DNA of 37,200 nt from contig NZ_JADWOV010000253.1 of NCBI RefSeq assembly GCF_015767435.1, positions 1 to 37,200 of the forward strand. Direction: 5' to 3'. A model generated the notes under the pieces. The model saw only the letters and a program-made list of their open reading frames with translations. It was not told the DNA's origin and did not search any database. The stretch is from Polaribacter sp. BAL334. Its GTDB lineage: Bacteria; Bacteroidota; Bacteroidia; Flavobacteriales; Flavobacteriaceae. A program made the translations under genes and the position numbers. Shown here piece by piece: positions 1 through 37,200 of this stretch (its first letter is position 1; every line of letters begins with the position of its first letter).

Positions 1-141
1 AAAGAAAAGGAGTTGGTCGTCGAGGAGCAGAATTTACAAATTTGAAATTTAAAATTGTTAAAGATTCAATATCAACTGAATTTATATATAAAACATTTGA
101 TAGAATAATAGACTAAAAACGTGCTACAACAATGTATATAA
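1..141. repeat. Terminal direct repeat, left copy (contig closure)
   Basis: Bases 1-141 are identical to 37060-37200. The repeat covers the last 116 bases of the lipoprotein gene of cassette 4 and the first 21 bases of the attC-like site after it. An exact overlap of 141 bases at both ends is what a de Bruijn assembler using k=141 leaves on a circular path, so I read it as contig closure rather than a biological duplication. Confidence 0.95.
3..116 (+). CDS. 3' end of cassette-4 lipoprotein gene (partial, same as 36753-37175)
   Basis: The first codons of the window continue an open frame that ends at the TAA at 114-116. The sequence is identical to the C-terminus of the small lipoprotein encoded at 36753-37175, so this is the same gene cut by the contig boundary if the molecule is circular. 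Only about 37 residues are present here. They are basic at the start (RKGVGRRG) and give no recognisable domain. No start codon is present in this copy. Confidence 0.85.
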   Translation, partial: RKGVGRRGAEFTNLKFKIVKDSISTEFIYKTFDRIID

Positions 142-256
142 AAAATAGGCGAAATAGTAGTAAATTCGAGGCTTTTGGCTCGTATCAAAGTTTGTACTTA
201 ACCGAAAGTTTGGTGCTTCAAAATCGCCTACTTTTCATATACTAACCGTTAGCGGC
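121..256 (+). repeat. attC-like recombination site S4 (between cassettes 4 and 5)
   Basis: The left core is GTGCTACAAC (121-130) and the right core is GTTAGCGGC (248-256). The inner arms, about 134-151 and 224-241, are imperfect inverted repeats (TATATAAAAAATAGGCGA against TCGCCTACTTTTCATATA). The loop holds a small CGAG/CTCG stem near 167-182. The left core belongs to cassette 4's class and the right core to cassette 5's class, as expected for a site cut between the G and TT of the right core. It resembles integron attC architecture, although the cores do not follow the RYYYAAC/GTTRRRY consensus strictly. Confidence 0.7.
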
Positions 257-277
257 AATGTTAAGACGACATAGAAT

Positions 278-1126
278 ATGCAGAAATTAACATTTCAAAG
301 AAATAAGTACGGTAAGGAAATTCTTATTGACACGGTTCACACATCAGAGTTTGCCGTTGACAAAATGGAAGTGCTTCCTGATTTTTATACAATTGCATTT
401 CTGAAAAATTCATCGGGGACAATCAAAATAAATAATCAAACTATTTCGCTTGGCAAAAATGTAATCATCTTCATTCCTGTGTCTCAATTGGTAGACATCA
501 GTAAGGCTACTTTTAAAGACGGTTACTTTATTTTTTTCGAAGGAGAATTTTTGGACAAGTTTTTTAATGAGCAGAATTTTATTTTCAAGTTTTCATACTT
601 TCATAATACCGACAATCCACTTTATTTACAAATAGACAATCAAGAACAAGCCGGTATTTTTGACTTGTTTGAAGAAATACACAAAGAAATTAGAAACTTT
701 CAGCAAGATAGCGAACACCTAATTCGGGCTTATCTGTATCAGTTATTGATAAAGTTGAACCGCCTCTACACCAATTTGCATTTAAAATTAAATTCCAAAT
801 TGCTTACGAATGATTACCTATTAAAATTCCGTTACGCCTTAGAAAAAGACATAAAAAAGCACAATGATGTTCAATATTATGCAGATTTATTAGGAATTAG
901 TCGTACTTATCTAAACAAGCTTTGTTTAGATTTTTATGCTAAAACAAGCGTACAGATTATTAAGGAACGACTTGCATTGGAAGTAAAAAAAGAACTTTTA
1001 TACACTTCTAAAACCAATGCTGAAATTGCATACGAATACAATTTCTCCGACCCTCCAAACTTTACCCGCTTCTTTAAACAAATAACGTCTCAGACGCCAC
1101 AACAATTTAGAGAGTTGTCAAAATGA
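278..1126 (+). CDS. AraC-family transcriptional regulator
   Basis: A 282-residue protein whose last ~90 residues form the two helix-turn-helix motifs of the AraC/XylS DNA-binding domain. The first HTH lies near residues 197-217 (YYADLLGISRTYLNKL) and the second near 245-275 (AEIAYEYNFSDPPNFTRFF), followed by the typical TPQQFRE end. The N-terminal ~160 residues look like a cupin-type sensor domain, but no ligand can be named. The ATG lies 22 bases after the attC-like core, so this is the first gene of cassette 5. It points at the three-gene block beginning at 1202, which has its own -7 box, so local regulation is a reasonable inference. No promoter of the usual Bacteroidetes type was found upstream of it. 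Confidence 0.9.
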   Translation: MQKLTFQRNKYGKEILIDTVHTSEFAVDKMEVLPDFYTIAFLKNSSGTIKINNQTISLGKNVIIFIPVSQLVDISKATFKDGYFIFFEGEFLDKFFNEQNFIFKFSYFHNTDNPLYLQIDNQEQAGIFDLFEEIHKEIRNFQQDSEHLIRAYLYQLLIKLNRLYTNLHLKLNSKLLTNDYLLKFRYALEKDIKKHNDVQYYADLLGISRTYLNKLCLDFYAKTSVQIIKERLALEVKKELLYTSKTNAEIAYEYNFSDPPNFTRFFKQITSQTPQQFRELSK

Positions 1127-1170
1127 CAATAAATTTATTGTATTGATAATTTTCACTTTTTAGCCCATCA

Positions 1171-1178
1171 TAACTTTG
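1171..1178 (+). promoter_or_regulatory. -7 promoter element TAACTTTG for the ABM/MBL/SnoaL block
   Basis: TAACTTTG matches the Bacteroidetes -7 consensus TAnnTTTG and lies 23 bases before the ATG at 1202, giving a short leader. No TTTG stands at the ideal -33 spacing; the nearest TTG is about 25 bases upstream. A weak upstream box would suit an activated promoter under the adjacent AraC protein, but that is inference. Confidence 0.45.
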
Positions 1179-1201
1179 TTTAAAACTTAAAACAAAGAAA
1201 A

Positions 1202-1915
1202 ATGAAAAGGTTATTTATCACATTCAGCCTCTTGGTTTCGGGCTTCATCACGTATGCTCAATCGGTCAAATCTACTGCCAGCCCTATATTTGAAATAGCA
1301 GTACGCACAGTAAAGGAGGGAAAAAATGAAGATTTCGAGAAAGCAAGAAAAGCATTTATTGAAAAACTCACCAAAATAAATGGCGTATCCAACGACCGTG
1401 AGTTTCAGTCGTTCTATGCACTGCCTACACCCGACAAATTGCCTGTGTTTATAGGCATGACCGAGTACGAATCCAACGCCACACTAGGAGCCGTACAATC
1501 CAACAACGACCTGATGAGTAACTTCATGAGTTTTGCCCAGACTATGGACTTGAAGGCCTATGTATTTGTGCAGCCCATAGAAGGAGGAGAGTTTAATCTA
1601 GCAACATTGGCAAACAAACAAGGACAAATTTTGGAAATAGCTGTTCGCAGAGTAAAAGAAGGTCAGGAAGCAGAATTTGACAAAATGAGAAAAGCTTTCG
1701 TCGCCAAATTGGGCAAAGAAGACGGTGTTGTACAAAGCTGGGAATTTAAAGTAGTTGCCGGACAAAATACCGAAGGTTTAGCTGTTGGAATGACAGTTTA
1801 TGAAAACCAAGAAAAATTTCAGAAAATAGGTCAAGCTACCCAAACATGGGCAGAAAGTGCCTTCTTTGGAACGTTTGACCCGGTTGCTCTTCAATACGCC
1901 TATTCAGTTAAATGA
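1202..1915 (+). CDS. Secreted protein with two ABM-like (dimeric alpha/beta barrel) domains
   Basis: A 237-residue protein with a signal peptide (MKRLFITFSLLVSGFITYAQ, cleavage after about residue 20). Two homologous halves follow: one begins near residue 29 (FEIAVRTVKEG) and one near residue 143 (LEIAVRRVKEG). Both show the beta-strand/helix pattern of antibiotic-biosynthesis-monooxygenase or stress-responsive ferredoxin-like barrels. A fused tandem can mimic the usual dimer within one chain. The substrate is unknown. The next gene starts within its stop codon region (ATGA overlap), so the two are translationally linked. Base composition is unlike the core: bases 1441-1500 hold 31 G/C out of 60, which suggests recent acquisition. 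The fold call is from sequence pattern only. Confidence 0.7.
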   Translation: MKRLFITFSLLVSGFITYAQSVKSTASPIFEIAVRTVKEGKNEDFEKARKAFIEKLTKINGVSNDREFQSFYALPTPDKLPVFIGMTEYESNATLGAVQSNNDLMSNFMSFAQTMDLKAYVFVQPIEGGEFNLATLANKQGQILEIAVRRVKEGQEAEFDKMRKAFVAKLGKEDGVVQSWEFKVVAGQNTEGLAVGMTVYENQEKFQKIGQATQTWAESAFFGTFDPVALQYAYSVK

Positions 1916-2763
1916 AAATCCTAAAAAAATATAAAATGACAACACAAAATTCAACTTCAATAATCGTAAAAGATTTTAATGGGGTAAAAGTTCATACTTT
2001 TTTAGCACCATACGAAGCTGCGGCAAACGCAACGCACATTATCGAAACAGAAAACAAATTAGTTTTGCTAGATACCCACTTCTTAACGCCATTGGCACAA
2101 GCTTTCAAAGGATATGCCTTGTCGTTAAATAAACCAATTGACAGGATTTTTATTTCACACGGACACCCCGACCATTATTTCGGTTTGGCTTCGGCTTTCA
2201 GTGAATATCCAGCTTATACCCTAACAGGAATTGACAAAGTAATAGCTGAATGGGGTCCCCAAATGATTAAAAATCAGAAACCAATGTTTGGTGATTTAAT
2301 TCCAAATGAAGTTGTTGTGCCTTCACACACGCTTGAACCAAATACAGAAGAAGTTATTGATGGCTTAATCTATCAATATGAAATGGTAGAAGGTGCCGAG
2401 AGCGAAGCTCAACTATTAATAAAACTACCACAAATAGGTGTAATCGTTGTTCAGGATTTAGTTTACAGTGGGGTTCATTTATGGCTAGGCATGGGTTGGT
2501 TTGACAAATGGATTTCGGAGTTAGAAAATGTATTAAAAGCAGATGGATATAATTATATTTTAGCTGGGCATGGCTTGCCTTGTGGCAAAGATGAAGTGAT
2601 GAATTGTATTTACTATTTAAAAGTAGCCAAAGAATTATTTGCAAAAAAACCTTCTGCGGAAGAATTTAAAACTCAACTAATCGCAAAATATCCTTACAGA
2701 GAAAGTGCCATGATGTTTGATATGTATTTAGGGTTTTTGTTTGGTCAAATGGGTAGTCACTAA
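1912..2763 (+). CDS. Metallo-beta-lactamase-fold hydrolase
   Basis: A 283-residue MBL-fold protein with the metal-binding HxHxDH motif at residues 83-88 (HGHPDH), a preceding LLDTH strand near 52-56, a later Asp in VVQDLVYSG (about 180) and a His in LAGHGLPCG (about 219). These are the expected zinc ligands for a binuclear hydrolase. The first ATG overlaps the previous stop by four bases. A second ATG at 1936 (MTTQNSTS) is an equally good start and avoids the lysine-rich leader. There is no signal peptide, so it is probably cytoplasmic. Related proteins act on many substrates (lactones, thioesters, beta-lactams), and nothing here fixes which. It is cotranscribed with its neighbours on both sides. 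Confidence 0.88.
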   Translation: MKILKKYKMTTQNSTSIIVKDFNGVKVHTFLAPYEAAANATHIIETENKLVLLDTHFLTPLAQAFKGYALSLNKPIDRIFISHGHPDHYFGLASAFSEYPAYTLTGIDKVIAEWGPQMIKNQKPMFGDLIPNEVVVPSHTLEPNTEEVIDGLIYQYEMVEGAESEAQLLIKLPQIGVIVVQDLVYSGVHLWLGMGWFDKWISELENVLKADGYNYILAGHGLPCGKDEVMNCIYYLKVAKELFAKKPSAEEFKTQLIAKYPYRESAMMFDMYLGFLFGQMGSH

Positions 2764-2775
2764 AGTGTAAAAATT

Positions 2776-3183
2776 ATGGTAGAAAGACACAAAGAAATAG
2801 CGAGATACATTTCGCAAAAAGTAGTCAATGAAAAGGACTACACTGCCATTGAAGAATATTTAACAGACAATTATGTTTATCATGGACTAGGAGGATTTAT
2901 TGCTAAAACGCCTCAGGGTTTTATGGAAGCAATCAAAGGTTTTCATTCAGCAATCCCGGATTTGCAATCTGAAATTATTGACATTGTTGGGGAGGGCGAC
3001 CGCTTGGTGATTCGATTCAATTTTACAGGTACGCATAAAGGAGATTTTTTGGGTTTTCCTGCAAGCGGTGCAAAGCTAAAGTTTGAAGGAATTATAATGA
3101 GAAGGTTTGAAAACGAAAAGGTTGCAGAGGACTGGGACTATTTTGATTTTCCAACTGTTGTTGCACAAATTCAATCACACTAG
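2776..3183 (+). CDS. SnoaL-like ester cyclase / NTF2-fold protein
   Basis: A 135-residue protein with the SnoaL-like pattern: an N-terminal helix (ARYISQKVVNEKDYTAIEEYLTDNYVYHG), the FHSAIPDLQSEIIDIVGEGDRLVIRF strand region (about 55-80), FTGTHKGDFLGFPASG (about 82-97), and a C-terminal EDWDYFD segment. The family includes polyketide cyclases and many small enzymes of unknown substrate. It starts 12 bases after the MBL gene and is followed by a terminator at 3214-3244, so it closes the transcription unit of cassette 5. Together with the ABM and MBL proteins it suggests chemistry on a small organic, perhaps polyketide-like or xenobiotic, molecule. That reading is inference. Confidence 0.85.
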   Translation: MVERHKEIARYISQKVVNEKDYTAIEEYLTDNYVYHGLGGFIAKTPQGFMEAIKGFHSAIPDLQSEIIDIVGEGDRLVIRFNFTGTHKGDFLGFPASGAKLKFEGIIMRRFENEKVAEDWDYFDFPTVVAQIQSH

Positions 3184-3213
3184 ACCAGATAATTTAACCA
3201 TACACAATAAATC

Positions 3214-3244
3214 AAGCCGTTCTATTTTTGGGACGGCTTTTTTA
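3214..3244 (+). terminator. Rho-independent terminator of cassette-5 genes
   Basis: AAGCCGTT (3214-3221) pairs with GACGGCTT (3232-3239) around a 10-base loop and is followed by a run of T to 3243. It lies about 30 bases after the SnoaL-like gene and before the half attC-like site. Confidence 0.8.
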
Positions 3245-3259
3245 ATGACAAGAAACACT

Positions 3260-3268
3260 GCCGCTAAC
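3260..3268 (+). repeat. Half attC-like site S5, left core only (end of cassette 5)
   Basis: GCCGCTAAC is complementary to the GTTAGCGGC that opens cassette 5 at 248-256, so it is the matching cassette end. It also forms a tight hairpin, CCGCT-AAC-AGCGG (3261-3273). I could not find a right arm or right core downstream, so the array appears to be broken or eroded here. Confidence 0.55.
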
Positions 3269-3571
3269 AGCGGTAACTGTTGCACAACCACTTCAAAAAA
3301 CTATCCAGACGCTTAAAAATCAAAATAAGTATAAAAATAACCTTGTTTAGTGCTTTTTAAGCGAGGTTTATTTTTGGAATAGAGTTGGTTTTTCTAAAAA
3401 AGGAGAGGCTTAAAATGAGGCTTTTCGCCTTTAATAAGAATACGTTTTAAGTCTGTTAAAACCTCAAACGTATTATAATAATTAATTATATCAAATTAAA
3501 TTCATTTGCTATTACTAATTTTAATACATAAAACTGATTATATATCCTAAGAAATTTGAAATGTATAAAAC

Positions 3572-3604
3572 AAAAAAAGGAGCTGAAAATCAGCTCCTTT
3601 TTTA
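3572..3604 (-). terminator. Bidirectional terminator after the MacAB-like operon
   Basis: AAAAGGAGCTG and CAGCTCCTTTT form a perfect stem around AAAAT, with A-run and T-run flanks (3572-3604). It lies 17 bases beyond the stop of the adaptor gene and can terminate in either direction. Confidence 0.88.
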
Positions 3605-3620
3605 AAATTATAGGTAAATC

Positions 3621-4736
3621 TTATTTTTGTTCTTCTTTTTCGTCTTCTTTGGTTGTTTTATTCCAAATTTTGATTTCATCCTCCATTTTAAGGCCTTTTA
3701 AAATTTGAACATTTACACCATCAGAAGTACCTAATTTTAAGGTTCTCTTTTCAAAAGTACCATCTGCTTTTTTCACTTCCACATAAGGCTCTTCTGTTTT
3801 AGAATCGAAACGTAACAAGGCTTCTTTAATAGCCAGAACATTTTCTTTTTTCTCCAAAACGATGTCTGCATTTGCACTATATCCTGCTCTGATAAAATAA
3901 CTATCATCCAATAAAACGTCAGCTTTTATTTTAAACTGAACAGCTCCTGCTTCTTCTGTTCCTTTTGGAGCGATAAAAGTCAATTTTGCAGGAAATTTTT
4001 TGCCTTCAATGGCACCAATAGAAACTTCAATTTCTGAACCATTGATTAATTTCCCAACTTCTGACTCATCTACTTTTCCTTCGAAAATCATTTTGTTCAT
4101 ATCAGCAATGGAAGCAATGGTAGTTCCTGCATTAAAGTTGTTCGATTGAATTACTTGATCTCCTTCTTTCACTGGAATTTCAAGAATTGTTCCAGTCATT
4201 TGCGCATAAATATTGGTATTTGCAGCACCTGCAGCGCCTGAAGAACCACTTTTAATGATTTGATAATCGTTTTGTGCATTCTTTAAATCTTGCATAGTTT
4301 GATTGTAATTCAATTCAATATTTTCAAATTCTTGTTTTGAAATTACGCCTCTTTCAAACAAATTTTTGTTTCTATCCAACGCAATTTTCGCGTTATCCAA
4401 AATGATTTTGATATTGTCAACACGACCTTTTGCGCTGATTAACGATTGTTCATTGGGCACAACTCTTACTGTTGCAATCAAATCGCCTTTCACCACTTTG
4501 GCACCTTCTAACAATAATATTTTATCAATAATCCCTGTAATTTGAGGTTTGATTTCAATTTCTTCCAAAGGTGTTACTTTTCCTGTAGCTACTGTTTTCT
4601 TTAAAATAGTAGTTTTAAAAGGTTTTTCGGTTTCATATTGAATAATACTTTTACTATTCTTTTTCCCGAACCAAATTAATGCGGCAATAAAAAATACCCC
4701 AATAATTATTAAAATGATTTTTGCTTTTTTACTCAT
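3621..4736 (-). CDS. MacA-like periplasmic adaptor (membrane fusion protein) of ABC efflux system
   Basis: A 371-residue membrane fusion protein of the HlyD/MacA type. One N-terminal membrane segment (about residues 5-24) anchors it. It is followed by a barrel/lipoyl strand pair (PLEEIEIKPQITGIIDKILLLEGAKVVKGDLIA, about 57-89), a coiled-coil hairpin (about 100-165) and the returning lipoyl half (IYAQMTGTILEIPVKEGDQV), then beta-barrel and membrane-proximal domains. It links the inner-membrane ABC transporter to an outer-membrane channel. It is the last gene of a four-gene unit (ATPase, permease, permease, adaptor) and starts 15 bases after the second permease. The outer-membrane factor is not in the window. 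Confidence 0.9.
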   Translation of the reverse strand: MSKKAKIILIIIGVFFIAALIWFGKKNSKSIIQYETEKPFKTTILKKTVATGKVTPLEEIEIKPQITGIIDKILLLEGAKVVKGDLIATVRVVPNEQSLISAKGRVDNIKIILDNAKIALDRNKNLFERGVISKQEFENIELNYNQTMQDLKNAQNDYQIIKSGSSGAAGAANTNIYAQMTGTILEIPVKEGDQVIQSNNFNAGTTIASIADMNKMIFEGKVDESEVGKLINGSEIEVSIGAIEGKKFPAKLTFIAPKGTEEAGAVQFKIKADVLLDDSYFIRAGYSANADIVLEKKENVLAIKEALLRFDSKTEEPYVEVKKADGTFEKRTLKLGTSDGVNVQILKGLKMEDEIKIWNKTTKEDEKEEQK

Positions 4737-4751
4737 GATTTGTTGATTGAT

Positions 4752-5996
4752 TTATTCTTCTCTTAATGCTTCTATTGGTTTTACTATGGTTGCCATGTGT
4801 GCAGGAATCAATCCAATTAAGGTTCCTAAAACTACTAATGTGGCAAATGCGATGATGATGATTGGAATATTTACTGTTGGGTTTACCAATGCTGCATCTG
4901 GACCTTGACCAAACGCTGTGTCAATGACAAATAACACTGCACTTCCAAAAATAATTCCTAACATACCTGCTATGGTGGTTAAAAAAACCGATTCTAATAT
5001 AATTTGCTGACGTATACTTCTTGGAGTTGCTCCAATAGCTCTTCTAATTCCAATTTCTTTGGTGCGTTCTTTTACGGTAATCAATAAAATATTTCCGATG
5101 GCAAAAACACCTGCAATTAAAGTGGCAATCCCCACAAACCATGTTAAAAATTGCATTCCTGTAAGAAATCCTGTCAGTTTTGCGATTTGTGTTCCTAGAT
5201 TGAATGACCCAAAGGCTCTTTTATCCTCAGGATGCACATTGTGCAAGTTTTTCAATGTTAAAATGACATCTTTTTCCATTTGCTCAATATTGATTCCTTC
5301 TTCTGCAGTAATCACCATCCAATCAATATTATTACCAGTATTATACACTCTTTTAAACGTTGAAAACGGAATGTAAGCTGAGTCTCCATCTAAATTGATG
5401 GTATTTGAGGGCTCATAAACACCTACCACTTTGTAATTGATATTGTTAATTTTGACATAAGCTCCAATCGGATAAACACCTTTATCAAACAATTGAATGT
5501 ACATATCTTCTGAAATGACCGTTACTTTTGATGTTGTCAGCATGTCATTTTCATTGATAAATCGCCCGTAAATCAACTTTTTCTTTTGAATTTGATCCAA
5601 CACTGGATAATCTCCACAAACTTGAAAATTTCCTGATTTAAAATCATGCGTGATTAAATTATTCGTTTGATTTCTTGGTGCTAACAATTTAATTTCTCCT
5701 TCAAATTCTCTTTTCAAAATTTCAATATCAGCTTCTTTCAAGCGAAAAGTTCTTCCTTTTTGAAAACCTCTGAAAGGAGTATCTGTTGATTGTGTCCAAA
5801 CAAAAACACTGTTTGTGGCAAAATCTCCAAACAATTTTTTAAACCCATTTTCCATGCCACGTGCAGCTCCAAGCAACACAACTAATAAGAAAATTCCCCA
5901 CAAAACACCTATAATGGTAATTCCAGTACGTACTTTATTTTTACGAATACTTCCGTAAATTTCTTGCCAAGAATCTGAATCGAATATAAATTTCAT
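4752..5996 (-). CDS. ABC transporter permease, MacB/FtsX type (second of pair)
   Basis: A 414-residue permease with one N-terminal membrane segment (about 22-44), a large MacB-like periplasmic domain (about 50-280) and three C-terminal membrane segments (about 285-405). The conserved VKERTKEIGIRRAIGATP loop precedes the second of these and contacts the ATPase. No nucleotide-binding domain is fused, unlike E. coli MacB. It starts five bases after the first permease and shares clear similarity with it (WREIF/WQEIY start, KERTKEIGIRRAIGA, KPIEALR end). A heterodimeric permease is likely. Confidence 0.92.
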   Translation of the reverse strand: MKFIFDSDSWQEIYGSIRKNKVRTGITIIGVLWGIFLLVVLLGAARGMENGFKKLFGDFATNSVFVWTQSTDTPFRGFQKGRTFRLKEADIEILKREFEGEIKLLAPRNQTNNLITHDFKSGNFQVCGDYPVLDQIQKKKLIYGRFINENDMLTTSKVTVISEDMYIQLFDKGVYPIGAYVKINNINYKVVGVYEPSNTINLDGDSAYIPFSTFKRVYNTGNNIDWMVITAEEGINIEQMEKDVILTLKNLHNVHPEDKRAFGSFNLGTQIAKLTGFLTGMQFLTWFVGIATLIAGVFAIGNILLITVKERTKEIGIRRAIGATPRSIRQQIILESVFLTTIAGMLGIIFGSAVLFVIDTAFGQGPDAALVNPTVNIPIIIIAFATLVVLGTLIGLIPAHMATIVKPIEALREE

Positions 5997-6000
5997 ATGC

Positions 6001-7233
6001 TTAGTCTGCTCTTAAAGCTTCAATAGGTTTGATGTTTGCGGCTCTTTTTGCAGGAATATACCCTGCAATCAATCCTGAAACAATTAATACAATTGTTGCT
6101 CCTACAACAATTCCTGTGCTTACACTTGGATCTTTGATGAAATAATCTTTTTCTAAACTATCACCTATCAAACTCAGTAAATACGTTCCTAAAGACAATC
6201 CTAAGTAACCTGCAATCGTAGTGATGAAAACAGATTCTTGAACCACCATCCAAACAATTGATAATGGCTGTGCTCCTAACGCTTTTCTGATTCCAAATTC
6301 TTTTGTTCGCTCTTTGATTACAAAAATCATGATGTTACTAATTCCGATAATTCCTGCAATCAATGTTCCTGAACCCACCAAAATTACGATTGCATATAAA
6401 ATTGCCATAAAACTGCCAACATTTTTATTCGCTTCTGCCATGTTTCTTACAGAAAGTGCACTTTGATCATCAGGATGGATATTTAACTTTGAACGCAAAT
6501 CTCTTTCCAATTGATTTCCAAAAGAAATAGCTTGGTCTAAATTCAAATCTGGATTGTATCCTAAATTAATTTGACTGATGTAATCGTTATTACCATAAAT
6601 CATTTGCGCAGTAGTAGTTGGAATGTAAGCCAATCTTTCTTCATTATCTCCTCCTTCATCTGAAAAAATTCCTATCACCAAATACGAACTTCCATTCATA
6701 TTGATTCGTTTTCCCAAAGCAGGTTTTTCACCAAATAAATCTGCTTTTATCAATCGTCCAATTACAATCACTTTTGATTTTTCTTGCAAATCTTTTTCAT
6801 TCAAATAACGACCTTCATCAATGATTGTTTTTTCTAAAAATTGATGATCAGGATGCACTGCACGAACACTATAACTATTGGCTTCGTTTTTATATTTTAA
6901 GGTAAAGTTTTTGTAGATTCTTGCAGATTGGTATTGAATTTTATTTTCATATTCCTCTTTTACATAATTAAAATCATCATTTTTAAGCTGAATAGTTCTC
7001 CCTGTTTGCAATCCTTTATAAGGTTTTGATGTTTGCCAAACTCGCACAAACATCGCGTTTTGAGCATCATCTGCAAAAGCACTTTTGAAAGAGTTGCTTA
7101 ACCCACTGACAATACCAAACAATAACGTAAATAATAAAATGGCAAATGCAACTGTAAATCCAGAAAGCACAGAACGCAATCTGTTTTTATTGATGCTTTG
7201 AAAAATTTCCCGCCAACGATCAATATCAAACAT
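6001..7233 (-). CDS. ABC transporter permease, MacB/FtsX type (first of pair)
   Basis: A 410-residue permease with the same layout as its downstream neighbour: an N-terminal membrane segment (about 20-45), a MacB periplasmic core domain, then three membrane segments from about 275. The coupling loop is KERTKEFGIRKALGAQP and the C-terminus ends KPIEALRAD. It overlaps the end of the ATPase gene by eight bases, which supports cotranslation. Families of this type export peptides, macrolides or lipoproteins. The substrate cannot be deduced. Confidence 0.92.
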   Translation of the reverse strand: MFDIDRWREIFQSINKNRLRSVLSGFTVAFAILLFTLLFGIVSGLSNSFKSAFADDAQNAMFVRVWQTSKPYKGLQTGRTIQLKNDDFNYVKEEYENKIQYQSARIYKNFTLKYKNEANSYSVRAVHPDHQFLEKTIIDEGRYLNEKDLQEKSKVIVIGRLIKADLFGEKPALGKRINMNGSSYLVIGIFSDEGGDNEERLAYIPTTTAQMIYGNNDYISQINLGYNPDLNLDQAISFGNQLERDLRSKLNIHPDDQSALSVRNMAEANKNVGSFMAILYAIVILVGSGTLIAGIIGISNIMIFVIKERTKEFGIRKALGAQPLSIVWMVVQESVFITTIAGYLGLSLGTYLLSLIGDSLEKDYFIKDPSVSTGIVVGATIVLIVSGLIAGYIPAKRAANIKPIEALRAD

Positions 7234-7927
7234 GTGAAACTGAATTTGTATTTTTGGTCAATTCGTCACTCACAATTACGCCGTCTTTTAAACGCACAAT
7301 GCGTTTGGTTTGTGCAGCAACTTCTTCTTCGTGTGTAATTACAAAAACCGTCATTCCTTCGTTATTGATGTCTTTTAGCAAATCCATCACAGAATCTGTA
7401 GTCGTAGAATCCAATGCTCCTGTTGGCTCATCAGCCAACACCACTTTGGGTTTGGTAACCAAAGCTCTCGCAATTGCCACACGTTGTTTTTGTCCTCCTG
7501 AAAGTTCGTTAGGCAAATGATTTGCCCATTCTTTTAACCCTACTTTTTCTAAATATTCCATGGCAATTTCCAAACGTTCTTTTCTGTTAACTCCTTTATA
7601 ATAAAGAGGTAAGGCTACGTTTTCTAAAGCAGTTTTATAAGAAATTAAATTGAAAGATTGGAACACAAATCCTAAAAATTTGTTTCGTAAAATCGCCGCT
7701 TTTTTCTCATTCATATCTTTGATGAGTTCACCATTCAAGTAGTAATTCCCTTCATCATGAATATCTAATAAACCAACAATATTTAGTAAAGTGGATTTTC
7801 CTGAACCAGAGGAACCCATAATAGATACAAATTCGCCTTCTTTGATGTGTAAATCGATACCTTTTAAAACGTGGATGGATTCTTTTCCTATGGGATAGGA
7901 TTTATGGAGTTTTTCTATTCTAATCAT
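7226..7927 (-). CDS. ABC transporter ATP-binding protein, MacB/LolD type
   Basis: A 233-residue ATPase from the ATG at 7925-7927 (MIRIEKLHKSYP). A longer frame begins at a TTG at 7960, but the extra 11 residues are not family-like. Numbered from the ATG, Walker A is GSSGSGKST (38-46), the Q-loop glutamine is at 90, the signature LSGGQ at 142-146, Walker B VVLADE at 162-167, and the switch histidine near 199 (VITHEEE). It energises the two separate permeases that follow. It is the first gene of the operon, which is divergent from the DCC-family gene at 8105. Confidence 0.95.
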   Translation of the reverse strand: MIRIEKLHKSYPIGKESIHVLKGIDLHIKEGEFVSIMGSSGSGKSTLLNIVGLLDIHDEGNYYLNGELIKDMNEKKAAILRNKFLGFVFQSFNLISYKTALENVALPLYYKGVNRKERLEIAMEYLEKVGLKEWANHLPNELSGGQKQRVAIARALVTKPKVVLADEPTGALDSTTTDSVMDLLKDINNEGMTVFVITHEEEVAAQTKRIVRLKDGVIVSDELTKNTNSVSHV

Positions 7928-8013
7928 CTGTTGGTTAATTATTTTTACGAAAGTATTCAATATTTTAAGGCATGAATACTAAGTATTTGTTAAAAGCTAT
8001 AATGACTTGTTAA

Positions 8014-8021
8014 CAAAAATA
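8014..8021 (-). promoter_or_regulatory. Possible -7 box for the MacAB-like operon
   Basis: On the minus strand this reads TATTTTTG, matching TAnnTTTG. It would start transcription about 80 bases before the ATPase start. The nearest upstream TTTG (8035-8038) gives only 13 bases of spacing, shorter than usual, so the assignment is weak. Confidence 0.35.
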
Positions 8022-8069
8022 AGACGTATCAATTCAAAAAATGTTACAGCGTTTTTGAAAAACTTGCAG

Positions 8070-8077
8070 TATTTTTG
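8070..8077 (+). promoter_or_regulatory. Possible -7 box for the DCC-family gene
   Basis: TATTTTTG matches the TAnnTTTG consensus and lies 27 bases before the ATG at 8105. The TTTG at 8054-8057 is only 12 bases upstream, so the -33 element is uncertain. Confidence 0.4.
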
Positions 8078-8104
8078 TGTGATTTTTAAAATTAAAATAG
8101 CTAA

Positions 8105-8521
8105 ATGATTGATTTCCCAAAAGATAAAAAAATTATTCTCACTGATGGCGTGTGTAATTTGTGCAATAGTGTTGTTTTAAAAATCATCAAATATGATACA
8201 AAAAACACTTTTTTGTTTGCAAACCTGCAATCGGAAGCTGGAAAAGAATTGACCAACTATTTAGGAATTGATACCAAAAAAATAGATGCCATTATTTTGT
8301 ACGAACCAGGAATTGCCTATGAAATTAAAAGCAATGCAGCACTAAAAATCATGCAAAATTTTGGAGGAATTTGGAAATTCACCTATGCACTGCGCATTTT
8401 TCCTGTTGGTTTTCGAGATGTGATTTATGATATTATTGCCAAAAACCGCTATCAATGGTTTGGAAAAAAAGAAAGTTGCATGATGCCAACTCCCGAAATC
8501 AAAGCTAAATTTTTAGATTAA
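8105..8521 (+). CDS. DCC-family (DUF393) thiol-disulfide oxidoreductase-like protein
   Basis: A 138-residue protein with the family-defining DGVCNLC motif at residues 14-20 (Asp14, Cys17, Cys20), a thioredoxin-like fold and a C-terminal YQWFGKKESCMMP segment. Members are predicted thiol-disulfide oxidoreductases, but biochemical roles are poorly defined. The gene directly abuts the HAD phosphatase gene: its TAA is followed at once by the next ATG. The two are therefore probably cotranscribed. Confidence 0.9.
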   Translation: MIDFPKDKKIILTDGVCNLCNSVVLKIIKYDTKNTFLFANLQSEAGKELTNYLGIDTKKIDAIILYEPGIAYEIKSNAALKIMQNFGGIWKFTYALRIFPVGFRDVIYDIIAKNRYQWFGKKESCMMPTPEIKAKFLD

Positions 8522-9178
8522 ATGATACTTCCAAAGCAAATTCAATGCATCATTTTTGATATGGATGGTGTGATTATTGATTCCGAAGAAATCCATAAAA
8601 AAGCATATTTTGAGACTTTTGAAGCAGTTGGAGTGCCTGTCTCTGAAGAATTGTATAAAACATTTACAGGTTCTTCTACTTTGAATGCATTTCAAAAATT
8701 GGTACAGCATTTCAAATTAGACATAAATCCTGAAAAACTGGTATTAGATAAACGTAAGCGTTACGTGAATTATTTTGAAAATGATCCTACCTTACATTTG
8801 GTTTCTGGAGTTGAAGATTTGATAAAAAAAGCCCATCAAAAAGGATTGACATTGATTTTAGCTTCTTCTTCAGCCATGGAAAACATTGAACGTGTTTTCA
8901 ATCGTTTTCAATTGCAAGCATATTTCACTGCGAAAATTAGTGGTGCTGATTTAAAAGCATCCAAACCACATCCTGAAATTTTTGAAAAAGCAGCAATGAT
9001 GTCAGGAATTTCTAAACAAAATTGTGTGGTAATTGAAGATTCTGACAATGGTATTGAGGCTGCAAACAGCGCAGGAATTTTTGTATTTGGATATAAAAAT
9101 CCGTTGGCTGCTGATCAAACATTGGAAAAAGCAGACTTGATTATTGATGATTTAAGAGAAGTTGAAAACTATTTTTAG
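8522..9178 (+). CDS. HAD-superfamily hydrolase, beta-phosphoglucomutase-like
   Basis: A 218-residue HAD subfamily I protein. Motif I is FDMDG (nucleophile Asp13, general acid/base Asp15), motif II is LASSSA (about 118), motif III is the lysine in ASKPHPEIF (about 158), and motif IV is IEDSDNG (about 178). The helical cap after VIIDSEEIHKKAYFETFEAVG is of the beta-phosphoglucomutase/phosphatase type. Substrates in this group include sugar phosphates and pseudouridine phosphate, and the sequence does not decide between them. It ends seven bases before the convergent TerB-like gene, with no clear terminator between. Confidence 0.9.
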   Translation: MILPKQIQCIIFDMDGVIIDSEEIHKKAYFETFEAVGVPVSEELYKTFTGSSTLNAFQKLVQHFKLDINPEKLVLDKRKRYVNYFENDPTLHLVSGVEDLIKKAHQKGLTLILASSSAMENIERVFNRFQLQAYFTAKISGADLKASKPHPEIFEKAAMMSGISKQNCVVIEDSDNGIEAANSAGIFVFGYKNPLAADQTLEKADLIIDDLREVENYF

Positions 9179-9185
9179 GTACAAA

Positions 9186-9518
9186 TTACCCAATAATCTT
9201 CTTTAACATTGCAAACAGATTTTTCTCAAAAATATCCACAGTTCCATCAGCAAAAAAAACATTTTTGATATCTCTTATAATGGCATCTTTTTCTGATTGT
9301 GATAAATTATTTTCAGAAACATACTGCTGAATTTTATCCAACTTTTGGTCTTCAGAATCCACAACTACTTCTGTATGAATTCTGTGAAATGTCTTGTCAT
9401 CAACTTTTGATAAAATAAAATTCAACTCTGCTGAATCTTCAAAATAATCGCAATGAGCCGCATACAAAAGCACGTATGCTAAAAATTCCTCTCTTGTCCA
9501 ATCGTTATTTTTCATCAT
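9186..9518 (-). CDS. TerB-like small protein
   Basis: A protein of about 110 residues starting at the double ATG around 9513-9518 (MMKNNDWTREEFLAYVLLYAAHCD). A longer in-frame start at 9599 lies inside the sulfurtransferase gene and is unlikely. The all-helical sequence with an IRDIKNVFFADGTVDIFEKNLF stretch near the C-terminus resembles the TerB/tellurite-resistance fold, where acidic residues in a DG.vd..E pattern are typical. The start overlaps the end of the sulfurtransferase gene by a few bases, so translation may be coupled. No functional link to tellurite can be shown. Confidence 0.75.
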   Translation of the reverse strand: MMKNNDWTREEFLAYVLLYAAHCDYFEDSAELNFILSKVDDKTFHRIHTEVVVDSEDQKLDKIQQYVSENNLSQSEKDAIIRDIKNVFFADGTVDIFEKNLFAMLKKIIG

Positions 9519-10365
9519 ATATTTCAATGGGTAAATTTGGTAAAGTGCCCCATTCAGTCCAAGAACCATCATAGACTGAATGATTTTTGATTTCTGCAAT
9601 TTCAGTGCTCAACGCTAAAACTGAGGCTGTAATTCCTGATCCACAAGAAAAAACCATGGCTTTATTTGAAGGGTTTTTTGATTGAAAAACCGCTTGTAAT
9701 TCTTGTTTAGATTTCATTTTTGTACCATTCAAAATAGCGGTGTGTGGCAAACTCACTGATTTTGGAATTCGTCCACTTTTCACTTCTTTTCTGGGTTCAG
9801 GTTCTGTTCCGTAAAAACGACCTTCTGAACGTGCATCTACCACCAAGCTTTCATTTGAAGTAAGATTTTCAAGAATATCATTGACAAAAGAAATCTTTTG
9901 TGATTGATAATTTGATGTGAAATTTCCTTCAGAAAGTTTCTTTTCTGTAGGTTTTTCAATGGGTTTATTTTGTGCTTTCCACGCAGGAAATCCACCATCT
10001 AACACTGCAATATTGGTAAATCCCATCAATTGAAACATCCACCAAACTCTTGGACTTGAATAGATTCCTAAATCGTCATACACCACTATACAATGTTCTT
10101 TTTGAATTCCGAATTTCCGAGCTTTCTCCTGAAATTTTTCTGGAGATAATATGGTATTTGGAAAAGGTGCATCAGCATCTGAAAAATCATTCAAATCAAA
10201 AAATAAGGCATTTATGATTTGAAATTTTTCTTCAATTACTTCCAATTTTTTAGCACCAACTTTAGGAATTGTTGCGTCCAAAATAAGAAGTGATGGATTG
10301 TCTAAATTTTGAAACAACCAATCTTCTGAAACTAATGGAGAAGGAACTTGTAAAGACATCGTCAT
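9505..10365 (-). CDS. Thiosulfate/3-mercaptopyruvate sulfurtransferase (two rhodanese domains)
   Basis: A 286-residue protein with tandem rhodanese domains. The first is inactive-like (about 5-125, with CIVVYDDLGIYSSPRVWWMFQLMG). The second (about 160-280) carries the catalytic cysteine at about residue 241 in CGSGITAS. The CGSGxT loop is the one usual in 3-mercaptopyruvate sulfurtransferases. It transfers sulfane sulfur to thiols or cyanide in the cytoplasm. The first ATG at 10365 is one base from the stop of the symporter gene, and a second ATG lies two codons on. The order symporter, sulfurtransferase, TerB-like suggests one minus-strand transcription unit. Confidence 0.92.
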   Translation of the reverse strand: MTMSLQVPSPLVSEDWLFQNLDNPSLLILDATIPKVGAKKLEVIEEKFQIINALFFDLNDFSDADAPFPNTILSPEKFQEKARKFGIQKEHCIVVYDDLGIYSSPRVWWMFQLMGFTNIAVLDGGFPAWKAQNKPIEKPTEKKLSEGNFTSNYQSQKISFVNDILENLTSNESLVVDARSEGRFYGTEPEPRKEVKSGRIPKSVSLPHTAILNGTKMKSKQELQAVFQSKNPSNKAMVFSCGSGITASVLALSTEIAEIKNHSVYDGSWTEWGTLPNLPIEIYDEK

Positions 10366-10366
10366 C

Positions 10367-11692
10367 TTATTTTATTTCATCTAAATTGTCATCCCAATTT
10401 TTAGGTTTTGGGTTCCCTAACTTTCCGATAGAATTTGCAATTAATACTGAAACAGTTGCATCTCCAGTAACATTTACCACAGTTCTACACATATCTAAAG
10501 GCCTGTCAACAGCGAAAATCAACGCCAAACCAATGGCCAATTTATCAGAGGGAAAACCTATAGATTCTAGCACAATAACCAACATTACCATTCCTGCACC
10601 TGGCACAGCAGCTGAACCTATGGAAGCTAATAATGCTGTTAAAATGATGGTTAATTGATCAGCAAAAGTCAAATCGAAACTCAATGCTTGCGCAATAAAA
10701 ACGGCTGCAACAGCTTGATATAAACTTGTTCCGTCCATATTGATGGTTGCGCCAACAGGCAACACAAAACTAGAAACTTCTTTATCAACACCAATATGTT
10801 CTTCTACTCTTTCCATAGTTACAGGCAAAGTTGCGGCACTTGAACTTGTGGAAAAAGCTAATAATTGAGCAGGACTTAATTGTTTTAAAAACCAAAACGG
10901 ATTCATTTTTGTGAAAATACGAATGATGACAATATAGAAAGAAATCATCAGTAATAATCCAATCACCACAGTTCCAGCATATTTTAATAACGCCACTAAT
11001 AAATCAGGATCATCTGAAGAAACAACTACATTTGCCAACAATGCAAAAACAGCATACGGTGCAGAAAGCATGATGATATCTACCATTTTCAGAATTACTT
11101 CGTTCAGTGAATCAAAAAAATCTTTCAAAGGTTTTGCTCTTTTTTCACCAATCAGTAACATAGAAATTCCGAGGAAAATGGTAAAAAAGATGACTTGTAA
11201 CATGGCAGAATTATCAACCATCGCTTTCAAAGCATTGTCAGGAACAATATCTACTAAAAATTGTAATGGACCTGAACCTTTTTGCTTGGATGCTTCTGCT
11301 AATTTTGATTGCACATCTCCACTATTTGCGTAGGTTTCTGTTAATTTTTGAATTGTTTCCTCTGAAATTCCATCTCCAGGTTTTAAAACATTTACCAATA
11401 ATAACCCAATGGTAATGGCAATGACAGTTGTTCCAATATAAATTGACATGGTTTTTAATCCAATATTTTTGAATTTTGAAATGTCTTTTAAATCAGAAAT
11501 ACCCTTTACTAAGGAAGCAAGAATTAAAGGAATTGCGATGAGTTTCAGCAGTTTTACAAAAATTGTCCCAAAAGGATTGATCCAATTGGCAACGAAAATA
11601 GCTCCTCCATCAATGGTTGTCATTCCCAATCCAAAGAGAATTCCGACAATCATTCCTATTAAAATCTTCCAATGTAATGCTAGTTTTTTCAT
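10367..11692 (-). CDS. Dicarboxylate/amino acid:cation symporter (DAACS family)
   Basis: A 441-residue membrane protein of the GltP/DctA family. It has the serine-rich reentrant loop (AFSTSSSAATLPVT, about 280), the NMDGTSLYQAVAAVFIAQ transmembrane motif (about 318), the second reentrant loop (GSAAVPGAGMVM, about 361) and the DRPLDMCRTVVNVTGDA helix (about 398-414), with six or more N-terminal helices. The Arg in MCRT is the position that in related carriers favours acidic amino acids. It moves glutamate, aspartate or C4-dicarboxylates with Na+ or H+. It heads the unit that includes the sulfurtransferase. Confidence 0.94.
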   Translation of the reverse strand: MKKLALHWKILIGMIVGILFGLGMTTIDGGAIFVANWINPFGTIFVKLLKLIAIPLILASLVKGISDLKDISKFKNIGLKTMSIYIGTTVIAITIGLLLVNVLKPGDGISEETIQKLTETYANSGDVQSKLAEASKQKGSGPLQFLVDIVPDNALKAMVDNSAMLQVIFFTIFLGISMLLIGEKRAKPLKDFFDSLNEVILKMVDIIMLSAPYAVFALLANVVVSSDDPDLLVALLKYAGTVVIGLLLMISFYIVIIRIFTKMNPFWFLKQLSPAQLLAFSTSSSAATLPVTMERVEEHIGVDKEVSSFVLPVGATINMDGTSLYQAVAAVFIAQALSFDLTFADQLTIILTALLASIGSAAVPGAGMVMLVIVLESIGFPSDKLAIGLALIFAVDRPLDMCRTVVNVTGDATVSVLIANSIGKLGNPKPKNWDDNLDEIK

Positions 11693-12072
11693 GTGTGTAG
11701 TTCAATAATTATCAGTTTGAAAGGTAAAAAAATAATTAGAATATACAGTATGATTCTCGATTTTATTGAGAAATTCTTAATAAATCACAAAAATCAAGAA
11801 AAAAACTATGGATTTAATTAAAAGTATGTAATTATAAATTGATGAAAGAAAAAGTAATTTTAAAATAGTATTAATATAACTTTTTGGGTGTAATTATTTT
11901 ATTGGATGATAGATTTTTTTTGCCACGAATTCACAAATTGTAAGAATTTCATCACCATAATTGTTTTCATCTTTGATGAAAATTCAAATTTATTGGATTT
12001 GTTGTAATTAAAAATCCTTCAATTCGTGGCAATTTCATTTTAAAATTCAATTACACCTAAAAGGTGAATATA
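11693..12072. other. Intergenic region with palindromic repeat
   Basis: This 380-base gap holds the 113-bp palindromic repeat described separately (11920-12032) and outer complementary arms at about 11882-11901 and 12041-12062. The stretch 11700-11880 is very A/T-rich, with no gene seen. Confidence 0.7.
11920..12032. repeat. 113-bp dispersed palindromic repeat, copy 1
   Basis: The ends are TTGCCACGAATT (11920-11931) and AATTCGTGGCAA (12021-12032), perfectly inverted. The centre carries a TTTTCATC..GATGAAAA hairpin. A second copy of the same length lies at 30941-31053 with the same ends and centre. It resembles a non-autonomous palindromic element. Outer flanks (TTTTGGGTGTAATTA and TAATTACACC-like) extend the palindrome in this copy only. 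Confidence 0.8.
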
Positions 12073-13209
12073 TTATGATACTTTGGTTTTATAACAAGAT
12101 TTATACACTTCTTCATACACAGGCAAGATATTTTGAATGGAGAATTTTTTGGCATGCTCAAGTGCATTCAATTTAAATTGATTCAGTATATCATCGTTTT
12201 TTAAAATAGAAATTGCATTTTTTGCCATGTCATCAATATCCTCTAAATCACTTAAATAACCTGTAACTCCATGAATATTGACTTCTGGCAAGCCTCCTGT
12301 ATTTGTAGAAATTACTGGGGTTCTTGCAGCCATGGCTTCTAAAGCTGCCAATCCAAAGCTTTCTGTTTGTGAAGGCAACAAAAACAAATCAGAATAACAT
12401 AAAATTTTGGTAACTTCTGTACTATTTCCTAAAAAATAAACGCTGTCTTTAATTTTGAGTTTTTTGGTCAAGTTTTCCGCTTTTATTCTTTCAGGTCCTT
12501 CACCAACTAATAATAATTTGGAAGGAATTTCTTTTTGAACTTCATAGAAAATTTTGATTACATCTTCTATTCGTTTCACTTTTCTAAAATTACTAATATG
12601 CGTAATGATTCGTTCCTCTGGCTTTGCCAAAGCATTTCTATTACACTCTTCATCTTGTGCTTTTTCGTATTTTTTGATATCAATAAAATTATAAATTACC
12701 TGAATTTCTTTGTTTACATGAAACAATTCATTGGTAGTTTCTTTCAAATTATTAGAAACTGCAGTCACCACGTCAGAATGATTGATGCTGAATTCAACAG
12801 CTGCTTTGTAGGTTGGATGACTTCCCACTAATGTGATATCAGTTCCATGCAATGTAGTAACCACTTTGATATTGATTCCTTTTTCCAACAACATTTGTTT
12901 AGCCATGTAGGCTGCATAGGCATGTGGAATTGCATAATGCACATGCAACACTTCTAAATGGTATTTTTTGACCACTTCCACCATTTTACTAGACAACGCC
13001 AATTCATAAGGCTGGTATTGGAACAATGGGTATTCTTCAATCAATACTTGATGAAAATGCAATTTGTGAGATAAAAAATCCAAACGAACAGGCTGATTGT
13101 ATGTGATAAAATGCACTTCATGACCATTGTCTGCCAAAGCCATTCCTAATTCTGTTGCCACTACTCCACTTCCTCCAAATGTTGGATAACAAACAATACC
13201 TATTTTCAT
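12073..13209 (-). CDS. bshA: N-acetyl-alpha-D-glucosaminyl L-malate synthase (bacillithiol biosynthesis)
   Basis: A 378-residue GT4 glycosyltransferase with a GT-B fold. The BshA-type N-terminus MKIGIVCYPTFGGSGVVATELG is followed by the EVLHVHYAIPHAYAAYMA stretch, TTLHGTDITLVGSHP, and the C-terminal nucleotide-sugar site (PSQTESFGLAALEAMAARTPVISTNTGGLPEV). It joins UDP-GlcNAc to L-malate in the first step of bacillithiol synthesis. The ATG at 13209 is preferred over the GTG at 13236, because family members begin with MKIGI. It stands alone on the minus strand. The other bsh genes are not in the window. Confidence 0.93.
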   Translation of the reverse strand: MKIGIVCYPTFGGSGVVATELGMALADNGHEVHFITYNQPVRLDFLSHKLHFHQVLIEEYPLFQYQPYELALSSKMVEVVKKYHLEVLHVHYAIPHAYAAYMAKQMLLEKGINIKVVTTLHGTDITLVGSHPTYKAAVEFSINHSDVVTAVSNNLKETTNELFHVNKEIQVIYNFIDIKKYEKAQDEECNRNALAKPEERIITHISNFRKVKRIEDVIKIFYEVQKEIPSKLLLVGEGPERIKAENLTKKLKIKDSVYFLGNSTEVTKILCYSDLFLLPSQTESFGLAALEAMAARTPVISTNTGGLPEVNIHGVTGYLSDLEDIDDMAKNAISILKNDDILNQFKLNALEHAKKFSIQNILPVYEEVYKSCYKTKVS

Positions 13210-13289
13210 TTTTTTTGATTGATTTTTTATGCGCACTTTTTCAGTCGTAAAGATAAAGGTAATCTAACAGTTTCATTCTTAATAAAAAC

Positions 13290-13326
13290 AAAAAAACCTA
13301 CAAAAAAGATTTGTAGGTTTTTTTTT
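13290..13326 (-). terminator. Terminator after gapA
   Basis: AAAAACCTACA pairs with TGTAGGTTTTT around a short A-rich loop, flanked by A and T runs on either side. It lies about 18 bases after the gapA stop and can work in both directions. Confidence 0.85.
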
Positions 13327-13343
13327 ATATAATGCTAGGTTCT

Positions 13344-14357
<1,014 letters not shown>

Positions 14358-14361
14358 TTAT

Positions 14362-15345
14362 TTACACAGACATAATGTCTGAAACTCTTATTAATTCTTT
14401 ATCTATTTTTGATTGTCCTTTGATTGCTTGCTCTAATGGTGTTAAAGCAATTTGATCATTTAACAATCCAACCATATAGTTCGATTTTCCTTCTAGCAAA
14501 GTTTCAACAGCTTTTACACCCATTCTACTTGCTAAAACTCTGTCAAAACACGAAGGACTTCCTCCTCTTTGTAAGTGACCTAACACAGAAACTCGTACAT
14601 CGTACTCAGGCATGTGTTCTTCAACATAATCTTTTAGTTCAAACACATTTTTTCCTGATTTATCGCCTTCAGCAACAATGACAATACTTGATGCTTTTCC
14701 TGATTGTTTACTTCTATTTAAGGATTCTACCAAACGCTCTAAACCTAAATTTTCTTCCGGAATTAAAATTTCTTCAGCACCTGCTCCAACACCTGCATTC
14801 AATGCAATATGTCCTGCATCTCTTCCCATTACTTCAATAAAAAATAATCGATCATGAGAACTTGCTGTATCTCTAATTTTATCAATAGCATCAACAACTG
14901 TATTTAATGCAGTATCATAACCTAAGGTATGAGAAGTCCCTGCAATATCATTGTCTATTGTCCCAGGAATTCCAATTACAGGAAAGTTAAATTCTTTATT
15001 AAAAATAATAGCACCTGTAAAAGTTCCATCACCACCAATTGTGATAAGCGCATCAATATTTGCCGCTATCAAATTATTATAGGCTTTTTGTCTTCCTTCT
15101 TTGGTCATAAATTCTTTTGACCTTGCAGATTTCAAAAATGTTCCTCCTTTGTTGATGATTCCTTTTACACTTCGTGCATTCAATTCGATAAAATCACCAG
15201 AAATCATTCCTTGATATCCATGATAAATACCTACACATTCTATTTCGTGATATGAACACGTTCTTACTACAGCTCTTATAGCGGCGTTCATTCCTGGGGA
15301 ATCTCCTCCAGATGTCATGACACCAATTCGTTTTATTTTTTCCAT
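14362..15345 (-). CDS. pfkA: ATP-dependent 6-phosphofructokinase
   Basis: A 327-residue phosphofructokinase. The ATP-site GGDSPG lies at 13-18 and GGDGT at 104-108, where Gly at the 104 position marks the ATP rather than PPi type. The catalytic TIDND is at 129-133 (Asp131), and MGRDAGHIA is about 169-177. It phosphorylates fructose 6-phosphate in the committed step of glycolysis. It is the first gene of the pfkA-gapA unit. The 149-base region upstream, between it and tamB, holds no perfect TAnnTTTG box, so its promoter is not identified. Confidence 0.97.
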   Translation of the reverse strand: MEKIKRIGVMTSGGDSPGMNAAIRAVVRTCSYHEIECVGIYHGYQGMISGDFIELNARSVKGIINKGGTFLKSARSKEFMTKEGRQKAYNNLIAANIDALITIGGDGTFTGAIIFNKEFNFPVIGIPGTIDNDIAGTSHTLGYDTALNTVVDAIDKIRDTASSHDRLFFIEVMGRDAGHIALNAGVGAGAEEILIPEENLGLERLVESLNRSKQSGKASSIVIVAEGDKSGKNVFELKDYVEEHMPEYDVRVSVLGHLQRGGSPSCFDRVLASRMGVKAVETLLEGKSNYMVGLLNDQIALTPLEQAIKGQSKIDKELIRVSDIMSV

Positions 15346-15494
15346 AATATAATAGCGTAAAATTACGGCTTTTTAATGACTTCAACTAAAAAAACTACGA
15401 AAACGTTATAGAGCAAAACCCCTTTGTTTACAAGAAAAAATCATTTAGTTTCGCCAAAAATTTTACATTTAATTGATTGACTTTAATTCATTTA

Positions 15495-18400
15495 TTAATC
15501 TCCTGAAATATTGTTTTTTACTTCTTCTTTTTTACCAGTTTCAACCTTTTTTTCTTCTTTTTTAAACTTTATTTTTCGTCTAATTTTTGTTAATAATTCT
15601 GAAAAATTATTAAAGTTTACTTGATATGTCAAACCAATTCCTTGGGTATATCCTATTTCTTCTGTAGAATATTGAATTTCATTTTGTCTGTTGAAAATTA
15701 CACCTCTAAAATTTCCTTCTTTATTCAATAAAAACTCCACTTTTACTTCGCCAATTACACTTGATTGTGTTTGCGAACCAACAGGAACTCCCAATTCACC
15801 ATTGATAATAACTCTATCACTTAATTGTGTGCTGAAAGAAACATCCACTTGATCGTCAATGATTAAATTATTGATGTTATTCGCTCCTTGCTGATAATCA
15901 ATTCCTAATTGAAATTTACTATCAGGACTATTTATCAAACTAGAGAAAGCGGCTGCAATAGCACTTGAAGCTGTTCCTGTGATGCTATTATTGATATCAA
16001 ACGAAACACGATCTGGGTTTCTAAACGTTCCAAAAGCCAACAAGGAAATGAATTGCGTTGTTTTTTCATTGATATTATTATCATTTAAAATAAATTCTAA
16101 CTCATTTGCAATGGTTGGATCAACATTCGTTAGTTTGATGTCTAATTCTTGTTTTGAGCTAAATAATCCTCCTGAAATTCGGGTTACCAAATCAATATTT
16201 TCTTTTCTGGTAGAATTGTAATTTTCCAATAAAACTCCAGGATTTGCTTTCGCTTTATAAATGGCAGTTACATCTAAATTAGCTTCATATGGATTTCCAT
16301 TCCAAGAAACTGTTCCTCCTTTTTGAATGATAAAAGGCTTGTTTATGATTCCTCCATACTTAAAATCATACACTCCACTATCAATTGTAAAATCGCCAAA
16401 CATATTAAACATGCCTCTTGTATTGATGCGAATTTGCAAATCTCCTGAACCTCTTCCTGTTAATTTACTTCCATAGACTTCATCAATAACAACTTGTGCT
16501 TCTGCGTCTTTAGTTACCTGAATATCAATATCTAAAGAAAGTCCTTTGATGGCATCTTCTGCTACTTCTCTTTGTCTATCTTCAATTTTTAAAGCGTCTG
16601 ATTTAAAATGAATTAGCCCAAAACTATCCACAGTTTCTATATCTTTTAACGGAACAACAAAAACTGTTTTTGGATTTGTTTTGGCATTTATTTCAATAGA
16701 TAATTGATCTGTAAGACCTGAAATTGTTGCAGTACCATCCATAAAAGCAGTTCCATAAAAAAGGGCTTCTTCTGTATTTTCTGTATCTAAAACCAATAAG
16801 TTTTTTGTGTCAATTTTTAAATCTAAAAACCATTGTTCAAAATTTCTGTGAGAAATATTGCCACTTAAAATTCCACGTGTTTTGTGTTTGGTATCAAAAA
16901 TTTTTAAATCTTCTAGAATAAAGGATTGTTCTAACAAAGAAATCGTTGATTCGCCTTCAAAATCATAATCTACATTCAAATAAGGGAATTTTAATCCTGC
17001 ATTTTTAAGTGTTAAAAAGCCTTCCATTTCAGGATTTCCTAAAAAACCTATCAATGTAAAATTTCCTGAAACATTTCCTCTTAACGAAGAAATTACATCT
17101 TGACCTAAAGGACTGAAAGCATCTAAGGTATAATCTTCCATAAAAACCTCTAAATAAATCAATGGTTTTTTATCTGAAAAATCGAGACTACCAATGGCTG
17201 CAATGCTTCTTACTCTTTCATTACTGATAGATAAATCAACATTGTATTTTTGATAAGAATTATCTCCTTTGATATTGATGGCCAAATCTCCTTGTTTGAA
17301 TTTATTAACCTCAAAATCCTTGATTACTAAAATGGCTTCAGGATTGTAAACATTGTCTTTTTTGATAAAATCAAGATGTCCTGTTACATTTCCGTTCACT
17401 GCCAAACTATCTATTTTTGGCAGAAAACTATCCAAATTCACTTTGTTGAAATCCGCTAGTAAATAAATTTCTTCTGAGCCTTTGAGATTTCCTGTAAATT
17501 CAATTTTTTGTTCTCCTGAAACGATTTTAAATTGGCTAAAATTGAACTCGTCTTTTTTCAAATCAAAGGTGATTTTGTCAATATTTGTCTCATCAGGTTT
17601 GATGGTCCAAGCCGTGTTTTTAAACACAAAAGTGGATTCTTCAAAACCAACTACCGATTTTTTTTCTTTGTTAATTGTATAGAAAAAATCCAAGTTAAAA
17701 TCTTCTTTGTTATTTGGACCGCCTTTAAATTCGGATTTAAAAAACAACGTGTCATTTTCTGTTCTGTTTAATAAATTCAATTTGGAAACATTGTAGTATT
17801 TCGTATTGACTTCAGAGGCTGTTAAATGGGAATTATACAACGGATTTTGATTGTCTGTCCGCAATAAAACATCTTTCAATTCATTGCCATAAGCGTCTAT
17901 TTTAGGCGATGAAATGGTAAGCTTTAATTGATTTTTATTGGATTGAATTTTACCTTTTATTTTGGTGTTATTATCAATAGAAACTTCAGGAAAAAAAACA
18001 GTAATTATTTGATTGTAAATGGTAAAATTAAAGTCAAGATACTGATTTGGAGCAACTTTATAAGGTTCGTAATTGTTGTAAATGCTTCCTAACGCATTTT
18101 GCGAAACTTGGACAATTTCATCAAACGAAAATTTTCCAGTCAAATATCCTTTTGCAATATCTTCCGAATTTACTTCAATTGTTTTGATGGAATCTTTAAC
18201 GGAAGACGTGAATTTAAATTCTTTGAAACTAAATTCTTGTTTTTCATTTGTATAAAAAATATTTTTAAATGTAGCATTTCCAACAATATCATCAAACGTA
18301 TTTCCTTCTACATCAATTTCAATAATTCCTTTCAATTTTGAAATAGAATCTCTTGAAAAGAGATTGGTGTTTTTTAAATTCAAATAGCCAATTTCGGAGG

Positions 18401-19964
18401 TGAAATCAAATCTATTGACTTTGCCAGATAAATCAGCCAACCCATTGAATTTCATCTTAAAATTCTCATCATCAATTGTTAAAACACCATCAAATTTGTT
18501 ATTTTGATATTGTCCATTTGCATTGATATTTTTATAATTGTAGTAATTATAAACGAGTTGAGAAACATTTCCATTGAATTTTGTATTGATATTATCCAAT
18601 CGAAATCCACTTCCTTTTACAGTTCCATTTAAAGAAACTTTTCCGAAAGTTGCATCGTTAAACAAAACGCCAATTCTAAAATTTTCCAACGAAACTTTTC
18701 CACTATACGTAGCAAAATCAATGTTATCAACATTTCCTATTTCCAAATCAGCAATTGCTTTTCCAATACTAGAACTCAAAATTACATCCGCAATTACTTG
18801 AGTGGGTGTTGCAAAAACAGTTCCTTGCAAATTAAATTGACCTAATTTATCAAAAGAAGAAGGCAAGGTTTTTCCCAATAAATTGGGCAAAATATTTTTC
18901 AGCTCTTTTTGAGTAGCAATCATATTTTTGAAATCTCCCTGAAAAACAAAACCATTTTCGCTATTAACAGCATTTACAAAACTCAAATCTCCTTCAATTC
19001 TAATTCCTCCTTTTGTGGTCAGTTCAAAATTTTCTAATCCAAAATTATTCAAAGTTCCCTCTAAATTTCCATGAAAATCAAGACTGTGTTCGCCTGATAA
19101 TTCTCCATAAAACTTTTTTAAATCCTGAATAGCCAAACTACTTTCAGAAAAATCAGCTTTGATGTTCACTTTGTCATTAAAATCGACCAAATCTTCACGC
19201 TTATAACTTAGTTTGATATCGCCAACAATTGATGAAAATTCAGTTTGTAAAGTGGTATTTTTAAAATCCATTCCTGATAATGAATACCTAAAATCAGTTG
19301 ACAAATTTGTGACTTTCAAATTGTAAGAATCATTGAAATACAAACCTCTAATATTTGAAGAAAAATCAGGCCCAACAATGGAAAAATCTTGCAAATTTCC
19401 ACCAGCATTCAAAATTTGATAACCAATAGAATCAATTTTATTGGCATCTATCAATTTGAAATTCAGCTTATTGATATAAATGTTAGATGATTTTAAAATA
19501 AATGGAGGCGTCAAAGAATCTCTCGGTTTTCCATCATCAAAAAGTTCAATAAAGATGCTTAAATTATCATTGGTTTCACCTTTGTAAGTCTTCAAATGAA
19601 AATCAACACCCTCCAAAGAAATGCTTTTTAAATTGACTTGATTGTCTAAAATTCGCTTAAAATTAAATAGAGAAGTTCTTAATTTTTGAACATAAATCAA
19701 GGTATCTTGATGATGATCTTTAATTTTTACTCCTTTTAAATTGACACTTCCAATAAATGAAAAATCGACTTTTTCAATTACGATATCCGTTCCAAAGTCT
19801 TCATTGATTTTCTCGGTAACATAATTGCCAATTTTTGTTTGAACATAAGGAATAGAAAAAATGATGCTAATGAATAGCAAAAAGAGCACAAAATACCCCA
19901 ACCATTTTCCTAATTTTCGAAACAATTTTTTGATGACGATTGATTTTTTAACTGTTAATGACAA
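15495..19964 (-). CDS. tamB: TamB-like translocation and assembly module / AsmA-type lipid-transfer protein
   Basis: A 1489-residue protein with a single N-terminal membrane anchor (about 18-42) and a very long beta-rich, repeat-like body. A C-terminal TamB (DUF490) domain covers about 1080-1455, including GSGDLQIRINTRGMFNMFGDFTIDSG and GGTVSWNGNPYEANLDVTAIYKA. Such proteins span the periplasm and help in outer-membrane biogenesis or lipid transport. The TTG at 19964 is the only evident start near the anchor; no ATG occurs in the first part of the frame, and an in-frame TTG 13 codons on is an alternative. It is divergent from tsaD, an arrangement I recall from other Flavobacteriia. The charged tail (KFKKEEKKVETGKKEE) is presumably periplasmic. 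Confidence 0.92.
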   Translation of the reverse strand: MSLTVKKSIVIKKLFRKLGKWLGYFVLFLLFISIIFSIPYVQTKIGNYVTEKINEDFGTDIVIEKVDFSFIGSVNLKGVKIKDHHQDTLIYVQKLRTSLFNFKRILDNQVNLKSISLEGVDFHLKTYKGETNDNLSIFIELFDDGKPRDSLTPPFILKSSNIYINKLNFKLIDANKIDSIGYQILNAGGNLQDFSIVGPDFSSNIRGLYFNDSYNLKVTNLSTDFRYSLSGMDFKNTTLQTEFSSIVGDIKLSYKREDLVDFNDKVNIKADFSESSLAIQDLKKFYGELSGEHSLDFHGNLEGTLNNFGLENFELTTKGGIRIEGDLSFVNAVNSENGFVFQGDFKNMIATQKELKNILPNLLGKTLPSSFDKLGQFNLQGTVFATPTQVIADVILSSSIGKAIADLEIGNVDNIDFATYSGKVSLENFRIGVLFNDATFGKVSLNGTVKGSGFRLDNINTKFNGNVSQLVYNYYNYKNINANGQYQNNKFDGVLTIDDENFKMKFNGLADLSGKVNRFDFTSEIGYLNLKNTNLFSRDSISKLKGIIEIDVEGNTFDDIVGNATFKNIFYTNEKQEFSFKEFKFTSSVKDSIKTIEVNSEDIAKGYLTGKFSFDEIVQVSQNALGSIYNNYEPYKVAPNQYLDFNFTIYNQIITVFFPEVSIDNNTKIKGKIQSNKNQLKLTISSPKIDAYGNELKDVLLRTDNQNPLYNSHLTASEVNTKYYNVSKLNLLNRTENDTLFFKSEFKGGPNNKEDFNLDFFYTINKEKKSVVGFEESTFVFKNTAWTIKPDETNIDKITFDLKKDEFNFSQFKIVSGEQKIEFTGNLKGSEEIYLLADFNKVNLDSFLPKIDSLAVNGNVTGHLDFIKKDNVYNPEAILVIKDFEVNKFKQGDLAINIKGDNSYQKYNVDLSISNERVRSIAAIGSLDFSDKKPLIYLEVFMEDYTLDAFSPLGQDVISSLRGNVSGNFTLIGFLGNPEMEGFLTLKNAGLKFPYLNVDYDFEGESTISLLEQSFILEDLKIFDTKHKTRGILSGNISHRNFEQWFLDLKIDTKNLLVLDTENTEEALFYGTAFMDGTATISGLTDQLSIEINAKTNPKTVFVVPLKDIETVDSFGLIHFKSDALKIEDRQREVAEDAIKGLSLDIDIQVTKDAEAQVVIDEVYGSKLTGRGSGDLQIRINTRGMFNMFGDFTIDSGVYDFKYGGIINKPFIIQKGGTVSWNGNPYEANLDVTAIYKAKANPGVLLENYNSTRKENIDLVTRISGGLFSSKQELDIKLTNVDPTIANELEFILNDNNINEKTTQFISLLAFGTFRNPDRVSFDINNSITGTASSAIAAAFSSLINSPDSKFQLGIDYQQGANNINNLIIDDQVDVSFSTQLSDRVIINGELGVPVGSQTQSSVIGEVKVEFLLNKEGNFRGVIFNRQNEIQYSTEEIGYTQGIGLTYQVNFNNFSELLTKIRRKIKFKKEEKKVETGKKEEVKNNISGD

Positions 19965-19975
19965 CTTGAAATAAT

Positions 19976-19983
19976 CAAAAATA
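19976..19983 (-). promoter_or_regulatory. Possible tamB -7 box
   Basis: On the minus strand this reads TATTTTTG (TAnnTTTG consensus), 11 bases before the TTG start at 19964, which implies a very short leader. The nearest TTTG upstream has spacing of 13 or 24 bases. Confidence 0.35.
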
Positions 19984-20042
19984 TTGCCAATTTCAACAAA
20001 GTTCGTACAAATGTAGCAAACAATAAAATTCTATAATTAAAA

Positions 20043-20076
20043 TTTGCGGGCTTCCTTAAAATTATACTTAATTTTG
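20043..20076 (+). promoter_or_regulatory. tsaD promoter (TTTG / TAATTTTG)
   Basis: A -33-like TTTG (20043-20046) is followed after 22 bases by TAATTTTG (20069-20076), a perfect TAnnTTTG. Transcription would start near 20083. That excludes the in-frame GTG at 20076 as a start and supports the ATG at 20097. Confidence 0.6.
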
Positions 20077-20096
20077 TGTCAAATTTTTATAAAAAT

Positions 20097-21119
20097 ATGG
20101 AACAACCCATTTATATATTGGGAATTGAATCTTCTTGCGATGACACAAGTGCTGCAGTGATTTGTGATGGAAAAGTATTGAGCAATGTCATTGCCAATCA
20201 AGAAGTTCACGCACAATATGGAGGTGTTGTTCCTGAATTGGCTTCAAGAGCTCATCAACAAAATATTGTTCCTGTTGTGCAACAAGCTTTGAATCAAGCA
20301 AATATCTCAAAAAATCAACTTTCTGCAGTTGCATTTACCAATGGCCCAGGATTGATGGGGTCTTTATTGGTGGGAACTTCGTTTGCCAAATCATTGGCTT
20401 TGGGATTAACTATTCCTTTGATTGATGTCAATCATATGCAAGCACATATTTTGGCTCATTTTATCGAAAATGATTCACCAAAACCACCTTTTCCATTTAT
20501 TTGTTTGACAATAAGTGGAGGACATACCCAAATTGTAAAAATTACGGATGAGTTTTCCATGGAAATTTTAGGAGAAACCATTGATGATGCTGTTGGAGAA
20601 GCGTTTGACAAATCAGCAAAAATTTTAGGATTGCCTTATCCTGGTGGCCCTTTGATTGACAAATATGCACAGTTGGGAAATCCGAAAGCGTTTCCTTTTT
20701 CAAAACCTCAAGTGGCCAATTTGAATTTTAGTTTTAGCGGATTAAAAACAGCAATTTTGTATTTTCTTCAAAAAGAACAACAAAAAAATCCTCTTTTTAT
20801 AAAAGAAAATTTGAATGATATTTGTGCCTCAATTCAGTATACAATTGTTGAAATTTTGATGGATAAACTTAAAAAAGCAGTGAAAGAAACTGGCATCAAT
20901 CACATTGCCATTGCTGGTGGAGTTTCTGCCAATTCAGAAATCAGAAAACGTTTGCAAAATGCTGAAAAACAGTTGGGTTGGAAAACCTATATTCCAAAGT
21001 TTGAATATACCACTGATAATGCTGCAATGATTGCTATTACTGGATATTTGAAGTATTTGAGAAAAGATTATGCCGACATTTCCACTGCTGTAAAAGCGCG
21101 ATTAAAAGTAACAGAGTAA
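20097..21119 (+). CDS. tsaD: tRNA N6-adenosine threonylcarbamoyltransferase TsaD
   Basis: A 340-residue protein beginning MEQPIYILGIESSCDDTSAA. It has the metal ligands His113 and His117 in HMQAHILAH, the nucleotide-site LTISGGHT (about 134-141), GGVSANSEIR (about 271-280) and YTTDNAAMIA near the C-terminus. It transfers the threonylcarbamoyl group to A37 of ANN-decoding tRNAs and works with TsaB and TsaE, which are not in the window. Upstream GTG at 20076 rejected because it overlaps the -7 box. The following gene starts three bases after the stop. Confidence 0.97.
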   Translation: MEQPIYILGIESSCDDTSAAVICDGKVLSNVIANQEVHAQYGGVVPELASRAHQQNIVPVVQQALNQANISKNQLSAVAFTNGPGLMGSLLVGTSFAKSLALGLTIPLIDVNHMQAHILAHFIENDSPKPPFPFICLTISGGHTQIVKITDEFSMEILGETIDDAVGEAFDKSAKILGLPYPGGPLIDKYAQLGNPKAFPFSKPQVANLNFSFSGLKTAILYFLQKEQQKNPLFIKENLNDICASIQYTIVEILMDKLKKAVKETGINHIAIAGGVSANSEIRKRLQNAEKQLGWKTYIPKFEYTTDNAAMIAITGYLKYLRKDYADISTAVKARLKVTE

Positions 21120-21122
21120 CCT

Positions 21123-22979
21123 ATGAAAAACTTTAAAAAAAGTCTTATTTTTTTGCTTTCCTATACCTTTTTTTGGGTTGGATATTTTGTTTTTGCGCGT
21201 CTTTTTTTCCTAATCTATTATATTGAAAAAACAACCGAAATTGGATGGTTAGAAAGTCTTAAAACCTTCTTCTTTGGTTTTCAGCTTGATCTTTCTTTTG
21301 CTTCTTATTTGAGTGCTATTCCTTTTTTACTCTTTGCTTTTTCAAAAATAATTGCCACTAAGAAAATCATTTTTGTGATTAATTATTTTACCTATTTCTG
21401 TCTTATTTTAATAAGTCTATTACTTTTTATAGATGCAGGATTGTATCAAGCTTGGGGAATTCGTTTAGATACTTCACTTTTACCATATTTAAATACACCA
21501 GAGTTGATGATTTCCTCTGCATCAAAGACGCAATTAATTTCAGGAATCATAGGTTGGATTGTGGTTTCAATCTCTTTTAGTCTTCTTTATAAGTGGATTG
21601 TTTTACCAAAATTAAAAACTGGAATTTATAAAAGTTGGAAAGAATTTCCTGCATTTTTATTGATTTTTGGAGCTTTGGTGATTCCTATTCGTGGCGGATT
21701 TCAATTAATTCCTGTAAATCAAAGCAATGTGTATTTTTCTGAAAACATGTTTGCGAATCATGCATCCTTAAATTTTACTTGGAATTTTTTCAACACTATT
21801 GCGCACAAAACAGATGGAAAAAATCCCTATGTTGCTTTTCCAACAGTCATCGCAAATACCATTATTGAAAACTCAAGAAACCCATTACTGACTTCTCCAA
21901 AAAATGATATTTTAACTACTTCTAAACCCAATATTATTTTGATTCTTTGGGAGAGTTTATCAGCAAAAGTAGTAGGTTCCTTGGGTGGTGAAATTGATGT
22001 AACACCCAATTTGGATTTTCTTTCAGAAGAAGGAATGTTGTTCACCAATTTTTATGCTAATGGAGATAGAACAGACAAAGGAATTCCTGCGATTTTAAGT
22101 GGCTATTATCCACAACCTGTGGAAAGAATCATGCGTATGCCAAACAAAACAAGAAGTTTGACAATGTTGCCCAAAAAAATGTATGAATTAGGTTATGAAA
22201 CTTCTTATTATTATGGAGGTGACTTGAATTTTGGCAATATGAATACCTATTTAAGAAATGCCGGAATTTCAAAAATTGTAGATGGAAATGATTTTGATGA
22301 AGAAGACTGGAATTCAAAATGGGGTGCTCATGATGATGTTTTTATGCAACGTTTTGAAGACGATTTAACTACAGAACAAAAAGAACCTTTTTTTAAAATT
22401 GCGTTGACATTGTCTAGTCATGAACCCTATGAAATTAAAGGAGCCTATAAATTTGGAAAAGATACTGAGGACAATCTTTACAGAAGTGCGCATCATTACA
22501 CAGATAGTATTATTGGGAAATTTGTTGATTTTGCAAAAACGCAAACTTGGTATGAAAACACACTAATTGTGATTATGGCCGATCATGGACACAGTTCTCC
22601 TGAACACGAAGGTCCTTATTTTTCTCCAAAAAAATTCCATATTCCTATGCTTTGGTTAGGAGGAGCTGTTAAAAAACCAGGTACAAAAATAGCTATTGTT
22701 TCAAGTCAGGTTGATTTTTCTTACACTTTACTGCAATTATTAAACGGAGATGTAACTGGCTTTGAATTTGGAAAAAATTTCTTTCATAAATCTGATAAGC
22801 AATATGCACATTACACCTTCAATAAAGGATATGGAACTATTTCCGAAAATGGTCTTTTTTTATATGATTATGTGAGCAAAATACCCATTTTGTCTGAGGG
22901 AAAAAATGCTTCAAAATTAGATTCCCTTGGAAAAGCGATTACCCAAATGTCATATCAAGATTTTTTAGAAAGAAAATAA
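21123..22979 (+). CDS. LTA synthase-like sulfatase-fold membrane enzyme
   Basis: A 618-residue protein with five N-terminal membrane helices (to about residue 200) and an extracytoplasmic sulfatase-fold domain. Catalytic features are Glu277 in LWESLS, the nucleophile Thr317 in GDRTDKG, and the metal-binding ADHGH (about 486-490) in IVIMADHGHSSPEHEGP. These match the LtaS/phosphoglycerol or phosphoethanolamine transferase group. A Gram-negative bacterium makes no lipoteichoic acid, so the probable role is to modify an envelope glycan or lipid with a phospho-alcohol group. It is three bases from tsaD and is followed closely by the FkbM gene. Confidence 0.9.
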   Translation: MKNFKKSLIFLLSYTFFWVGYFVFARLFFLIYYIEKTTEIGWLESLKTFFFGFQLDLSFASYLSAIPFLLFAFSKIIATKKIIFVINYFTYFCLILISLLLFIDAGLYQAWGIRLDTSLLPYLNTPELMISSASKTQLISGIIGWIVVSISFSLLYKWIVLPKLKTGIYKSWKEFPAFLLIFGALVIPIRGGFQLIPVNQSNVYFSENMFANHASLNFTWNFFNTIAHKTDGKNPYVAFPTVIANTIIENSRNPLLTSPKNDILTTSKPNIILILWESLSAKVVGSLGGEIDVTPNLDFLSEEGMLFTNFYANGDRTDKGIPAILSGYYPQPVERIMRMPNKTRSLTMLPKKMYELGYETSYYYGGDLNFGNMNTYLRNAGISKIVDGNDFDEEDWNSKWGAHDDVFMQRFEDDLTTEQKEPFFKIALTLSSHEPYEIKGAYKFGKDTEDNLYRSAHHYTDSIIGKFVDFAKTQTWYENTLIVIMADHGHSSPEHEGPYFSPKKFHIPMLWLGGAVKKPGTKIAIVSSQVDFSYTLLQLLNGDVTGFEFGKNFFHKSDKQYAHYTFNKGYGTISENGLFLYDYVSKIPILSEGKNASKLDSLGKAITQMSYQDFLERK

Positions 22980-23010
22980 TTTAGTTACTTTGAAACTGAA
23001 AAAAATTGAT

Positions 23011-23832
23011 ATGAAAGCAACTCTTAAATTAGCTATACAAGAAAAAGTTTTATTACAAATTTTTAAAAAAAACCATTCAATAACCTTTTTTGATATTGGG
23101 TCTTGTGAAGGTTTAAGTAGCATTCGATATTTAGAAATATTAACAAATGCAACAAGTTATGCTTTTGAACCTGTTCCTTCAAATTTTGAAAAAATACTTA
23201 AAAACAAAGATAAATTCCAAGCTACTAATTTGCATGCTTACTGTTTAGGATTATCTTCACAAAAAGGGACTGCTACTTTTTATCTTTCCTCAGGAAAACC
23301 ACCTAACAAAGAGGTTCCTACGGATCAATCATCAGATTTTGGTAATAAAAGTTCATCTTTATACAAACCAGGAAAAACAAAGGAAATTCATCCTTGGCTT
23401 GAATTTAATGAAACCATCAGTATTGAAACAGAAACTTTAGAAAATTTTTGTAAAGACCATGAAATCAAGACAATAGATTTTATTCACATGGATGTTCAAG
23501 GTGCTGAATTAATCGTTTTAGAAGGAGCAGAAAATATAATTTCTAACATTAATTCGATTTGGCTTGAGGTTGAAAAAGTTCCATTGTATGAAAATCAGGC
23601 ATTAAAACCACAAATTGAAACTTTTTTGCTCTCAAATAACTTTATTTGTGTGATTAATAAAGTGAATAATATTGCTGGAGATCAATTTTGGATTAAAAAG
23701 TCTTTTTTTGATTCTTTAGATAATAACACCAAACTTCAATTACAATTCATTTGTTATAAGAGTAATTTAAAATCTGCATTTTCAAGCTTTTTTGGACATA
23801 TAAAACAAAAAATCAAAAAACTTAAAGCATAA
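23011..23832 (+). CDS. FkbM-family methyltransferase
   Basis: A 273-residue protein from the ATG at 23011; a TTG at 22990 extends the frame by seven residues. The SAM-binding region is ITFFDIGSCEGLSSI (motif I) with the acidic residue in YAFEPVPSNFEKI, followed by the FkbM hallmark IDFIHMDVQGAELIVLEGAENII. Such enzymes O-methylate sugars or natural products, and envelope polysaccharides are a common target. It follows the LtaS-like gene by 31 bases and ends at a terminator, so it may act on the same surface structure, which is inference from position. Confidence 0.9.
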   Translation: MKATLKLAIQEKVLLQIFKKNHSITFFDIGSCEGLSSIRYLEILTNATSYAFEPVPSNFEKILKNKDKFQATNLHAYCLGLSSQKGTATFYLSSGKPPNKEVPTDQSSDFGNKSSSLYKPGKTKEIHPWLEFNETISIETETLENFCKDHEIKTIDFIHMDVQGAELIVLEGAENIISNINSIWLEVEKVPLYENQALKPQIETFLLSNNFICVINKVNNIAGDQFWIKKSFFDSLDNNTKLQLQFICYKSNLKSAFSSFFGHIKQKIKKLKA

Positions 23833-23859
23833 AAAATCCCAATTTTCATTGGGATTTTT
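23832..23859 (+). terminator. Terminator after the FkbM gene
   Basis: AAAAATCCCAAT and ATTGGGATTTTT form a perfect stem around a four-base loop. It is placed directly after the stop codon and before the convergent peroxiredoxin-like gene. Confidence 0.9.
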
Positions 23860-23880
23860 AGTCATAATTTTCTTCAAAAA

Positions 23881-24489
23881 CTACAAAACCTTAATAGTAC
23901 AACCAATCGCTTTTGTTTCGGTTTTTTCTATTTTTTTTCCAGCTAACAACGCATCAACTGCATTTTCAACATATTTTTCAGTAACTGCATCAGGATTTTT
24001 TGAGCTGTTATCAATAGCACCAATATATTCCACTTTCATTGATTTTTTTGAGACGATAAAAACGTGTGGAGTTTTAGAAGCTCCAAACTTTGGATATACT
24101 TTTTGACCTTCATCAAACAAATACGGAAATGTAAATCCTTTTTCTTTGGCTCGTACTTTCATATCTTCAAAACCATCGCCTTTTGATGCTTTTGGGTCAT
24201 TTGGATTGATCGCAATTACAGGAAATCCTTTTGATTTGTATTTGGCATCCAACGCATTGATTCTGTCTTCATTTGCCACAGAATAAGGACACATATTGCA
24301 CGTAAAAATGATGATAAATCCTTTTGCTTTTTTATAATCTGCTAATGAAACCATTTTGTCATCGATATTTTTAAGGGAAAAATCTTCTATGGTATCTCCA
24401 ATTTTGTACCCATTTTCTGTACGTGTAGAAAATGCAGTGGTCATCAAAATTAGCATCGCTAAAATCAGGGTATTTTTAATTGTTTTCAT
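23881..24489 (-). CDS. Secreted thioredoxin-fold (AhpC/TSA, peroxiredoxin-like) protein
   Basis: A 202-residue protein with a signal peptide (about 1-21) and a thioredoxin-like fold with a CNMCP motif at residues 64-68 (Cys64, Cys67), then a cis-Pro region TPHVFIV (about 139). Members of this 'thioredoxin family protein' group handle thiols in the periplasm, possibly as reductases or peroxidases. The final IGCTIKVL has an additional cysteine. It starts seven bases after the TlpA-like gene on the same strand, so they form an operon. Confidence 0.88.
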   Translation of the reverse strand: MKTIKNTLILAMLILMTTAFSTRTENGYKIGDTIEDFSLKNIDDKMVSLADYKKAKGFIIIFTCNMCPYSVANEDRINALDAKYKSKGFPVIAINPNDPKASKGDGFEDMKVRAKEKGFTFPYLFDEGQKVYPKFGASKTPHVFIVSKKSMKVEYIGAIDNSSKNPDAVTEKYVENAVDALLAGKKIEKTETKAIGCTIKVL

Positions 24490-24495
24490 AAATAA

Positions 24496-25017
24496 TTAGT
24501 TTAAAAATTGTTTTAATTCGTTTTCAAGTGTTTCATAATCAAAAGTTTGTTCATAAAACTTTCTTTTATTTTTATGGTAAATCAATGTTGCTGGCAAGGC
24601 TCCACTCCAAGTTGCATCAATGGCTTTTATCCAAATATCTTCGTTAAAATCGTCTAACAAAACCACTTCTGATTGAATATTATTTTTATTGATAAATGGA
24701 ATTAATTTTGTTGAAACTTGTTTTGGAAAATCCAAACTGACCAACAAAACTTCCACATTTTTACTTTTATATTCGGCTCCTATTTTTTCAAAATAAGGCA
24801 ACTCTTTTACACAAGGAGCACACCAAGTAGCCCAAAAATTCACCACGTATATTTTGTCATCCTGCTTTTCTAACAAAGGTTTTAATTGCTGATAATTCAA
24901 ACTTTTAACGGTAGCAATTTTTGCGATTTCCTTGGTTAAAGTCTCTTTCGGAATCTCTTTTTTGCATGAAAAAAGAAATGCGGCTATGAGTGTAAATGAA
25001 ATGAATTTTTGTATCAT
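24496..25017 (-). CDS. TlpA-like thioredoxin lipoprotein
   Basis: A 173-residue protein with a lipoprotein signal ending LFSC (Cys18) and a TlpA/ResA-type fold with VNFWATWCAPCVKELPYF (Cys66, Cys69). A cis-Pro lies in GALPATLIY (about 139). It is a membrane-tethered periplasmic thiol-disulfide reductase, as used in cytochrome maturation or general periplasmic reduction. It is immediately upstream of the second thioredoxin-fold gene. Confidence 0.92.
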   Translation of the reverse strand: MIQKFISFTLIAAFLFSCKKEIPKETLTKEIAKIATVKSLNYQQLKPLLEKQDDKIYVVNFWATWCAPCVKELPYFEKIGAEYKSKNVEVLLVSLDFPKQVSTKLIPFINKNNIQSEVVLLDDFNEDIWIKAIDATWSGALPATLIYHKNKRKFYEQTFDYETLENELKQFLN

Positions 25018-25073
25018 GAAATAAATGTAGTTTTTTTAAAAATAGCGAAAAAATAATTAACTGATTCTTAACA

Positions 25074-25105
25074 AAAAACCTCATAAGCAGTAACTTATGA
25101 GGTTT
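25074..25105 (-). terminator. Terminator after the S1/P1 nuclease gene
   Basis: AACCTCATAAG and CTTATGAGGTT form an 11-base stem around a five-base loop. On the minus strand it is followed by a T run. It separates the nuclease gene from the TlpA-like gene. Confidence 0.88.
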
Positions 25106-25127
25106 GTAAATTCTTTCAACTCGTGAT

Positions 25128-25910
25128 TTATCCAAAAATATCATTCAACACTTTTGCCAAACGGACACCGCCTTTTTGCAATTGTGTTCTCACTGTTTCT
25201 AAATACAAATAAGAATATCTGTAGCTCAATTTATCCCCTGATTTCACAGATCCATAAACGTCATTCGTAATTTTATGAACTTCATTTACCCAATCAACCA
25301 CAGACCCTTTTTGCAAAGATTCTATTTGCCCTTTTGATAATTGATCCGCATTTTCTGCCAATTCCAAGTAACTCATGTTAAAATCTTCAATGATTTTTGT
25401 ATCCCAAACTGAATGTAAGTTAGTGCCTTGTCCAAACCATTGTACTTGAACATCATTGCCTCCTTTGTCCTCTTTTCTACCAATATGCATTGGTTGATGC
25501 AAATCACCAATCAAATGAATTAGCATTTTTAGATGAAAAACTTTGTCTTCTTCTGAACTTTGTTCGTTTTTCAACACTTTTATACAGGTATCAATTCCTA
25601 CAACCAAATCACCTTCAGGATTTTTTTCTGATGCTTCATAGGATTCTTCCAAACCCATATTTACATAATGCCACACTGAATAACTATTGTATTTTCTGTC
25701 GGATTTTATTTCATCAGCATAGGTTGACACAAAAGCCAAACTTTTACCTTTCAGTAGTTTATCAATATTTTTTTTTGCTTTTTTTGTCAAATGATTCTCT
25801 GCAATTTTTCCAGTAACTCTATGTCCGTTTTGACCCCAAAAAAAAGCTTCTTCATGAGTTGATTTTGTCAATAAGAAAAAGGGAATGAGTAAAATAAGTT
25901 TTAAATTCAT
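25128..25910 (-). CDS. S1/P1-type nuclease (secreted)
   Basis: A 260-residue zinc nuclease. After an N-terminal signal the mature chain begins near Trp25 (FFWGQNGHR), the N-terminal zinc ligand in this family. His30, the HYVN segment, HLIGDLHQPMHIG (about 121-133), GGNDVQV and LHSVWDTKII give the other expected zinc ligands. It cleaves single-stranded DNA and RNA and 3'-phosphates in the periplasm or outside, probably for nucleotide scavenging. The ATG at 25910 gives a standard signal sequence. It is a single-gene unit with its own terminator. Confidence 0.94.
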   Translation of the reverse strand: MNLKLILLIPFFLLTKSTHEEAFFWGQNGHRVTGKIAENHLTKKAKKNIDKLLKGKSLAFVSTYADEIKSDRKYNSYSVWHYVNMGLEESYEASEKNPEGDLVVGIDTCIKVLKNEQSSEEDKVFHLKMLIHLIGDLHQPMHIGRKEDKGGNDVQVQWFGQGTNLHSVWDTKIIEDFNMSYLELAENADQLSKGQIESLQKGSVVDWVNEVHKITNDVYGSVKSGDKLSYRYSYLYLETVRTQLQKGGVRLAKVLNDIFG

Positions 25911-25963
25911 GGATATTTGATTTCTTAAATTTTGGCTAAATTACAGAAATAATTGAAGAAATA

Positions 25964-26015
25964 TTTGAAAATATAAAAAATTATGCTTTATATTTGTGAT
26001 ATCATTTTAATATCA
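25964..26015 (+). promoter_or_regulatory. Promoter and inverted repeat before the SPFH gene
   Basis: TTTG (25964-25967), 21 bases, then TATATTTG (25989-25996, TAnnTTTG). Directly after it, at the expected transcription start, is TGATATCATTTTAATATCA (25997-26015), whose six-base arms TGATAT and ATATCA are perfectly inverted. The position suits an operator, but no repressor is identified. Confidence 0.55.
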
Positions 26016-26048
26016 TAATAAATTATACAAATCAATAAACTAAAACTC

Positions 26049-26909
26049 ATGAAAGCAGAAAAAATTATCAAACCAGCAAATGGTTACCTCATGTTATTTG
26101 TAACGTTACTCATCTTTACAGGAAGTATTGTTCTTGCCATTCAACAAAGCAATCCACTGTATTTAATTATTACAGCCATTAGTTTTATTGGCTTTTTTGG
26201 ATTTATTTTGGTAAATCCCAATACCTCACAAGTCATTTTATTATTCGGAAAATACGTGGGAACCATAAAAGATAATGGTTTGTATTGGGCAAATCCATTT
26301 TTTACCAAAAAGAAAATTTCTTTACGAGCAAGCAACTTTGATAGTGAACGTTTGAAAGTAAATGACAAATTGGGGAATCCAATTATGATTTCAACCATTT
26401 TGGTTTGGAGAGTTACTGATACCTACAAAGCTGCTTTTGATGTGGACAATTATGAGAATTTTGTACGAGTTCAAACAGATGCTGCTGTGCGAAAATTAGC
26501 AAGTATGTATCCTTATGACAATTTTGCAGATGAAGGTCATGATGAAGATATTACGTTGCGTTCGAGCGTAAATGAAGTTTCTGAAGCACTAGAAAAAGAG
26601 ATTGAAGAACGTTTGGCAATTGCAGGAATTGAAGTTTTGGAAGCGAGGATTGGATATTTAGCCTATGCACAAGAAATTGCAAGTGCCATGTTGAAAAGAC
26701 AACAAGCTACTGCAATTGTTGCAGCACGTCACAAAATTGTAGAAGGTGCTGTGAGTATGGTTGAAATGGCATTGACAGAATTGAGCAAAAAAAATATTGT
26801 GGATTTGGACGATGAACGAAAAGCAGCCATGGTTAGCAATTTAATGGTGATTTTATGTGGTGATAAAGAAGCTACACCTGTTGTAAATGCTGGGACTTTG
26901 AATCACTAG
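26049..26909 (+). CDS. SPFH/band-7 domain membrane protein
   Basis: A 286-residue protein with two N-terminal membrane segments (about 14-32 and 36-54) followed by an SPFH/band-7 domain (about 60-250). The domain has NTSQVILLFGKYVGTIKDNGLYWANPF and AYAQEIASAMLKRQQATAIVAARHKIV, the coiled-coil end of the domain. SPFH proteins scaffold membrane microdomains and often associate with proteases. Its own promoter is at 25964-25996. The next genes lie on the same strand after a short repeat tract. Confidence 0.93.
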   Translation: MKAEKIIKPANGYLMLFVTLLIFTGSIVLAIQQSNPLYLIITAISFIGFFGFILVNPNTSQVILLFGKYVGTIKDNGLYWANPFFTKKKISLRASNFDSERLKVNDKLGNPIMISTILVWRVTDTYKAAFDVDNYENFVRVQTDAAVRKLASMYPYDNFADEGHDEDITLRSSVNEVSEALEKEIEERLAIAGIEVLEARIGYLAYAQEIASAMLKRQQATAIVAARHKIVEGAVSMVEMALTELSKKNIVDLDDERKAAMVSNLMVILCGDKEATPVVNAGTLNH

Positions 26910-26966
26910 AAGTTAGATTTTAGAAGTTAAAAGTTAGAAGTTAGAGATTAGAGGTTAGATGTAGAA
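26907..26966. repeat. Degenerate TAGAAGTTAGA repeat tract
   Basis: Directly after the SPFH stop, about 60 bases consist of imperfect copies of TTAGAAGTTAGA-like units (for example TAGAAGTTAGATTTTAGAAG). It is low-complexity intergenic DNA with no role seen in the sequence. Confidence 0.6.
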
Positions 26967-27026
26967 AATATAATTATAAAACTACTGAAACAATAGAAAC
27001 ATTTAAACAATAAAAAACAAAAATTC

Positions 27027-27185
27027 ATGAAAGAATACAAAGTAATTACTTGGAAAATGGGCATGACAAAAAACGAAATTCGTTTAGAAGAAACCCTAAA
27101 TCTTTATGCAAGAGAAGGTTGGGTTGTAACTCACATTTCTGAACACTCTACAAGAATTGTTTTTGAAAGAGACAAAAATCGATAA
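27027..27185 (+). CDS. Small DUF4177-like protein
   Basis: A 52-residue protein with MKEYKVITWKMGM, LNLYAREGWVVTHIS and RIVFERDK. Two beta strands, a helix, then strands ending in an FER motif fit the DUF4177 family of small proteins of unknown function. ATG at 27027 and TAA at 27183-27185; the next gene starts two bases later. It is too short to be picked up by most length cut-offs, but it is well spaced between its neighbours. Confidence 0.8.
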   Translation: MKEYKVITWKMGMTKNEIRLEETLNLYAREGWVVTHISEHSTRIVFERDKNR

Positions 27186-27187
27186 TC

Positions 27188-27682
27188 ATGAAAGTGTTTA
27201 AAGAAGAACAACGTTTTACGCAACTTTGGTTGATCATCATTATTATTTTCAGTTCCTTAGTTCCTATTGGAGTGATGATTAATGAATATCAAAATGACAA
27301 AAATTCGTTTTCTTTGGAAATGGTTTTGCTGATTAGTTTAGTGATTTTATTGCCATTAGGAATTATTTTTCTATTCAAACTTTCAACGAGAATTGACGAA
27401 CAAGGCATCCACTATCAATTTTTTCCTTTCCACTTTTCTTTCAAAAAAATTGGTTGGAATGAAATCTCAAAAGCCTATGTGAGAACCTATGATCCTATTG
27501 GAGATTATGGTGGTTGGGGTTTGAAAGGTGGAAAATTATTCAGCAAAAAGGGAAAAGCCATCAATGTTTCTGGAGATATTGGCATTCAATTAGAACTCAA
27601 AAATGGGAAAAAATTATTAATCGGAACTCAAAAAGAATCCGAAGCAAAAAGTGTGTTAGAAACCTATCAAAATAAAATGTGA
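27188..27682 (+). CDS. Membrane protein with PH-like C-terminal domain
   Basis: A 164-residue protein of two membrane helices (about 13-31 and 44-63) followed by a soluble beta-rich part (LSTRIDEQGIHYQFFPFHFSFKKIGWNEISKAYVRTYDP and LELKNGKKLLIGTQK). The DEQGIHY..W.EI pattern is that of bacterial PH-like membrane-proximal domains. The function is unknown. It starts two bases after the DUF4177 gene, and its TGA overlaps the ATG of the hydrolase, so the three are cotranscribed. Confidence 0.82.
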   Translation: MKVFKEEQRFTQLWLIIIIIFSSLVPIGVMINEYQNDKNSFSLEMVLLISLVILLPLGIIFLFKLSTRIDEQGIHYQFFPFHFSFKKIGWNEISKAYVRTYDPIGDYGGWGLKGGKLFSKKGKAINVSGDIGIQLELKNGKKLLIGTQKESEAKSVLETYQNKM

Positions 27683-28590
27683 TGATTAAAGTGATACTTT
27701 ATACTGCCATAACCGTTTTCACTGCAATTAGTGCATTTGCACAAATCAAAACGGAAGAAATCAACTTCAACAATGGGGTGATTCAATTGCCTGGAACATT
27801 GACTTATACTTCCGAAAAAAGTCCGTTGATAATTTGGGTTCACGGTTCTGGTGGTGTGGATAGAAATGGAAGTCCTGCAAATTATATACAGCAATTTCGG
27901 AAAGCTGTCAATCAAGAAAATATTGCATTTTTCAGCTATGATAAACGAACTGCAAATCCAAAAAATGCCGCTTTTTTGAATGATATTTTGATAGAAGATT
28001 TTGTGAGCGATGTAGAAGTGGTCATTTCACATTTTAAAAATGATGCACGTTTTAGCAGCATTATTTTAATAGGTCACAGTCAAGGATCTTTATTGGCTAT
28101 GATGGCATCAAAAAATGTAGATGCATACATTTCTTTGGCGGGTGCTGGAGAAACAATTGACAAAATAATCATCAGACAAATCACCAATCAAAATGCTTCC
28201 TTGGGAGAAATTACAGCTCAACATTTCAAAGAATTGAAAGAAACTGGGAGTATCAAAGAAGTAAATCCAAATCTAATCTCACTATTTGCTCCTCAAAATC
28301 AAGCGTTTTTTAGTTCTTGGGTGGCATTGAATCCAATTGATGAAATCAAAAAAGTAAGGATTCCCACATTGATTATTCAGGGTGATAAAGACATTCAAGT
28401 ATTGATTTCCGATGCTGAAAACTTATCAAAAGCAGCCCCAGATGCACAATTTGTGATTATTAAAAACATGAATCATGTGTTGAAAACTATTGAAAAAGAC
28501 GAAGACAATTTAAAATCATACATGACAGATAGTTTTCCAATTTCGGAAGTATTGATCAAAGAAATTACAAACTTTATACTAAAAAAATAG
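27682..28590 (+). CDS. Secreted alpha/beta-hydrolase
   Basis: A 302-residue protein from the ATG at 27682 (the frame also has a GTG one codon earlier). A signal peptide covers about 1-21 (MIKVILYTAITVFTAISAFAQ). The oxyanion HGSGG motif is near 54-58. The catalytic triad is Ser133 in GHSQGS, Asp237 in QGDKD and His265 in MNHVL. It is a serine hydrolase of the esterase/dienelactone-hydrolase type acting in the periplasm, with unknown substrate. It is translationally linked to the preceding PH-like gene. Confidence 0.92.
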   Translation: MIKVILYTAITVFTAISAFAQIKTEEINFNNGVIQLPGTLTYTSEKSPLIIWVHGSGGVDRNGSPANYIQQFRKAVNQENIAFFSYDKRTANPKNAAFLNDILIEDFVSDVEVVISHFKNDARFSSIILIGHSQGSLLAMMASKNVDAYISLAGAGETIDKIIIRQITNQNASLGEITAQHFKELKETGSIKEVNPNLISLFAPQNQAFFSSWVALNPIDEIKKVRIPTLIIQGDKDIQVLISDAENLSKAAPDAQFVIIKNMNHVLKTIEKDEDNLKSYMTDSFPISEVLIKEITNFILKK

Positions 28591-28609
28591 TAACTAATTA
28601 TTCGCTAAA

Positions 28610-28777
28610 ATGTCTAAAAAGAAAGCATTTGCACTACGTATTAATGAAGACATGCTCAATGCTATTGAAAAATGGGCTGCAGATGAATTTCGTTCTACAA
28701 ACGGACAAATAGAATGGATGCTGCAACAATCTTTAAAAGATGCCAAAAGAGACCCTAAAAAAAACCAAGAAGCGTAA
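28610..28777 (+). CDS. Small ribbon-helix-helix (Arc-like) DNA-binding protein
   Basis: A 55-residue protein (MSKKKAFALRINEDMLNAIEKW...) with the ribbon strand KAFALRI, helix A NEDMLNAIEKWAADE, and helix B RSTNGQIEWMLQQSLKDA, the Arc/MetJ-type fold. It follows the hydrolase by 19 bases and is probably cotranscribed with it. Proteins of this size often regulate their own operon; the inverted repeat at 25997-26015 is a possible but unproven target. The gene is short but has a good start, basic N-terminus and clear stop. Confidence 0.85.
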   Translation: MSKKKAFALRINEDMLNAIEKWAADEFRSTNGQIEWMLQQSLKDAKRDPKKNQEA

Positions 28778-28809
28778 ATTTATTATTAATGTTAGGAATA
28801 TTATTTTTT

Positions 28810-29610
28810 TTAAAAAGTAAGCTTCTCTTTCATACTTTCCCAAGTTTTTTCTGAAAGAATGGATTTGAAATCAGTTGATTTGTCTTTGCTATATTCAAGA
28901 ATATATTCCGCTCTTTCTTTAGAATCAGGATGTGTACTTATCCATGAAACTATGGATGGTAATTGACTATCAGCCAATGACAATCTGTATAAAAAATCTG
29001 CAAAAGGCGCTGGATTTACATTGGCATTTGTTAAATAATCAACAGCTTTAATATCTGCTTCTTTCTCTAAACTTCTATCAAAAGCTGATGATGAAAGTGT
29101 TTTCGCTGCTTGTTTTACAATCTCTCCTCCTGCACTACCTGTAGTTATGGAAATCAGTACTGAAAAACCGATTTCTTTCACCAATTTTTTCATGACATGT
29201 TGCATTTGAATGTGTGCCATTTCATGCCCAATGACTCCCACCAATTCATCTTGATGTTCAGCATCTGAAATCAATCCAGTGTAAATAACCAAATGACCAT
29301 TAGGAAGTGCAAATGCATTCACTTCATCAGAATTCAACAAATGAACTTTGAAAAATTCTTTATCAAAATCATTGGCTTCACTAATTTTTGAAACAATACT
29401 GTCTATTGATTTTACAAGAATAGGATTTGTATTTTCTGTTTCAGAAGCTTTGAAAGTTTCCCACAACAGGTCTCCTAGTTTTTCTTCGGTTTTATCTGTA
29501 ATTTGTTGCACTTTAAACAAAGAAACCCAATTGACTTGTTGCAGCGCAAACAAAGCCCCAAAAAATAGTAAAACTGTGATTAGTAACTGAGTAAGAGTTT
29601 TTTCCATCAT
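28810..29610 (-). CDS. M48-family metalloprotease
   Basis: About 266 residues from the ATG at 29608-29610; a longer frame from 29655 overlaps the upstream gene and is not needed. An N-terminal membrane segment (about 5-25) precedes the peptidase domain, with HEMAH at about 129-133 (GVIGHEMAHIQMQHVM) and the third metal ligand in SLEKEADIKAVDYL. M48 enzymes include HtpX, BepA and YfgC-type quality-control proteases of the envelope. The start overlaps the stop of the DUF4870-like gene by four bases (ATGA), so it closes a tightly coupled operon of four genes. Confidence 0.92.
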   Translation of the reverse strand: MMEKTLTQLLITVLLFFGALFALQQVNWVSLFKVQQITDKTEEKLGDLLWETFKASETENTNPILVKSIDSIVSKISEANDFDKEFFKVHLLNSDEVNAFALPNGHLVIYTGLISDAEHQDELVGVIGHEMAHIQMQHVMKKLVKEIGFSVLISITTGSAGGEIVKQAAKTLSSSAFDRSLEKEADIKAVDYLTNANVNPAPFADFLYRLSLADSQLPSIVSWISTHPDSKERAEYILEYSKDKSTDFKSILSEKTWESMKEKLTF

Positions 29611-30041
29611 CTTGGTTTGCAAATTAAATTTGTTAACGGGCCATACAACCACCATTCTACATGAATTCCTTTGCGCGCTTTAATTGCGGTGTAAATAGTG
29701 GCAATAAACTCAGTGAAATTAAAAATAAAGGCAGTAATCATATACCCAAAATAATTATTTGTCAACGTTTCATCGCCAAAAATAATTCCAATGGTCCACC
29801 AAAAAGCCACACTATTGATAAATAACATGGATACTTGCGATACCAAAGCTTGTGTACAATGCCAACGCACAAAATAGGTTGATTTTCTATTTCCTACATA
29901 AAAAATGAGAGTAGCCAATAAATTTATAATCGGAAAAGGCAGTCCTGCAATAATGGCAATTAATGACATTAAGTAACTGTTAGAAGCTTTTTCTGATTCG
30001 TGATCACCAGGTTCGTAACTAAATTGTTTGATATGTATCAT
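29607..30041 (-). CDS. DUF4870-like membrane protein
   Basis: About 144 residues from the ATG at 30039-30041 (MIHIKQFSYE), overlapping the previous stop by four bases. Three or four membrane helices (AIIAGLPFPIINLLATLIFYV, FINSVAFWWTIGIIFG, YFGYMITAFIFNFTEFIATIY) and the FVRWHCTQALVSQ segment match the DUF4870/Tic20-like family. The ending EWWLYGPLTNLICKPR is unusual and soluble. It probably folds with or near its operon partners in the inner membrane, with function unknown. Confidence 0.82.
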   Translation of the reverse strand: MIHIKQFSYEPGDHESEKASNSYLMSLIAIIAGLPFPIINLLATLIFYVGNRKSTYFVRWHCTQALVSQVSMLFINSVAFWWTIGIIFGDETLTNNYFGYMITAFIFNFTEFIATIYTAIKARKGIHVEWWLYGPLTNLICKPR

Positions 30042-30454
30042 AAGCCTTTTGCAATGTTCCAAATCCAGTTTAAAAGCACAAGCACAATTAAAGGAATGGC
30101 AATTTTAGGTTTTATTAGTAATTTTTCTGCTTTTTGATAAAATTGAAAAAGGGTTCTTTTTTTTCTGACAACATCCAAAACAATCCAAATTGGAGCAATA
30201 ATCATAATTGCTGCAATAATTACACTGAATGGATTGGTATAGATTGCTTCCAAAAAATGCCCTTTTGATAAAGAAATTACCCCTCTTGTTGTGCCACATG
30301 AAGGACAAGGAACATGGGTAACTTCTTTAAACAAACAGACTGTAAAATTATTGGAATCAGTAAAATTTTCCGAAATATTGAAAAACAACCAAGCATAACC
30401 AACACAACATGCTGTAGCAATCAACACATACAACTTGTTGCTGGTCAATGCCAT
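30038..30454 (-). CDS. DUF2752 membrane protein
   Basis: About 138 residues from the ATG at 30452-30454 (MALTSNKLYV). It has a first membrane helix (VLIATACCVGYAWLFFNIS), then the DUF2752 hallmark HVPCPSCGTTRGVISLSKG, a second helix (PFSVIIAAIMIIAPIWIVLDVV) and a third at the C-terminus. The paired cysteines in PCPSCG are the conserved feature of this family, with function unknown. The start overlaps the stop of the TM2 gene by one base (TAATG). A longer frame to 30520 is an extension into the upstream gene. Confidence 0.88.
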   Translation of the reverse strand: MALTSNKLYVLIATACCVGYAWLFFNISENFTDSNNFTVCLFKEVTHVPCPSCGTTRGVISLSKGHFLEAIYTNPFSVIIAAIMIIAPIWIVLDVVRKKRTLFQFYQKAEKLLIKPKIAIPLIVLVLLNWIWNIAKGL

Positions 30455-30792
30455 TATCCTAATATTCGTTGGATTTTTTCCATATTTTTTTCTCTTGTTG
30501 CCGATTGAATCATGAACCAATCAATAATTGCCCAAATTCCCAAACCACCACAAGTTAATAATTTACCAACTCCAAGGCCAGTATCACCAATCATAAATCG
30601 GTCAATTCCCAATTGTCCTGCAAAGATTGAAACGATTAAAATTGTTGAAGGATCATTAAACTGAGTTACTGACAACATTGGCCATTTTGAATCATCAGCA
30701 GCAATCAAACTATTTCTGATAGCATTTACATGATGACTTTCAAAATACTTTCCATTTGACATGATAAACATATCTACTTTTTGTGCTTCCAT
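30454..30792 (-). CDS. TM2-domain protein
   Basis: A 112-residue protein with the TM2 domain in the second half: AGQLGIDRFMIGDTGLGVGKLLTCGGLGIWAIIDWFMI. Its features are the GxxRFMIG motif between helices and the GGLGIWAIIDW second helix. The N-terminal half is soluble (MEAQKVDMFIMSNGKYF). TM2 proteins are small membrane proteins of undefined role. It is the first gene of the operon TM2/DUF2752/DUF4870/M48, in which each start touches the previous stop. Confidence 0.92.
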   Translation of the reverse strand: MEAQKVDMFIMSNGKYFESHHVNAIRNSLIAADDSKWPMLSVTQFNDPSTILIVSIFAGQLGIDRFMIGDTGLGVGKLLTCGGLGIWAIIDWFMIQSATREKNMEKIQRILG

Positions 30793-30940
30793 TATTGATT
30801 TGTTTTATTAGTTTTTTTTGATTGTCAATAATACAAATTCTATTTGAAAAATATAAATAGTTTTTACCAGTTTTTTGAATTAATTGAAAAAAAGAATTTG
30901 ATGTGTATCATTATTTTAATCAATAGTCAAAAAGATTTTT

Positions 30941-31053
30941 TTGCCACGAATTCACCAATTTTATAAAATTCAATAGAATAATTGTTTTCATCTTTAATGA
31001 AAATTCGAATTTATTGGATTCATAGTTATAAAAAATTCGTGAATTCGTGGCAA
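30941..31053. repeat. 113-bp dispersed palindromic repeat, copy 2
   Basis: TTGCCACGAATT at 30941-30952 and AATTCGTGGCAA at 31042-31053. The inner sequence matches copy 1 (11920-12032) at most positions, including the TTTTCATCTTTAATGAAAA hairpin. It is placed between the TM2 operon and the PBP1A gene, both on the minus strand. Confidence 0.8.
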
Positions 31054-31068
31054 ATTTATGATACTACA

Positions 31069-33426
31069 TCACTCAATAATCTTGTTGATATTTAAAGTAT
31101 CTAATTGCTGAATGCTATCTAACAATCTGAGTTTTTCAGCTTCTAATATGGAATCTCTAACTAGCAATGACCTTACATAAGTACTGTCATTTTTAAAGGT
31201 TGCTGTTGATTCTTCCGAAGAAAATTCACTAAATGGCGGACAAGGAAAATACTTAAAATCATAGGTAAAATTGGTCAACATTGGATTTCTCCAACTACTC
31301 ATTCCTTTGAAAATACTTGCCACCATTGGCAATGCTGTACTTGCGCCCGAACCAAAACGTGTAGTGCTAAATTGCACTCTTTTATCCAAAGTACCTACCC
31401 AAGCTCCTACTACAATTTCTGGTGAACATCCTATAAACCAACCATCACCATTGTTTTGAGTGGTGCCTGTTTTTCCAATGATATTATAAGGAATTTGGTA
31501 ATTCTGAATACTGGCTCCTGTGCCATTTGTCATCGCAAATTCCATCATTTTTTGTAAGTTTTTAACGCTGTTATAACTCGCAACTCTTCCATTATATTTG
31601 GGTGCTGCTTTAAACAACACAACGCCATTTTGGTCTTCAATTCTTTCAATAATATAAGGTGTCACTTGATTTCCGCCATTGGAAATAGTGGCATAAGCTT
31701 TTACCATTTCAAACAAACTGATATCTGCTGTGCCCAACACAATGGAAGGAAATTTAGGAATCTTTGATTCAATTCCCATTTTTCGAGCTTGTTCAATCAC
31801 TCTGTTTACACCCGTTTTTATCTGAATTGCCACAGAAGCTGTGTTTACCGAATTTGCCAACGCTCCATACATGCTGTAACTTCCTCCATAAGTTCCATTG
31901 GCATTTCTGGGTTTCCAACCATCATATCTTTTGTAAGTCAACAATTGATTGTCAAAAAATTCGCAAGGTTCAATTCCTGCTTCCAAACCTGCTAAATAGG
32001 TAATTGGTTTGAAGGTAGAACCCACTTGCTTTTTATTTTGAATTTGATCATATTGAGAAAAACCATAATCAATGCCGCCCAAATAGCCTAAAATACTGCC
32101 ATTTCTGCTATTCATCACTAAAATTCCCGTGTGCAATCTGTTGATTGAACTGATGATAGAATCTTGAAGCGATTGCATTTTATTTTGATACCCCTCTCCT
32201 ATTTCCCAGTATTTTCTCAATCCTTTTTTACTCACAAAATCCTTGATTTCTTGCTCACTTTTGTTGGCTGCTTTGAGTGCTTTCACCTCAGGATGATTGT
32301 TGACCAATTTCTCTATAAAAGCCTCTTTTCCTCCTTGAGTGGTGGCACTTGTCCAATACAAATCCATCAATTTTTGAAGTCTATCCATGTTTCTTTTCAT
32401 GGCATTTTCAGCATATTTTTGAACAGATGGATTGATGGTGGTGTAAATCTTTAAACCATCCAATTCCAAATCATAAATATGCCCTTCTTTTGTTGGATTT
32501 TGTTCAGCCCAAGCATTGAATTCTTTCTTCACAAATTCCTTATAATAATTGGCAATAGACGAAATTTTGGGAGGTGCAACATATTTTAGTTTCAATGGTT
32601 TTTTTGCTTTTTCAGCCTCTTCCTCAGTCAAATACCCATATTTTACCATTTGACTCAGCACCACATTTCTTCTGTTTTCCGATCTTTCTGGTTGCGTTCT
32701 TGGATTGTAAAAAGAAGGCGCTTTCAATACGCCCACCAACGTAGCACACTCCGCAAGAGATAATTTTTTAGGAGTTCTATTAAAAAATCGTTGAGCCGCT
32801 TTTTCAATGCCGTATAAATTTTCGCCAAAAGAAACCGTATTGAAATACAACAACAACAATTCGTTTTTGGTGTACACACTTTCCAATCTTCTGGCAATAA
32901 TCACTTCTCTCATTTTATTGATGAGCGTGGAAAAAGCATATTGTTTTTTTCTACCAAAAATATTTTTGGCAATTTGTTGTGTAACAGTACTTCCACCACC
33001 TTTTCCTTGTTGCAACAATAACGATTTGATAATAACCCGTGCATAACTCCTATAATCAATGCCTTTGTGCTCATAAAAACGCACATCTTCTGTGGCAACT
33101 AGTGCATCAACCAAATAGGTATTCAATTCTGTGCTGTCAATATTGGACCTGTTTTGCAAAAAATAGGTTGCCAAAACCGTTTTTTGACTACTATACAGGG
33201 TGGAAGTAATTGGATTTTTTAGATTTCGCAATTCAGCTTGTTTCGGAATTTTTCCAAAAACACCCAAATAGGTGAGCAAAAAAACAAATAGTACAAATGC
33301 ACAAATGGAAGAAAATCCGTAAAATGCTGATTTAAAAGGATGTTTGATGATAAATTGTAGGGTTTTCTTACAAAATTCTTGTAATTTTTTAGCTTGTATA
33401 GTCAAAAAAGGTAGTAATTGCTGCAT
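31069..33426 (-). CDS. Class A penicillin-binding protein (PBP1A)
   Basis: A 785-residue bifunctional peptidoglycan synthase. A single membrane anchor (about 32-56) precedes a GT51 glycosyltransferase domain with EDVRFYEHKGIDYRS (catalytic Glu113) and GGSTVTQQIAKN (about 142-153). The transpeptidase domain follows, with nucleophile Ser470 in GSTFKP (SxxK, Lys473), the SVN motif near 530 and KTG at 652-654. It polymerises and cross-links murein at the outer face of the inner membrane. It stands alone on the minus strand with no partner gene nearby. Confidence 0.95.
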   Translation of the reverse strand: MQQLLPFLTIQAKKLQEFCKKTLQFIIKHPFKSAFYGFSSICAFVLFVFLLTYLGVFGKIPKQAELRNLKNPITSTLYSSQKTVLATYFLQNRSNIDSTELNTYLVDALVATEDVRFYEHKGIDYRSYARVIIKSLLLQQGKGGGSTVTQQIAKNIFGRKKQYAFSTLINKMREVIIARRLESVYTKNELLLLYFNTVSFGENLYGIEKAAQRFFNRTPKKLSLAECATLVGVLKAPSFYNPRTQPERSENRRNVVLSQMVKYGYLTEEEAEKAKKPLKLKYVAPPKISSIANYYKEFVKKEFNAWAEQNPTKEGHIYDLELDGLKIYTTINPSVQKYAENAMKRNMDRLQKLMDLYWTSATTQGGKEAFIEKLVNNHPEVKALKAANKSEQEIKDFVSKKGLRKYWEIGEGYQNKMQSLQDSIISSINRLHTGILVMNSRNGSILGYLGGIDYGFSQYDQIQNKKQVGSTFKPITYLAGLEAGIEPCEFFDNQLLTYKRYDGWKPRNANGTYGGSYSMYGALANSVNTASVAIQIKTGVNRVIEQARKMGIESKIPKFPSIVLGTADISLFEMVKAYATISNGGNQVTPYIIERIEDQNGVVLFKAAPKYNGRVASYNSVKNLQKMMEFAMTNGTGASIQNYQIPYNIIGKTGTTQNNGDGWFIGCSPEIVVGAWVGTLDKRVQFSTTRFGSGASTALPMVASIFKGMSSWRNPMLTNFTYDFKYFPCPPFSEFSSEESTATFKNDSTYVRSLLVRDSILEAEKLRLLDSIQQLDTLNINKIIE

Positions 33427-33632
33427 TCAATTTCACTGTTAAAAATTAAATAATCGTTCTTCTAACAGCAATCGAAGATATGAAATTATTGAATGTTACC
33501 AATAAATTTATACTGTTGAGAAAATTAAGTAATTCCTTGAATTTCAGAGACTACTGACTCTGAAAATTCCTATTACCTAATACGAAACTTCCAATTTCAT
33601 TTCTTTTACGAATGATTCTCTAATAGAAATAC

Positions 33633-33902
33633 CATTCCGAAGTATTTTTATAACGTTCCGTCACATTATTGATACGTTCCGCCACATTGTTGACACGTTC
33701 CGCTACATTGTTGATACGTTCCGCTAGCGGAACGCACCATTACGATGACGGAACGTACCATTACGATGACGGAACGTACCATTACGATGGCGGAACGTAT
33801 CATTACGATGACGGAACGTACCATTACGATGGCGGAACGTATCAATAATGTGACGGAACGTACCATTAAGATGGCGGAACGTATCATTACGATGGCGGAA
33901 TG
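33633..33902. repeat. Inverted array of 21-bp repeats around a palindrome
   Basis: The motif CGGAACG recurs at 33728, 33749, 33770, 33791, 33812, 33833, 33854, 33875 and (as CGGAATG) 33896. In inverse orientation it recurs at 33717, 33696, 33675, 33654 and (as CATTCCG) 33633. Spacing is exactly 21 bases throughout each arm. The centre is the 18-bp palindrome CGTTCCGCTAGCGGAACG (33717-33734). A 31-base stretch, 33654-33684, is an exact reverse complement of 33830-33860. Confidence 0.92.
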
Positions 33903-34081
33903 TATCATTACGACAATAACAAGAAGTATTAAGATGATGACAAGAGGCATCAATTAGGTGCAAAATATAAATCATTAAAAAATATCATTTTATTTTACTC
34001 CGTTAACCAACTTTTTATGATTGTTTTTATATATTGTGATGGAATATGTGGGCTACTATTTTTTGTAAAAAGTTACATAAA

Positions 34082-34107
34082 GTTGCGCATATAAACTAGT
34101 TGGGTTT
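34082..34107 (+). repeat. Right arm of attC-like site S0, start of cassette 1
   Basis: GTTGCGCATATAAACTAG followed by the right core GTTGGGTTT (34099-34107), which fits GTTRRRY. It is complementary to the AAACCCAAC that ends cassette 1 (34877-34885). A left half is not clear; ACCAACTTTTTATGATTG (about 34007-34024) is a weak candidate. It may be an eroded attC or an attI-like primary site. Confidence 0.5.
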
Positions 34108-34148
34108 AATTATGAAATTCGATAAAATAAGAAAGAAAAAAAAATAGA

Positions 34149-34878
34149 ATGAACTTACAATACTATTCATATAAAGAAGATAAAGTTTATGAATATAATT
34201 CTAATATAGTTTCAAAAATATTGGAGAAAAAAAATAGTTTTGACTTTACATCAAAATTTGAATTATCTATCGTTAAAGAAACTACTTCTCTACATATTTA
34301 TAGAATTGAAAATAATTACCATTTAAGTTTAATCGAGTTTAATGAAAAATCGCAAGAAAGAACTGGAATTAAAATTGAAAATTTAGGAATAGTCAATAAT
34401 TTCATAGATAATTACATAAATGAATTAGATTTTAAAGTAACTAAAAATTCTATTGAAAAATATAGCATTGTAAAAGATAAAGAAGATAAAGAGAAATTCA
34501 AAAAGTGGAAAATTGAATATGAAAAAAAGAGAGAAAAAGAAAAATTTGACTTTTTAAAACCTATTTTATTAACATTAGGAATTATTTTTATTTTTGGAAT
34601 TTCTTTTTACTATTGGAATTCAGAGGAGTATAAATTTATTTTTAGTAAAAATGATTTTGTAAAAGCAGAAATAATTGATATAAAGATGGTTCATATTGGA
34701 AAAGGTTATTATTACAAAAAAATTAATATTTGAATATGAATTTGAAAACAAAAAATTTAAAAGTGAAAAAACAGTTGGAAAAAGAGTTGGAAGAAAACAA
34801 ATTGGAGATTTTCTAAAATTAAAAATATCTACAGAAAATCCTGAAAGAAATAAAGTAGTAGGTTATTATAATAACTAA
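34149..34878 (+). pseudogene. Cassette-1 membrane protein, frameshifted at an A7 run
   Basis: Two overlapping frames, 34149-34733 (194 residues) and 34696-34878, read as one protein if one base is skipped in the run of seven A at 34716-34722. The join then reads HIGKGYYYKK then LIFEYEFENKKF. The N-terminal half is soluble and charged, with a single membrane helix near residues 137-155 (PILLTLGIIFIFGISFYYW). The C-terminal AEIIDIKMVHIGKG... plus beta strands and KLKISTENPERNKVVGYY resembles a DUF3592-like extracytoplasmic domain. The break could be inactivation, a sequencing error in a homopolymer or transcriptional slippage. The gene ends inside the attC-like left core, as cassette genes often do. 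Confidence 0.7.
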
Positions 34879-35013
34879 ACCCAACACTGTGTATAAAAAA
34901 TTGCTACTTTTAGCTTTACCAAAGTTTGTTGCTCTTTTGCCAACTTCAGAATTTCCGTTGGAAATTCCTCGTTGTCAAAACCGCAACTTTCTTTATACAA
35001 AAACGTTATGGGC
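34879..35013 (+). repeat. attC-like site S1 (cassettes 1/2)
   Basis: The left core ACCCAAC (34879-34885) fits RYYYAAC and the right core is GTTATGGGC (35005-35013). Inner arms GTATAAAAAATTGC and GCAACTTTCTTTATAC pair. The loop carries GAATTTCC-GTT-GGAAATTC, an eight-base stem. The right core matches the end of cassette 2 (GCCCATAAC), not that of cassette 1. Confidence 0.7.
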
Positions 35014-35032
35014 AACCTAAAAACAGACAGTA

Positions 35033-35923
35033 ATGGCGACAGACGGAGTAAAAATAATTGACGGAGACACTGCCCACGACACTTACTGGGGAATTATGGA
35101 TTTGTATGATAGTGGTGCGGATTTTGACTCCATAAACAAAGAATTTCCTCTTATTCAAACTGACTATTTTGACGAATTCGACAACGAAATTTATGTTACT
35201 TCTTGTGCATTGGCAATTTGGGAAATTGGACAAATGACAGATGACAAATTAGTTTTTGTAAAGTCAATTATCGACAAAGGTGTTTGTGTTAAAGAATGGG
35301 CAGAACTAAATGAAAAGGAAGGTAAAGCAAGACAAAAAGAACTTGATAAATTTTGGAAAAAAATAAGTCAATCCAATACTAAAATAAGGGCAAGAAAAAA
35401 GTATAGAAAAATAACTAACTTTTATTTCCAACCAAACGACTTATTAACTTTTCAACTTAAAGACGGAAATTATAGGGCAGTGATTTGTTCAACAATTACC
35501 CAATATAGAGGTCAATGCAATTATATTTTGGTTCCCACAACTTACAATTCAAACAAAAAACCGACAGTTGAGGATTTAAAAGACAAAGAAATATTAGGCA
35601 GACAAATAGGTAGCGGATATGACCAACAAATAACAAGAGAAATGCAACCAGGAATCGAAAGAATTTGGAATTTATCAGGAGGCAACTGTAATTTCTTTTT
35701 TGGAGTAATTCAGCACGCTGTAGACCATAAAGACTTCGTTAAGTTCAAGGACAAATTTGAAAAAGTTGGTACTTTAAAAATAGTAGAAGGACTAAAAAAA
35801 ATGGGGTCATTTGGTTATGAAGTAAACTTCGAAAGGTTTGAGAGTATTTTTGGTGATTTAGAAAATCAAATAAAAATATTTCAACAAAAAAAGTATCCCG
35901 TTAAAATATTATGCGAATTATGA
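35033..35923 (+). CDS. Cassette-2 protein with Imm26-like C-terminal region
   Basis: A 296-residue soluble protein with no signal peptide or membrane segment. The N-terminal half (about 1-110) is acidic and helical (WGIMDLYDSGADFDSI, DEIYVTSCALAIWEIG). After a basic linker (KIRARKKYRK) the sequence FYFQPNDLLTFQLKDGNYRAVI (about 127-148) resembles the start of Imm26-type immunity proteins. I do not recognise the whole protein. It is the sole gene of its cassette and ends 15 bases before the next attC-like core. Cassette genes of this sort are often adaptive or defensive, but no function is assigned. Confidence 0.75.
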   Translation: MATDGVKIIDGDTAHDTYWGIMDLYDSGADFDSINKEFPLIQTDYFDEFDNEIYVTSCALAIWEIGQMTDDKLVFVKSIIDKGVCVKEWAELNEKEGKARQKELDKFWKKISQSNTKIRARKKYRKITNFYFQPNDLLTFQLKDGNYRAVICSTITQYRGQCNYILVPTTYNSNKKPTVEDLKDKEILGRQIGSGYDQQITREMQPGIERIWNLSGGNCNFFFGVIQHAVDHKDFVKFKDKFEKVGTLKIVEGLKKMGSFGYEVNFERFESIFGDLENQIKIFQQKKYPVKILCEL

Positions 35924-35937
35924 CAGAAGAAAAGGCA

Positions 35938-36074
35938 GCCCATAACACCGTATATAATTTATTGCTAGTTCTGGCTTGCTTACGAAAATCCTCACGGATT
36001 TTCTATTCGGTTTGTATTTGCTAAATTAGGTGCTTAAAACACGCAACAAATCATATACAACAACGTTGTAGCAC
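35938..36074 (+). repeat. attC-like site S2 (cassettes 2/3)
   Basis: The left core GCCCATAAC (35938-35946) and right core GTTGTAGCAC (36065-36074) flank inner arms ACCGTATATAATTTATTGC and GCAACAAATCATATAC. The apical hairpin is GAAAATCC-TCAC-GGATTTTC (35984-36003). Total length is 137 bases. Most of the interior is shared with S3. Confidence 0.78.
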
Positions 36075-36126
36075 ATTTGACGCAACCATTTGTATATTTA
36101 TGTATCTTACTAAAAAACATCTTATT

Positions 36127-36597
36127 ATGAAAAAACTATTTTTACTTATTTTTAGCTCATTATTTTTCAATGTAGCCATAGCTCAAACTAATGCTATAAA
36201 AATCACTAACATCAATACTAACAAAGAAAAAATCATTAAAGAGAATAAAAGAATAAAGCTAAAAACATTTGATGGTCGAAAAATTAAAGGCCGATTTAAG
36301 ATTGAAAATAATAGTACAATTATTATTGATAATGTCCGAATAAATTTGTCTGATATTGATGCATTAAAACGGAATCCCCTTTTGACTTCCATTTTTACTT
36401 CTGGATTTCTTATTTATGGTGGAGCTATAACAGCTGGATTTGGTGTTTTAATTGGTGTATTAGTTGATTCAACAGCTTTTTGGCTGACTATTCCAGCAGC
36501 TGGAATGATTTATACTGGAATAAAATCACCAAATTTTAATAAAAATCATAAAACAGATAAAGGATGGAAATTTGAAATCATAACAATATCTGATTAA
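36127..36597 (+). CDS. Cassette-3 secreted or membrane hypothetical protein
   Basis: About 156 residues from the ATG at 36127 (MKKLFLLIFSSLFFNVAIAQ, a signal peptide); an upstream in-frame ATG at 36100 would add nine residues before it. Next come a lysine-rich beta region with LKTFDGRKIKGRFKIENNSTIIIDNVRINLSDIDAL and one or two hydrophobic helices (TSGFLIYGGAITAGFGVLIGVLV, AFWLTIPAAGMIYTGI). A short basic tail with WKFEI ends the protein. The family is common in Bacteroidetes but has no known function. The stop codon is three bases from the attC-like left core. Confidence 0.8.
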   Translation: MKKLFLLIFSSLFFNVAIAQTNAIKITNINTNKEKIIKENKRIKLKTFDGRKIKGRFKIENNSTIIIDNVRINLSDIDALKRNPLLTSIFTSGFLIYGGAITAGFGVLIGVLVDSTAFWLTIPAAGMIYTGIKSPNFNKNHKTDKGWKFEIITISD

Positions 36598-36600
36598 AAC

Positions 36601-36738
36601 GTGCTACAACACCGTATAAAATTAATTGCTAGTTCTAGCCTACTTACGAAAATCCGCAAGGATTTTCTATCTGTGATTTATTTGCTAACTTTAGTACTTG
36701 AACCACGCAACTAATCTTATACAATCACGTTGTAGCAC
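36601..36738 (+). repeat. attC-like site S3 (cassettes 3/4)
   Basis: The left core GTGCTACAAC (36601-36610) and right core GTTGTAGCAC (36729-36738) are perfectly complementary. Inner arms are ACCGTATAAAATTAATTGC and GCAACTAATCTTATAC, and the apical hairpin is GAAAATCC-GCAA-GGATTTTC. It has the same length class as S2 (138 bases) and is strongly similar to it. Confidence 0.8.
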
Positions 36739-36752
36739 ATTAAAAATGACCT

Positions 36753-37175
36753 ATGAAACAGATATTAACTAATGTAGTTTTAATTATTTCAGTACTTGGA
36801 CTTCTTGTCTCTTGTGACCGACCAGATTGCAATAATACAAATCTGATTTTTGAAAACAACTTACCAGATTCAAAGATATATAAGGACGAATTAGTCAAGC
36901 GACTAAATTATATTGACCAAGCAAAACTGACTTATTGGCTTCAAAAGTATGACGAGCAAAATGGAAAAGAATCCTTATACTTTCATATCCAAGGTGATGG
37001 ATTATGTGCTATTCTTCATTTAACCATTAATAATTGGAATAAATTAGAAAATGTTAGAAAAAGAAAAGGAGTTGGTCGTCGAGGAGCAGAATTTACAAAT
37101 TTGAAATTTAAAATTGTTAAAGATTCAATATCAACTGAATTTATATATAAAACATTTGATAGAATAATAGACTAA
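36753..37175 (+). CDS. Cassette-4 small lipoprotein
   Basis: A 140-residue protein with a lipoprotein signal MKQILTNVVLIISVLGLLVSC (Cys21 in LLVSC). A short acidic mature domain follows with LVKRLNYIDQAKLTYWLQKYDEQNG, SLYFHIQGDGLCAILHLTINNW, and a basic RKRKGVGRRG stretch. No family can be named. It starts 15 bases after the attC-like right core and ends eight bases before the next left core, making it a compact single-gene cassette. Its last 116 bases are repeated at the start of the window because the contig closes here. Confidence 0.8.
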   Translation: MKQILTNVVLIISVLGLLVSCDRPDCNNTNLIFENNLPDSKIYKDELVKRLNYIDQAKLTYWLQKYDEQNGKESLYFHIQGDGLCAILHLTINNWNKLENVRKRKGVGRRGAEFTNLKFKIVKDSISTEFIYKTFDRIID

Positions 37176-37200
37176 AAACGTGCTACAACAATGTATATAA
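37060..37200. repeat. Terminal direct repeat, right copy (contig closure)
   Basis: Identical to bases 1-141. See the left copy. If the overlap is removed, the circle is 37,059 bp and the attC-like site S4 is continuous across the join. Confidence 0.95.

Follow-up and report, generated by a model that had tools for sequence, protein, structure and literature searches.

The window, the 37,200-nt stretch of DNA analyzed here (contig NZ_JADWOV010000253.1 of Polaribacter sp. BAL334), carries a cassette array with an attI-like sequence at its start and attC-like sites between its cassettes. It is the probable product of an IntI-related recombinase that would insert circular cassettes site specifically; the gene for this enzyme was not found in the assembly and is present in many relatives. 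On the best reading, the array, integrase-less in this assembly, belongs to a widespread integron-like system whose integrase is noncanonical. An integron-like interpretation had been reached in a preliminary description made from the sequence alone. It gains support from attI copies, barcodes, a covarying stem, and a recombinase family, with the comparison extending to a few relatives; that description did not extend to the repeated attI, to barcodes across the genus, or to the nonstandard nature of this IntI-like enzyme.

Boundaries and contents of the array

The left end of the array is an attI-like sequence (AAAAAGTTACATAAAGTTGCGCATATAAACTAG) at positions 34067 to 34099, on the plus strand like all the features below except where stated, and cassette 1 starts immediately 3' of it (G|TT). 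Tandem repeats of 21 bases lie upstream (33653 to 33913, strand not assigned), and a 463-base stretch comprising these repeats and the attI-like sequence is common to the window and C235 (85.5%). Five cassettes follow, separated by four folded sites (S1 to S4). As first described, all five have complementary ends beyond GTT/AAC: the start of each cassette and the reverse complement of its own end share 8 to 9 bases (TT plus 6 to 7), over spans of 34100 to 34885, 35006 to 35946, 36066 to 36610, 36730 to 37189, and 249 to 3268 for cassettes 1 to 5, respectively. The window has 45,250 GTT/AAC pairs at spacings of 300 to 4,000 bases; in 36 of them (0.08%), the five cassettes included, the six core-adjacent bases match. 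A cut at G|TT had been proposed; the ends do match at GTT, but the exact position of the cut is not resolvable within the shared G-T-T.

Cassette 1 and its site (34100 to 35005; ends TTGGGTTTA...TAAACCCAAC) contain open reading frames (ORFs) at 34149 to 34733 and 34696 to 34878, neither with a Pfam match, and site S1 (AAC ... CGTT; 34883 to 35007), which is attC-like and was located by the site pattern and site models. Cassette 2 with its site (35006 to 36065) and cassette 3 with its site (36066 to 36729), both delimited by end matches, encode proteins of 296 aa (35033 to 35923) and 165 aa (36100 to 36597) for which Pfam searches gave no family. The attC-like sites that follow them are S2 (35944 to 36067; site pattern and site models) and S3 (36608 to 36731; folding, site pattern, and site models). 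Cassette 4, also delimited by its end match, reaches the contig end (36730 to 37200); its 140-aa ORF (36753 to 37175) has an N terminus that looks lipoprotein-like by eye and a weak DUF6686 match under the cutoff. Its site, S4, is read from the contig start (128 to 250; site pattern and site models). Cassette 5 (249 to 3268; ends TTAGCGGCA...TGCCGCTAAC) has four ORFs with Pfam matches: an AraC-type regulator (278 to 1126), a weak ABM match (1202 to 1915), a metallo-beta-lactamase fold (1912 to 2763), and a SnoaL-like protein (2776 to 3183). Site models found no site behind this fifth right end (3260 to 3268). The right end and the array-end element behind it (3242 to 3425, 184 bases), which is unlike the S1-S4 type, recur with 89.7% identity on C245 of the same genome, where they lie at a different cassette's right end.

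Cassette 5 had been described as running across the contig join. Its own ends do match, and both lie inside the contig, but the apparent join is a 141-base identity of the contig's two ends. Since cassette 4 also has a second copy (99%) at the attI copy on C235 (C235:81298-81769), the adjacency of cassettes 4 and 5 is uncertain. No integrase gene lies alongside the array, in agreement with the preliminary description.

Folded sites, barcodes, and attI-like copies

A pattern built from the window's four sites matched four times in the window and not once in 100 shuffles. Folding z scores (top/bottom strand) were -3.1/-4.0 for S1, -1.5/-2.0 for S2, -4.3/-4.9 for S3, and -2.6/-2.2 for S4; the S2 fold alone is unexceptional, and the outer arms of S2 in the array are those of two different cassettes. 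The sites show AAC/GTT cores, paired arms, and one-strand folding, as attC sites do. No Rfam family matched at gathering scores, and site searches used our own models (R1/R2), which detected sites in 160 of 166 genomes of the genus.

These models returned 179 matches, 178 of which entered the barcode analysis (one 80-base match was omitted); dropping 8 matches without a readable core left 170 sites and 143 neighboring pairs, i.e., cassettes. Cassette ends that complete one site on circularization, with at least six exact bases after GTT, were found in 127/143 cassettes of the genus and in 5/5 of the window. The other 16 had shorter runs, and some of these pairs may span an unseen site. Barcodes matched at 6.54 of 7 bases between a cassette's own ends versus 2.66 of 7 in other pairs (0/2,000 permutations); some of the 143 cassettes are copies of each other, and the 94 distinct start/end pairs have a mean run of 6.06. 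The two barcodes within one array site agree in only 2.94 of 7 bases (170 sites), which places the exchange at the boundary of barcode and site. The circle form was predicted to fold more stably than the array form in 129/143 cassettes (9 equal) and the bottom strand more stably than the top in 139/143, with the outer arm paired in 137 circle forms versus 32 array forms. Along the stem, 12 of 14 pairs had changed on both sides and 96.0% of cells were paired (0/500 shuffles), in an alignment that had been fitted to that same stem.

The nearest relative, G006, was chosen via a neighboring PBP1 protein (87% identical); neither G006 nor G009 (60%) has an array at the PBP1 locus. In G188, cassette 1 keeps its barcode but sits between other cassettes with a different site interior. 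These few cases, with the second copy of cassette 4 in the genome, favor the preliminary description. Relatives of the cassette 3 gene in G164, G024, and G104 have a decayed right-end site or none. The interior of S2, which that description had also singled out, recurs in congeners at up to ~95% identity over ~125 bases, with matches that end at or near the cores. Such likeness is long enough for homologous recombination, and gene blocks could have spread in this way, with repeated intergenic hairpins as the exchange regions and no dedicated recombinase; the different site interior of cassette 1 in G188 would fit. However, barcodes follow the cassette and not the site, so exchange ends at GTT, and attI copies adjoin cassettes that have no site to their left; we consider homologous exchange very improbable.

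The attI-like sequence reads GCGCATATAAACTAG|TT. The genome holds eight copies of its 31-base core (at most 3 mismatches), versus none in a reversed-pattern control, and all eight, the window's and seven others, directly precede a cassette with matching ends, a different cassette in each case, as first array junctions. The copies on C171 and C235 are alike until the TT core and then lead into different cassettes. Other arrays of the genome are present without an attI copy, and some are interrupted by contig ends. The last bases of the window's attI resemble integrase-linked junctions (ATATAAC.AG). Of 16 further loci in relatives, 8 have scattered attI-like array starts, including those of the enzyme-bearing G021, G003, and G016, and the other 8 showed none; by eye, the G016 copy includes the apparent 3' end of the integrase gene. 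In G006, none of five attI copies has a matching cassette end within 1.5 kb.

A recombinase family in Polaribacter and the wider phylum

The lineage does have a recombinase akin to integron integrases, the kind of enzyme that the preliminary description proposed searching for: 117 of 166 genus genomes encode a family of ~390-aa tyrosine recombinases related to IntI. In 13 of 17 chosen loci, several picked for having sites nearby, a junction that is barcode matched and attI-like on its left side lies 28 to 168 nt past the stop codon; the remaining four have no such junction. With at most 19 candidates scored per genome, at least 19 sites occur in 64/117 genomes with the enzyme versus 5/49 without it (presence being scored at a best E value under 1e-60, with broken copies counted as present and the genomes not independent by kinship). 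Sites still occur in 45 of the 49 genomes without the enzyme. Across the phylum, sampling of 395 Bacteroidota genomes gave 115 with the family (76 of 170 genera), and outside the genus sites lie near the recombinase in 15/27 loci. Neither the window's own genome, whose assembly is 99.93% complete, nor its sister G006 yielded a family member.

Members have a tyrosine recombinase domain (Pfam PF00589 in 5/5) with HxLRH and the catalytic tyrosine in a 17-sequence alignment. The KDR-HxLRH distance is 58 to 59 residues in the measurable rows (11 of 17 from the genus plus 7 others, of which 5 come from outside it), compared with 100 in 10/10 IntI proteins, all IntI1-like, and 66 in the genome's own XerD. 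The IntI-specific additional domain, called defining for IntI in a passage of PMC9668308, is absent from all 17 aligned rows, and the match to IntI4 2a3v breaks at the position of the insert. Against TIGR02249 (cutoff, 265 bits), five of five members score below the cutoff at 196 to 229 bits, versus 100 for the own XerC and 133 for the own XerD. The best NCBIfam match of all five is NF040815, an archaeal XerA model whose product name contains "integron integrase," and two exceed its cutoff. The C terminus is IntI-like (SPLD/SPFD). In a tree whose other rows were only two Xer and IntI1-like IntI sequences, the family split from the Xer rows at 100/98, and the position of IntI was weak (93/70, 89/70). 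An extra N-terminal domain is weakly similar to HARP/XPB domains: 4/16 members match HARP (PF07443) at an E value of ≤10 (best, 5.9e-5 and 23.0 bits, below the cutoff of 25), and 0/10 phylum-search members match at ≤0.1. In loci showing both, the recombinase gene is oriented the same way as the array. An intI gene is usually opposite in direction to its cassettes. For Spirochaetota, a part of PMC9668308 describes a reversed integrase gene direction as typical.

That two of five members exceed the XerA cutoff puts slightly more weight on another explanation, in which these are XerC/XerD-driven modules, comparable to the pdif modules of plasmids, with the chromosomal Xer pair as the enzyme. XerC and XerD are both encoded in the window's genome, where the family enzyme is absent. 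However, dif-like sites are short, whereas those described here are ~125-base folded stems with covarying arms, and their numbers track the other recombinase, whose gene precedes an attI-like junction; Xer-driven modules thus seem as improbable to us as homologous exchange.

The absence of the family enzyme from this genome also fits a canonical integron remnant, in which a cluster of standard attC sites owes its movement to an ordinary IntI encoded elsewhere, on a plasmid or phage, and the Bacteroidota recombinase is a bystander. The site architecture is that of attC, and attC-like sites are reported in a Polaribacter phage, one of whose two attC sites was recombined by IntI1 in a published assay, according to parts of PMC9892861. 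Nevertheless, no genome among the 166 of the genus has an integron-integrase above the TIGR02249 cutoff (scored per stretch), S3 has no match in the phage collection, and it is the other family that has barcode-matched attI-like junctions in its chosen loci and tracks site number. We regard a canonical remnant as unlikely, if somewhat less so than the two preceding alternatives.

Proposed mechanism and known systems

In the preferred reading, that of an array built by the IntI-related family, two sites would recombine at the shared GTT and release a cassette as a circle. Circularization would join the cassette ends so that the 7-base end barcode pairs with the start barcode and completes a single-strand hairpin. 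This hairpin is predicted to be more stable on the bottom strand, which may be the strand used. The enzyme, with its predicted extra N-terminal DNA-binding domain, would recognize the hairpin, and the cassette would go into attI at G|TT, either beside the enzyme's own gene or at scattered chromosomal copies. The recombinase gene was presumably lost from the window's genome. We infer that the enzyme is active and matched to these sites, its specificity from its position.

Whether Bacteroidota own a cassette-capture machine, an insert-less IntI-like recombinase that reads folded sites with a HARP/XPB-like domain, uses private barcodes, and supplies many arrays from a single gene via scattered attI copies, is a question on which we are evenly divided; such a machine might be the stock of classical integron integrases or stand beside them. 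If active, the system would be a large, apparently unlisted reservoir of mobile genes, some of them linked to plasmids. If folded single-stranded sites can be recombined only with the IntI insert, as the rule has it, the family is a test case, since it would work without one. That such arrays escape core consensus patterns could be due to their private barcodes. In the literature consulted, the Bacteroidetes/Chlorobi group is recorded as having intI genes (PMC2426708), and one survey (PMC9024848) mentions earlier In0 elements and reports complete integrons as very rare in Bacteroidetes, with a single case, in Salinibacter ruber. Our literature search found no account of the family recombinase with arrays in Flavobacteriaceae.

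Compared with known systems, the family resembles XerC/XerD and archaeal XerA in having no insert between KDR and HxLRH but differs in its IntI-like C terminus and in scoring higher with TIGR02249 than the own XerC and XerD. Clusters of attC lacking an integron-integrase (CALIN) appear in passages of PMC9024848 and PMC8618304; the window array likewise has no adjacent integrase, but its start is an attI-like sequence, copies of which recur at other arrays in the genome. In attG insertion, a name used in PMC12901181, cassettes enter scattered non-attI sites. Cassettes distant from the integrase gene are common to both, but the scattered targets here are copies of one attI-like sequence of ~30 bases. 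With sedentary chromosomal integrons, the system shares a one-orientation cassette array, folded attC-like sites with AAC/GTT, an attI-like start, and, in relatives only, an IntI-related tyrosine recombinase at the head. It differs from them in that this recombinase has an additional N-terminal domain but no IntI insert and its gene points in the cassette direction; in that the outer arm is a cassette-specific barcode of 6 to 7 bases rather than RYYYAAC/GTTRRRY; and in that there are several attI-like copies per genome.

The array and its cassette ends

The window, which is all of contig C171 in a Polaribacter genome, holds a real array that is best explained as an integron-like system; judged by its anatomy, it would operate like an integron. 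Its five cassettes are separated by four attC-like sites (34883-35007, 35944-36067, 36608-36731, and 128-250) that all have AACAMYGTRTAWAA on one side and TATACWA..CGTT on the opposite side, and the pattern derived from these sites had four matches in the window and none in 100 shuffles. The preliminary description had claimed that each cassette begins with bases complementary to its own end; this proved correct for all five, exactly over 8 to 9 bases. A six-base match occurs in 36 of the 45,250 GTT/AAC pairs in the window, with the five cassettes among the 36. The same description had read cassette 5 across the joined contig ends. Those ends are indeed identical over 141 bases (1-141 and 37060-37200), a pattern suggestive of an assembly loop. 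Cassette 4, however, has a second copy in the genome, on contig C235, so the loop may stem from this repeated cassette rather than from a true circle, and the adjacency of cassettes 4 and 5 is uncertain. Separately, a second type of array end, a 184-base stretch with an AAC core and without a site of the usual type, closes two cassettes of this genome (3242-3425 in the window and 2336-2516 in locus L323 on C245; copies 89.7% identical).

We then compared cassette ends over 143 cassettes lying between neighboring sites, from 31 sources (this genome plus selected relatives). The bases that follow the starting GTT agreed with the reverse complement of those before the closing AAC at 6.54 of 7 positions within a cassette, compared to 2.66 of 7 in other pairs; none of 2,000 permutations came near the observed agreement, and runs of at least six bases were found in 127 cassettes. 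This “barcode” is not a single common consensus, since 69 different six-base starts were present. Read off the cassette listing, the seventh base is commonly followed by one mismatch (A versus G) and then by two further matches. Within an array site, the arms that meet carry the barcodes of different cassettes, and their agreement (2.94 of 7 over 170 sites) was near that of unrelated pairs. Because the arms of a site are unrelated while a cassette's own ends match, the exchange point would lie between barcode and site interior, within the shared GTT. Predicted folding favored the circle form (own end plus own start) over the array form in 129 of the 143 cassettes and the bottom strand in 139. 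We infer that the hairpin of the free circular cassette would be the object under selection.

Sites and attI-like sequences in the genome and genus

A covariance model built from the four window sites gave 28 matches in the genome at E values up to 0.1, 22 of them at 2.3e-8 or better. Many lie close to contig ends, the location to expect if arrays interrupt assembly. The site pattern was present in 26 of 59 searched genomes (this one counted) and in 25 of 36 within the genus, and the reversed pattern was present in none; a second site model had matches in 160 of 166 genus genomes. Over 150 sites, 96.0% of the cells of a 14-pair stem were paired and 12 of the 14 pairs had changed on both sides, in an alignment fitted to the very structure being counted; neither shuffles nor slid controls came near these values.

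Upstream of cassette 1, the attI-like landing sequence reads AAAAAGTTACATAAAGTTGCGCATATAAACTAG and then TTGGGTTTA. On C235 the same sequence is followed by TTGTAGCAC, the start of cassette 4, and the two surroundings have a 463-base stretch in common (85.5%). Tandem repeats of 21 bases lie between the PBP1 gene and the attI-like sequence in the window (33653-33913); the copy on C235, which neighbors a RecG-like gene (named by eye), shares them. A 31-base query allowing up to 3 mismatches found eight copies in this genome, five in its sister (G006), and one in G074, with none in the remaining 163 genomes or in a reversed control. All eight (window, C235, C230, C229, two on C215, and C245 at 313482 and 316098) lead into a cassette with matching start and end barcodes, although among the copies on C230, C229, and C215 and at C245:316098 one cassette was identified solely by that end match. 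Some sites of this genome were seen without a copy, part of them cut by contig ends. The G074 copy has a matching cassette end; the five sister copies had none within the 1.5 kb examined, and two have a downstream site. Elsewhere in relatives, 8 of 16 further loci showed an array that, well away from the recombinase gene, opens with a barcode-matched attI-like sequence (three in G003, two in G021, and one each in G016, G029, and G020), and the other 8 showed no such start. By eye, the G016 copy (L222) resembles the 3′ end of the integrase gene plus attI, as if attI had spread via duplication of the integrase tail.

The proposed check for empty or rearranged arrays in sister strains came out in favor of the integron-like reading, on few relatives: the PBP1 genes of G006 (87% identical) and G009 (60%) have no adjoining array. 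Cassette 1 recurs in G188 (82%) with an identical barcode, other neighboring cassettes, and a different site interior. In G164 and G104, the cassette 3 gene has no intact site beside it, nor does the cassette 1 gene in G009, and in G024 the cassette 3 gene has a decayed-looking site on its right and another site on its left; we read these copies as probable relics or settled genes. Sequences like the third window site occur on Tenacibaculum, Persicobacter, and Flagellimonas plasmids. In G013, arrays (L117 and L118) contain many short cassettes (313 to 378 bases) in one array, several sharing one barcode.

A candidate recombinase family for the arrays

The preliminary description had proposed a search for an integron-type tyrosine recombinase in the lineage, and a related one is there. 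A search of the 166 genus genomes for the integron-integrase family gave nothing over the cutoff and many tyrosine recombinases of ~390 residues at 107 to 142 bits in the best stretch. At 13 of 17 such loci, several selected for nearby sites, a barcode-matched junction ending in an attI-like sequence lies 28 to 168 nt past the recombinase stop. Eleven of the 13 carry ATATAAC.AG before TT, with variants in G005 and G027. As for the remaining four, L126 has a junction without the motif, L120 has no junction, and in L119 and L121 the stretch examined downstream of the gene contains no model site. L126 (G080) and L114 (G027) belong to other branches of the family and differ in their first junctions, which in L114 reads ATATAAACAAG|TT and in L126 has no attI motif. 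Where both were seen, gene and cassettes are oriented the same way.

A profile of 17 members told the family apart from XerC/XerD (best E value below 1e-60) and detected it in 117 of the 166 genomes but not in this assembly or in its sister. Records of Polaribacter pectinis and P. huanghezhanensis also include the family. Genomes with the recombinase had at least 19 sites more often than those without (64 of 117 versus 5 of 49; Fisher P = 3.8e-8, with related genomes not independent), and sites also occur in 45 of the 49 genomes without it. A degraded tyrosine-recombinase fragment containing a stop lies in this genome at 1945-2055 of L069 (C108). At E 1e-60 the family was found in 115 of 395 Bacteroidota genomes and 76 of 170 sampled genera; the genus model placed sites within ~1.5-kb flanks at 17 of 29 family loci, among them 15 of the 27 that lie outside the genus, and at L150 the site is upstream of the gene. 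A member on a Chryseobacterium plasmid, annotated “site-specific tyrosine recombinase/integron integrase,” has weak sites downstream. Full-text searching within an open-access library listed no report of this recombinase-and-array system.

Comparison with IntI and Xer recombinases

In its C terminus, the family shares SPLD/SPFD-like motifs with IntI. Five of five members scored 196 to 229 bits against TIGR02249, below its cutoff of 265 (own XerC, 100; own XerD, 133), and the best NCBIfam match of all five was the archaeal XerA model NF040815, over its cutoff in two. An additional domain specific to IntI is named as defining in a passage of the archaeal-integron paper (PMC9668308). Among measurable rows, the KDR-to-HxLRH spacing is 58 to 59 residues in 11 of 17 genus rows and in 7 more (5 outside the genus), compared to 100 in 10 of 10 IntI proteins, all IntI1-like, and 66 in XerD; none of the 17 aligned rows has an IntI-sized insertion there, and similarity to the known structure of IntI4 is interrupted in that region. 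By these observations, the family lacks the IntI-specific domain. We do not file the family as IntI, because it lacks that insert and scores under the TIGR02249 cutoff.

The N-terminal ~85 residues matched no Pfam family over the cutoff. HARP (PF07443) matched 4 of 16 members, at best with 23.0 bits (cutoff, 25), and gave no match among 10 members that the phylum search had supplied. When this domain was searched alone, its best fold matches, all weak, included the N-terminal part of XPB and the SMARCAL1 HARP domain. HARP and XPB N-terminal-type domains bind structured DNA, for example forks. We hypothesize that the N-terminal domain reads the folded site, substituting for the IntI insert.
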